Shown in pieces: positions 1 to 64,000 of a stretch of 64,000 bases of DNA. The notes under the pieces were generated by a model, which made no database searches, was not told the DNA's origin, and saw nothing but the letters and a program-made list of their open reading frames with translations. The first letter of the stretch is position 1. Each line of letters opens with the position of its first letter. Both the position numbers and the translations under genes were made by a program. The DNA comes from Plumapathes pennacea. Taxonomy: Eukaryota > Cnidaria > Anthozoa > Antipatharia > Myriopathidae. Where the stretch lies: contig OZ038467.1 of the NCBI GenBank assembly GCA_964036295.1, forward strand, positions 4,159,501 through 4,223,500, read 5' to 3'.

Positions 1-127
1 CAGACTTACGCAACAAAAGAGGCGAAACGTGACCTGTTGATTTAGTGCTCGATACATATACAATATTAAAACGAGAGCTGGATGGTGTGACGTGAATCAA
101 AGCTGTTCGTTGCTCATTTCCAGGTTG

Positions 128-530
128 CGTTTTACACGGCACGGAAACGTTTCAGCTCAATTTCGACGCGTTTCGCCTCCCGCCTACAAGAGAACGATCG
201 TTCTTCGGTGGTAAAAACGAACCGTGAGGCTCTCTGAGAGAGGCTCTCTTCGAAAACCCTGTGAAAAGTTGATTTGGTTTCTGCTTCCGTTTCTGAGACT
301 GTTAGCAGGGCATGCGCTTCCATTTCAAAAAGATACGCCTCAGCTACCTCAAGTTTTCACCCTTGTACACGGAAACCGAGACCGCCCGGGAGCGTTTTGG
401 ACATGATCTAACACATTTTGATTGTTTTTCAAATCGATGCGTTTCTATCACCGAATTCTAATCTTTTCGTGTAGACGGAAGGTGAAAAACACATCGAAAT
501 AGAAATGAAAACGCAGCCGTGCATAAAACG
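128..530. mobile_element. Foldback/MITE-like element with imperfect terminal inverted repeats
   Basis: The left end (CGTTTTACACGGCACGG, from 128) matches the reverse complement of the right end (ACGCAGCCGTGCATAAAACG, to 530). The match continues inward for about 60 bp with indels. No coding region or clear target duplication was seen; short ORFs across it look incidental. Confidence 0.5.
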
Positions 531-1078
531 GAGCCTCAGTCGCTTATCTGTTCAATTTGATTTCTCGGATCCGATTTCTCTGCTGTTTTTACTGACTAAA
601 ATTTAGGGTAACGAAACCTCATACTCCACATGGCTGAACAAACAGGAAGCTGTCAGAAGGTCACGCAATTCCAATAATTGTCGCCCAATCTTTGAAATAA
701 AACTCGCGTAATCCGTCACAGCGCGTGATCATGGTTAGTTATTATTTTGGATGTCTTCTGAGAGAGAGTTCTGAAATTTCTCCCAAATAAACCAAACGCT
801 CTCCACACTTTTAACGGGGGAGTTTCTTTTTCCGTGTGGGTCAAATAGCGCAAAAATTGGATCGGTTTATGTTTCATTTTGCAAGTTCGACTTATCGCGT
901 AAAGAAAACCAAGTCAAAATAACATAACTGACCTCGAAAGCAAAAATCTGATGGGACATAAAGTCTATAAAATCTGAGTAACGGCGTCTTATAGGAAATA
1001 TAGCGGGCATCAAACGCCAGAGTAGTGGATTCTAACGCAGTCTCCGCGAGGTGCAGCTGATTCTAACCATGAAACTAA
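531..1078. other. Intergenic, nothing recognised
   Basis: AT-rich stretch between two MITE-like elements. No ORF, RNA gene or clear repeat was seen. Confidence 0.5.
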
Positions 1079-1314
1079 AGGCCGATTTTCACTAGTGAAG
1101 TAAGCGGAGACGGAGACATAAGACACTTGCGCGCGTGTGAAAATTAGCGAACGGAGACGGAAGCGGAGAAGGAAGCGGTGAAGGAAGCAGAACGGAAGGT
1201 TTTCTTTTTCTTGCGTCTCCGTCTCCGCTTACGTTCATCTCCGTTCGCTAATTTTCACACGCGCAAGTGTCTTACGTCTCCGTCTCCGCTTACTTCACTA
1301 GTGAAAATCGGCCT
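1079..1314. mobile_element. PIF/Harbinger-like MITE, TAA target duplication
   Basis: A 236-bp element with about 80-bp inverted arms (AGGCCGATTTTCACTAGTGA at the left, its complement at the right), iterated GGAGACGGA/GGAAGC blocks in the middle, and TAA on both sides (1076-1078, 1315-1317). The 3-bp T-A-A duplication suits PIF/Harbinger-type MITEs. It is noncoding. Confidence 0.75.
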
Positions 1315-1317
1315 TAA

Positions 1318-1728
1318 GGATGCCGGATTCTTTAGCGAAAGTAGCGGAATCTGAAGCGAAGTCTTACTCCGGAACCTGGAGACCCCTTCACGAGGCCGCA
1401 GCAGAAACTAACTGGCAAAGTAGTCTCACGAATGCTGCGAATTAATATGAGAACAAAGCGAGCACTGCGCAAAAGGTGAAAAGGGAGGGGGTCTTATTTT
1501 AAATAGTATCTCGCATCAGTTCTATATACTGACAAATGAGTTTCAGAGGCTTTAATGCAGGCATATAAGTTCATATTTTGATATTTTTGCGACCAATATT
1601 TTCTCCTGGCTTTCGATAAATATATGATGTTTTTGTCCATAGATGGTCCATCTAAAATCTATGACTAGTTTTAGTCCTATACCCTCTACATAAATAACAT
1701 ACCAATCTGTCCTCAGTTCAATTTCACT
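1318..1728. other. 3' flank of the SLC35B3-like gene
   Basis: Probably holds the 3' UTR of the minus-strand transporter gene. A minus-strand ATTAAA occurs at 1551-1556. No other gene was seen. Confidence 0.4.
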
Positions 1729-3597
1729 TCAAACGTTTTCCATGTGCAAGCGTCTTGGTTGTCGGGCAGCGGATCGGAGTAAACGGCACCTGTCGAACTG
1801 CTGTGAAAACCACACATCCATTTTGTCCTGGTTTTTGCTGTAGACATTGAGAAAGATTCCAAAGAGGACAACCAGCCCTGACCACACGTACCTGGAGACG
1901 ACGGGAAAAAAGAAAAAAAAGAAACAAGCAAAAAGAGGAGTTTTGATGAACTGGTTTCTGAACTGATCATGTGTGCACGATTTGATGGCTCATGTCCCGG
2001 CTCTTGTCCTGCTCTCAGCAATGCTTGGTAGATCGTGGAGTGTATGTTCAAGCCCCAGAATTTTTTTTCTCTATATTTTAGCTTTCTTGGTTTTTTTAAC
2101 AGTACTCTAAACTGCCGCACAGAAGTATAACTATGCCATTGTCAGTTTTTGTAAACATTTCAAATACAGCGTACAAACTTTATCACCCACCGCCACCGTT
2201 AAATCAAATATAGTACAAAGCTAGCACAAGCCAGATAAAGACTCCATAACACCCAAGGAGTAGAAGACAAAACAACAAACAATAAGCACATCTTACTGTG
2301 TGTTGAAGGGCTTTGTGAAGAATAGAAACGACAACACCATCGTAACTGCTTTCCGACAAGTGGTCACTACAAAGAAAACGAAAACACGCACATGAGAGTA
2401 TTCACTTGGAAAATATGTTATCATAGACTGTTTTTTTCGAAAGTAATCAACAGAACAACTTGCGCACCGGTTACAGCCACAAGAGCCCCAAACGTCCTGA
2501 CAAGAGTGAGTACGAATGTAACACCAAGGTAACCGGTAACTGAAAACACAAAAGCCAGCCCGTAGTTTTGTAGGGGATTCTGTCGAGAAATAGGCCAAAC
2601 GTTCAGTTTGCTGAAATTATAAAACTAGATGGCATTCTACTACTTTTGGGACCATTCTATCTTACTTACTTACAGGAAATTAGCCAGCATATTCTGGCTA
2701 TGCCCGCGCAGACCGGTCCGCGCAATTTTCCCGCCGAAATACCGGCTAATTTTTCGTTCCCAACACAATCGATATCCGTCGAATGCGCCAGATAGATTGT
2801 GCAGATGTTTCGAGCGTTCCAGGCCTTTTATCAGGCCTAACGTGGGGGTTTGGAGCATTTCAATACCTGTGCAAAGAATTCAAATGCTTTCCAGAGTCCT
2901 CCAGATGTAAAAAGACCAAAAAAGATGTACAGGAATCCAATTCCATACGAGTATAAAACCTGTGAAGGCATGAAAAATATTGTCAATCCTGTGAATTCCA
3001 CTGCCAAACTTGTTCAATCATTTTCAGTGAATATCTTTCTTCCTTCATTCTCAGGAGTGATCAAGTTCTCCTTCAGATACTTTGCTCCTTTGAAAGCTGA
3101 TCAAACTATCAATTCTCGCTAGAAAACTCAGTCATTTCTTTCTTTAAGATTGAGAGAATATGCGTTTTGATCTTGGGAGTGATTGACTAAGTATAGTTAG
3201 TGTAAGGGGGAGGGCCGTAAAGAGCGCAAAGATAATCGTTTACTGTATAGTGACATAGTTAAGAATTAATAATGCTTCAATCAGCAAGGTGAAGATATGC
3301 AGTGACTTGAATTAAACATTTGATAATCTAAACAGTCAGTGGCTTCATGCCAAGCTTTGTTTTTACTGAACCTACCATACAGTATACACACAAACATACA
3401 GTAGTGGACCAAAATAATGGTACATGGGTCAAGGACTATTGATCGTGCCAGAATTATCTCTGACCAACTCACCACTTCAGTGTTGCTACTTCTATGTGCC
3501 TTCATTGTCTTTTCTTGCACATTACCAATGACAGCATCAGCACACAGAGCAAGGGAGATTAATAAAATTCCTGCATGAAAGCCATTCAAAGAACTGT

Positions 3598-3637
<40 letters not shown>

Positions 3638-5819
3638 TTTAATAATTATTAGAAAGATTAATAACATTCCTGCATGAGAGCCAATCAAAGAATTAATGTT
3701 ATAATAATAATAATAATAATAATAAAAATATATTATATAAAATTGTATAAAATATAGAGCATTAAAAATGCAGAGAAGTTTTGATATAATGGTGAATGCC
3801 TTGGAGGGGGTATCTGCCACCCTAAGGGTATTTAAATATATTGCTTTCAAACATTTTAGTCTGACAAAGATTACGGATTTTGTCTTTTTGATCTGGAATG
3901 AATTAATAGATTTTTATGGTGTTTGCTTTGATATAGGGTGTCAAAGTTTGGGACACAGATCTGAATTTGGGATACGGACTGAAATAATTAAGAGAGACAA
4001 GACAATGGGTGAAAACATGTAGATACAGGTCTGAAATAGTTGAAAAATTGTATAGTGTATTTTTGTCTGAAATAGGGTAAGGGTTTTTTTCTAAAGTATG
4101 AGTACTCTCCCCCCCCCCCTCCCCCTGAGGTGAACATCACACTAATATCCAAGAATATTTACCTGTGTGGTTGAATTCTGGTTGTACTTTACTGTCAGTC
4201 AAAGTGAACCATATTAAACCAGCACTCATGCATACACAAGCAGTAAAGTCTATAAATCTGTACTTTTTCCCTGCAACCAAATACCATATAATTTACAATA
4301 ATATTCTTATTGAAATCACTTTAGCAGGACTCTTGGTAAGCATGTTTATGTGAACATTATGTACTCAGTAACTATGTACTATTAATAATGTCAATCAATA
4401 TGAAATTATTTCTATTGTGTTGTGAACCAAAGAGCAAAACCATAGATATATCACACAGCTAGTTTATATTTCTTGACTTGGGAATCTTTTGAGTCTTCTC
4501 CAACTTCCACCCAAAAAATAAAGAGGTTTGTTATTCATGTCAGTCTGACAATACCTTGTATTAGGATTCCTCCAACCATTACTGGTATTAGCTTGCAGCA
4601 TTTGAAAATCACCTGAAAAGCAGAAAAATTAGTAAAAGATCTGCCTATATAGGAATTATCAAATATAGATAGATTGGGGGGGGGGGGGGGGGGGAGGGGG
4701 GGGGGGGCACTTAATGTATGCCTTTTGTACAGGGAGGCTCCACCCAGGCCTTCAATGCCATCCTGTATTCACTTTGTTCTGGACATTTATGAATAAAAGC
4801 TGGGTGAACAGAAGAAACTAGTGACATCTAGTGTACCTGAGTAGGATAATTTAAATATCCCAGAGAAGTATTAGAAAGGCCCATAGTTGAGACTGTCAGA
4901 AAGGCCAGAATGGCATAAGTCTTGAGTGGAATCCTGAAAGAATAATGGTTACATAAATACAATCAGAAAGTGAGAAATCTTGGATATTTTGAACATTTTC
5001 AAATACAGTTCTAATTTAGTATTAAATGCATGCATCAACTCACTTACTTTCTTGTTTTGTCCTGGTGAAAACTGGTCTCAATCATTCCAAACATGCTGTA
5101 GTAACCAAATTGTACTAAAGTCAGATACCAACCAAAACTCTTTAAACCAGGTACTCTGAAGATCCATTCCTGAAACAGCATAACACATTGCAACATCTGT
5201 TAAGCTTGTATAGAACTCTGTGTACCAAGATCCTCTTTCCTTTATTAAATTGACCTCTTGGTTTGTATTATGTTATTTATATTACTTCACACATTGAAGA
5301 TATTTTTACAATATTGTTACTGTAATTATACAGCTGCTAAATACAGTAGGAGCAGAACCATTATACTAGGAAATTCACTATAATTACAACATAGTACTTA
5401 TTTAATGACTATAATTTTAAACTATGTTTTTGCTCCTTAAGATCTCACTAAAATTGAGGCACTATATCAGAGATCGAAACACCAACACTACTGGAAGGAG
5501 ATGTCTTTTTTAACGTCTTAATTTAATCATGAAAAACAGCAAGCGGATGCCACATTACCTGTACGTAACCATAGATTAAGTAAAACAAGAAGACGCCTCC
5601 AGAACACACGAAAAATTGCACGGATTTGGAAAAAGAACCAAGACGAATGCCAAACACCACCGGTTCGTCTCCTGTTCTCGCATCTTCCATCTTCGCACGC
5701 ACATCTTGTATTGATATTACTGTACTAGTGGTAATGATATTACTTGGGCCTGACATGGGACGGTAGAATCTTGAGCTTGGTATTGTTCGTGCCGTGTAAA
5801 TGGACTCATATGTTTCCAT
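1729..5819 (-). CDS. SLC35B3: SLC35B3-like PAPS transporter (10 coding exons)
   Basis: Nucleotide-sugar-transporter-family protein, the likely orthologue of PAPST2, which carries the sulfate donor PAPS from cytosol into the Golgi. Coding exons in transcript order: 5559-5819, 5048-5169, 4837-4933, 4555-4612, 4163-4270, 3473-3570, 2867-2959, 2468-2579, 2297-2366, 1729-1891. All junctions are GT-AG and phase is kept throughout, giving 393 aa (human about 400). Family signatures seen: FYLIYGYVQ at the first membrane segment, GWYLTLVQF, TMGLSNTSLGYLNYPTQ, FKCCKLIPVM, LALCADAVIGNVQEK, FGALVAVTVTT, and a C-terminal YVWSGL followed by NVYSKNQDK. The N-terminal ~60 aa are poorly conserved and cytosolic. 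The exon at 2468 starts at AATCCC; an upstream AG at 2611 would break frame. (AAT)n arrays lie in the introns. The start is the only in-frame ATG of exon 1; function is by family. Confidence 0.92.
3600..3731. repeat. (AAT)n microsatellites, two blocks
   Basis: Two AAT trinucleotide arrays (about 3600-3640 and 3702-3731) separated by a partly duplicated sequence (GCATGAAAGCCATTCAAAGA versus a near copy at about 3673). They lie in an intron of the SLC35B3-like gene and make a Tyr-rich spurious ORF. Confidence 0.85.
4676..4707. repeat. Poly(G) run in an intron
   Basis: A nearly uninterrupted run of about 30 G with one A, within an intron of the SLC35B3-like gene. It may form a G-quadruplex and its length is prone to assembly error. 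Confidence 0.8.
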
Positions 5820-6615
5820 CCCTTCACCGATACCAGAAAGTACACAACCGGTGAAAAGATCGAGATATACACCTTATGTAAGGTCCCATATTAAAGGAGA
5901 AATCCGCTGACTTTTTCGCAATTTTGGCCTGTTCCAGAAAATCCGATCAAACTTGACGAAAAAACAAAAGCAAAAACAAAAACAAAAACAAAACAAAAAA
6001 ACGTTCAACACGTTGAACGTTTCACGACCGAACTACATCACCCGAAGTAGTGAAGAGAATATAACACGCAATCCTGACGGAAGGCACCCCGTTTTTCGTA
6101 GAGTGCATTTAGTTGCGTATCACTGGTAGAGCTGCTTTTTAAAATCTCCCGTGTCCGCATGACGCAGGGCAGAAGGAAATGAAACTACGCCAAGCATTCG
6201 TAATTTTCCATACAAACTATCTTAATAGCTTTGGTGACCTGTGATGAAACCGCCGCCATATTTGCAATCGGCGTGGGAATTTCAATACAAAGACAAAACA
6301 TAAATGCAACTTTGCTTTATTATTCAACAACTGTTTCATAAAAAAAACCCAACTATTATCACAATATCGTGTCGCCCAGCTGATCGATCATCGCCATTTA
6401 ATACAAGATATTCCAACAGAACAGTACACACGCAAGGAGTGTTCGCAAGGAACAAACCTCCTGATTTTACAAACAAGCAAATTAACACAGTCATAACAAA
6501 AAGTTTCCACTGAATAGTCCGGAATCAATAGGAGAAAATAAAGCGTTTATGAGAGGGGCAATCTTTCTGAGGCTGCATGGTTCTTGAGGCCCCGGTGTTC
6601 GGCACGGCGTGGTGC
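5820..6615. other. Gap between the PLAC8-family gene and the SLC35B3-like gene
   Basis: Contains the presumed promoter and 5' UTR of SLC35B3, an A-rich CAAAAA array (about 5960-6002), and the 3' UTR of the PLAC8-family gene with a minus-strand AATAAA at 6316-6321. No gene was recognised. Confidence 0.5.
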
Positions 6616-6939
6616 TTACGAGCGGGAAATCGCTTGTCCTCCTGGGCTTCCCTTCACTTCTTGGGCGCTTTGCACGAGAACACACAGTGGACAACAGCAA
6701 GTAGCCAGGAGATCGTTGACGAATGTCCCGTCGATGCCATTGCTTTCGCGAATCTTTCCACGAATATAAGTTATGGTAAAGATATCCAGTAATGGCACGA
6801 AAGTGGCAGCGCCGCACAACAAACAGTTGTCTCCAACCACCTCAGCGTTCTTCCCAGCCACATAACAGGGACAAAGACAGGAGATGATGCAGGTTGCACA
6901 GTCATCGAAACAGCCAAACAGTCCATGCAACCATGCCAT
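6616..6939 (-). CDS. PLAC8-family cysteine-rich protein
   Basis: Intact single-exon ORF of 107 aa starting MAWLHGLFGCFDDC. It shows the PLAC8 (cornifelin/PLAC8-like, also plant FW2.2/PCR) pattern: a W..GLFGCFDDC.TC start, a first Cys cluster CLCPCYVAGKNAE, a central hydrophobic stretch (CGAATFVPLLDIF), the R..IRESNGIDGTFVNDLL motif and a second cluster CCCPLCVLVQ. Members are small membrane-associated proteins whose animal roles are not settled, so no reaction is assigned. It has no intron, unlike its neighbours, and sits between SLC35B3 and NAE1 on the same strand with its own upstream gap. A minus-strand AATAAA lies at 6316-6321. The short Arg/Ser tail after VKGSPGGQ is unremarkable. An intronless retrocopy of a spliced paralogue is possible. 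Confidence 0.85.
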   Translation of the reverse strand: MAWLHGLFGCFDDCATCIISCLCPCYVAGKNAEVVGDNCLLCGAATFVPLLDIFTITYIRGKIRESNGIDGTFVNDLLATCCCPLCVLVQSAQEVKGSPGGQAISRS

Positions 6940-7891
6940 TTTAGTACGGGTTCCTTGACAATTTAGTTCTAGCTCCCTTCACGTCGGCCAACAAACCAAA
7001 AGCCAACTTTTTGCTGTCGGTTAGTATGACACGTGATTCCTGATGCCACTCAAATTCTAATGGCCAATAAAACGCGAAAGATCAGACGGCTATATGCTCT
7101 TCTATTTCCGGTCACAACAGCCATCCTGTTTTCTCTTTTACGTTTCGATGGTCGGCTGTACATTTATACATGAACTGCATCAAGATATCTATGAACAAAC
7201 GTGCAAGAACCTCCAGTGTGCACTACACCATTGGTTCGATACTGCTCAAACACTATTCGCGAAGTGTTTGTTCTATATCAGACAGAGTTTCGACCGATTT
7301 AATAATATTCTGAGAGCACATCTTAGCTACAAGTCTTTCCCAACATGACGTCACGGGATACTCTAAACTTTGGAGTGACTCAAAAAACAAACATTCGGAT
7401 TATGGACAGAGCTGATAAACGCACTGTGCATATGTACGAAACACAACTTCCGGCGTTTCTATATGCCAGAGCCCAGTCTCCCCCAGTCGATAACTAAGAC
7501 AGACTGTAGTTTACAAAAGAAATCGCCGGCTTTTTCGGCAGCTTAAATGAGTCAAGCAGAAAGAGGCAAACTCGCATAAAATAGATCAAAATGAAAAGAA
7601 CTTCCCATGGTTCAGTAGGTAATTAAAGAAGAGTGTGAAAGGGTTTTCATCCTTAAAAGAACCACAACATTTGGACCGAAACAAGCCAAGGAGTTCCTGC
7701 TTGATTCTCTCAGAACTGTGACATCACTTCTCTAAAAACAACACGCAGCGTTTGCTATGTTTGTTGGAATTCCAGTGATTCAATATACGTGACACCATAC
7801 GCGTGACACCTTACACGTGACACTCTCCGCTCTGCGAGTTCCTCTTACACGTTAGATGGAAGGCTGAGATGCAGTACATTGGACGGTTCCA
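6940..7891. other. Gap between NAE1 and the PLAC8-family gene
   Basis: Presumed promoter of the PLAC8-family gene and 3' flank of NAE1. A short iterated ACGTGACACC motif occurs at about 7785-7825. An open 84-codon plus-strand frame at 7094-7348 resembles nothing recognised. Confidence 0.45.
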
Positions 7892-10800
7892 TCAGAGTTG
7901 GAGCGTCATAGAGGAGCCGGTCATCCCGTTGTAGATGTACGTGTTGCAGAAGGGAACAAACTGGCGGGTAATCAGCTTTACCACTTCCTGTGCTGCAGCA
8001 CCTGAGGGAAGAAAGCAAAATAATCTCCTTTAGCCAATCATTACAAAACACTATGAAAAACAACAACAACAACGAAAGTGTGGGAGAGCTAAACGATGTT
8101 TTAATTTAAAAATTTTTATACGAGCCCTTTACACAACGCAATCTGTCTTCATTGCTACCCTGACCCTTCCATTATTTTTTATTCTACGTCCAAATAAAAA
8201 TTAAAACCTCATGACACGCGCTTAACGTGGACACTAATATTAGAATGTACTCACTGAGAGCGTCATTTGAGCGCTCACACCTTTAGATTTCATTCGGCAC
8301 TTCACGAATTCTAAGTGAATACTGCTATTAGAATGTACGCATAGATAGCTTGCATTTGAGTGGTCACACTTTTACGTTTCATTTGACAGTTCAGGAGTTG
8401 AAAGTGAACACTGCTGTTAGAATATACTCAAGGATAGCTTTCAATTAAGTGGCCACGTTCTCTCTCCGCATATGCTCAATGCCATCAACTTTTCAGCATG
8501 GCACTCGACTAAAGAGCTGAAAATAAAAAACTACCGGATGTTACGGCCGACATGAGCCAACTACTCACCTCCTATAAAGGCAGCCACGGGGTGCAATTCA
8601 CTTGCTCCATATCTGCACCTGGAAAGTACATCACAAGCTAACATTTTTACAAGGTCACATCAATTTTCACCAGCAACACACGTACAAGAGCTTTTGCATA
8701 ATTCCTTATTTCACGGTGAAAACAGAAATGCTTTGCGTCGTCACTTTTATTTCATTATTTAGAGCAAATAAATAATGGAAAACACAGAAAAGCATGCAAT
8801 CTAAGCATGCAATAAAAAACAACAACAACAAACGAAACCCAAGATATAACACACAATAGAAAATAACAACAACGCAGAGGATTTACATTTCATGTAGATA
8901 CTCGTCTTTGATATTCGCACAAATGGACCATTCTTGAAGGACAGAACTTGCACATGCCTGCAGAAGTTAAACACTAGCCTCAATAAAGCGTGTTGTTCGA
9001 CCTGCTTCAAGTGACGGGATTTCATCCAACAATGTCTTAATTGTGTCAAATAAATAGCGACTCTTAGCCAAGAAACTACCTCAAGAAACTGCCGTTCTAG
9101 CTTGAAGCTTATGAAAGAAGTCCTGTTGTGAGTGAATTTTAGGCTGAAAGCTGATCACAAAGTTTTGAACATTTGTTCATGCACATACTCAAGTACACAC
9201 GAAACGCGCATCAGACAGAAAACATCGTCAATCTGTGACGTCACGCGGCGGTTGGCTTCGGCGTGAAAATAAGACATTTCCAATTTTTTTTTAAACTTCG
9301 CCCGAGCTACTTCAGTTTGGCAGAATTGTTTCCGAACGTACTGAAGTGTATGATAAAAGCGCATTAGGCAGAAAATATCGTTAATTTCCACCAAGTAAAT
9401 TTGCTGGTTATCCAAAAGAGAAAACATATCATCCCCGCCTTACGTTCTTACTGGCGGAAATGTTGCGCTCGTGTCTAAACAGGAGCCCCAGTCATCAGTT
9501 CCTAACCTTGAGTTTTAGAACATCCGCCTCCACCTGCTCGTCAAAATGCCCTGTGAACAAAACGAAGCGATAAATAATCATTAATTTAAAGATTGAACAG
9601 GCGAACTGACAGACAATAGAAAAACGCACGATACCATTGTGAATTATGGTAAAGGTTAGGGCTTGTTTACGTACGGCTCAGAAGGACTTCAAGCTAAAAG
9701 AGATCCTAAACCTAACCCTAATCCTAAATCTAACCGGTAATCCCGAAATTCGTCTGTGAATATTGATGAACGTCCTTCTGAGCCGTGTGAATGAGTACTT
9801 ACCGATTGTAAAGGCAGATAGCAGTCACGTGAAGTGAATTACCTGGATATCTGTGATACTGCTTGTAAAACCTATCGAGTGCTCTGAGCAACACGTAAAA
9901 CACAGCATCACTGTCAGGGTCATCAAGGTAACTACCTGAAATAACAAAAACACAAATTTAACTATCACTTTGGAAATGACCGTGTAAATAAGCCATGATG
10001 AACAGTTGCTGAGTGTAAAACGTTCTCGTGGCTCTTGCGGAGTGATGACCACACTTGGCGAACAAGTGGAGCACAGACACCTGTCCTCAATCAGTCGGAG
10101 ATACGAAAATATATTAAATGCATGTGTGTTTCGATTCGTTGTGTCGTTTCAGAGCGGATCTGCACGAGTTCAATTTGTTTTTCGTTTGGCATGTTTTTGA
10201 TTATTCTTACAGGAGAATCTCACAAGATGAGACATCGCTACAATCCACCCAGAAAATGCCACAACACGAATAAAAGCACACAGGAAGCAAGGTAAATGAA
10301 GTACTTTTATCCTTAAATTTCTAACTGATTGGGGTGTCTACTTCTTTCAAGTATTCCTCTACCGTTTCCGTTTGCAGGGAACATAAATGACAAAACGAAT
10401 CCCGATCATCTAAAATGTTTAATGTAGACTAACAGCGCAGAGCAAAAACGTTTGTTCACCTATTTCACTGGTCTTCATAGCCGAGGGGTCATATTCATCT
10501 GCTAAAGATCGACACCTTAAAACCCTAATAAATGACGCATTCTTGCCTGCAAAAATGAAGAACAAGAGAGAACAAATTTTAAAGTTTGTAAAACCCGCAA
10601 AATGTACGTACGACCTTACAAACAAGTTAACCAGGATGTAAAAATGTGCATTCATCTTTTAGTTATACACATCATACACAGTAAGAGTGCTCGAGTTTTA
10701 GTCGACTTTAAAAACTAACAATCCAAAGATGGAGTAAAACGTAACCACCAATCCGGCCTCTCAGACGTAATAGTGTGTTATAGTTTAGTCAATGCGCTAG

Positions 10801-12558
10801 CTACAGTGTAGGAGATCACACGAACAACCTTGCATGAAGCCACACGAACCAAATAAAGGCACGAAATATTTTTTCAGAGTACTCTAACATAGGAATACTC
10901 CAATTCACTTAGCGTCAGAGGAAGAGTAAATCGAAGTAGTTTTAATTCGTTTTCGGTATTGACCACAGAAACGTACAGTACTTACAAAAGAGTTTGATTT
11001 CCGAGTCAGGTATGCTGTCTGCAGACTACACAAAAAGTTCAGATTAGCGCTCTGCATAACCAGCAAAACATAAATACTCAAGTTCAATTCTTCTAACCTT
11101 ACTCAATACATTTTGTTTTACTTGGTGTTTCAAAGTACAGCGGCATGGAATTCACAGAAGAGTTCACTTGCTTACCTTTCCATGTGAAGATAAGATGCTT
11201 TGTACTCGTTGTGTCACTGCACCAACATCTTTTTTGGCTTGATCCTGGTACCTGCCATTCATTTGAAAAAAAAAAAAAAAAAACGCTGATCAACATCAAG
11301 TTTCTTTTTCAGTCTAGATAAGTATAGTATGAAGAAATTGGCTTTTGATTAAAGCAAAATACTGTTTACTGCCAATCCTTTGACTTGTTTACTACCAATT
11401 CTTTCTCTCATTCAGTTTTGCAGTAAATTTTACTTCTCAAAGGATTAGTGCCCTGATGTTGGGCAACTGCTGCTTCCTTTGAGAAAGAGAAATGAAGCAG
11501 ACACACAAAATGAACTTACAAAGTTTGCAGTTGAATATATCTTTTTGAGTCAGCAGTCATGTCAGGTATAGATCCCCGCAGAGGAAGGGCACCTGATAAG
11601 TGTCAAAAGAAAGTTCCCTACAATTACTGCTTGTATAACTGTTGGTCACTTTATATCAGTTAGTACATGAAGTAAACCCTGGACAACAACAAAACGATAA
11701 TAATATTCTTTTTATTATATAGACAGGAGTGTTTTACTGGAAAATATACCGTGCGTAAAATCCATACGAAACTACATCTGGGACCCGAGTGGCGCATTTT
11801 CCATATCCTCACTAGTGAGGATATCGTTGGCATCATTTCCCGCTTTTGCACGGTTGTTTGTGCAATTTCTCGTAAAACACTCATGTCTAATATAATAAAA
11901 AGAAAATTACACTGCGGCTTGAAGATATGGATTTTATTTTCTTGTGGTAAAAACAATATTTTACTCACTCGCGAAGCGCTCGTTCGTAAAGTATTGTTTT
12001 TACCACTCGAAAATAAAATTCATATCTTGGCACCGCCGTGTAATATCCTCTATATGTAATACAGTAAAACAACATTATCACTGCTATATTTACTATTTCT
12101 GATTCTCATCAAAAAATATATTTAAATGTCTTATGCTTTATGCCATAAAAATACACAAATATTATAAAGGTCAGCCACGATATCATTCATCCTCAATGAT
12201 AGACAGCATTTATCTCACCTTCTCCTTCATTCTCAACAAACTCTTTGACAGCTCTGGCAATGATCCAAAATGAACTACTCTGTGACCAGAAAAGACAAAG
12301 AAAAAAGATCACGTAGTATGTTAAAAGAAAATAGAAAAAAAGATCATGTAGTATGTTAAAAGTATGTTGGAGTGTATTAACACTGTGCCACATGTACATG
12401 CTGTGAAGGACCCAAGCGGGGAATGGGGGGGGGGGGGGAGAAAGGGGGTGAGTAGGGGGGATCAATCAAACCCGTCTTTATGTCTACAGTAGTTTTGCTC
12501 AAACATTACCCTGAAAATCCAAGAAATACAATTTCAGGGAATCTATGAACCCCTCTTG

Positions 12559-12598
<40 letters not shown>

Positions 12599-15500
12599 TT
12601 TCAAAAGATCCTGGATCTGCCCATAATGTTGTTTGGGTAAAGGAAAGACTTTGAGAAAGAAATTGAAATAAAGAAACAAAAACACTGATAATAAAATACT
12701 AACACAAATATACTGTCCAAAGCAAAAGAGGTAAAGAGAAGGTGTACTTACAGACTCACTTATATTTACACATTCGTCCCCATTAAATATGTTGGAGACA
12801 TCACTGGGTACCTGTAATATTCAATCAACCTTTTAACACAAACTTCAGTTTTCTCAAGGGACTCCTTATTCACCTTATAATAATAAATATATGACTTCAT
12901 AACACCAAGAGGTATACTTTATTGAAGAAACACATCTTTGTTTGAGTTTGATAACATATTTTGTGTTAGAACATGGCATCCACACTGAAACACCAGGTTC
13001 ACAGTCTATCACAACTACATTCATACCTTGGTGGGGACTAAAGCCTTGTTTACTGCCTTGATGGCTTCATCGAAATTCTCCTCTTCCTCTGGGATCCCAT
13101 TCGCATTCTTTCGAATTCCTGAAAGACACCCAGGTAAAATCAGCTGTACATGACTGTGTACAAAGTACAGTGTACACTTAAATGTTTTATCACAACTTGA
13201 ACTACAGGGCCTGGTTTTTCAAAGCACAATTAGGCTAATCCTGGATTAGGTCTAAACTTTCCTGTCATTTTTTAGCCTGAAAATCTAAAAGTTTTGTCCA
13301 CAATGACTTTCTTGATAACGTTTTAAGCTGGAACAAGCTTTCTAATCCATATTTGAACAAAACCCTGCATTTTATCAGCACAGAGGTCGTCAGAAAGAAT
13401 TTCGTTAATCCTGGATTAGCTTAATTGGCTTTCAAAAAACCGGGCCCAGTACAGTATGACTACTGTACTGAGAGAAAGATACTTTGTTTGCATGACCCTA
13501 ACTACAAGGGCATTGTTATTAAAGCTATTATAGCATCTATTCTATAATAGGAATAATATTATTGATATATAACAATAATGAATTACAGATTGCTGTAATC
13601 CTTTAAGAGAGACAGAGATCAAAACAGCAGCATCTTACCTTCTCTAATCATCTGTTTAAATGTATCTTTCTCTTTATAATTCTGTGGTGACATTCCATTA
13701 TGCTGTACAACAGAGGAATGGCTTATTAGCTAAGTATGCCATACTGGAGTGCGATGCTCTGCCGACTGAGCAAATAAAGATGTTTTGCAGAGTTCAGCAA
13801 CAAGCCCAGACCTTGCAGTCACCAACTCCCGAAAGTCAGTGTCTAATTTGGTGAAAGAAAACAAAGAGGAAAAGACAGGTACAAAGTATGTCTGATGATT
13901 GTCATCACTCACCTCAGCTCTCCACTTGTTCAAAAACTTTAATAAGAGCACCAAGTATGGGGTGTGAGAATGTTCCTGGCCAGCAAGAAAGTAAGTGATT
14001 AAAACTAAAAATGGATGGAAGTCCAAGTTGTAATGTATTCTAGATAATGCTAGTCCTGTGTCGTACCAGTTTTACTGCAGTTTGAATAAGACAGATGCAC
14101 ACAAAAAAAGTTGCAGTTGGTCAGTCAGTTAATCTGTCAATCAGTCTTTCGGGGAGGCAATCAGCTGGTTGGTCAGTTACAGGAGGTGGACAGAAACTCA
14201 GGAGAGAGAGAAACATGAAGAACAGACAGACAGACAGACAGACAAAAAGACAGACAACAGGCAGGCACAAGAGATGAGCAGCACACCTGGTTAGTCATGC
14301 ACTCCAGATTAATGGAGTCAACATACTGCACCAGAGCAGGGAATGGTCTGTCTAGTCTCAAGTCACCATGGGCATTGTCTGGGTGAGACTCCATTACTGA
14401 AAGTAAGTCACAGACGTAAGTATCCAAAAGCAAGTTGACAACTTTTTTGAAGTTTGGTGAGTGCTGTTTACACTTGAAAATCTTCATAATTATTGAATTT
14501 TTGCTAACACTGTGTAGGGCTTAGAATAAGATTAACCCAAATCAAGTTGCATGTTTGAAGATGAGAAATTGGTGTATACTCTTTAGTTCATACTTGCACT
14601 TTTACTAACCAGGATGTTCCTGCACAACAAGTCGCATGTAGCCAATGAAACCATATGAACGGCACACCAAGAGTGGCACATGTGCACGCCATAAAAGTAT
14701 CCCTAGTTTCAGCAATGTTCTGATGACAACATGAAGAAGAAAGACTCCCTTAATAGAGATTCTCTTAACAATCCTATGCTGATGATCGACAAATTTCTGT
14801 ACCTAATTTCAAGTAAATGCATGCCTGATATATGTCACAAGTAATATTAATAATTAACAACAAAGAACTTACTCTTCTGTTAGCTGTGTTGCAATAACAA
14901 CAGAAAATGATGCAAAGAAATCCCCATTATTTTCCAAAAGGTGCTCTGGGGTCTGCCAAAGAAATAGGAGAATAAAGAAAGTCTGTAAGGTACATTTTGT
15001 AAATGTTAATTCCCAAGAACAATAAAGACCCCAAGGTTACCTAAATGAAAGTACAGTCTGCACAAAATGTCTGTCATTTACCTCATCAATAAATTCTCCA
15101 GAGACATCTGAATTTAGCTCCAGTAATAGTTCAGTTGTACGCTCTGCTCTTGACTGTGAATAAAAGAGAAGCAGCAGGTTGAAAATCATGATCTAATGAC
15201 AGATAGACTGATTGCTAAGGTATAGCATACAGTAGTCAGGAGTCAATCATAATTTGATAAAAAAAAAAAAGAGAGAGACTGTACTTCATTTCTAAGTATT
15301 TTTTTCAGGCCATGGATATTAAAAACAAATTGTTGTGGTCATACCTTTCCAATACTGTGCTTGTCCAGGAAGAAACTGAAAAGAAAAGATTACATGTTGA
15401 CAGCTTGGTACTCTACACGTCACTCACGTAAATGTAAGTTCTATAACTTTCATCATGCATGTTGGGATTTCAGCAAATGATCCAAAGTTGTGCATATGAA

Positions 15501-16955
15501 CGGCACACAAAGAATATATAAACATAAAAGTACCTAAACCTGAAATCATTTTTAAGGATAAAGCTTCCCAGGTATTTGTGGTACAATATGCTGCTGTTCA
15601 TCTGCTGAATGCAACTTACTTTTTGCCAACATCATCTCCTGTCACTTTATGTCCATCCACAATGGTAAATGACCCAATACCTGAAAATAAAGGTATCACA
15701 AGAGAGGTTACTGAGCATAAGGGTGCGTTTCTTTATAGATCCATGATCCAAAGTATCCAATTTTGGATATGATCCAGTGAATCCGTCCTCAGTGTGGATC
15801 ACATGGATTCATTATATGGTTTTGGATTTCAGTAAAGAAACAGAGAATCTGTTTTTGGATTTGTGATCCGGATTTGGATTCCTAAAAAGAAACACACCCT
15901 AAGTGTAGTGTACCTGTTTATAGTGAAAATATTCAAACTATATACGGTAAAGTGTACTCAGGGCTTGGAAACTCTGCTAGCCTGATGCCTGAGGCCAGGA
16001 AAATTTGACATTGGGCTCGCAAGCTGGCAAGTAATAATGCTTGTACAGTTGACTTTCTCTAAGGACAATTGTTTCTTCAGGTCTGACTTTCTATGCACTA
16101 AATATATATAAATTTTATATTCTTTCAAATTCCCTCATGCTTCCAGAACTCAACATTGCATGCTGATGCATGCTTTCTAAAATGGAAACCTGGTTACTCA
16201 AAACTTCAAGGAAAATAAAAATTGGTTTGAGTTATCAGGAGTTCACGTTATTGGGGGTAAAATTACAGTGTTAGCAAATCAAAGGGATTAAATGACATTT
16301 GGTTCAAGTTATCAGGAGGTTCGGGTTATCGAGGGTTCGAGTTCTTGGATTCCACTGTAGTAAATTCTAGCATTACTATACTATACCTGGTAAAATCAGA
16401 TTCTTCAATATCTCGGTGCCAGTAGCTGAAGCATTTATCAAACAGATCTTAGCACCTTCAAGGGCAGCCTGTCCATGATCTCCCCACAGTCTGCACAGCA
16501 AAAATAATGGACCATCAAGCTCGGCTAGTAAACAACTCGAGATATTTCATTTCTCTTCCCTTTTAACTAGAACATGTGTTTTATACATGTACATTTGTGT
16601 CCACTTTATCCGAAGTGAGTAAAAACAACTTTTTTTTTGGTTTTTGTTTTTAACTGGTTTGTTGACATGATATCAAAAGAATGCCATCATGCTACCTCGA
16701 TTCTCAATCTGAACTAGCGAATTCTTTCAGTTTTGTGAAAGTTAAAAATACACTGTACCTCCCGTACGTAATTTCAAATCCTCAATTTGAAACACATTTC
16801 CGCCATGCAACTTCTACATTTGTTTTAGCATGATATTCAAAGCGTATTCCTCACCTCAATTGGCGATCATATTTTTTGGTCTTATCCAAAGCTGTCTTGT
16901 GCATTTTCGGTTTTCTTCCTGTCAAGACAGCCGTACTGTCTGCCTTCCTCTTCAT
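7892..16955 (-). CDS. NAE1: NEDD8-activating enzyme E1 regulatory subunit (22 coding exons)
   Basis: APPBP1-type pseudo-E1 subunit that pairs with UBA3 to adenylate NEDD8 for cullin neddylation. Exons: 16855-16955, 16387-16490, 15620-15680, 15345-15375, 15082-15153, 14873-14952, 14610-14719, 14287-14396, 13913-13975, 13639-13702, 13027-13118, 12752-12811, 12219-12279, 11520-11592, 11176-11251, 10986-11025, 10460-10546, 9843-9935, 9507-9550, 8887-8957, 8569-8618, 7892-8001. They sum to 1653 nt, 550 aa plus stop (human 534), with phase consistent throughout. Signatures: [113 protein letters not shown], and a C-terminus [13 protein letters not shown]. An in-frame TGA lies just upstream of the chosen ATG, fixing the start. 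Exon 16 uses the AG before TCTGCAGAC; two later AGs break phase. Confidence 0.95.
8239..8460. repeat. 89-bp tandem repeat, about 2.5 units
   Basis: Units begin near 8239, 8328 and 8417 with (A/G)TTAGAATGTAC and share GAGTG(G/C)TCACAC, TTTCATT and AGTGAACACTGCT. Divergence is moderate. It lies in the NAE1 intron before exon 21. Confidence 0.7.
9674..9787. repeat. Small foldback with telomere-like core
   Basis: Arms CGGCTCAGAAGGAC and GTCCTTCTGAGCCG flank a core containing CCTAAACCTAACCCTAATCC. It lies in an NAE1 intron. Confidence 0.55.
11708..12044. mobile_element. Double-hairpin foldback element, copy A
   Basis: Two adjacent inverted repeats: 11708-11737 with 11872-11902 (about 30-bp arms), then a longer hairpin, 11906-11961 with 11999-12044, whose loop reads ACTCACTCGCGAAGCGCTCG. 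It lies in an NAE1 intron. The same layout is seen at 44751-45109. Any ORF across it is incidental. Confidence 0.65.
12561..12598. repeat. Poly(C) run of 38
   Basis: Thirty-eight consecutive C in an NAE1 intron, 120 bp from a G run at 12426-12438. The true length may differ because of sequencing or assembly slippage. Confidence 0.9.
13209..13448. mobile_element. GGGCCCGGTTTTTC-type MITE, copy 1
   Basis: About 240 bp with inverted ends (GGCCTGGTTTTTCAAAGC at the left; AAAAAACCGGGCCC at the right). Each end carries CTAATCCTGGATTAG or its complement. It lies in an NAE1 intron; a close copy is at 39988-40230. Confidence 0.7.
14224..14246. repeat. (ACAG)n microsatellite
   Basis: A short ACAG/GACA array in an NAE1 intron. 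Confidence 0.7.
16215..16363. mobile_element. Pogo/Tigger-like MITE relic
   Basis: Reads (minus strand) CTACAGTGGAATCC, then AACTCGAACCCTCGATAACC. Tigger/pogo-type ends are CAGT-(N)-GAACC-TCGATAA-CTCGAA with TA insertion. An inner opposed copy of GTTATCAGGAG supports inverted ends. It lies in NAE1 intron 2. Confidence 0.5.
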
Positions 16956-17229
16956 AGCGCATGCTCAATCCGTATGAGAGCCCTTCGATCGTGGGTACAG
17001 CGGTTTGTGCTACTTCATGTTATGTCTCATGTACTGTTTGTCAAGTTTATGTATGGTTTCGTTCGAAATGCTTTCCGGATGCTCGCGACGTGAAATGGCG
17101 GGATTCTAACCATCAACGGATCACGCTAGCTTGCACATTTTGGTGAGATTACAGAAAAACAGGGCCTTGAGGCAGGCGTACCTCCCACGCCTCGTCCGAT
17201 TGTCTGTCACGGAAAGCCTGTCCTGCACG

Positions 17230-17450
17230 TGATCAGTGTTTAGGCGAATGGTAAAATCCGAGACTCGCGAGACCCTTACTTTAAAATCAGAGATCGAGTC
17301 TTTAGCAACTTTAGAAATTCCGAAAAACAAAAATCAAACACATAAACGAGACTTTGTGACTCATCACAAAGGCTTCCGAGATTTCGAGATCGTTATCAAA
17401 AAGTTTCCAAGACCCAAGATTTTCCAGGTACCATTCGTCACCCCTAACAT
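17230..17450. mobile_element. Older copy of the GGGGTGGCGAATGG hAT-like MITE
   Basis: The left end GGCGAATGGTAAAATC(C) and right end ACCATTCGTCACCCC are opposed, and the interior matches the reverse complement of the element at 55050-55261 (AAAATCTTGGGTCTTG, GAGTCTCGGATTTTACC). It lies upstream of NAE1. The left terminus is degraded. Confidence 0.6.
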
Positions 17451-17751
17451 TCCTTTTGATTTTATTGACCGATGATTGGTTCTGTTGTTCCCATGAGACT
17501 GACGTCACGCTATTTCCTCCTGTTTAGCATACATGAGGTTGAGGTGGAAAAGCGTTCATTTGCTCCTTGTCGTTCTCCGGGACGGCTTCAAAATTTCTTC
17601 TTATTTCTGCCGCTCTCAATGTCATGTCATGTCCGGCAACGACAACGTTATTCTTCAAATGCGTTTCATACATTGTTTTATCTTGGATTAACTGCAGCAG
17701 TCACTCAAAATTTTGGGTGGGAGTGTGCCGCCCGGGACTGAAAACCCTTAC

Positions 17752-17870
17752 CCTATTTCAGACCAAAATTTGCGATTTTCGCCCCTATTTTAGACCAAAT
17801 ATCGAAACCTCCGACCCTATTTCAGACTAAAATGCTGAAAATGATACCCTTTGGAGCGGCACATACCTAT
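17752..17870. repeat. CCCTATTTCAGACCAAAA repeats
   Basis: Three spaced variants of CCCTATTT(C/T)AGAC followed by AAAAT. Related TCTGAAATAGGGTAAGG sequence, opposite orientation, occurs near 4065-4090, so this is a dispersed family. It is followed by a C run at 17874. Confidence 0.55.
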
Positions 17871-17894
17871 ATGCCCCCCCCCCCCCCGGATATA

Positions 17895-18055
17895 ATCGCT
17901 AGCTTGTAGTGTAGAGTTCAGTTAGAGTTAGAGTTGTGACTTGGAGCCCGAGCTCTCCGTCAGTCTTGAAGTCCGAGCTTAGTGTGAAGAGCTGCTCCAG
18001 CCGTGACGAGTAAAGAAGTCAACAAGTCCAGAAGCGAGTTCCCCAGTAACACAAT
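17895..18055 (+). repeat. LTR relic related to the 25-kb retrotransposon
   Basis: Matches the 3' part of the 625-bp LTR: TAGTGTAGAGTTCAG, then GTTGTGACTTGGAGCCCGAG, CTCTCCGT, AATAAAG-like AGTAAAGAAGTCA, and AGAAGCGAGT. It ends at a position like the LTR terminus (AGTAACACAATA versus CCGTAACA). Several substitutions and indels separate it from the intact LTRs. Confidence 0.7.
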
Positions 18056-18727
18056 AACGTTTAACACAATTCTGTTATCATTATTCACACTGCATCAGTG
18101 AATACGTTAATTGCTTCAACGCAAAAAGTTACCGATGACAACAAAACGACTGATGAGTTCGTTGTTCCATCTGATCCTCCGTTTCCACTGTATTCGAGAA
18201 AGCCGTTGAGTAACCTGGGGTTTACTGTTAAGTGTTATGGGCCTGAACGTGACACTCGGCAAACGTGCGTGCAGTGCACGGACCGGTGTCCTAGCGGATT
18301 TTATCCCCCCCGGATAGAATCCGCTAGCCGATTCAGTCCCCCTCGGATAATATCCGCGAGCGGATTCTATCCCCCTCTCGCGGATTTAATCCCCCCTAAC
18401 TCATACTCGACAGCGAAGAGTTCAAAGGTCTTAGAAGCCGTGTCTTGAAATTTATCATGTAGTTGGATGCAAAGCACATTAGAGACTTGAAACAAAGATT
18501 GTTTTTTAACAATAGGCATAGCCGTACGCCATTCCCTTTAACCGTCGGTCGGGGTCGTGGCTGGTCGGCCACGGTCGGCCACACACACATCGTTTTCGAA
18601 AGTTCTAATGTTGCTTCGATCAACTAAATTAGACTAAACAGCATCGCGCGTCTGCCGACTGTTTAGATCCATTTAATTGGATCGGCAACCCATTGTTATT
18701 TTCGAAATATTTAATTCCTTTGAAGCG

Positions 18728-18830
18728 TAGTCTGCTCGCAGCCGTTTTTGTGGTCGCAACACTTTGTACCCCTCCCCCCCAAACAGGGGCACAAAGTGTT
18801 GCCACCACAAAAACGGCTGCGAGCAGACTA
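18728..18830. mobile_element. 103-bp foldback with 9-bp target duplication
   Basis: Near-perfect inverted arms of about 39 bp (TAGTCTGCTCGCAGCCG... and its complement) around a C/G-rich spacer. It is flanked by TTTGAAGCG on both sides (18719-18727, 18831-18839). A 9-bp duplication suits Mutator-like elements. Confidence 0.8.
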
Positions 18831-18847
18831 TTTGAAGCGTTGAAAAC

Positions 18848-19064
18848 GTTTAATTAGGCGACTTCGAAGTGTTAAACGCCTTTATAACAATGCCGGGTGG
18901 TTCTAAAAAAACTTCAATTCAATTCAATTCAATTCCATGAAGCGTTGAAACGTTTGATTAGGTGTTTGGATCCAGATTTGAAATCACAGTAGGTGGTTCG
19001 ATCCTTCAATCACTCTGGCTACAAAAGGCAGTCTTCTATCACGTCTCGCATTTCCCGCGATCGA
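18848..19064 (+). repeat. Direct repeat copy A
   Basis: About 217 bp from AACGTTTAATTAGG, through CGCCTTTATAACAATG, an AATTC array and GGTTCGATCC, to TCCCGCGATCG. It matches 19291-19508 with moderate divergence. Confidence 0.65.
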
Positions 19065-19066
19065 CG

Positions 19067-19300
19067 ATGTCTGAAAGTGAAGCCTTCAACCAAATATTTC
19101 AGTATCTAAGTAATGGCGAATATAGGGATTGCACAAAACTGCAGAAAAGAGCTATTCAAACCAAGTCGACAAACTTTGTCCTGGAAGATGGCAATCTATT
19201 CTTCATTGGAAAGTCCAAACATCAGCCAAGGAGATGTGTCCATGACAAGGAGGAACAAGCCAGGATCATAGCCTCTTGTCACTCGGACAAAAACGTTTAA
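19067..19300 (+). pseudogene. Integrase-type H2C2 zinc-domain fragment
   Basis: An open stretch starting MSESEAFNQIFQYLSNGEY and ending RRCVHDKEEQARIIASCHSD. The VHDKEEQARIIASCHSD portion is typical of the H2C2 zinc-binding module before retroelement integrase cores and of GIN1-like domesticated genes. The usual continuation (GHxG and the catalytic core) is missing, as the frame runs into the downstream direct repeat and stops. It is probably a broken copy. Confidence 0.55.
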
Positions 19301-19508
19301 CTAGTGTAACCGCCTTTATAACAATAGGCGGTTAAAAAAAACAAACATAAATTCAATTCAATTCAATTCAATTCGTTATAATGAAGCGTTGAAAACGTTT
19401 AATTAGTGGTTTGGATCCCGATTTGAAATCATAGTAAGCGGTTCGATCCGTCAATGACTCTGGCTAAAAGGGCAGTTTTCTATCACGTTTCGCATCTCCC
19501 GCGATCGA
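19291..19508 (+). repeat. Direct repeat copy B
   Basis: Same order of blocks as copy A (CGCCTTTATAACAAT, AATTC array, TTGGATCC, GGTTCGATCC, CCCGCGATCG). The two copies flank the H2C2 fragment with an offset of about 443 bp. Confidence 0.65.
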
Positions 19509-19913
19509 GAGCAATGACGGGGGTATAAAATCCGCGGGGATAAAATCCGCGAGAGGTGATGAAATCCACTAGCGGATTTTATCCGGGGGGGATAAAATTC
19601 GCGGGGAGATAAAATCCGCTGTGACACCGGAGCAAATGCAGGACAACTGCCTTTTGTGGGTTAAAATCTTGCTGTTAAACAAGTTCTGATGTTGTTGACC
19701 AAGGCCTCACTGTCGTTCCTGTTCAAAACATTCTCAGTACAACAGCAAGGAAGGCACGACGACGCCGGTTAATTCTTAACAGCAGAATTTGCCAATAACG
19801 TGGCGGAGCGCGGAGCCGTGCCGGATAACGTGCCGGAATGTGCACTACGTCACAACAGCCAATCATTATATTTGTGTACACTCAGTTCTTGTATTACAAC
19901 AGTATTGCTTGCC

Positions 19914-20234
19914 ATGTCTTGCACATCGATGAAGTGGACGATCTTTGGCTTCGTATTGATATTTTCGGTCTTGCCGAGTGACGGCCAAACGCGCAACACC
20001 AGTGATTGCCAAGCACTCCAAAAGCCGAATGCATCGAGGATCAGTAACACAGGAGAAGAAAAACCGGTAAACGAACAAACTCCAATTTGTACTGAAAGTT
20101 ATTATAAAGCCTTGATAGAGGTGATATATACTGTAGCCGCGAACAGGTTCGACTGGTATAAAAACGAGTCGGAGAACTCACTCCATGCACGCTGCTTTTT
20201 TGCCGAGAATTCTTCCCTCGTGCCGCCATCTTGA
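19914..20234 (+). CDS. Hypothetical secreted-type ORF
   Basis: Unrecognised open frame. From ATG 19914 it encodes a hydrophobic signal-like segment (MKWTIFGFVLIFSVLPSDG) and then a polar stretch with several Asn-X-Ser/Thr sites and Cys residues. The 3' end overlaps sequence shared with the adjacent foldback (GGTATAAAAACGAGTCG, 20153-20169), and no splice partner was found. It could be a first exon of a lineage-specific gene or chance. The frame is also open upstream from 19800. Confidence 0.22.
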   Translation: MSCTSMKWTIFGFVLIFSVLPSDGQTRNTSDCQALQKPNASRISNTGEEKPVNEQTPICTESYYKALIEVIYTVAANRFDWYKNESENSLHARCFFAENSSLVPPS

Positions 20235-20289
20235 AACTGTCAAATATCTCGATTTGATACTGAAACATACGCTTCTGGTCTCCAGTTAA

Positions 20290-20489
20290 GTTCGACTCGT
20301 TTTTATGCTAGACGCATTTCTTGTCTGAGACGAATTAGACGTCTGCTAAGTGCGTCTTTCAGTCGCACTTAACAGACGCATAAGAATTAAGTGCGTCTGC
20401 CCTGTTTTCCGTTTTTATACTAGACGAATTAGTCGTCCGAGACGACTAATGCGTCTGAGACGAATTAGTCGTCTGTAGTATAAAAACGG
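20290..20489. mobile_element. Nested palindromic repeat, TTTTTATACTAGACG family
   Basis: A hairpin at 20409-20489 (CCGTTTTTATACTAGACGAA with its complement at the right) next to a diverged version at 20290-20400 made of GACGCATTAG-like blocks. The motif TAGTCGTC/GACGACTA recurs several times. Confidence 0.6.
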
Positions 20490-20816
20490 CAAATGTTTTT
20501 TCAGTACCGTAACATTTCATTTTAATTGGAATATACTGACCAAGTCTGCATGTTCTAGTGCCAAAACAAATGCAGCGCGGCAAACGAGACTAAAATATTC
20601 AATGACCGCCTGCACACAAAGGTTGTCTATTTCTACTGAGACAAGCACAAATGACTTGATGAGATGCATGCCAGTCATAGTTATTAAATCAGATACCATC
20701 AACAGTTGTCTTAAAAATTTCGTTTTGTTTTTCGATATAAATAGCATGTGTCAGGTCTTGAAGACAAAGATAATAAATAATGAATAAAAGGCATGTCAGT
20801 GAATGCGGAAGTGTGT

Positions 20817-21289
20817 ATGGAACGCCATCAAGGCGCTGTTGCACTGCAATTTTCTGAGCAACTTTTCTTGAAACGGTTGAAAATTTTTCGTTGCAACTTG
20901 AAACGATTTATGCCGAGGAAAGTTGGGGGAAAATTGTGATTGGCGCGCTGTAAATTCCAGAAGTCAACACGGCGGAACTTGAATAATTATAGAGAAGTGC
21001 ACATGCGCTCTTGGTCGCGCCATGTTGCTGGAGGGCTGTGCAACAGCGTTTCAAACTGCTGCAACGCGCTAAAAAGTACAGTTCTACTTTGTTGCGCGCA
21101 AACAAACAAACAAAAAAAACTGCAACACTGGCCTTGTTACACTGTGCAATTTTCAGCAAAGTCTTATGATACTTTTTGTTATCTTTATTCTTTTGTTATC
21201 TTCTTTGTTTTTGTTGTCTTTATGTTCGGTGTTTGTTTCATTATGTTGGGTGCTCACTTCAAGCGGTGTTTACTTTATGGCGTTCCATA
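20817..21289. mobile_element. Possible foldback element bounded by TGGAACGCCAT
   Basis: TGGAACGCCAT near 20817 and its exact complement ATGGCGTTCCA near 21279 face each other. Inside them GTTGCACTGCAATTTTCTGAG is opposed by a diverged TGCAATTTTCAG, with repeated TTGCAAC/GTTGCAA words. It lies just upstream of the DUR3-like gene and may overlap its promoter. Confidence 0.4.
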
Positions 21290-21548
21290 AATGTGAAATA
21301 TTTAGAAAAAATTATAAACTAGAATAAGCACACAATCGTTTCCTTTTTCGTGCCGACACTTTGGCTAAATTAGCGTACTATCTATATATTCTTTCGTCGG
21401 TCTGCCTGTTTCTTTATCACTCGGTCGTCAAGTAATACAACTGTGGAGTGCGGTAAACGCGGCATGGTGGACAGTGCAGACAAAGTTGCCGACACTATTG
21501 TGTCTATAAAAAATATCACCGGATATTTTTCCCTCTGAACTACAACTT

Positions 21549-24500
21549 ATGTTTGGTTCTTTGTACCTCTCTCCAAAGGTTGCCCTGTGGGAAGGCATCG
21601 TACTTATACTCGGCTTCGGGGTTTTTGCTGCTCTCGTGGCTCATTTGTTCAGCTGGGTGCGCCGTGATTTCTACAAAGACGAGGACAACTTGGATACGTC
21701 TTTTGACGCCGGGGGCAACGTGTCTATTGGACTAACCGCCACAACCATCGTGTCACAATGGACTTGGGCCGCGACTCTATTGCAGTCATCCAATGTCGGC
21801 ACCAAGGTAAATCTGTGATACGAACTTTTCGAAACCGCGGAAATTCACTCTGCGGCCCTGCGGTCACCTTATTTTGATAACTTTGGAGAACTTTGCTTTT
21901 GATACCTTGCAATTACAGCAGATTAAACTATCAATTCTCACTACATCACTCTTACACTTTCCTCTTAAAAAGTTGGGAGAATCTGCATTTTGATCTTGGG
22001 AGTGAATAGGTTAATGCATTTTCTATAACAAAATCTGTGCACGAGAAAAACGGGGCTTGCACACTCGGGTCCCCAGGACAACGTATCGTCATGAAACGGG
22101 GCCTCAGTCTGTCTCTGGTCTTGTGTCTGACTTTTATTCACTGTTCCTCCAGTACGGCATCAGTGGTCCTTTCTGGTACGCATCAGGAGCAACCGTCCAA
22201 ATCTTACTCTTCGCAATGCTCTCCATTCAGCTGAAGATCAAATCCCCTGGCGCCAAGACTTTCCTCCAGGTGGTCCGTGCTCGCTTCGGTCGCAACACGC
22301 ACCTTGTGCTCTGCGCCTTTGCGTTCCTTTGTAACGTGGTGGTCACGGCCATGTTGATGCTTGGGGGCATCGCGGTTATGACCAGTCTGGTGGAGGAACT
22401 CAGCATCGAAATGGCCTCGATGATTATCGCCCTAGTCATCGGAAGCTACACCTTCATTGGCGGCCTGGGGGCCACGTTCTATGTCTCCTACTTCAACACC
22501 GCCTTGATCTTCGTCATCTTGTTGTGTTTTGTGGTCAAGGTCTACACAGATCCCAACCAAGAAGACAACGGCAACAGATTGGGCTCTATCAAATCCGTCC
22601 ACGAGCTCCTTTCGTGTTTTCAGGGCCCGGATGGTAACCATGACAACAGCTACCTGACCATTCTGTCGTCTGGAGGCTTGATGTTTGGGATCATCAACTT
22701 GATTGGTAACTTTGGTACAGTGTTTGTCGACCAGGCCTACTGGCAGAGTAGCGTGGCAGCTAAGCCGCGTCAGGGTGTGTGGGGCTTCCTTTCAGGGGGC
22801 CTCTGTTGGTTTGCTGTTCCCTTCTGCATGGCCACTACCATGAGTTTGGCGTACTTGTCCTTAAGCGCCTCTGAAGGAGACCAATTGCTGACGGTGCAAG
22901 AGCGAGATCAAGGATTGGTGCCTCCTTTTGTGGCCACCACATTAATGGGCCAAGCGGGCTCTTTTTTGATCCTGCTGATGATTTTGATGGCCGTAACATC
23001 GACGGGATCCGCTGAAGTAATCGCAGTAGCCTCCATTCTTGTTTATGACATCTATCAGAACTACATCCGGCCTTTTAACAGCGGTGTGGATTCTTACCAG
23101 CGTTGTATTCTTTGCAAGAATTTCAAGGCACAGTATACTTCGGTCGCCGCTGGAAAAGAGGTATTGTGTCCCCTATTATATTTGTACCAACTAAATTCAT
23201 AGCTGCAAGGAGGAAAATATGTTCGACTTATTAACAATTTACTGCCTCAGCTCTTCAGTCGACACTCCACAAGAACATCATGATATACTTGAAAAGAGGC
23301 GACAGAAAAGACCTGGTGTCTGCGAGGTCGTAATAATCACACATTAGCGACGATGAGGATATGACGATGGTATTGATGGTGCATTAGTCTTGTTATTGGT
23401 TGTCACTGATGATAGCAATGATGGTGGCTATGGGGTAATGATGACAGTGATGATAGTATTGGCGATGGTTGTAGTGATAATGATAATGATGGTGATGGTG
23501 ATAATGATGGTGATAATGATAATGATGGTGATAATGATGGTGATGGTGATGGTGATAATGATGGTGATGGTGATAATGATGGTGATGGTGATAATGATGG
23601 TGATGGTGATAATGATAATGATGGTGATAATGATAATGATGGTGATGGTGATAATGATGGTGATGGTGATAATGATGGTGATGGTGATAATGGTGGTGAT
23701 GGTGATAATGATGGTGATGGTGATAATGGTGGTGATGACGTTCGCGATGGCAGTGTAGATAATTATGGTGATGACATTAATTGGTGGTGAGGACCTTCAA
23801 ACTTTGTGAGACGGTGCTGTGAAAATAAACACCTTAAAAAGAGTATTTTCCATCTAATGACCACAAAAGTGACTGCTTCTTTCCTGTACCATTTTTTTCC
23901 CTTTTGCTTCCCTGTTCACCCCAAGGTGTATAACCCGACTAATAACTCAACGTTCCTGTTCTACAGGTCTGCAAATGCTGCCCTGTTTCTCAGTGTGCCG
24001 AATGCCGCAAAGATGATCTGGATCGTGCAAAATCATGCTCAGTTAAAAGTCCCTTCAACTGCCCCACCCATGGTACCCTGCGAGCTTATGGAGAGCTGCT
24101 TTTGGCATACAAGAACTGGGCCATCGTCTGGATCACCTTGGCAACCATTCCGCTGACCTTGGTACTAAGCGCGCTGAGTGTCAGCCTCGGCTGGGTGTAC
24201 CTCTTCATGGGAATTCTGATTGGCCCTGCAGTTATCCCCATTGCGCTTGTCGTGTTTTGGGATAGGCTAAGCTCCCACGGTGTGATCGCTGGCTCGTTAG
24301 TGGGCGTGGTTTGCGGTTTTGTCACGTGGTTGTCCGTGGCCTCCACTTATCCTCACGGTCTTTCTGGCAGCTTTTTCCTCGAAAACACCGGTCGTGAGTT
24401 ACCCATGCTGTGTGGAAATTGCGTATCCATCTTAGTTGGAGGCTTGGTGTGCGTTGTTGTGAGTCTCTGGAAAAACCGAAACATGACCAGGGAGGCCCGC

Positions 24501-27500
24501 GAGGAAGTCTGGGAGAGGACACGTGGTATAGACAACGAACTGTCCCCGTGGGCTGAGAGGTAAACACGATATGAACGATTCCATATCTTGTGTGCTAAGT
24601 TTGTTTTAGAAATGAGTTAAAAATGTAGAGGATGAAAATCAGTATTTACGGCCACAAATTGCTGAAATTTAAAAAATGAAATCCGAGCGATGTGTTTGGG
24701 GCGACTGTCTACAAGAAATTTGTTTTTGCGTTTGCTATACCCTTTTAGATTGGTCCAACAAGTTCAGAGGCATTCTTGGCCAGTCACGAACAAAAAACAA
24801 AACAAAAAATCCCGATTGCGAACTGCTCACGTAAGCAAGCAAGTGGCTAGCGTTTTTTGACACCAAACGCAAATTACTTTGACTCCTGGTTGGTTTGACG
24901 CTGTAGTAAATTTGTTGTTTGTTTTCGGAAAGTCATTCTAGCTCTATTTCGAGTAAAAGTTGTTAGTTAATTTTCATAGCGCCATTGTTATAAGATAACC
25001 ATGCATGATTGTTGCTTTTTGCCTCAGTTTCAAAGCGAGGTTTAGTGCAAAATTGTCAAGGGACAATTCGGAACAATTTGGAAGTTTATTATAAAGAATA
25101 ATATTTCGGCTATCCTGGAGCGAACTTGTATTTGCAAACGGAAGGACTCACATTTGACCTTCGGACTTAGGTTTGCAGTAGCCTTTAGGAGCATAGTTCA
25201 TAAATGAGGTCAGCGAAGCATTTGCGTGTGCAGCACAAACCGCAGGAAAGCCATGGCGCCAGGTTCACTACGAATGTGCCTGTCGGTAAGCTTTACCTGC
25301 ACGATTTGAGCTAAGCTGCGAAGTGGTTGCACGGCATCGTGATGCACAGACACCTTAGGAGTCTTTGTAGTCGCCTATGCCGTGGAAATTCCGTCCATTC
25401 CTTTCCGGTCTAATCTCATTGTGGTTTTGCTATCCAATTTAGTTGTCTATCCAAACGGAAGTTTGGTATCGCTGTACGTGCTCCCTGAGCATACTTAAAC
25501 CGGTAGTTTGTAGTGTTGAGTTGAGTTGAGTTGAGTTGAGTTGAGTGGAGTTGAGCTAGAGTTGTGACTTGGAGCCCGAGCTCTCCGTTAGTCTCGAAGC
25601 TCAAGAGCTCAGCACTGAATCCCGAATAAAGAAGTCATCGAGTACAGAAGCGAGTCCCCTAAAATCTGCTCCGTAACAGATTTCTGGTGCTAAAATCCGC
25701 GGCACAACCGTTCCCGGTAAGACCTCTCAGTTTTGTAGTGAGTGTATCGAAGTTGTGAGTGTACTGCCAAGCCAGGCAACATGTAAAGTGTAAAGTAATA
25801 AGAACAATATGTAACAAAAAAAGTCTAGAAAAAAACTCGAAAAAAAAAAAAAAAAAAGGAAAAAAAACATTATGTATGTTGTAGTTATATAGTAAACTGA
25901 TTGATGTGTCGTTCCAAATGTTTGATAATCAATGCTAGGCGTCTATTTTAATGTTCATGCAGTAAGCTGACGATTTTTCCAAATTGATCGTGATCTCGCT
26001 GTGAGTTGATACGGTATTGTTCGCGAGTTTGTCTTGGGTAATTTAAGGTTTCAAACTGTTGACTCGAAGCAAAACTAAGGCTTTGACGGACTCCTCAAAA
26101 GCAAAATCGGGTTTGGACCTAGATGAACCGGTAGCTCAATCGGTCCTGTCAGCATTGGAATCAGATTCGGAATCAGAGTCGACGGAATCATTTACTGATG
26201 CAATTGAAATAACAGAAAGTTTCATGGCAGACGGCGGAGACCCAACGGCTCAGGCCACGGTAACCTTAACGGCAAAAGATGTTCTCCAGCTATTGGAGGA
26301 CCAAAACCAGCGTTTTGCCGAGAAATGGAACGCTCAAACAATCGCTTTGGCGAAAATTGTCGAAAACTCAAGCAAACCGACTGGGCCTGCCAAGTATAAT
26401 AGCGTTAAGTTACCCACATTTTCCGGTAGCTTTAATGAAGATGTCAATGAATTTTTGACCAATTTCGAACGGGCAGCCACCTTTCATGGGTGGCAAAACG
26501 AACGAAAAGCCCAGGCGCTGCCCCTGCATTTAAAAGAAAACGCCAGCATTTGGTTTAACACCAGTCCCGATTTAGCCGACAAGTCGTATGAGGGACTGAT
26601 GGAAGCGATGAGAAATCAATTTCACTCGGCATCCGATAAATGGCTACTTCGCCAAAAATTGAACGATCGGAAACAACTGTCAACCGAATCAGTAACGGAA
26701 TATGCCGCAGACATAAGACGAACTTGTCAGCGAATCGATTTACCGCGCTCTGAATGTGTAAACCATTTTGTGCAGGGCCTGAAACCCGAAATCAAGAATT
26801 ATGTAGTGCTTCAACGGCCAGGGACACTAGAAGAAGCGGAAAATCACGCAAAATTAAAAGAGTCAGTGCCCGAGCCTAAAACGGACGACAAAATTGACGA
26901 TTTGGTAAAAGCAATAACGCCATTGTTAAAATCAGCTCCGCCAGCCACAATTGCTGCGTACGAGAGCCACCAATCATCTAGCAATCGTGTGAACGAACGA
27001 CCCCTGAACCGCGACGACATTGCCCAAATTGTGCGCCAAGAATTGCGTCGCACGAGCGACAGCCGCGCCAACAACAGGGGAAACACAAATCGTAACAGAC
27101 GTACTTTTGACGGCCGTCCAATTTGTAATTATTGCAACAAACCAGGCCACGTGGCCTACGCCTGTCGTCAACGGCAGGGACAACGGGACCCCAGGCTCCC
27201 AAATTATAACCCCGAGAGATATGCGGGCCAGTCGGAACAGCACCCGACAGGTCATTCCCCACCTTTAAACTAGATTTGGTCTTATGTGAACGGGAAGCAC
27301 ATAAGGCCTTTGTAAGACAGCGATTAAATCAAAACGTGAACGAAAAACCGGAAACGCCCGTAGTTTGTGATAAACCAGAGAGAAACAAAGACATGCAACA
27401 GCCTACGAACCAAATTGATTTTATGTCACGCGAGACTCACTTCCCGACCGATGTAAAAACGAAACCACAAAATGTAGAGAAACGAACCGAATTTAAAGGC

Positions 27501-30500
27501 TACCCTGCTCGCTCCGAGCAGATGGCAGCACGAATGAGACGACGACGAGAAGAGGAAAAGAAAGCGCAACAAAACAAACAGTGCGCAATTGCCGAAATCA
27601 ACACTATTGCTGCCCCAACTGTCGCCGCACATGCCAAAGTTAATATCTGTGTGTCGGAAGCTCAGAATAACCCAGTCCTATTTGAAATAATTGTGCCGCG
27701 AAACGCCGAAATTGTTATGGACAATAGTCAAATTGTCTTCACAGAGTCACGCCCTGCGTACAACGAAACTAGAGTGGAATCTGAAGAACGTAAAATTGAG
27801 ATTGACCAATCCGTCGAAACTGTGGATAAAATACTGTCGTACATGAGGTTAATAGAGTATGTAACTGCGCTTATAAAGAAGCCACGGTCTAATGTGGAAG
27901 TTGAAACAACTTCAACAGAGTCAATCGAAAGTAAAGTTAGAGTCCCAGATACCCCTCCAATCGAAACGCAGCAAATGAGTCACGAAGAACAAATTTCAGA
28001 TGCAGAGCAGAACGCAATTCATTTCACGTCACCGAGTGAAAGTTTAACGATCGACGGCACGATCATGGACAGGAATCTCAAATTCCTAATTGACACCGGC
28101 GCTAATGTGAGTGCAATTAAAGCAGACGTGTGGCGTCAATTACCTCCGCCCACTAAACACCCTCCGGAACCGACGACAATTACCACAATCCGATCAGTCA
28201 ACGGTCAAAACATTCCAGTTTTGCGACAGCCTGACGGTCCTTTCGAAATAGCATCCAAGCACAAGGGACCCGGTTTGACTTTTCAACACGAGAGTCACGA
28301 TGAAGTATTTTTCCAAGGTGTTGTACTCACAGTTTTGTTTTTGGTGATTTGGAAGTCGGTCATTTTCAAGCAGATGGAGAGACGACTATTTCGAACATGG
28401 AAATGCTGCAAATCCATGCTTCATTTTGGACCCTCGTCAGCAGCTCTAGGCAAAGAATTGCAGTGGCTCTTTCGCAAACACGAGAGGGAGAAATTGTCTC
28501 TCGATTGTTTTAGGGTCTGTCCAATAGGCGAATTAGAAAAACGGTATGGTTCTGAACACTTGTTAAAACAATTGCAGCTATAACCATTATCACTGAACGG
28601 ACTGATTGCGCACTGCGTTCGTAAGCCAAACCTAGCTATACTCATGTTTTGATATGAATTCGAGTTATCTTTTTACGTTGTGCCGGCAATATCATTTTCA
28701 ACTTTCAGAGTGAGATCAGTAGCTGTTCGTTCAACCTTTCGTTTTGTCTGTCAGTATATTTTATCAACCGTTTGGAATGACACAGTTCTTTTCAATTAAC
28801 GTAGCCAGACACCTATTGATGTAGCCACTTAGCTCTTATCTTAGTCTTTTCGTCAGTAGGACTCATATTTTGTATCTAAGTGTTAGCTTTAGTCTGGCTT
28901 GGTTTTTCTCATCACTTTGATACCCCACTCACATCTCAACGACGCCACATCTACGCCACCTGTTCTAATCACCGGCACTCATGTTGTACTCTTGGCTGAT
29001 TCGCTGACTACAAACGAGAATTTATACTGGTACACAATTCCTGCCTAATACAACGTTGGACCACGCAGCCGAAGTCAGGACAACGTCCACTCGTTGTCAA
29101 GAAAACCCACTCGTCAAAGAGAGAACAACCAAACATCCAAACGCGTGCTTTTCAGAAGATCAGTGAACTATCTACGCAAGAGGCGACAGGCTCTGTCAAC
29201 AAGCAGCCCCACGATACCGCACGCCATGATACTGCGTGACCGCAAATCCAAAAAACAAACATAAGAACATGTCCAACAGAACGATTCTAGTCAAACTTGC
29301 ACGTACCATATGACTCCATTTCCATCCAGCGATATCTCAGCCGATCCAGACTTGCTACTTGCTACTCCTTACTACTGGCGCAAGAACAAGACCGTCCAAC
29401 CAAGAACCCGATCTTCCAAGACCCTGAACTTATGTCACGCGACATATCAGACAACGACAAAAGAACACTCTCGGTTGAACCTATTGAGACTCTGAACATT
29501 GCCATTGCTTAAACTTTGTGTAACGAATTTCACATACAGTATGTTACTCCCATACTAGTCGCTTAGAAATAACTGAACTTGGTAAAATTAGTTGATTTAG
29601 CATGTAACAAGTGACATGCTGTGCACGGGAAATTGGTAAAACATTGCTTTAAATTGTCGCTCGCATGTACCCCGCGAAACATGCTTTATATGTCCTTAGT
29701 GTAGACGAGTTTTCTCATTTGTTACTGTTAGTACGATACGGCATTCGCTGCCCGGTACTTTTTTTTATATATTCTTAGGAACACTTACGTATGCAACCGC
29801 AAGGTCTCCCTCCAGATGTATTCTACCAAATTGTTTTCTTTTTTTCTTCTTTTTAGTCGCCGGAGTCGACTTTACAAAACAGGGGGGTAATGTCAAGGGA
29901 CAATTCGGAACAATTTGGAAGTTTATTATAAAGAATAATATTTCGGCTATCCTGGAGCGAACTTGTATTTGCAAACGGAAGGACTCACATTTGACCTTCG
30001 GACTTAGGTTTGCAGTAGCCTTTAGGAGCATAGTTCATAAATGAGGTCAGCGAAGCATTTGCGTGTGCAGCACAAACCGCAGGAAAGCCATGGCGCCAGG
30101 TTCACTACGAATGTGCCTGTCGGTAAGCTTTACCTGCACGATTTGAGCTAAGCTGCGAAGTGGTTGCACGGCATCGTGATGCACAGACACCTTAGGAGTC
30201 TTTGTAGTCGCCTATGCCGTGGAAATTCCGTCCATTCCTTTCCGGTCTAATCTCATTGTGGTTTTGCTATCCAATTTAGTTGTCTATCCAAACGGAAGTT
30301 TGGTATCGCTGTACGTGCTCCCTGAGCATACTTAAACCGGTAGTTTGTAGTGTTGAGTTGAGTTGAGTTGAGTTGAGTTGAGTGGAGTTGAGCTAGAGTT
30401 GTGACTTGGAGCCCGAGCTCTCCGTTAGTCTCGAAGCTCAAGAGCTCAGCACTGAATCCCGAATAAAGAAGTCATCGAGTACAGAAGCGAGTCCCCTAAA

Positions 30501-30987
30501 ATCTGCTCCGTAACAAAATCTTATGAAAATGAAGTTGACTGTGAAATTGATTACCTTTGCACAAGGCCTCGTTCTGTTGCTTCATAACTGCGAGGGTCAC
30601 TTCCACTGTCATTCTTTGTCCGCAGCTCATACATATACATAGATCACATCAGAGACAAAATGGTCTGTCGAAAACTCATCGGTGATCGCTGGCCACTTTT
30701 TTTATTACAGTTACGCTAGGGAATTCAACCTCTCCGACCCATCCAAAAGGCCCTCGATGAAGGAAATCAACTCCATGTTCCGCACCACCAAAATGATCGC
30801 GTATGTGGGAGGCGCGGTTCTCGCGTTGATCTTGTTCGTGCTGTGGCCCGCCTTAATGGCCGCCGTGAAGTCCATGGACTTGTCCAACTTCACCGTTTGG
30901 GTTTTCGTGTCCATGATCTGGGCTTACGCTGCTGCTGCCTTCCTTATCATTGTTCCTCCTGTCCAGGAGTCAGTGCGATCACGGTGA
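21549..30987 (+). CDS. DUR3-like urea/solute:cation symporter (4 exons)
   Basis: Sodium:solute symporter family, closest to the fungal and plant urea-proton symporter DUR3; a plasma-membrane urea or polyamine uptake role is inferred from family. Exons: 21549-21806, 22153-23160, 23967-24559, 30711-30987, joined by GT-AG introns in consistent phase, giving 711 aa. Signatures: GGNVSIGLTATTIVSQWTW, AATLLQSSNVGTKYGISGPF, KSPGAKTFLQVVRARFG, GGLGATFYVSYFNTA, FVDQAYWQSS, STGSAEVIAVASI. About 13-14 hydrophobic segments are visible. A Cys-rich loop encoded across the exon 2/3 junction (CILCKNF, then CKCCPVSQCAECRK) is unusual for the family core. Exon 1 is taken from the ATG at 21549; an upstream noncoding or short coding exon cannot be excluded because an AG precedes GTTGCCCTG. 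Intron 2 holds a GATGGT microsatellite and intron 3 an intact LTR retrotransposon. An ATTAAA signal lies at 31318. Confidence 0.88.
23473..23745. repeat. GATGGTGATAAT microsatellite/minisatellite
   Basis: About 270 bp of GATGGT/GATAAT units, locally an 18-mer of three GATGGT/GATAAT blocks, in intron 2 of the DUR3-like gene. It creates a 122-codon Met/Val/Ile open frame that is not a gene. Confidence 0.95.
25054..25678 (+). repeat. 5' LTR
   Basis: A 625-bp long terminal repeat starting TGTCAAGGGACAA and ending CTCCGTAACA. It contains a GTTGA pentamer array near 25510-25550 and AATAAA at about 25625, consistent with a polyadenylation signal near the R region. No difference from the 3' LTR was seen when read side by side. 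Confidence 0.92.
26059..27273 (+). CDS. gag: Retrotransposon Gag polyprotein
   Basis: Intact 404-aa ORF about 380 bp downstream of the 5' LTR. After an acidic Ser-rich N-terminus it shows the retrotransposon gag core around residues 110-280 (KLPTFSGSFNEDVNEFL, then LPLHLKENASIWF, the pattern of capsid-like domains of Ty3/gypsy elements), then a basic Arg/Asn-rich stretch and one CCHC zinc knuckle, CNYCNKPGHVAYAC, at about residues 356-369. Gag packages element RNA into cytoplasmic particles. The frame is unbroken, in line with the young LTRs. The next ORF is in the -1 frame and is open across the gag stop, so ribosomal frameshifting is plausible, although no slippery site was confirmed. Confidence 0.9.
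   Translation: MTRSKTKALTDSSKAKSGLDLDEPVAQSVLSALESDSESESTESFTDAIEITESFMADGGDPTAQATVTLTAKDVLQLLEDQNQRFAEKWNAQTIALAKIVENSSKPTGPAKYNSVKLPTFSGSFNEDVNEFLTNFERAATFHGWQNERKAQALPLHLKENASIWFNTSPDLADKSYEGLMEAMRNQFHSASDKWLLRQKLNDRKQLSTESVTEYAADIRRTCQRIDLPRSECVNHFVQGLKPEIKNYVVLQRPGTLEEAENHAKLKESVPEPKTDDKIDDLVKAITPLLKSAPPATIAAYESHQSSSNRVNERPLNRDDIAQIVRQELRRTSDSRANNRGNTNRNRRTFDGRPICNYCNKPGHVAYACRQRQGQRDPRLPNYNPERYAGQSEQHPTGHSPPLN
27276..28583 (+). CDS. Retrotransposon protease ORF, truncated pol region
   Basis: About 435 codons, -1 frame relative to gag; the stated start is a TTG and the true entry is probably by frameshift from gag. The N-terminal part is a low-complexity linker. A retroviral-type aspartic protease begins near residue 262, with the catalytic triplet in LIDTGANVSAIK (Asp at residue 273). 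Soon after, the ORF should run on into the rest of the protease and reverse transcriptase. Instead it changes at about residue 312 into unrelated sequence with a hydrophobic stretch (VVLTVLFLVIWKSVIF) followed by a basic, Cys-containing tail. Neither the protease C-terminal half (ILGxD-like) nor a YxDD box is seen. It reads as an internal-deletion derivative. Confidence 0.75.
   Translation: MVLCEREAHKAFVRQRLNQNVNEKPETPVVCDKPERNKDMQQPTNQIDFMSRETHFPTDVKTKPQNVEKRTEFKGYPARSEQMAARMRRRREEEKKAQQNKQCAIAEINTIAAPTVAAHAKVNICVSEAQNNPVLFEIIVPRNAEIVMDNSQIVFTESRPAYNETRVESEERKIEIDQSVETVDKILSYMRLIEYVTALIKKPRSNVEVETTSTESIESKVRVPDTPPIETQQMSHEEQISDAEQNAIHFTSPSESLTIDGTIMDRNLKFLIDTGANVSAIKADVWRQLPPPTKHPPEPTTITTIRSVNGQNIPVLRQPDGPFEIASKHKGPGLTFQHESHDEVFFQGVVLTVLFLVIWKSVIFKQMERRLFRTWKCCKSMLHFGPSSAALGKELQWLFRKHEREKLSLDCFRVCPIGELEKRYGSEHLLKQLQL
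28584..29890 (+). other. 3' interior of the LTR element, no long ORF
   Basis: About 1.3 kb between the protease ORF stop and the 3' LTR. Only short ORFs (at most about 70 aa) are present and none resembles pol, integrase or chromodomain sequence. It ends in a T-rich stretch and the AGGGGGGTAA purine tract. Confidence 0.7.
29891..30515 (+). repeat. 3' LTR
   Basis: A 625-bp repeat matching the 5' LTR base for base as far as can be read, with the same TGTC start, GTTGA array and CCGTAACA end. It is followed by AAAT, the putative target-site copy. Confidence 0.92.
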
Positions 30988-31949
30988 AGAAGAGGAGAGA
31001 TTTGGAAATGAGCCAACCGGACCGTCAGCAGTCGTCGTTGGCGGTCTATGCCCAGGAACAGCCAGTGGTGAATGAAACAAAAATGTGATGTATCCTCAAA
31101 TGTAGCTTTATCCTCTCCCAGACCCGCTTGTTTAGCCTCTTGTAAGTACACAAGTGGTATAGGCTGGATGTTTGTTGTAAAGTATGCATTGTTTGGCCTC
31201 GTCCCGATAGATAGCGTTTCAGTAATGTGGTCGGGCTCATGTTCTCAAGCAAGTGATGATGTCTCTTATTCAAAATGTAACCAATTGCAAATGTAGTTAT
31301 CTTCTGGTTGATTCAGAATTAAAGTGATTCTTCCACCCCACTAGTTTGGTTTCAGTTTCACGAAAGTTAATCAAAAACCCCTCAGTCATGAAGGCACTCA
31401 GTGGAAAATTGTAAGAGCATTCTAAAAGTGTAGGGGCCAAAGCGGCCGGGTTTCGGATCGCTGGATCAGCTCGCAACGCGAGGAACATTGTTGAGGTGAC
31501 ACGTAAGCTCTGCCGACTTTAGTGTCAAGAATCAATATCGGCGTTAATGCTGCAATGCATTTTTTTTCTGCAGCTCAAATCTAATTTATATACAACTAAT
31601 TCCCAACGAAACAGAAAAACTTCATGTGCTTCTGAATAAATTACAGGTCGTGCGATACTTTGATGTCAAAAATATGAAGAGGGGAAGGAAGGATACAACT
31701 GACCCCGTCCGTGCATGACGGATTAATATAGCTGCTCTTGAAACCTGTGCTATATTGACGCATTATTTATGTCATTTGAAAATAACTGGGTCTTGTTTTG
31801 AAAAACGAAAACAATATTCGCTTATTGTTTCGCAAGAATATAGTGAAAGGCACCAGTCAAAGCAACTATATTCCACTGACCACGTTACGAAGCCGGGACA
31901 ATCACACTTAACTGAACGACGCGTTGAAAGGAGCGAGTAAACAGCGACC
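30988..31949. other. Gap between the DUR3-like and FKBP14-like genes
   Basis: Includes the presumed 3' UTR of the symporter (ATTAAA at 31318, AATAAA at 31635) and the 5' UTR/promoter of the FKBP14-like gene. No other gene was seen. Confidence 0.5.
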
Positions 31950-33549
31950 ATGGAATTGCTTAGACTTTTTCTGCTTCCCTTGTTCCTTTTTGCTTTAACA
32001 AAAGCCGCAGAGGAAGACTTCAAGATTGAAGTTACTGAAAAGCCGGCTGAAGATTGTGAGAGGAAAACGGAAGACGGAGATTATTTGAGCGTTCATTACA
32101 CTGGTACGTTCGCCAACAATGGCGAGAAGTTCGACTCGAGTAGGGATCGCGATGAACCATTTTCTTTCGTTCTTGGACAGAAGCAAGTCATCCCAGGTTA
32201 CGAGAAAGGTCTTCAGGGGATGTGCGTCGGAGAGAAAAGGAAACTGACTGTACCCCCTGAAATGGGTAAGTCAGTAGTTTGGTGACCGTGATTCACCGTG
32301 AACAGCTTATGAGTACCTAACTTTCAGGTCACGAAATATTATATAAATCGTGAAAGTTTCACATCCTTTGTAAGAAAGATTTATTTCGTTAGTCTCGCCG
32401 AAATATTTCATGGATATAAAGACAAACCTGGGTTTCTAACCAAAGTCAGTTTTGTGACCATAACAAGATCCATGCTTTCTAAATATTTAATCTTAGCCAT
32501 TTTTTGTGTCGAAGCTTGCCAGTAAAATACTCTTTTATGCACTCTGAAGTCCTTTTCAACGGTGCGTGCATTACGCAGCGATAGTCTTTGAGCGGCTAAC
32601 GTGCCCCGATTTCGAAAAATCCTTCACAAAATAACACTATTAGGCAGGGTCTGATGATTTTAGTTTTTTTTTTTTTTTTTTTTTTTCAAACTCACAAGCA
32701 TAGCAAACACTGTTATTAGCCGCAAAGAGTGGTTTTGCGGTCTTACTTTGACCAATTTGGGGTGAACTAAGAGATTCAAATGAAAGTCCAAAAGCTTTAT
32801 TTTATCCGAGTTGTATCCAAACCGGCGTTTACTCCAGCCATTCGTGTGCCGGCCGGATCAGCAAAAGAAGGTCGAAGTGATCAATACTGTCCAATGGCTG
32901 CAGGCCTGATCGCTTTCATGACTGGGCCATAAATATCACATCTGGAACATTTAACATTTAAGATGCAATATAGTTGTTTAACGTGTCGTTCGACAGGACC
33001 TACTACGTTGCTTCAAGCTAGTGACACTTTCCGTTTGGTGCCATGATCCAATCAGTGCAAAGATATTGAAATGAGAGACGGTCAGCGGAGGCCGAGGTCG
33101 AGCGAAATATTCATGATCGCGTTCAACACAACTGTTCTGTTCGCTTTTGCTTGCCGGCGGGCACTTTTTTCCATGCCCGCCCTGAAGCGCGATGTTCCCA
33201 AGTAAATTTGTTTTTGTTTATCTTCTATACAGCATATGGCGAGCATGGTTACGGCGACATGATACCTCCCAATGCGACCCTGGTTTTTGACATCGAGCTC
33301 ATGAAGCTTCAAAACGGCACTGAAGCTCCAAAGCACGCACCACCAAACGTTTTCGGCATGATCGACAAAGATGGCGACAAAAAGATCACCAAGGAGGAAG
33401 TGAAAGACTACTTCGCTCACTTGAGCAACCCGACCTCCGAAGAAGCCGCAGAGAAACGAGCTGCGGAAGTATTTGAGAAGGAAGACGCAGACAAAGATGG
33501 GTTTATTTCTTTCGAAGAGTTCAGTGGACCGAAGCACGAAGAACTGTAG
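31950..33549 (+). CDS. FKBP14: FKBP14-like ER peptidyl-prolyl isomerase with EF-hands (2 exons)
   Basis: ER-lumen PPIase of the FKBP14/FKBP7 type, which assists folding of collagens and other secreted proteins. Exons 31950-32265 and 33233-33549 join in phase (ATGG|gt ... ag|CATATGG) to give 210 aa (human 211). A signal peptide ([19 protein letters not shown]) is followed by an FKBP domain, residues about 25-130 ([44 protein letters not shown]). Two EF-hand loops follow at 150-161 ([12 protein letters not shown]) and 190-201 ([12 protein letters not shown]), then a C-terminal HEEL retention signal. The residue normally Trp in the GW(E/D) pocket motif is Tyr (GYEKG), so catalytic strength may differ. 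Two AATAAA signals follow at 33739 and 33747. The gene converges on CLIP1 with about 1.1 kb between the stops. The start ATG is fixed by the signal peptide. Confidence 0.95.
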
Positions 33550-33738
33550 GGACAAGGATTGGACGAGTTTTCTAATTTCAATATATTTTTGTAGAGTTGT
33601 GACATCACTGCCAATGGTCAATAATAGGTTTCAACCAATGGATTGCAACTAGAGTTCTAAGGAATATGTTATTTTGCACGTGCGCTTGGCTCAACACCAT
33701 TGCAGGTATTTAAAGGCGCAGTTTATCGCAACCAAACA

Positions 33739-33752
33739 AATAAAGAAATAAA
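33739..33752 (+). terminator. Polyadenylation signals of the FKBP14-like gene
   Basis: Two AATAAA hexamers, 33739-33744 and 33747-33752, about 190 bp after the stop codon on the same strand. Confidence 0.7.
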
Positions 33753-34580
33753 CAGACGTAAGTGAAGACTCAGCGAGACTCCGCAGTGTCTCTTGCCAAG
33801 ATTTGTTCCTTATACTTCACAAAGCACAGCGCAGAGGGCTTTCACTTGCTTCCTATATTTGATGTACCTACATGAAAGATACCACAAGACGATTTCATCG
33901 CAGGCGCGTGCAGGTACAGTATATAGGGTTTTACATAAGAGAAACCAAGTGAACTCTTCCAGTGCGCGCTGTGCACAAAGCACAGAAACAGACTTACGGG
34001 AGTGTTGTCGCCAAAATGTCTGAATTATCTTACTTGAAGAAGACCGAGTGACCAATGTCTATCTTTCGTTCATTCTCTCACCAGACATCTGAGAGTATCG
34101 AGAATTGGGTATTTGTTAGTATGGGCGTAGGAGCAAACAAACTACAAATTCTCCCGCTACAGCATTTGTGCATTTCTTCTACACTATTTATAACTGCACG
34201 AGATCAGGAATTAGTGAATGATTGAGTTGCCAATCGAATGTATATCTGGAAATGTGCAAAATATGTCGAAGGCTGCTTTTGGTTTCAACACAAAAATACA
34301 TAAAGTCAGTGACAAAACAGTAAACTACTTTACGGCTAGATAAGCCGATCTTCTCAAAATGATGTAAATGGTTGCCATTTGTTTTAGACTTTCGGTTGCC
34401 CTGAAAATGGCGGAAAGTCCCACCCACAGTCCTTTGCACGCCGAAACCCCGGCAACCACAAGCGTGGCAAGAAATGAGAGGAAAACTACACATTCTCCCG
34501 CTACAGCACAAAAACAAACATTCGCTTTATGCGAATGTGCTGTGTGGGACGCAATAAGGAACACCAGCAAGTTTTTGTTA
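33753..34580. other. Convergent gap between the FKBP14-like gene and CLIP1
   Basis: No supported gene. Short open frames on both strands (at most about 116 aa) show no recognised family. An inverted TTCTCCCGCTACAGCA word recurs at about 34150 and 34492 as a direct repeat. Confidence 0.45.
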
Positions 34581-34586
34581 TTTAAT
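34581..34586 (-). terminator. Possible CLIP1 polyadenylation signal
   Basis: ATTAAA on the minus strand about 64 bp past the proposed CLIP1 stop. It is a weak hexamer match whose position suits the proposed terminal exon. Confidence 0.3.
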
Positions 34587-34649
34587 TGCCAATTTAGGAT
34601 CACCTGGCGTAATAAATTTATCCAATTTAAACTTGATGCATAAGTAATT

Positions 34650-35801
34650 TTAGAAGGCACTCTAGTAAAATACAATAAATAGTTAGAAAAATACTACGAT
34701 TCTACTCACAAACTGAGTCAACTTTAGTATTAAAGCAGGACAATGGGCCGGTCAACAAGGTATGACTCGTCCTTTGTGAATTTTCATGACTCACTCAACA
34801 AATCACCTAAAATCACACACAAAATGACCAAGAAACATCGGTCATCTTTGCACCGAAATTAACAACATAAACGTTATAAGGTAAGCTTGTTACACAGTAC
34901 AAAACAAACCACAAATCATACCGCAGAACCGGCCAAGATACTGGTATTATGTTTTACGAATGTTAATACTAGGCAGTCTATAGTAACGTGACACTTAAGC
35001 TGGTCACAGTGCTTTCCAAATGACTGCCAAACATTTACTTATGAATAACAATCTGTTTACATTTATAAAAGAACATAATATTCCACTAATATTCGTAGGC
35101 CATCGTGTGGCCCTTCCTGCACCCCCCTTTACAGTGCCTTCAGCGAACAGCGTTCTTAGAGCAAAGCCATTATACTTCCAAGACTCTTACAAATTTACTT
35201 CGGAACATCACGCCTTGGGGCGGGAATTAGAACAAGTTAGCGAACAGCGTTCTTGGAAAAGAGCCCAATAACACTACCAAGAATCTTAGAAATCTATGTG
35301 GAACACCACGCCCGAGGGCAAACAAACGGCAAAAGCCGCCTCTGTCAACTCCTTTACAACATCCAACTTACAATTGTGATTTCTTACACTGACAGCAACA
35401 ACAATTGTCCCCATCTCTTTGCCAACTTAAAATCTTAAATAATCTGAAATTTATCTTGAGACCGCAGACGCTGTTTGTGTGCACACACTTAAGGCCGTAC
35501 AGCGTCACCATCTTGATATAAGTGGCTGCAAGGTTACGTCATGACCGACGTCAGCTTTCCTCTTCCTGAATTCTGAACTGACAGCAAAATAATAGTCCAA
35601 GACAGGCGGTCCAACATTGGTCCAACCTTGGTCTTAAAAGGTCTACAAGACAAGGGATTAATCGATGAGTGCATGGAAAAGAAACCCAAGGAGATATATT
35701 TTAGAATACTGTTTAGAGAACGTACCTCTTCATCGTCGCAGTCCGCTGTCCAGTGTCCAAAAACTGCAGAAGAAAAAAATAAACGTTAGTGGGAAATCAG
35801 G

Positions 35802-35844
<43 letters not shown>

Positions 35845-38800
35845 CAAACTACAGTCAACCTTCACACGTGTTACAGTACGGCCGCTCGCCCCGGTCCCCA
35901 TGGTGCTGCACACCGCCATCATCAAAGACAGAGGATTGGGTCGGGCAGTCATCTGTGTCGTGTTTGTCGAATTCGTCGCAGATGTCGCAGAACAGGCGCT
36001 GCTTGAAGCCAGGTCTCGGCCGATCCTCCAGATCAGACCTGACGCAGAAGAAAAGAGAGACAAAGAAAGAAAAAAACTGAATATGCAAAACGACAGACAA
36101 ACCAACCATCGGCGTTGTAGCACTACAACGTTCTCAGCGAGTTGCCTCGCAACGTTTAGGGTGCGTTCACACTGGAATCATTATTATGGGATCAATCGAC
36201 ATCCCGAAAATGCATTCTTGACGTCCCTTCCATTGGTCAGCGTTCGCCGCCATGGCTGTCTAACTTTTTCAGAATCAGAATACTGCACAATGTGCTGGTA
36301 AGCTGAAGCCACAGAATAGGGCACAAAGGCCACGGTGGTAACGGGCATTACCCCTTGATCAACCAAAAAAAAAAGAAAAATTGTGAGCCCAAGTAATAGC
36401 AATAACTTTTTCAGATTCGAGGTAGAAATTCACATCGTGTGCAAGCCTCGTATTTCTTGTGCACAATTTATGTTACAGCACATGTATTGAATTAACTTAT
36501 TCTTGGCAAAGTCTGGAGGTTTTACGATCGGCGATACACTGAACTACAAAATCTGCACTCGAATCCACGTGAAATGACCGCTGACTCAAAACTGAACTGA
36601 CCGCACGGCCGAATTAACAAATTTCCACACTGTCGGATCAATCGGTATCTAAAGCAGGTGTTACACTGGTCGATTTGCAACGACGATTTGCAACGACGAT
36701 TTGAAACGACGATTTGCTTCAAACTCGCGCAACGGTGTTGGAAGTCTTTGAATCGCTTTCAAAATGTTGCAACGCGTTGCAGCACTGTAAACATCGTGAA
36801 AAATCGTTCGCAATGGGGTGTTACACCTCAACGATTTTTAGCGCAACATCGTATCGTTGCAAATCGACCAGTGTAACACCACCTCAAGATCGTACCGGCG
36901 CGCGCGTTCACACTCCCAAGAGTGATAAACTCCAATTTTCTCCTTTAATATCTCACCAAAGATATATCATTACAGTATGAATAACTTGGCTTTTGATAGA
37001 TTGCTAAGACGACAGCTGATTGAAGTATTAATTCTCCCCACATCTCTCTTACATTTTCTTCTTGAATGGTTGGGAGAATCTGCACTTTGAGAACTTGGGA
37101 GTGAAAGGATTAATCAGATCTAGAAAAAAAGTGGACTGCTCACATCTGGTTCGCATTTAGCCTGGAACACTTATAGAACGATCTAACTACGTGGAGACAC
37201 GCACATCGCCGGTTCCCCATTGGCAGGAGTGTTAAAAATTCCTCGTACGACACCCGCAGCTAGAGCGCCTATTATCGAACGACCAAGACAAGTTTGATAT
37301 TAGGAGAAACGCCATGCCACCAGCAGCACCTGCTCGTTTAACCCGTGAAACAATAGTGCCAGCAGGTTTGAGAAAAACGGCAACAAATCACGAGCATCCA
37401 CATGATACGCGCGACATGCGGCGTACTAACAGCCGAACTGTTGCTTTTCTTTTACTTGTTTTGTTGTGAAACATTCACTTGTTCAGTTAAAGTCGACTCC
37501 CATCTGCGATACGACCAGCCGCTATAATGGTTGTTTCGTTGGCCCATTTATCCAGCAAAAAGACCAAAGGAACTGACCTAAAATGGATCGTTCGAACCTT
37601 CAAGCTTCCTTGAATTTTGCTACACTATGATTAACTAACTAAAATCATTCTATAGTTATGGGATGAATTAGTTAAATCACTAACAGAACTGGCTGAACAT
37701 GGACCACCGATTTTGAGCCTTTGGTCTGGAATAGGTATCCTGGAAAATCAGCAAAACTCAAAAACCGCCGTGGAGCAGTACAGCGCGAATACAAAGAGAA
37801 ACAGTGAAGATGTGTGGAGCGAGTCCACACACACCATGAATCAACAGTAAGTCGGTCTGTTTTCCCTTGTGATGCTCTTTCTCTGTTTTTCCCTCTTTTT
37901 TCTGTTGATATTCTTTATACCATAAACAAGTAAAATATAATACAATTTGGATGCAGATCCACAATTTAAACTTTAACAACAGTATGAGTCGAGTAAACGT
38001 TTTCATGAGAAACTACAGTAGGTCTTCCAAGTATCGACCAGGCGAGGGTATTACAGTACTCAAACAACTTTGAAGGATAACATCGGCTTTGAATCTTGCT
38101 ATCATCCTACACTACTCAGGCAAAAATAAGGTAAAGGTAAGGCTTTTTTTTTTTCATATGGGCTGATTCTGTCCCCTAAATCATGCCAGGCTATTAGAGC
38201 CACGATTTAGGGAACCAGATAATCTGTCCTCCCGAAAGTAAGCCTTAGTTTTGGGGTTTTCCTTACTTTCGATTTACGCCAACTAACATAGTACGAACGC
38301 TGAGCAACGATGTCAGGTACGTATTTTCGCGTTGCCCGTTCAGAGAGTACAGAGAGCATCTCATACTCTCTTAGATCAAGTCCTTTCTGTTGCCTTTGGA
38401 AATAACCCGGAGCCAGTTCCTAGGCAGCAAAACCTTTGCTATCACAGTAGCACAAATTGAGTAAAAATAGTTTTACTTACAAGTCCAAGCCGTTTGCACT
38501 TGTTACTTCTCCGCTGACAAGAAGCTCGATTCGCTGCTCTGATTCCTCATTTTTCCTCTGTAAAAAAAAAAAAAAAAAAAAAAAGGAGAAATGCAGAAAA
38601 ATCGCGCTTATTCTAAAGATCTTTTCGTTAAACGCTTGATTCTGAACTTTAACTGAAAGCTTCGTCATCATCTTAAATCGTTTCATTCGCTGCAACAATG
38701 ACAGTCTCCCCACTGCAGAACCGGGGCATGCCATGTGATCAAAATGAGCGCGCCAACCAATCAGCTAGCGGGTGCCATTTCTCGATCCCCCAAAAAACAA

Positions 38801-39661
38801 TAATGATGAAAGACTTGATTGTATTCTTAGACTCGTGCCCTCCAGGCCGAGTAACAAGATAGCAAAGTTTCAGTATCAGCACAGCTCTCGTGCTTTTTTT
38901 TTTTCCTTTTTTTTTTTTCCAAACAAAATATCCTCTTCTTTTTACTCACCTTCAGGTCCACGATGACTGAATTTAAGAAGTCAATCTGAAATGAAAAAAT
39001 ACCGATAACAATTTCATGCCTCACATGTACAAATCTCTGTTGATAAAACCTCACAGAGCAGATACAGTAGACACACAGCCTCACCTCAGCATGAGCTTCG
39101 TCTTTCTCAGAAGTCACGGCCGCCAGTTTCTTTTCAAGCTCCGTTGTATCTGAGAGAAAAAGACTCGTGATCACGAGAAAACTATACTCCTTATCGTGTA
39201 ACTATAACAAACAATCAAGAAAAAACACGATGGATGTTTTGTCTGCATGGCAAGTGCTACTGATGCATCGATCAATTCCAGCTGTTGCCATCGCAATCTC
39301 CTCTTCAAATGCCTGCCAAGCTAAAAGCTGATATAAAGGTACAGACACACGAAGCAATGGGTGGACACATCTCCTGAGCTCATAATACAAATTCTCCCAA
39401 CCATTTGAAAAGAAAATGTATGAGCGATGTAGTGAGAATTGATACGCCATTAAGCTTTTATCTGAGCAAACTATTGAGTGGCAAATTCTCCATACTAGAC
39501 TATATATTTGTGGTTAGAGACTGAAAGAGAAACTTGAAGTTGATAACTCGCAAGAGTGAAAGGATCAAGAATCAACTTTCATCTGTCAGGTAATGGTTGG
39601 CTGAGGTTTGACTAAGAGCGAATGCCCATATTATTTGACTTGAAACGAGTAACTTCTCATA

Positions 39662-39692
<31 letters not shown>

Positions 39693-42600
39693 CAAACAAA
39701 CAAACAAACAAAAGAAGAAAGAAAAAATCTTCTAACCACCAGCGGGAACTTTTTCTGAATCAGGACGAGTGACATCTCCACTGCTCGCAACCTGCTTCTT
39801 GAGAGTTTCGATCTGTTGAGACACAAGAAAGGCCAGTGTACAACGGTTTAGCAACAATTTGGACCAATAGAAGTGCAACAAACACTGCTGAAGAATCCAT
39901 GGGAAAACATATACTTCAAAGCATACGAATACGTCAGTTCAGTTCGTGCTGACACCACCAAGTCAAACATTCTTAACAGTAGCATCCGGGGCCCGCGGTT
40001 TTTCAAAGCACGATTAGGCTAATCCTGGATTAGGGGTAAACTTTCTTGTCATTTATAAGCCTGAAAATGTGAAGATTTTGTCCTGCAACAATTTCCTTGA
40101 TACGTTTTCAGCTAAAACAAGCTTTTTAATCCATATTTGAACAAAAGCCTGCATTTTATCGGCACAGAGGTCGTCAGAAAGAATTTCGTTAGTCCTGGAT
40201 TAGCTTAATCGGCTTTCGAAAAACCGGGCCCGGGACCTCATGAATAATTGCCTGACAACACCGGAGCCGCTGAAAACAACTTTTCTAAACTCGAAAGATA
40301 TATTTTCTCTCATACCGTGCCCTTGCATCGCAAGGAACGCGCTGTAAACAAATTTAATAAAACGTGACTGAAGCTCTAAAAATGAAGGTTTGTTTTCAGC
40401 GGCTCCTGTGGTTGCTAAGCATGACACGTGATTCGTGATGTCAGCTACAGGTCTAGAATAGAAGCAGCATATTCGAGCCGTTTCGGACTGATTGTCAAAG
40501 ATTGCCAGGTGACCACTTTGTGTAAGCTACGCATTTCGGTTGGTTGAAGCAAGGTTTGCTGAACATTTCCGGCCAATCAGGAGCAAGGGCAAAATAGCCA
40601 GCTGATCATGTATGCAAACAAGTGGCGACTGTGTTTGCGATTCATAGAACAGCCGACCTGAGTAAAATCACCTAAATCACAGCAACCCGCAACTTCATCG
40701 CAATCTCGGCAGCTTTAAATGTAAGCTTTCTTTCACAGTCCCTCACAACTCGTAAGCCTTCCATTCATTAATCTATATCCCTTTTGTCCGTTCAGTTTTA
40801 TTTTTTAAAACTTCAAACATCTTCCATCTCCTACCACGCAGGCCGCGACAACGCAGAGTTTAGCAGCTTCGTTCAGCGTTTAATATTCAAATGTCTTTTA
40901 TATTTTACACGAGTTTATGTGAATTTAACATAGTTTATATGTGGGCTGCCATCTATCTTTCCGCCACCATCTCTCCCAGATTTATCAGTTGCAGTTGTGC
41001 TTGTGAATCCTTTGCAAGAGCAAAGCATGGCATTGTTTCATTCAATGCCACTGGCAATCAAATATTTGAATCAGTATCACTGTTGAAGAATCCCAAGAAA
41101 TCTGGCCTTCATGTTTCAGTTTACTGAACTGAGCAAATGTCAGTCACTGCGTTAAACTCTCACACGGTGGTCATGGAGCCCCGATGATGACAACAGAACA
41201 TTTTCAAGTTCTCCGCTGAAGTGGGGACATCCTGAGTGGAAGGGAGGATTAGTTGGGCAATTGTGAACAAGTTGAGCTGTCGGTAGACTTACCTACCACA
41301 TCAGAAATCTTACCGACCACGTTCCCGACCATCACGTTACCGACAACATACCGACACCTACCGACCACATACCAGCAGTTCAACTTGTTCACAATTACCG
41401 ACTCGCATGAAATGAAAAGCCAGCGAGAACAGTCTTGATATACTCACTTCCTGTTTGTACTGCACCAGCTCCTGCTCTTTCCTCTTTACTAAGTTCTGAC
41501 TTGTACTCAAGTCTTGCCTGAGTTGGAGCTCCGCCTCGGCTGCAACTTTAGCGTTATTTTCCCTAACAAACAAACAAACAAACAAATAAAGAAAAAATAA
41601 ACATATACATACGTACAAAACGTCGTTTTCTCCATGTGTCACTCCATCGACTAACAACCAAATAACACTAACCACACGACTTGCAAGACATATTTTACTC
41701 GACGTGAAAGTTTTCTTTTTTACTTTATGACAACAGGTATATTGCAGAGATCCCTATCAACACACGGCTCTGTACCTCAATCTGCTTGCATCGAGCTCAG
41801 CCTTCAGATGGTCCACCTCTGCTTGTGTTCTCTTGAGAGCTTCTTCCGTCTAAACCAAACAACACAGAGAAGACAAGATCAAATGATCCACAAAACAAGG
41901 AAACAAGGAAACAAGGAAACAAACAAACAAACAAACAAACAAACACCCCACAACAGAAACCAAGATATGGTCAAGGGATTCATAAAACAGGAAAATGAAA
42001 AAGTAAACAGCTAATCCTGGATAGTTACTTCGAAATGTTGTCTTGATACCGAAAGATTTCTCTGAAACAAGGTTTACATGAAAAATCCTAACCTACAACG
42101 AGCTTTTCAGTTTGGCTTAATCAAGCTTTGCCGAACAACTCGACCAGTACCCCAGTGCGGCTGTGGGCGAACGCTTGAACAGTATACGGTGCACCGGCCA
42201 TGCTATCTTACCTTTTCACTGTCAGTTGTAAACGCCGAGTTCTCTTGGCGTAACAGTTCCAGTTGTTGTTTCATCTGCTGTAACTGCTCTTCCAAGGCAG
42301 TCACCTGACTTGACAGGGCGCTCTTGTCTGAACGAGCTTGCGTTCTTGATGTCCAAGGAGATGTAAACAAGAGACTCCGCGTGAATAAACCACGTTAACC
42401 TAAACCAAGTGTTATTCGTCTTTTTCGGTCTCCTGTATCCTCTGCTTCACAGTAGAACTGACACATCTAATCCTTCTTTCCCTTTCCTTTCCGTTTCCTT
42501 CCCTCCCATTTTGATCTCCTCCTTTTCTCTCTTCTCTTTTTTCTTACTCAGATACATGTGATACCAATAACCCACTTTCACACTCATACGCAGTTGATAA

Positions 42601-45600
42601 GGCTGACATTTCTGGCGGACCACAGGATGATCAAACACAGTGAACTGCTACAATGTTCATAATGCAATTGTGCAGGAACAAAACTAAGCTCAAGAGATGG
42701 AGAGATTTAATTCACAGTAACTCGTTTCTACGGGAAGGGAAAGGTGCTACTAGCTACTATGTGCATGAGTGTGAAAGTGATTTATTAAGTCCAAGCAGTG
42801 AAACTCACAAGTTCGTCTGTAGTTGAACCACCTGGGCTTGCCCGTCTGTAGACGATGCCCTCAGTTGATTTAATTGTTCCTCCTTTTGAGACGCAGCCGT
42901 CTTAATTTCTTCTATCTGTCGAACAAACCGAAACCGAACGACTATAATCAGAACAAAAACATTCACAGAAAAAACAAAAAAACAAGAAGAAAGTTCACTA
43001 GTGTTGAAGCCTGCACGGAAGACTTTGCCCGACAAAAAAAGACAACATACGAAATTATATACGGTTCACGTTGCTATGACAACTACTTTCACTGTCCAGA
43101 GATGCGAGAGAGCAAGTTTACAGACTGTCAGAAAGGGGTGTGGGTGTGGCGGTGAGAGGGGCGGAGGGGGGTAGGGGGTTGATTTGGGGACATTTACAAT
43201 TTAAAAGTGGCGCGCAATCTCGACGCTCAAACAGATATGACGTTCCTTATCTGATCGAAGTGGGTGTAGGGTGGGGTGGTGATTTCTGCAGCCAATAGAG
43301 ACTGGTACAAACTTATAAAGCAAGCGTATTTATGTAGCGAGCGCAGACACAATCGCAAGAGAATGGAAACTGTTTCGTTGTGGTTGCGCTTAGTTTGCGT
43401 ATGTGTGTGAACCAGGCTAAAAAGGTCGTGAAAACAGGAGAGGTTACTTTGCAATACACAGTGCAGTGGTCACCATACCTCCTTCTGTAGCGACACAAAA
43501 GTCGCGTTCACATCCTTGAGTTCTGACTCCACCTCAAGTTTTCTTTTCTCGACGTTCTCTTTTTCAGTCTTTATTTTCTGCAGCTCGTCCTCTTTTTCCT
43601 TGTGCGTCTAAATGAGAATAAACAACAAGCGTACAGCAGGTGTTTTGACTTCTTCAACAAAAGAATCTTGCAAACACCTTAAAAAGCCTTGTGGCCTCTT
43701 GAATCTTGGATTAGGATTAGATATTTTAAAAAGCGCTTTTGGATGACTGTCGAAAACCAAAACAAAAGCAATCACAGCGCTTAGAAATACGCGCAAAACC
43801 TAAAGAAAAACCAAGTCATTGCGATTGGTTTTACTGTCCAATCAGTAGTGTGAGAACACATCATCGCCACTTGCTTTCTTGCGTGAGAACATCGCAACCG
43901 GGTTTTGCTTTCGCTCTTGATTGGTTAAGAATGTTGCTAAAACTTGTTCGGACCAATCGGAAAACGTAGAAACGCAAAAGCAAAGCAATCACAAGATTAC
44001 TTTCGACAGTCATGCGAAAGCGGCTCTGTGTGTGCCTGAGTGAGTGTGAGATTGTGTAAGTAGTTACTGGGTCCTCTCAGTTCAACACTTACAGTACATG
44101 TTCCCTGTGTTTATTATTTGATTCATGTATTTTTGTCTACTTAGTCTTGTTTCATCATATTCCCTGGGAAACCTGACTCGAATAGTTCTTACTACTTCAG
44201 GTCTCCCAGTATTAGTATTACTCATTATTGTAAACAGAAATTTATTTATTTTTATCTTTGTTACAGTCATTATTGTTACATTGTTTACCCAAACCAATAA
44301 TAAAGGATAACAGATATAAATAATCTTACCTTCAGTGCATTTTCGTTAGACTTCGCGAGTTCCTGGTGCTGTTCAGTTAGGGATTGATATTTTGCTGCCA
44401 GCTCCTCGTGCTTTCTCTCCACATCTCCCTGAGATTCTGCCATGAGACTCGTCTCAGCCGACAGTGCTTTGAGCTCCTCAGAAACCTTGGAGAGCTCACT
44501 ACGAGTAGCTTCATATTCAGACTCGATACTGGCACACTGGGCCTAACAAAATAACAAACAATGTTACAGAAATAAGTAGCATTGTTTCACACCTCCCTCC
44601 CCTCCCCTCCCCTTTCCTTGAGCTTCTGTCCTGCTACAGTAGAACCCCGCTATATCGATCAGAATCCGCCTCGGTAGAAATTAGTCTTTGTAGGACCTCG
44701 CTATCTCAAACTATTTCTCGCTTTTCTTGAGAGTTAAAAATAACGGGGTTTTATTATATACATACTGAGACATACTCACGAAAAAGCCATATCGTAAAAT
44801 TTCGTACGCAAATGAGTTCTAGCCAATGAGAGGCCGCGAACGACGCTTTTCACACGTTAAAAAAATCGTTCGTCCAATCACAAGCTGCGAACGACGATTT
44901 TTCACTACTTTTAAAGGGTTTCCCGGTCCCATCATAAATGTCTCAGTATGTATATAATAAACAGAAAACATCATGGAAAGTGCTTTGTACAGTTTTTATT
45001 CACTCGTTGTTTCGTATCATAAAACTCACTCGCTCGCAAAGCCTCGCTCGTTCGTTTTATGATACTTCACAACTCGTGAATAAAAACCGTACGCGCGCAC
45101 TTTCCATGAAGTAATCTCTATGTACTACATTCCTCTCTTTCCCCTACTCCCTCCGCACAGCTATTCCCACTCCTTTCCTCCTCTTTCTTTCTCATTTTTG
45201 TCCTCTTTTCTCTCCTCCCTCTCTCCCTTTCCCATCCCATCCATGAATATTGCTCTCATGTATTCTTTCTTAACTCCAACATCATTCTTCCTTCCACTTC
45301 TCTTATTAGCTTGACCACAAAGTTCGATACATCATTTCAAGTTTAGTTTCGGAACTTTCTACTCCTGACCACCAACCTTCAAGCTGTTCCTTTCTTGTGT
45401 TGTTTCTTCATGTGCGGATTTCGCGCTCTTCAACTCCTGTGTGAGGGTGCCTATCTGCTCGCCACATTTATCAAGCTTCACTTGTATGGCCGACACCTCT
45501 TGATATTTAGAAGTTTTCAGCTCCTAGCCAAATGGGACAAGAAACATGTCACAAAATGCGCTGGTACATAAAGCCGTTTTCGGATAACTGTCGTGGATTG

Positions 45601-48600
45601 GTTCAAACAAGTTTGCTCGCACTCTTGGGCAATCCAGGTGCAAAAACAAAACTTGATTGAAATCTTCTCGCGCAAGGAAGTGGCTATATATTTCGAGAGT
45701 TAGACCTTCGCTGGAACGAGTGGATTATGATTTAAGGGGAGGGTTTGTGAAGGTTAAGGGCGCGCGCGCGCGGGGGGGGGGGGGGGGGGGGATGGACGTG
45801 ATCTATTCAGAGAAAAGAAACAATTAGTTGATTTGCAGTTTCTCAACAAGTTTTGTCCAAGATCGTACTAAGTCAGCTCTGAGAAACTAGTATTCCTTGT
45901 AAGAAAAACATTAGCAGGTCTATCTACGGAAACAGAAATCTTGTTTACTGACCTCCAGCTGGGCCTCGTGTGCATCAGATGACTCCTTCTCTTGTTCTCG
46001 TTTCTGCTCCAACTTTGATCTCTGAAAAACAGTAAGAAAACAGAAGTTGGTCTGTATACACCACAAGTAACTTTTGCAGACTTCCAACAGATACTGGTAA
46101 CCAGGAGACACTACACTGCCACATAAACAATTATAATCTGCCCGTCTACTTCTGCCTCATTCGGACGACTAACTTGTGTTTACAATAGACAAAATGTTGT
46201 ACGCGAATTTCCACTATCCCATGTCTAAGTTAAATTAAACAGCCACATTTTTTCACTTAAAAGTTTAATCGATAAATTAAGAAAATGTCCATCACAAGCA
46301 ACGTGAGATCAGACCAGCGTTAAGTTTCTAAGTGATATAAGGATTATAACCATGACACTGCACAATGCTTCAGATAACTCAAACTCTCACACATTCTGCA
46401 CATGCCAACAGGACAAGGACACTTAAAAATATATTTCGAGAGTGATTCTTTGACTGACACTTTTACTTAATCCGGCGGTTTTACTACTCTTCTTGATTAG
46501 CTGAAGCAACATAATAGGCCAATCAGACGCAAACGCGAATTAGATTTTAGACTGCACCAACGAAACGTCAATACGCGATGTGTTGACTAACTCTTCGAGA
46601 GGTAGCAAATGGGTTCTTTACGGCGCCTGTATCTTACTTCTACACCTGTGCATAGTTTTTTCAAGTACTGGGTTATGCGGGCTGCACGAAAGCTTATGTT
46701 TTTTTTCACGACTTCTGATTGGTTAAAAGTTTTCCTACGGCCTCTGTGATTGGTGCTGTCATTAACTTTGGTTCAGGATATCGGCGTCAGTCAAAAACCA
46801 CTTTAAACGAGAATCAATCGTCGTTACTCTCCAGCTTTTGACAGGTTTAGAAATATTACACCATCTTATGTCAATTGGATTACTCATTGGTTAACCTTGA
46901 CGGTTCCAAAGGCGATCAACATTAATTTTCTCTTTCCAGTCAGAAAACTATTGTGCAGTATTGAGAACTTGGAACTTGATAAACGAAAGTTGATCAAACT
47001 AAAACTCTCATTACATAACCCGTGCATTTTCTTCTGGAAATGGTTCGGAGAATTTGTGTTGTTGGCTGAAGGTCCCAAAGGCGATCAAATTCAATTTTTT
47101 CTTCCCAGTCAGATAACTATTGAGCAGTATTAAGAACTTGGAACTTGACAAAGGAAAGTTGATCAAACTATCAAATCTCATTATATAACTCATGCATTTT
47201 CTTCTGAAAATGGTAAGGAGGATTTGTAGTGTTGGCTCAGGAGTGAAATAGTTCATTAAAAGGACCAGAGAGTAATGGTTTGATTGCTAATATGCCACTT
47301 ATGTCCCTAACACATTCAACGATGAATAGGAAAGAATGGCCAAACAAACAGCCTTCTGTGTAAAATGGCTGGTGAAACAGTTCCTTATGTCGTGTTCAAC
47401 TTGAAGTATCTCTTTCCGCCCTTCATCAGAGACGAGTCGTACAATGTGGAGAACTTGGCTTATGATACTTTAAAGTTGATTGAACAATAAATTCTCACTA
47501 CTAGTACTTAGACACATTTTGGTAAACTTGGCTTATGATACTTTAAAGTTGATTGAACAATAAATTCTCACTACTAGTACTTAGACACATTTTGGTCTGG
47601 AATGAACAGAATAATCTGCGTCATAATCCTGGGAGTGAAAGTTCAGCACTCTAGAACGGAAACATATCGGATTCATTTCGTGCGGAAACCACGAATCAAA
47701 ACCAAATATTACACACGCCCTCGTCTGCACAGTCACGGAGATATGTTTCTTTTTTCAGTTTTTAATACGTAGCATGATAAATTGACTTAACCACTAGGCG
47801 AAAATGAACACGTGGTCCATCAAGCAATCCATCTTATTGCAAAAGAGCAATGGTTCCCATGCTAAGCACTGACTAATACACAACACTGAATCATTCATAA
47901 CTTCTAGAATATCCACGGATAGTAAAGGAAATACGACTATGGTATAAATAAAAGAGGAAGTCTGACTTTCAAGTATCTATATGAGATTATCCGCCCGATT
48001 ATCTTTTGTTCCCACTTAGGTATCCTTGACATTTTCAAGGGTTAATTCAATTAGTGGTACCACAAAAAAAATTTAATTAAAAACAACAAGAACTTGTTTT
48101 TGAGCTAATATCTATTGTAATATTATTTAGGTCCACCGGTGAATTCAATAGATACTGACCATATACAGAGAATTAACATTTCTTGATTGAAGTTTACAAT
48201 AATCCAAGCAGGCGTTTGTAAAACAGTAAAGAACTAAAAGCTCGTTGTACCCACGAACAATTTGAATCTGGCTGTGTAGACGCGGAATCTGAAAAATGCA
48301 TTGCAAGGGCACGTATCTCAACTCAAGAACTGGATTAGTAGATTAGTAATTAAAACCGTACGAGAAAGCTGTTGTAACACGTAGCAGCTTGGAGTGCTCT
48401 TGTTGAGGGGTGAGTCGCACATAATGGGTCTTTCTCTCCATACACAGACAGAGCAAATGAATCATGTCCTCGGCAACTGCTCCATTTCCAGACAATTCTG
48501 GAAAGAAGTTACCTTTTAATAGTTTAAGCTACAGCATTCTCTCTTTACAAGATGCTATGCGAGTATTTGATGACGATGTGCATGAACTATACAAATATTC

Positions 48601-50363
48601 TGGGGAAAATGTACCTACATATAGGGTACTGCCTCAAAATGCTTTTAACTATCTTACATAAATATGATGTAGAAAGTCACTGCTCCCAAGAGAGAGAAAA
48701 CAGAAACATTTGACGAAGTATTTGCAGTACTAGCCCCAAATGCTTCACTTATATCAAATACGTATGATACAGGAACCTAAAATGACCATGGGTGCATGGA
48801 TCTCGTGAATTATTCTGGAAAACACTCTGTACATATGCATAAATGTATAAAGCCAGATATCGACCCAAAACACTTTGTTATATAAATTATCTCAGTTATA
48901 AATAAGTACGATGCAGAAAGTTATGTGGTTATGTATTGTTTGTAAATAATTTAAGTGGACAATTTCTTCGGTTTCTTAAAGTGTTCTTTTTAGGTTTCTT
49001 TTGGCCCTTACAAGGGTGAAATCTTGTGCTCGAGTGCATAGTGTGTGTAACGACTTTGACTTCTCAAGCTGTCTCATGTGCAAGTGTCTTTATCGGTCAT
49101 GTGCACTGTAAGACAAGTGGCAACTTCAGAAACAAGAAAAAGGACTGTGGACCGACACTGAAGAGCTCAAACATTGAGTTGCACCGCACTAGAGCCCAGG
49201 AAATTCCGGAATAGGATTTAAACATTTTTTGGTATTTTTCTAAAGCATGAGAACAGAAGGTCTCACTCAGAAAACCACTTCCTTGAATTTGACTTAGAAC
49301 AAATTTTATAGTTATTTTTAGCTACGAGGTCGACGGAAAGAATTTGGTTATTCCTGGATTAATAGGTCGGGCCCAGACGAAAAGGCACATTAAAATTAGT
49401 ACCAAAAACATGCGAGTTTGGTAAGATGGACAAGAAATGATATCGCAACTTGCCAGAAAAAAAAACTAGGCTTTAGCATCATCGAGAAAGATCCTTGTAT
49501 CCGTACATTCCTCACACAGAATATCTTAAAGATCTGAACTGTCAAATAATAACGTACGTGGGACGACTCAAATGAAAGCTCTCGATGAGTACAGTCTAAA
49601 AGAAGTGTTCACGATGCAGTAATTCGGGAAACAATTTTCGGCAGAGAACATCACTAGTTTAAAACTGTACGTTGGGGCTCGAACACACTTCAACTTTAGA
49701 TGCAACCTTTCTTCTCGTGGGGTCCAATTTGTAAGTGAGCGTAATTTGAAATCGGTCCTGTCCGTTTTCTCGCTTCAAAATTTACCAACTGCTGAATAAT
49801 TAAAAACAAAAAAACAAATTGAAAAATGTAAGGCCAACACGTTTGTTTTCTTCCGACTTGCGCCCTTTTCAGTGTCTTGACCGGGATTCGGATTTTCAAA
49901 CGGTTCATTCTGCCTGTTCGATGGATTCTCGATAGCTGTATGATGATTGGTTGTGTGGTGATGTTGTTGTTGATGATGATGATGAGTTCTGTTTCTGGTT
50001 AGTTCTGGTTTCAGCGGCGAGAGCGGCAACTTGTACCACCTGTGACGACCCATTAAAACACAGTTACGTACACCCGGTACAGTACCTCCAAAGCCAGCAC
50101 GCTTCCCCGCGTCCTGAAAACTAGAAATTCTCTCCCGTAACACTGTACAGTCATCATGGAAGCTCGTGTACAGATGTTACTGCCGCGTTTTGAAGCCAAT
50201 ACACAATAAAATATTACATAATAAATCTACCTCTACATAGTATCTACCTAACTATCTCGTAAATGTAAAATTGTGGTAGGATTTACATGGCAGGGGGAGG
50301 GGAAGGGAGCGTGTTGAGTTAGAAAACTGGCTACAGAACAGACACTGTACTGCAATCTTGAGA

Positions 50364-50399
<36 letters not shown>

Positions 50400-53300
50400 A
50401 AAAAAAACACGAAAGTGAGAAGTTGGCTATCTTACAAGGGCCATGATCGTGTCCTCCAATCCCTTGGTCTCCTCTATGTGTGCTTTCTTCAACTGTTCCA
50501 GGTCTTTATTACTTGATGCCTGTACGTCACACAGGATTGTTAGAGGTGTAGTAATGCTGTTGCCATATTCATTGACAACAGTTACAGCGGAGGAAAACTA
50601 AAGGAATGTTTGCACCGAGAAGTGACAAGTCATGGCCTTCACCTTTTAGTTACAATTTCCAAATATTACAATAACTGTACATTTTGGTTCCCTTTTGGCC
50701 ACTCCTCAAGCCATGGCCTTCGAAATTTGAAATTACAATAAATGTTTCTTTTAATTCCCTTTTCGCCACTTTTCTCTGCGTACTCATTGCAAGCGACACG
50801 TAATCACCGTCAATCTCTTCTTAGGCATTACAACTTGGTCAAACGAAGCGTCGTTGTTGTGGTAACATATGAAATGATGTTCTGCTGAAAGCACTTAAAA
50901 TATCAACTAACCCTAAGAGTCCTAGCAACTCCAAAATGTATTTTCCCCTTACTACCTCATAGCAGAAACATGCCGTACGGTATGGAGAGCTTAACATCTG
51001 ATCACGTGCACAGTAGACAGTTGATGCAACTAAAACTTCTCTTTGTATCACCCATACTGTCTCCTTATAAATGGTGGGGAGAATTTGTATTTCAAGATTC
51101 ACCGTATTTACCTTGGCCTGAGCCAGATCTTCCGTCAGCCTCCCGATCTGAATCTGAGCTTCTGCCTCGGCAACCTTTAGCTCATCCACAATCCTAACAC
51201 AAACACACATAAGAAAGAAACACCCAGATCAATAATTAAACCGGGGGACTTTCTAAGTCTGCATATATGACGAGTGATTGCCCTATCAAACGTCAGTCAA
51301 GACTGGTTTTTTGCTACCGACATAAGCGGAGGCCCATATGCGCCAGTGAAACCTGTCTTTACACAGAATATCGAGACATAAGCAAAAGCACAAGAAGATC
51401 GAAACGTTCCATTTTCTTATGCTGACACATAAGGTTTTTAAAATCTTATGTCGCTAGTAAAAACCAGCATCTGCACTATAAGCCTTCCCACCCAACAACT
51501 TCTCAACAGTGGCATTTCCGGCATTATAAAGATCTCCCCAGAAAACTAACATGACAATACACTGGAATCAGAATTTGAAGTAGATTGCCGTGCGAGGTTG
51601 GCTTTTTTTGCAAAGGCAACACAAAGCAGAGTTATCAATACAGAAAACAGAACGAAGTTTACGTGACAATGACTTCGCAACACATATCATGTGCACCTGC
51701 GTTATTTTAATTATAAAATTAGAGTTTACAAGATTAAAGCATACCCGCATTAGCTATCTGGCGAGGTTGTTAGAATGTTAGGGAGCTTAAGCAAGGAAGG
51801 AATGGCACTGGCGAAAGGGCATTGATAATTTCACAATTGCAAGGCAATTCCTGCCCTCTCTGTAATAATCTGCAACCTTCGCCAGCACCACCTTGGCACG
51901 TGACTGCTTCTACTCCACATTAATTACCTGCCATTTTCCCTCAACTGATCATTAAGGTATGTCAGCCTTTCTGAGCTACTTCCAGAGTGCTTTACCAGTT
52001 CGGCAATTTCTGACTCCTGCAGGAAGATTCCAGATATTGTAACACCCCTTAGTTTTCTGTTAAGTATACTGTCTTGGAAGCTGGCACGACGCAGAATGTG
52101 TTGCAGCTGGTTGTGGCCTGAGGTTATGAGTTCTGTGATTGGTCTCCATTACACGATGAGATTCTAATTCTGATCATTATCATTACAATAAATTATGATT
52201 ATTACAGAAATTATTATGAGACCAGCTGGCTGAAAGAAAATTGAATTGCAATTTTCAATTTAATTTTCAATTTAATTTTCAAAATATCGCATTTCGCGCA
52301 AAATTTTATCCGAACATTTCCGTCTGAGTACGCAATTTTGAAACGTTCCTCGACAACTCCCTAGGTTATACGTGTAACCATCTGCAAAGTACTGTTCGTC
52401 CAGTTTCAAAATGCAGGAAATATCTCAACATTACTCACAAACAAACTTAGTTATGCCACATTCTTTTTGAAGAGCCCACGCAAATTTATCCACATCAATA
52501 AATGCGATGTCTGCATCTAGAACCAGATCTACTGTACAACCCAGCACAAAAGCAGTTGAGACACTGTTTATTCATGTGCTGTGTTGCACATTTCTGCTGC
52601 CCCTTCCCCCATTGCAGTGTTGTTTGGGTTTCAAACCCGGTTGCACAATGTTTCACAGCCGACATTGAAACAGGAAGAGGGGAAAAAATGATTTTGAACA
52701 AAATCCAAATAAGAATGAGGGGGGGTAAGATAAGTGTTGGGTTTATTTTGTGAGTGTGACAACAATTTTGCGCAAGGTTGCAGTGGCACGAATACTTTGT
52801 AATGTATTACACACAGCAGTATACAGTAGAACCAACAGTGAAGACTTATACCCACCAACTTGGACTTGTCGGCTGACAGGTGTTCCTCTTTAGCTACACT
52901 CAAATTCAGCTGTGACTGCATCTCTGCAAGTTTCAAAAGATGTGTAGCTGTAGCTGCGCACTTAAATGATAAAGCTGCAAAATGATCAATCTGCTCCATG
53001 CAATGTACGGTACAATACCTATGGCTGCATTCTTGATCACTTCAAGCTCACTTGAAAGAGTAGAAAACTCTTCCTCCTTCATGTGGAGCTTGGCAGTGAG
53101 ACCTAAGCACAAAATAAATACAAGAAATTTATATTAATGTATCCATACATGTAGAGGAGTGTTAACCACAACATTCACTGTTGGTGTCCTGCTGTCATGT
53201 ACACACCAAACACATACCGACCACGTACTGACTGACAACGCACCAATAACATACCGATCATACTATATATCAACCAAATTACCAAAATATCAATCTGTTA

Positions 53301-56300
53301 CCAACCACATACCACCACAAGGCCAGACACCGATAAAACACAGACAATGTTACAGTACAACTTATTCACAACTACCCCTACTGTGCTAAAGCTTCAGTAC
53401 ACTGATTAGAGTTGAGACTATTATTGTACACTGTAGCTTCATATAAAGTATATCTCAGTACCTTCCACAGACTTCTTTAATGATTCATTCTCTTCTTTTA
53501 CTTGAGACAGCTCAGATATCTGGAGTGGAAAAAAACAGAAATTAGTACATACAAGCAGTCATCATAACCATGTACATGATCCACAAACTTAGGGTTAAAC
53601 TTTAAGTCCCAGCAAATGCTAGTTAGAGACAAACTACTACACTATTCTATTACATGCACCGAATCACAGTCCAGTAACTTTCAAGATTTGACTTCAGAAA
53701 TGATCTGTATTCAACATTGCACATTGCTGTTGTTCTCACTTACAGTGGCTTTGAATTCCTTCTCTAGTTCTTTGTGCTTGTCACAGCTCCCTCTTAATTC
53801 TCTCTCAAGAGTGCTAATTCTTGTCTCCTTTTCTTTAAGTTGACCTTCTCTGCCACTTTCTTGTTTTGTGACATCTGACAACGTTGACTCAAACTTTGAG
53901 ATGGTTTCCTGTGAATCTGTTACAACTTTCCGCAAAGAGGTAAGCTCACTGTTGGATGTTGACAGCATGTCCTCCAGTTCTGTGACTCTGGATAACGCTT
54001 TCTCTTTTTCAGTCTACAAAACAAAGGGCAATTGTTGTGAATATGTTGTACTGGTTGGTATGTACTGTAGGGGATAACCTTTTTGTATGATCAGTATGTG
54101 GCCGGTAAAGTAAATCATGTGGTCAACGAAATTTGTGTGTAATCAGTATTATTTTGGTCATTAAAGTCAATCATGTGGTCCACAAATCTACCAACCACAT
54201 ACCAACCAACTTTCACAAATCTTATATTGTACAACATGCAGGTTTAAGTACATGTAATTTTGTTGCCCATATGAAGGGCCAGTGCATGACACTTATCCAA
54301 ATCAACATTATGCAGATACAGTCCATGTTTTGAACTGTTACGCCAGTGCAGACCAAAACAAGTTCCTCCAGGGACTAATGAAACTGCAACTACTGATAAC
54401 CTGCCGTGCAGGCATTCCTTTTGATGGTGCAAACAGATAAAAAGGAACACCTGCCACATACTGTAGGATAAACTACTGATCAGTCTTGGCTGAAATTCAG
54501 CCAATTTCAGCTTAAATTTTAAATACTACAGTACCTGTGCCAGTTGAAGTTCCTTGGTCAGTGAATCAGCCACAGCACTTTTTTCTTTGACTTCACGAGA
54601 CAGAACTTCTATTTCCTGTTGTTCTGTCTGCATAACGATAAATCAAGTACAGATAAGAATCAGAATCAGTTTTATGCAATAGTAGGGTGCACTTATTTAG
54701 CCAGCCGTTACAACATAAACATGGCTTACAATAATATCATTACAAGTGTGAATCAAAAAGTAATGTTACCCTCACCTTTAACTCATCCCCCAAAGTAATT
54801 TCCTCTTCTTCTAATTTGAACTGCAAGTCTTCCACTTTTCTGCATGGTAAAGAAACAGTTGGTCAATAAAATGATTATTTTATAGAGCTGTATAAAGTCA
54901 ACTCCCTCTTAATGGACACCCCATTAAGATAGACAACTCTGTAAGACAGACACCTGGTGCCATTTGTCAATAGCTTACTCTAACTAAAACCTATATAAGA
55001 CAGTTGGAGCTGGTCCCAAAGGTGTCCGGTTCGGAGGGAGTTGACAGTAGGGGTGGCTAGAAAATCTTGGGTCTTGAAAGTTTGATCTGATCTCGGAAGC
55101 TTGGCAGCCCTTTTTATGAGTCTTGGAGTCTTGGAGTCTTGGAGGCTTGAAGTCTTGGAGTTTGTTTGTTTCTTTCCTTCTCAGAGTCTTGGGAGTGGTT
55201 GAAGTCTCTGATTTTCAAACAAGGGTCTTGGCGAGTCTCAGATTTTACCATTCGCCACCCCTGACAGTATTGTACTATGTATGTATTTTATGCCAGGGAA
55301 TGTAGCAAATTTATAGTGAAACCAGTCAACCTACAGTACTGTACCTCTGCTCTTCCTCCAGCTGGGATTGCAGCTCTACTTTCTCCTTTTCGACAGTATC
55401 AATAAGCTTTTCAAGATGCTCAATGCTCTTTTTGTTGTCTTGTAGTGCCTGACACATTAAAACACAGTAAACAACCTGTGTTATCACTATGTGTTAAGGA
55501 TTCTACACGATACACTGAATTTCCTTGAGTACTCAATCCTGGGTTCTTAGTGGGATTATTAAGTACATAATGAATGTGAAATACAACACTATGGCAGATC
55601 CTGGTGGTTTGAAGGGCTCTAAGTACGGATCTTAATGTTTACTTCTTGCCCAAAAATACACTAGGAACCTCCCTTCACAAAATTCTGGATCCACCCCAGC
55701 AGAAACTGCCCATTTACATTCACGATCTAAAGAAAACTAAAAATATCTCTATAACAATGTAGAAAAAAACACTCCATACTTGCTCATGCTTTTCCTTGAT
55801 ACTTGCAAGTTCTTCTTCTGCCTAAAAATATAATGTAAATTTCACAGATGTGTTCAAATGTGCATACAGTAATCAAGAGTACCAGTATTAAATCACATAC
55901 AGAAATCAAGAGGAAGCTGTGCACCTTTGTCACTTGACTTGTGGCACTTGCAACTTCAGTTTTCTCAAACTCTCTTTCAGCAAGAAGTGCTTGTATCTCC
56001 CTTTCCCTCTCTTGCAAAGCTTCCTACCAGCAAAATAATTGAGTCGTCTTTAGTGTGAGTTTTACTAGTCAATGTAGGCTCATGAAGCCTTAGAGCTTTA
56101 AGTTTACTGTAGATATCATAAATATTAAAGGTACATGTTCATCAATTTACCAGTAATATTTTTCAAGTTTTAAACTGATACATGCACTTCATGTTTCAGT
56201 GATTTTTAAGAAATTTGATATATGGTACATACAGCCTTAGGTGGCGAGTTCAAACTCTCACAGATTTGACAGGTACAGTGTATATACCCAAAGTGTTGTT

Positions 56301-59300
56301 AATCAGAATGAATTTGCATTAATTTGTCTATGAATTTTAGCATCATCTGAGATCAAGATTAGAGCTCTGCTATTTTAAGAAGATGGATCATCTGATAATA
56401 TAACAACCTCTGGGATTAAGTGTTTACATTTTACAATATTTACCATGATAGACAGATTTAAACCCCTCAATAGTTACCACGCTAATTTTCACCATGAACT
56501 AGTGGTCTGCATTTGGCACTAAATTGTAAATTTCTTACGGTTTTGTATATCTACTGTTCAAATTCTAAAACAATACTGTGGTCCAGGTGATACCAGTACT
56601 ACAGTACAAGTTCACATTTTATAATCTAGTGGTTAGTTACAGTATTCTGTAATAATAAAAATTATCATCATTTATACCCACAGGAATGTCAGACCTTGCC
56701 ATTACAGCTGTAATATTGTTGCCCTTACCTCTCTTTTCTTTACAATGTAGCGAGATGCACCTTTATATTTATCTTTTGCCTGTGAAATGCAGTTTCATTA
56801 AACTTTAATGGATTAACAGTTTTTAATGAGCAAGACGGCAGTTTCTTGTCATTTAGTGGCACCCTGCCTGTGCTCTCTGGTGTTTAAGAACAACAGATTA
56901 TCATTAAGTAGGGTTTACAGGCATTTTGTTTATTAGGTTTATAGAATGTTCTCACACGATTTGCCATAATGTTTATGAACAACCTACATGTATTCTCGTA
57001 GTGCTAAAATCAGAGCAGCAATGCCGCTGTAAGCTTGGCTCTCTGTTTAGTTGGCAGACTTTATCTTCTTAAAAACCTCCACAAACAATAAAATCAGTTT
57101 ACAATCGAATACAGTACACATTCATTTCCATATGCCTCCACTTTCAGAACCATATTCGAAATCGGATTTTTCAAAACCCTCCATTCCCAAGGCGGAAGGA
57201 AGACAAAAACGCCTGGACAATCATAATAAAACTTAGTGTGGCACTTGAAATGGGAGCTCTCTGAGACACTGTGGAGACAAGCATTCAAAGCTCTCTGTGA
57301 CAAAACAAAGAGCAAATAAATTTAATTAAATTGTCTTTCTTTTGAAAGACTAATGTAAACCCACAAAATGAACAAGCAGTTGATTCAAGTTCCTTTCTGT
57401 TATGTTTTGTGTTGTTTTAGAATCACCTCCTTTCTGTTGCAGAGATGGTTCACCATTATGTTGATACAGACACAATAACACAATTATTTTAGTTTGCTAG
57501 CATTCTTTAACAGACCTCTCTAGCTTTGTTGTTCATTGTCCACTTTCATACTAATTATTTATGCCATTGTGACGATATTGTTAGGAGTTCTTTCATTGTG
57601 TTTTAACTGAGGTATTTTCTAATTAGAAACAATGCCCAAGTAGGGGTTTTATAGGAAAAGACAGCAAAAGCTAGTGCTTGAAGAAAGTAATAATACTGAT
57701 AATATGGTAGGTACAGTGGATTAATGTGAGTACAGGTCCAAAGAATAGAATTAACCATCAAGATGCAGATTCTAAACCCATGAAAAAATAAACATACTGC
57801 ACTGTACCTGTAAAGCAACCACTTGAGAGGTTACTTGAGGTGATGCAGGTTTGGGAGCTGAAGGACTCACAACCGTTTCTTGCTCTAGATTCAAAGCAGC
57901 CTACAGAACAAAGCAAATGCCACCCTTTTGTAATGATATATCACTAATATTTCAAATATACAGTATAGTAGAGTAGAACCCCACTACTCAGTCATCTTAT
58001 AATCCCTGCTACAGTATCTCGAACAGAATTCAATTTCTCTTAGAACCCCGCTATCACAATTCCCACTATCTCAAACTATTTCTCGCTCCCCTTGAGAGTT
58101 CAAGACAGTGTGGTTCTTTTGTATGATACTAATAATATTACTCTCAATATTGTTTATTCCCACATCATGCTACCTTCTTGCAGCACATTCTTGATGGAAA
58201 TGAAGGACTCTGGAAGGGTCTGCTTCTAACAGTCAACTAAGACCTGCTCCCTTCCATAGCATCTCATTTCACTGAGCATGCACTGCAAGCAAGTGTGGGA
58301 ATGGGAATGTATATGTTTTAGTGTCATTATCACAGTGGACCTATCATGAAGGACTATTTTGCTTACACTAATTCTCAAAAGGGTCAGTGTTGCTTATTGT
58401 AACCTTCTCAAAATGGTAACTTTCGCAATGCTACAGAGAGTTACTGTATCCAATGTAAACATAACCTTAGTTCAACATGACAACACAGTAGCATGACAAT
58501 TGAACTGGGAGTTACAGTTACCTGTGCAGCAGACAGCTTGCGTGTCAGACTTGCAGTGCTTGGAGAAGTTGAAGTTGAGTTAACAGAGCTGTCACTTCCA
58601 AAAGATGCGACAGAATTTTGGATCGAAGATGTTGTCTCTGGCTGTGATGAGGATGGGGCCTGCTGTTGTTTCTTGGCCGCAGGTATAGGAAGTGTTGATT
58701 TGATAACTTTGTGAAGAGGTGCAAACAGACCAAAGTTGAGCTCACACTGGAAATATCTAGAGAAGAAGACACCAACAACATGTTTAGCACAAACTCCAAA
58801 AAGGGTTCACACAGAAACATTCGCAGAAAATTTTATGACTTTTTAAGACTTTTAAAATATAACTTCATGGCCTCAAAACTTGACAGCTACTGTACTGTAC
58901 AGTTAGTGGTACAAACATTCTGCCCTGGCATCCAAAAATTAAAGTTTTGGTGCTTGTCAAAAAGTTTCCAAATTTCTTTATGTGTGTGATTTATCGACTA
59001 TTTGTTCGAAACAAATTTTCATAAGAAACATTACTGAAAGTCCATTTACTTTTCCATGACTTTTGTAAATTCCATGACTTTTCCAGGCCTGGAATACAAA
59101 TTTCAAATCCCACAGACCTTTCCATGACTGCATGTGAACTTTGTGAGGGTGATCAACTTCACATATAATTTTCTTCTCCAATGGTTTGGAGGATTAATTT
59201 ATTGTTTGAACTCACCCAGGTTGAACATCTTGGCAAGATAGGAGTGAAAAGGTTATCTCATCATTTCATCAGAATAGATTTGATTGCTGGGTTTGAAATT

Positions 59301-61498
59301 AATGGTTGTCAAATTGACCCAGACAACTGAAAATATACGAACAACATGCAGTTGTACCCTTTGAGATTTAGCATAATGCTGCACTTTTAATTAGAAATTA
59401 GAATTCAATCTTTTCTTTAATTTTAGTATTTACCATTTTTCATTTCACCCTTTTCTACTATAAGTACCTTTTGATTATTTTTACATATTTTAGTTTGACC
59501 CACATGTACATGTACATGTATGCTACATGCATTATTTCTCTGAGTGAAAAAAATCACAAAAAAATCTGCTAAGTGAGTCTTTCAGTTGCAACAGAGAAAG
59601 CACAATTTAAGTTCATCTGCTGTGCCATCTTTGTACTAGAGGTGTTAGTCCACTGTTTTTAATGTGTTTTCAGATGAATTTAGTCATTTGCAATACAAAA
59701 ACAGAATTCATCCTGGACCAGAAGCAGGATCAAATCAAAGCAGAACACCTTCTGTGATGACAGGCTAAATTTAGCTTTTAACATACTTGCAACACTAAAG
59801 CCAGGAAGTTGGAAAACCCAAACATCTCAAAACTGAGAAACATTTGATAAGTAAATTAACCAAAACTATTTCAAACCCTTCTGGAAAAAGAAAAATGAAA
59901 GTTACTGCAAATAGCCATCCGGCTTCTGCTGAGTGTTTATATTTTTATTGAATCCTTTTATAGACTAAATTTTAAAGTATATTGAGTGCAATGAATAAAA
60001 ATTAGTAAATATCGCTGGCCCCATGTCGACTTTAAATCACTGCACAAACTAGTTTTGTTGACAATGCCAGTAAATTACAGCTGAGATTGAATACTTCCAA
60101 AAGAAAAACAATGATTCAACATGATGCTGGGAAGGAAATCGAAATATTTTTCTCCCACGTAAATTTAAATGTTATGTGAATATTGCCTTGGGTAACAATT
60201 TGAGAAAGTACGTGTACAAGACAGCGTTCCGGGAATTGTCCGATTTCCGATAATGTTTTCTTAGGGATGAAATTATTTGAATGTTTACACTGTGGTAAAA
60301 GATGCACGCGTATGGCGTATTTATCCAATTACATGTAAGCACTTTGCGCGCGTCATATACTTCAACGTGGCATCAAGCAAAAGTACTGTACAGCCCACAC
60401 CGCCAAAAAATCAAAGTCTAATACAAAAATAGCTAAGAAACGAGTAAAAGAATAAGAAAAACATCTTTAGCTATTTTAAATATTCTGCCGCCGATTAAAA
60501 ATTGATTACGGCTGTTGAAACTGGCTCACCGCAGGACTATCCCCATTAAACGTTACATTAAACCACTTTTCACAACTGAGACAAAATCAGTTCACTCACC
60601 TCGTACCAGCCACTGCACCATCATTTTTTCCCAGAGGCTCGTCTAACTCAACACCGACCCACTCGCCTTTCGCAAATCCAGTTTCGCCAAGGAATCGGAT
60701 AACTCCATGTTTCGCCCCACTGACCACAACACGATCGCCAATGTTTAGGGCAGATTGCCGTTCAGGCGCTGTTTTGGGTTTTTCATTCACTATCTTGTTG
60801 ATTTTTGTAATTTTTTCCACCTTGGAAAAGACGCCATGGAGCGGTTCACATTCAAAGTACCGAACCCCGGCGACAGAGCCGTCGTTTTTCCCAACTGGAT
60901 CGTCCAAAGATACACCTACCCAATCACCCTTGGCAAAACTAGTCTCCCCGATAAAAGCAATCACCCCCGCCTTCGTATTGCTCACCAATACACGGTCGCC
61001 GAGCCTATAAAGGCTGAGTAAATCAGTACTATCTTGAGTGGCTGACGATCCTCTTCTTTTCGCTATCGATCCTTGGGAAGGTTCCCTCTTCAAGCCGAGA
61101 GCTGTTCTGGATTTATCACCACGCAGACTTGAGCTAGAACTTTCTCTTTTGTACTGTAAACGAGTTGCGGAATTTTCTCGGGAAAGGCCTTGCCTTGGCG
61201 TCAAGGAACCTCTGGGACTAACCAGTCGAGTTCCCTTCGAGTCGCTGCCATTTGAGGTTAACGAAGACGTAGATGAGCCGCGTCTTATCACTTCGCCGGT
61301 GCTCCCGTCCGTCGCTGCTTTAGGGGCAGGCGGTTGTCTAGGCTTAACAGTTCCTGTTTCAGGCTTCGAAGGGACACCACCGCGAGGTCTAACAGTCGCC
61401 GAGGCTCCAAAACCAGCTCCTCCTTGCACCGGCTTTACGATTCTGCTCGGTGTCTTTAGACGAGAAGGTCCTCCTGGAATTTGACTCATCGTTATCAA
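34650..61498 (-). CDS. CLIP1: CLIP-170 microtubule plus-end protein (31 coding exons)
   Basis: Microtubule plus-end tracking linker. Exons: 60600-61498, 58522-58756, 57808-57900, 56729-56779, 55925-56023, 55780-55821, 55345-55448, 54776-54839, 54535-54627, 53744-54013, 53462-53519, 53019-53102, 52856-52923, 51928-52016, 51112-51193, 50436-50519, 45953-46021, 45377-45523, 44330-44542, 43479-43607, 42809-42915, 42212-42344, 41776-41849, 41448-41562, 39737-39812, 39085-39149, 38950-38985, 38481-38557, 35860-36038, 35726-35763, 34650-34661. They total 3885 nt (1294 aa), phase-consistent. Ser/Arg-rich N-terminus; CAP-Gly 1 near residues 163-230 and CAP-Gly 2 from about 250, both with GKNDG; coiled coil about 400-1190 including IDFLNSVIVDLK; then two zinc knuckles (CDICDEFDKHDTDDC; YCNTCEVFGHWTADC). 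The last 4-codon exon (Ser-Ala-Phe-stop) is the least certain. Missed exons are possible in the 4.4-kb intron at 46022-50435. Start may be 61489. Confidence 0.93.
35140..35318. repeat. Diverged tandem duplication, about 98 bp
   Basis: Two units begin AGCGAACAGCGTTCTT at about 35140 and 35238 and share CCAAGA(C/A)TCTTA and GGAACA(T/C)CACGCC. They lie in the last CLIP1 intron. Confidence 0.65.
35806..35843. repeat. (GACA)n microsatellite
   Basis: About nine GACA units in a CLIP1 intron, immediately 3' of the zinc-knuckle exon in transcript orientation. Confidence 0.9.
36657..36880. mobile_element. GGTGTTACACTGGTCGATTTG foldback
   Basis: The 26-bp ends GGTGTTACACTGGTCGATTT / AAATCGACCAGTGTAACACC are exact complements. 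The interior has three GCAACGACGATTT units and a further internal GGGTGTTACACC. It lies in a CLIP1 intron; no clear target duplication. Confidence 0.7.
39988..40230. mobile_element. GGGCCCGGTTTTTC-type MITE, copy 2
   Basis: About 243 bp, closely matching 13209-13448 along its whole length (CAGAGGTCGTCAGAAAGAAT and TAATCCTGGATTAG shared). The ends GGGCCCGCGGTTTTTC and AAAAACCGGGCCC are inverted. CLIP1 intron. Confidence 0.75.
41257..41399. mobile_element. Foldback with ACCGACCACATA core, copy 1
   Basis: Inverted arms CAATTGTGAACAAGTTGA and its near-complement at the right (TCAACTTGTTCACAATTA) flank repeated ACCGACCAC(A/G)T(A/T)CC units. CLIP1 intron. Confidence 0.7.
43729..44030. mobile_element. 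Foldback with GCTTT-ATGACTGTCGAAA ends
   Basis: The left end GCGCTTTTGGATGACTGTCG is opposed by the right end CGACAGTCATGCGAAAGCGG, and AAAGCAATCACA follows or precedes on each side. CLIP1 intron. A half copy (GCCGTTTTCGGATAACTGTC) lies at about 45573. Confidence 0.6.
44637..44747. mobile_element. Pogo/Tigger-like MITE, AGAACCCCGCTAT ends
   Basis: CAGTAGAACCCCGCTATATCG at the left and ATAACGGGGTT at the right are opposed, with the inner block CTATCTCAAACTATTTCTCGC. The same block recurs at 58070-58090. Confidence 0.55.
44751..45109. mobile_element. Double-hairpin foldback element, copy B
   Basis: An outer pair (44751-44772 with 44938-44960, TACTGAGACAT / ATGTCTCAGTA) is followed by a larger hairpin (44972-45024 with 45053-45109) whose loop reads ACTCACTCGCTCGCAAAGCC. 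Same architecture as 11708-12044. CLIP1 intron. Confidence 0.65.
45763..45791. repeat. (CG)n followed by poly(G)
   Basis: Alternating CGCGCGCGCG runs directly into about 19 G, in a CLIP1 intron. Non-B DNA is plausible. Confidence 0.8.
46895..47255. repeat. Two tandem units of a dispersed repeat
   Basis: Two units share CCAAAGGCGATCAA, CAGTCAGA(A/T)AACTATTG, AACTTGGAACTTGA and TGCATTTTCTTCTG at a spacing of about 180 bp. They lie in the 4.4-kb CLIP1 intron. Confidence 0.65.
47452..47597. repeat. Perfect 73-bp tandem duplication
   Basis: The unit beginning AACTTGGCTTATGATACTTT occurs twice, at 47452 and 47525, with no visible difference. It belongs to a wider dispersed repeat family seen nearby. 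Confidence 0.85.
49312..49376. repeat. Fragment of the GGGCCC-type MITE, copy 3
   Basis: GAGGTCGACGGAAAGAATTT, then TTCCTGGATTAATAGGTCGGGCCC, matches the right end of the copies at 13.2 and 40.0 kb. The left part is missing. Confidence 0.55.
50364..50395. repeat. Poly(A) run
   Basis: About 32 A residues in a CLIP1 intron close to the exon at 50436. Confidence 0.85.
53150..53382. mobile_element. Foldback with ACCGACCACATA core, copy 2
   Basis: The right end GTACAACTTATTCACAACTA matches the family end. The interior has ACATACCGACCACGTACTG, CATACCGATCATAC and ACCAACCACATACC units. The left end is less clear. CLIP1 intron. Confidence 0.55.
54030..54240. mobile_element. Foldback with ACCGACCACATA core, copy 3
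   Basis: The left end GTTGTGAATATGTTGTACTGG, followed by TTGGTATGT, is opposed at the right by ACCAACCACATACCAACC and TTGTACAAC. It lies directly behind the CLIP1 exon ending at 54013. Confidence 0.6.
55050..55261. mobile_element. hAT-like MITE with 8-bp target duplication
   Basis: A 212-bp element with ends GGGGTGGC / GCCACCCC and TGACAGTA on both sides (55042-55049, 55262-55269). The interior carries GTCTTGGAGTCTTGGAG repeats. An 8-bp duplication suits hAT-type elements. CLIP1 intron; an older copy is at 17.2 kb. Confidence 0.8.
57010..57260. repeat. Dispersed repeat shared with 63235-63490
   Basis: AAAATCAGAGCAGCAATGCC, GCTGTAAGCT, CCTCCACTTT, TTCGA, AAAACCCTC, ATAAAACTTA and GAAATGGGAG occur in the same order at both places. 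Noncoding, unclassified. Confidence 0.5.
57972..58115. mobile_element. Pogo/Tigger-like MITE, third copy
   Basis: GTAGAACCCCACTACTC, then TAGAACCCCGCTATCAC, CTATCTCAAACTATTTCTCG and CTTGAGAGTTCAAGA, as at 44637-44747. It appears partly duplicated internally. CLIP1 intron. Confidence 0.45.
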
Positions 61499-61700
61499 TT
61501 ACCCGGGTAACTTGATTTATCGATTAAGGGCTTGTTAGAAGTGTCCGTGAATAACTCATTCAAACATAACGATCACAAAACTCGAGCGAAAACACGGCAT
61601 TTTTCACTCAACTTGTCCTGGCGCCATATGTCTACTGGTACCCAGTCTTCCTGCCGTCTGTCCACTACGTGACGCTTACGTCATCGGTAATAAAGTTAAT
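61499..61700 (-). promoter_or_regulatory. Presumed CLIP1 5' UTR/promoter interval
   Basis: The 200 bp between the CLIP1 start codon and a palindromic element. No TATA box or other core motif could be assigned with confidence; placement is by position only. Confidence 0.3.
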
Positions 61701-61882
61701 AAATTTCCACTGGTTTGCCGTGGTGTTGGACTCTTATTTACCACGATTTACGTCATCAAATGGTCAAAATTAGTTGCGGACTCACTCGGCGAAGCGCCTC
61801 GTGAGTCCACAATATTTTGACCATGTGATGATGTAAATCGTGGTAAATAAGAGTCCACACCACGGCAAACCAGTGGAAATTT
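61701..61882. mobile_element. 182-bp near-perfect palindrome upstream of CLIP1
   Basis: Left arm AAATTTCCACTGGTTTGCCG..., right arm its complement ending CAGTGGAAATTT. The arms meet at CTCAC-TCGGCGAAGCGCCTC-GTGAG. A related half (GGACTCTTATTTATCACG, 61972) and a TTGTGGTAAAAACCAA end near 62030 suggest a larger or second copy. Confidence 0.75.
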
Positions 61883-62080
61883 GTTTTTTACCACAACATT
61901 TAGAAATATACAGGAAACTTTCGTTGTATTTCGCTGCAAAACGTGAAATACTGGCGTCAGCATCGTTGTCTGGACTCTTATTTATCACGCTAAATCGACC
62001 AATCAGAGAGCGAGAAACTAGTGTGTTGTGGTAAAAACCAATTTGTTCCAGGCTCTTCAACAAAATGTTCTGAAACATTA

Positions 62081-62364
62081 AGGTGAAGTAATACGGGCAA
62101 CATTTTCTTGCAACTTGTCGCGCAACAAAGTTGCGTAGCAAGTTGCGGCCTGTTTTTTCACATATTACTACCTTCGAACGCAACTTGTTCTGCAACAAAA
62201 TTTCGCGGTGCAAGTTGCGGCAACATGTTGCAAAAAGTAGAAGCCGAGTTTACGAAATTTTGTTGGGTACGTAGGTAGTAATACGTGCAACACAGGCCGC
62301 AACTTGCTACGCAACTTTGTTGCAGGACGAGTTGCAAGAAAATGCTGCCCGTATTACTTAACCT
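62081..62364. mobile_element. PIF/Harbinger-like MITE, TTA target duplication
   Basis: A 284-bp element with ends AGGTGAAGTAATACGGGCA / TGCCCGTATTACTTAACCT. Inside are opposed GCAACTTGCTACGCAACTTTG blocks and many GTTGC words. TTA lies on both sides (62078-62080, 62365-62367). Confidence 0.75.
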
Positions 62365-62367
62365 TTA

Positions 62368-64000
62368 AGGTGTCCCCGGAGTTTCACTGGGCGCACTCGT
62401 CTATGACAAACTTGGGATCATAACTTTTTTGGCTTTTATGCGATTCCTATAAAACTTTAAGAAACGTTGCATCTATCATTCAGCAATAATATGAAAGATA
62501 GCAATAAAGAAATAATCAACCAGCTTGCAAAAAAAAAAAAAAAAAAATCGCGCCGCGGGGAGAGCTGTCCGGATCCCAAGCCAGTTCGAGGGGCAACCCT
62601 TGCCTAACACCCGTCCACGCTCAACGAACGGGGAGAGATAATTCGGCCCCCAAGCCATGGTGAATTATCCCTAAATCCGATGAGCGCTTAAATGCTAAGC
62701 CGACTTATTAATTATATGCACCGAATCAGGTATATATAGTTTCAGGTAAGAGGCCTTTCATCCATATGGGATGTACATTTTTATCGTCGCTCCTTGCTTT
62801 ATGAATAATAATTGCACCGTCCTATTGTTATAACCGGTTTAGCTACTTCTATATCCCCGAACCACTTATCCGACTTTTAACTTGAGGTTCAATGTCAGAA
62901 AGGCCTGTTACAGCAACCTTGGGGCTCGGCGCATGCGCAACAGTACATCTGATTTTTCTTGGTGAGAACTGTGGCCAATCTCGTATCCAGACTCTTCCAG
63001 ATTGGACATTGGACTTTTTTTTTTTTTTTTTTTTTTTCAGATGTTAAAGCATTTCTGTGTTGATCTGATTCGCGTTGCCAATCACCGTCGCGTGATGTTA
63101 TATCGGGGTAAATTGTAAGTTTGACATTTATCCGTTACATTGGGGTAGATTGTAAGTTTGGGATTCTAGATTGCGTTCGTTATATCGACATTCTTTTCTA
63201 TACATTTTATTTCCTGTAACTTTGGCCGCGGGTTAAGCTGCAAAATCAAAGCAGCAAGGCAGCTGTAAGCTCGCGAATTTGTAAAAAGTACTTTTGCGGG
63301 ACTGGGTATTTAATAGAACTGGCTCAAGGCCGCAATTGCTCAATTTTAGGTATGTGGAAGTTTGCATCCGTTTCCGCGGGCCTCCACTTTTGCTGAACCG
63401 TGTATTCGATTTAGTCTCAGTTTTTAAAACCCTCATTTACGAGGCGGCATGGTGAAAATTATAAAACTTAGACGCTCGAAATGGGAGAATTTAAAATTCT
63501 TCACCGAGTCCAAATCTTTGAACCGGAAGGAGACCTTCCGGAGTCGCACTGAAAAATGTCTATCCGTGACTTCATTACTCATGCCATGCACAGCTTATGT
63601 TCAACATCTACATATTCATCAGAGGCCATGATACTCCAGCCTGGGCTGCATTCAAGCTAAATACGTGCTTAAAGAAAACACGACTTTCTTCTTTTGGCTG
63701 AGTTTCAAGTCGAATAAGTTTAAATGAAATCTGATAACTTGTTGACATTACTTGCGGTTTTGATCAAATTCATTTTCGAATTCTTCTTCTCTCAGTTCTC
63801 TACAGCATTTTTCATTGTTGGCGAAAACTATGCGAAGCAAAGCAAATATAATCAAACGATAGAAATATTTCGACAAGCTGAAGTCGCTCGATCGCGATCA
63901 GGGCTGTCAGTGGTCACGGGTCTTTCAACTTTGACTTACGCTTGTCAAACCGAGAATTTACCAAAACCTCTGTGATAATGGTTCTGAAGTGCAACAGATC
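62368..64000. other. Distal upstream region, no gene recognised
   Basis: Contains a poly(A) run at about 62529, a poly(T) run at about 63009-63037 and a copy of the 57-kb dispersed repeat (63235-63490). The plus-strand open frame at 63724-63975 (83 codons, hydrophobic N-terminus) matches nothing recognised and may be chance. Confidence 0.45.

What the first reader, a model, noticed from the sequence alone, without database searches (positions are those of the whole stretch)
25054..30515. Young LTR retrotransposon with gag and protease but no reverse transcriptase
Both LTRs are 625 bp and appear identical, and AAAT flanks both sides, so the insertion is recent. The gag frame is intact. The protease active site is present, but RT, RNase H and integrase are absent from the interior. 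A recent insertion by an element lacking pol implies help in trans from a full-length relative, a Gag-retaining non-autonomous lineage of the kind described in plants (TR-GAG elements) but little known in cnidarians.
Basis: partly seen in the sequence, partly recalled or inferred. Interest (0 to 1): 0.75.

Follow-up and report, generated by a model that had tools for sequence, protein, structure and literature searches.

The report
Helper-dependent retrotransposons with conserved Gag tail
A recently inserted virus-like mobile element has lost its copying enzymes and instead carries its own conserved, possibly membrane-seeking protein tail; it belongs to an old lineage of such dependents that lives alongside several complete helper elements in the same genome.

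Summary
In detail: at 25054-30515 lie two identical 625-bp LTRs, a 4-bp duplication, an open gag, and no RT, RNase H or integrase. It is not a simple deletion. Against three complete 9.4-kb relatives in the same genome, 4.3 kb (half the protease to the end of a third ORF) is replaced by 334 bp that they lack. These 334 bp encode the end of ORF2, which sits behind a T-TTA-AAC frameshift-like site: a short hydrophobic stretch, basic residues and a KELxWLxRKHEREKL motif. The tail recurs in 16 close copies and in diverged families B, C and D; in family E it is fused to Gag in one frame without protease. Database proteins of unstated species carry it too. Of 46 tail matches none lies within 39 kb of any of 35 RT matches. 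Families A, B and C each have pol-bearing partners with 97-99% identical gag, so gag has been exchanged between dependents and helpers. Best reading: an old semi-autonomous lineage mobilised in trans by chromodomain Ty3/gypsy partners, making Gag plus a Gag-tail fusion. The membrane role is inferred. Plant analogues exist (RLG_Quinta, RLG_Sabrina); my paper searches showed no animal case. Host not identified.

The parts
25050..25053 (.). target-site duplication AAAT, left copy
25054..25678 (+). 5' LTR, 625 bp, TGTC...AACA
   Evidence: identical to the 3' LTR
25685..25702 (+). probable primer binding site (TGGTG...), six bases after the LTR
   Evidence: same position in 4 short and 3 full-length family A copies, two sequence types, each in both forms; not matched to a tRNA
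26047..27273 (+). gag, 408 codons open from stop to stop (capsid and zinc knuckle)
27264..27270 (+). TTTAAAC heptamer, read T-TTA-AAC in the gag frame, directly before the gag stop; candidate -1 frameshift site
   Evidence: that it works is not shown
27210..28583 (+). ORF2, 457 codons in the -1 frame: linker, half protease, tail
28050..28190 (+). N-terminal half of the aspartic protease with DTG (28092-28106)
   Evidence: Pfam PF13975 model 1-47 of 92
28256..28589 (+). 334-bp segment that replaces about 4.34 kb of the full-length element; encodes the conserved tail
28320..28361 (+). hydrophobic stretch of the tail (VVLTVLFLVIWKSV)
28449..28493 (+). conserved tail motif GKELQWLFRKHEREK
28590..29890 (+). 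3' region shared with full-length family A, ending in the polypurine tract before the 3' LTR
29891..30515 (+). 3' LTR, 625 bp
30516..30519 (.). target-site duplication AAAT, right copy

Best explanation
The element is a young copy of an old, semi-autonomous Ty3/gypsy lineage. Shown by sequence: it keeps the cis parts (LTR ends, PBS, PPT), has an open gag, and behind a -1 frameshift-like site has a second frame with linker, half protease and a conserved tail of about 100 residues where helpers have Pol. Inferred, strongly: its RNA is packaged together with that of a pol-bearing partner whose RT and integrase copy and insert it, and template switching in shared particles has exchanged gag between dependents and helpers while the tail stays with the dependents. 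Inferred, moderately: the tail is a membrane-targeting module that places a minority of Gag subunits at a membrane and serves the dependents themselves.
For: Pol-less but recent: LTR pairs without mismatch in 9 of 15 family A copies with both LTR ends (5 short, L009, 3 full-length) and 4-bp duplications in 14 of 15. Partners with the same LTR ends, PPT and PBS types and open gag, pol and ORF3. Tail-only query finds family A and B copies at E about 5e-16 and 1e-15; tail absent from the seven full-length loci or loci ends examined (L010, L013, L016, L038-L041). No stop in the tail frame in six pairs of families, 6-17 in other frames; pN/pS 0.54-0.76 against 0.64-1.34. 0 of 46 tail matches within 39 kb of 35 RT matches. 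Gag cores of short B copies follow two different full-length types while their tails are 91-96% alike; gag tree rejects one short clade (AU p=0.0007). Family E has Gag and tail in one frame, with a relative in a database.
Against: No transcript, protein or mobility data. Constraint on the tail is moderate: one of six bootstrap intervals reaches 1.05, and in two pairs another frame also stays below 1. The family D row starts after an in-frame stop, so that copy is broken. The hydrophobic stretch is short; best 19-residue means are 1.2-2.1, and the structure prediction was unusable (mean pLDDT 39.8). No TTTAAAC was seen in family C. Rejection of one short clade by gag alone would also follow from independent deletions; it points to exchange only together with the shared tail. 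RT families too diverged for the DNA query could lie near tails unseen.
Confidence: 0.7

Rival explanations
1. Ordinary internal-deletion derivatives: each family lost pol on its own and the leftovers are carried along passively, with no function of their own.
For: Break points in the protease differ between families A and B; further-deleted copies exist (L009, L025, L027).
Against: The same tail follows the break in A, B, C and D and is absent from the full-length copies examined; its frame is kept; 12 of 15 short A loci examined keep the frame through the tail motif.
Confidence: 0.1
2. The 334-bp segment is kept as RNA (packaging, dimerisation or export signal of the dependents) and its open frame is incidental.
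For: It stays with pol-less elements only, as a cis signal of dependents would; protein constraint is moderate.
Against: Other frames hold 6-17 stops per pair while the coding frame has none; the homologous tail is the C-terminus of Gag itself in family E and follows the half protease in database proteins. Covariation was not tested.
Confidence: 0.1
3. The tail makes the dependents interfering parasites: Gag-tail enters shared particles in place of Gag-Pol and biases them toward the dependent's RNA at the helper's cost.
For: Same frameshift-like site in short and full-length A and B, with Pol replaced by the tail; in family A 16 tail-bearing loci against 3 full-length copies.
Against: Nothing tests function; copy number can have other causes, such as shorter length.
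Confidence: 0.2

Closest known systems
RLG_Quinta with helper RLG_Cereba, einkorn wheat (PMC11302176: abstract, passages and the section on cross-mobilisation seen)
   Different: Quinta and Cereba gags barely match at the DNA level, here they are 97-99% identical; here a half protease and a frameshift-like site lie in between and one tail is shared across several helper families.
RLG_Sabrina and RLG_WHAM with RLG_Wilma, wheat (PMC9744471: passages seen)
   Same: Gag or Gag-protease elements without RT and integrase, co-evolving with an autonomous partner; some variants carry unique short coding segments.
   Different: The paper's segments differ between variants; here one segment is conserved across families.
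Non-autonomous Athila elements, Arabidopsis (PMC2410132: abstract and outline seen)
   Same: Non-autonomous elements with open frames under purifying selection, and recombination between distant families.
   Different: No shared new domain in place of pol is mentioned in the abstract.
Plant TR-GAG elements (definition recalled; only search listings seen)
   Same: LTRs, PBS, PPT and gag without pol.
   Different: Here a second frame with a half protease and conserved tail.
sORF2 of Drosophila MDG1-group elements (PMC11952523: abstract and passages seen)
   Same: Short hydrophobic helix followed by a basic region in an env-less LTR element.
   Different: There a separate small ORF, mostly upstream of gag, in elements with pol; here a C-terminal part of ORF2 or Gag in pol-less elements.
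Gag-oncogene retroviruses (recalled)
   Same: Gag fused to a segment that replaces pol; a helper is needed.
   Different: Those arise anew and are short-lived; this lineage has diversified, and its segment has no known source.

Membership tests
Non-autonomous LTR retrotransposon with a Ty3/gypsy helper | LTRs, target-site duplication, PBS and PPT, but no RT or integrase | tested here: met
Non-autonomous LTR retrotransposon with a Ty3/gypsy helper | autonomous partner with the same cis ends in the genome | tested here: met
   L010, L013, L016
Non-autonomous LTR retrotransposon with a Ty3/gypsy helper | mobilisation in trans | not testable with these tools
   no functional data
Semi-autonomous Gag-plus-unknown-domain partner (RLG_Quinta type) | intact Gag plus an unrelated conserved domain, no RT or integrase | tested here: met
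Plant TR-GAG (definition recalled) | gag as the only coding region, element below about 4 kb | tested here: not met
   5.46 kb with ORF2
LARD (definition recalled) | non-coding interior | tested here: not met
   gag and ORF2 open
Chromodomain Ty3/gypsy (the partners) | RT, RNase H, integrase and C-terminal chromodomain | tested here: met
   L010 pol; clade placement by an RT tree was not done
sORF2/FAST-like small membrane proteins | separate short ORF | tested here: not met
   the tail is the C-terminus of ORF2 or Gag
sORF2/FAST-like small membrane proteins | membrane helix followed by a basic region | tested here: inconclusive
   hydropathy only; model unusable

The most novel reading that the evidence does not exclude
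An ancient guild of satellite retrotransposons in an animal: pol-less elements that share one Gag tail across at least five Ty3/gypsy families, follow each helper family by repeatedly recombining with its gag and LTRs, and use the tail to place mixed particles at membranes, perhaps for passage between cells, while the helpers carry a GDSL hydrolase ORF as another membrane-related module.
Probability: 0.3. Interest if true: 0.87.

Novelty: new variant of a known kind. Interest (0 to 1): 0.7.

Why it matters
Long-lived dependents that make Gag plus an own domain are described in grasses. Nine answered paper searches, of which I saw titles and abstract starts, showed no animal equivalent; that says only what one open-access library lists for those terms. 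If right, one genome offers several helper/dependent pairs side by side, so whether such dependents are parasites or partners, and how they survive when helpers change, becomes testable by comparing pairs. The tail is a concrete handle: a Gag that seems to carry its own membrane segment without env.

Tried and rejected
Rejected: recent simple loss of pol and independent deletions per family (shared tail); hidden RT or integrase in the interior; short forms as one clade by gag; tail as a normal part of the full-length copies examined.

Led nowhere: AlphaFold model of half protease plus tail, mean pLDDT 39.8, so no fold search was made. The paper search for a 12-chromosome sea anemone did not identify the host. 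L031 has a broken tail and is not used as evidence of constraint.

Rows dropped or not given: one search was given 19 loci; 15 showed both LTR ends, 4 were partial (L019, L023, L026, L029) and are outside the counts; L020, L021 and L027 were not given. One search was given 15 short A loci (not L009, L021, L026, L027). The gag tree has 22 rows, 17 short and 5 full; no family C helper was in it. In one search, 41 of 46 matches have E<=0.001; the other five are weaker and may be chance. In one search two of the tail comparisons with the window have saturated dS (B33, D).
Full report
OBSERVATION. The element at 25054-30515 is real. Its two 625-bp LTRs are identical, start TGTC, end AACA, and AAAT stands directly outside both. 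Gag is open for 408 codons and matches Retrotrans_gag (2.7e-12) and Ty3_capsid (4.6e-12). ORF2 matches only the first half of the aspartic protease (model 1-47 of 92, below the curated cut-off). Pieces of RT, RNase H, integrase, chromodomain and ORF3 from a full-length relative find nothing in the interior at E<=0.01; the protease piece matches over its residues 1-69 of 95.

FULL-LENGTH RELATIVES. The genome has 290 Mb in 24 contigs. It holds three copies of 9.4 kb with the same LTR, L010, L013 and L016. Each has open gag (408 codons), pol (1560-1564) and a third frame (306-311). L010 pol carries protease, RT, RNase H, integrase domains and a chromodomain, and its ORF3 is a GDSL-type hydrolase (6e-13). 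All three have LTR pairs without mismatch and 4-bp duplications, so this helper family looks recently mobile.

WHAT REPLACES POL. Aligned with L010, the window element matches at 1-3202 and 3537-5462. The 334 bp in between (window 28256-28589) have no match in the three full-length copies, where about 4.34 kb lies instead. The segment is found at 91-100% identity in 16 loci, the window included. L009 keeps only its end, L027 lacks it, and L031 is a relative at about 80% with the same layout and a broken tail frame. Of 20 gag matches at >=95% over the whole query, three belong to pol-bearing copies, 15 to tail-bearing ones and two to further-deleted ones (my count). One search scored 40 of 55 candidates, so counts are lower bounds.

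THE SEGMENT IS CODING AND OLD. ORF2 runs through the segment and stops at 28583. The tail has a hydrophobic stretch ending in WKSV, basic residues, and KELQWLFRKHEREKL. Families B (L033, L035) and C (L037) carry the homologous tail behind the half protease, as does a D copy (L045). With a tail-only query from C, A copies are found at E about 5e-16 and B copies at about 1e-15, each with 50% identity over some 70 residues. In tblastn the full-length loci L010, L013, L016, L038 and L039 match only over the protease part, and their 3' ends L040 and L041 give no hit. In six pairs among A, B, C and D the tail frame has no stop and pN/pS 0.54-0.76; the other two frames have 6-17 stops and 0.64-1.34. 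Bootstrap intervals in frame stay below 1 in 5 of 6 pairs, but so does another frame in two pairs, and the D row starts after an in-frame stop. This is moderate constraint. Corrected dN/dS of the tail between families A, B, C and D is 0.31-0.52 where dS is finite. The genome search with the C tail gave 46 matches at E<=1, 41 of them at E<=0.001; by my count 31 of 46 lie in stop-free frames of at least 400 codons, and two elements give two rows each. The nearest tail and RT matches are 39.7 kb apart (46 against 35 matches); RT families too diverged for the DNA query would be missed.

DATABASE RELATIVES. P0004, P0006 and P0007 (species not given) show the half protease followed by a shorter form of the tail, and P0011 a partial protease and the tail. 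P0005, in the same results, runs on through the whole protease, so both forms seem to exist there. P0001 has the family C tail, as read by eye.

FAMILY E. The tail match at C1:12431195 belongs to one open frame of 555 codons with Gag, zinc knuckle, linker and tail, and no protease match. Further copies match at 91% (with 74% at its end) and 80-89%, so it is multicopy; its LTRs were not examined. P0016 from a database is 46% identical over 97% of the length, including the hydrophobic stretch and KELLWLWRK. This suggests that the tail works as an extension of Gag and that the protease half is dispensable.

GAG EXCHANGE WITH HELPERS. In family B, short S34 has the gag core of full-length F38 (97.8%; S33 is 97.4% to S34), and short S35 that of full-length F39 (97.6%). 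The two core types are about 66% alike over the part that aligns, yet the three tails are 91-96% alike. In family A short and full-length gags are 97.5-98.8% alike. The gag of short C is 97% identical to a gag at C11:9264802-9266086, beside an RT match in an open frame of 1699 codons. The gag tree mixes short and full copies: 5 changes, AU p=0.0007 against one short clade. By itself that would also follow from independent deletions. Together with a tail that diverges as deeply as the families do, it means that gag has been exchanged between dependents and helpers, or the tail moved onto helper gags, which is the same kind of event. Full-length B shares with short B the LTR and only about 110-190 bp in front of it.

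EXPRESSION SIGNALS. T-TTA-AAC stands directly before the gag stop in all 15 short and 3 full-length A loci examined, and TTTAAAC near the gag end in two short and two full-length B copies; in C another candidate (AAAAAAC) was seen instead. The tail would then be made as a minority Gag fusion in the slot where helpers make Gag-Pol. That such heptamers cause -1 frameshifting is knowledge of retroviruses, not shown here. PPT and LTR ends are the same in 4 short and 3 full-length A copies, and two PBS types occur in both forms.

MECHANISM. Most likely the dependents supply Gag and a Gag-tail fusion, and helper Gag-Pol supplies RT and integrase in shared particles. The membrane role rests on a short hydrophobic stretch (best 19-residue mean 1.2-2.1) with basic residues behind it; the structure prediction was unusable. 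A role in passage between cells is an analogy with Drosophila sORF2 (PMC11952523), not a finding.

COMPARISON. The nearest described kind is the plant Gag-plus-unknown-domain partner RLG_Quinta (PMC11302176, section read) and RLG_Sabrina variants (PMC9744471, passages). The present case works like these. It differs by the half protease and frameshift-like site, by one tail shared across families, and by gag exchange. A GDSL ORF3 in LTR elements is known from bdelloid rotifers (PMC5408684, passages). The host was not identified.

Noticed in passing
window 24102-24563 and 30682-30987: Open frames on both sides of the element look like parts of one solute-symporter-like gene in the same direction, so the element may sit in an intron (by eye).
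   Followed up: no
L010:2024-2959, L038:7811-8572, L039:7508-8269: Full-length partners carry a third ORF with a GDSL-type hydrolase domain, a module described in bdelloid LTR elements (PMC5408684).
   Followed up: partly
L018 and L024: Copies with a matching 4-bp duplication whose two LTRs differ by 37 and 33 mismatches; perhaps LTR conversion after insertion.
   Followed up: no
L011 and L016 versus window, L010, L012, L013, L017: Two PBS types, each present in a short and a full-length copy, as if two tRNA primers were in use.
   Followed up: no
proteins P0012, P0014, P0003: Database proteins in which a half protease is followed by a different hydrophobic tail; P0012 and P0014 share that tail behind different break points. 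Possibly a second lineage of the same kind.
   Followed up: no
L033:1-2571 and 8352-9501: The family B copy sits inside a tandem repeat of about 1.28 kb (94%).
   Followed up: no
L029:1543-5601: An insertion of about 4 kb splits the gag of a family A short copy; its identity was not examined.
   Followed up: no
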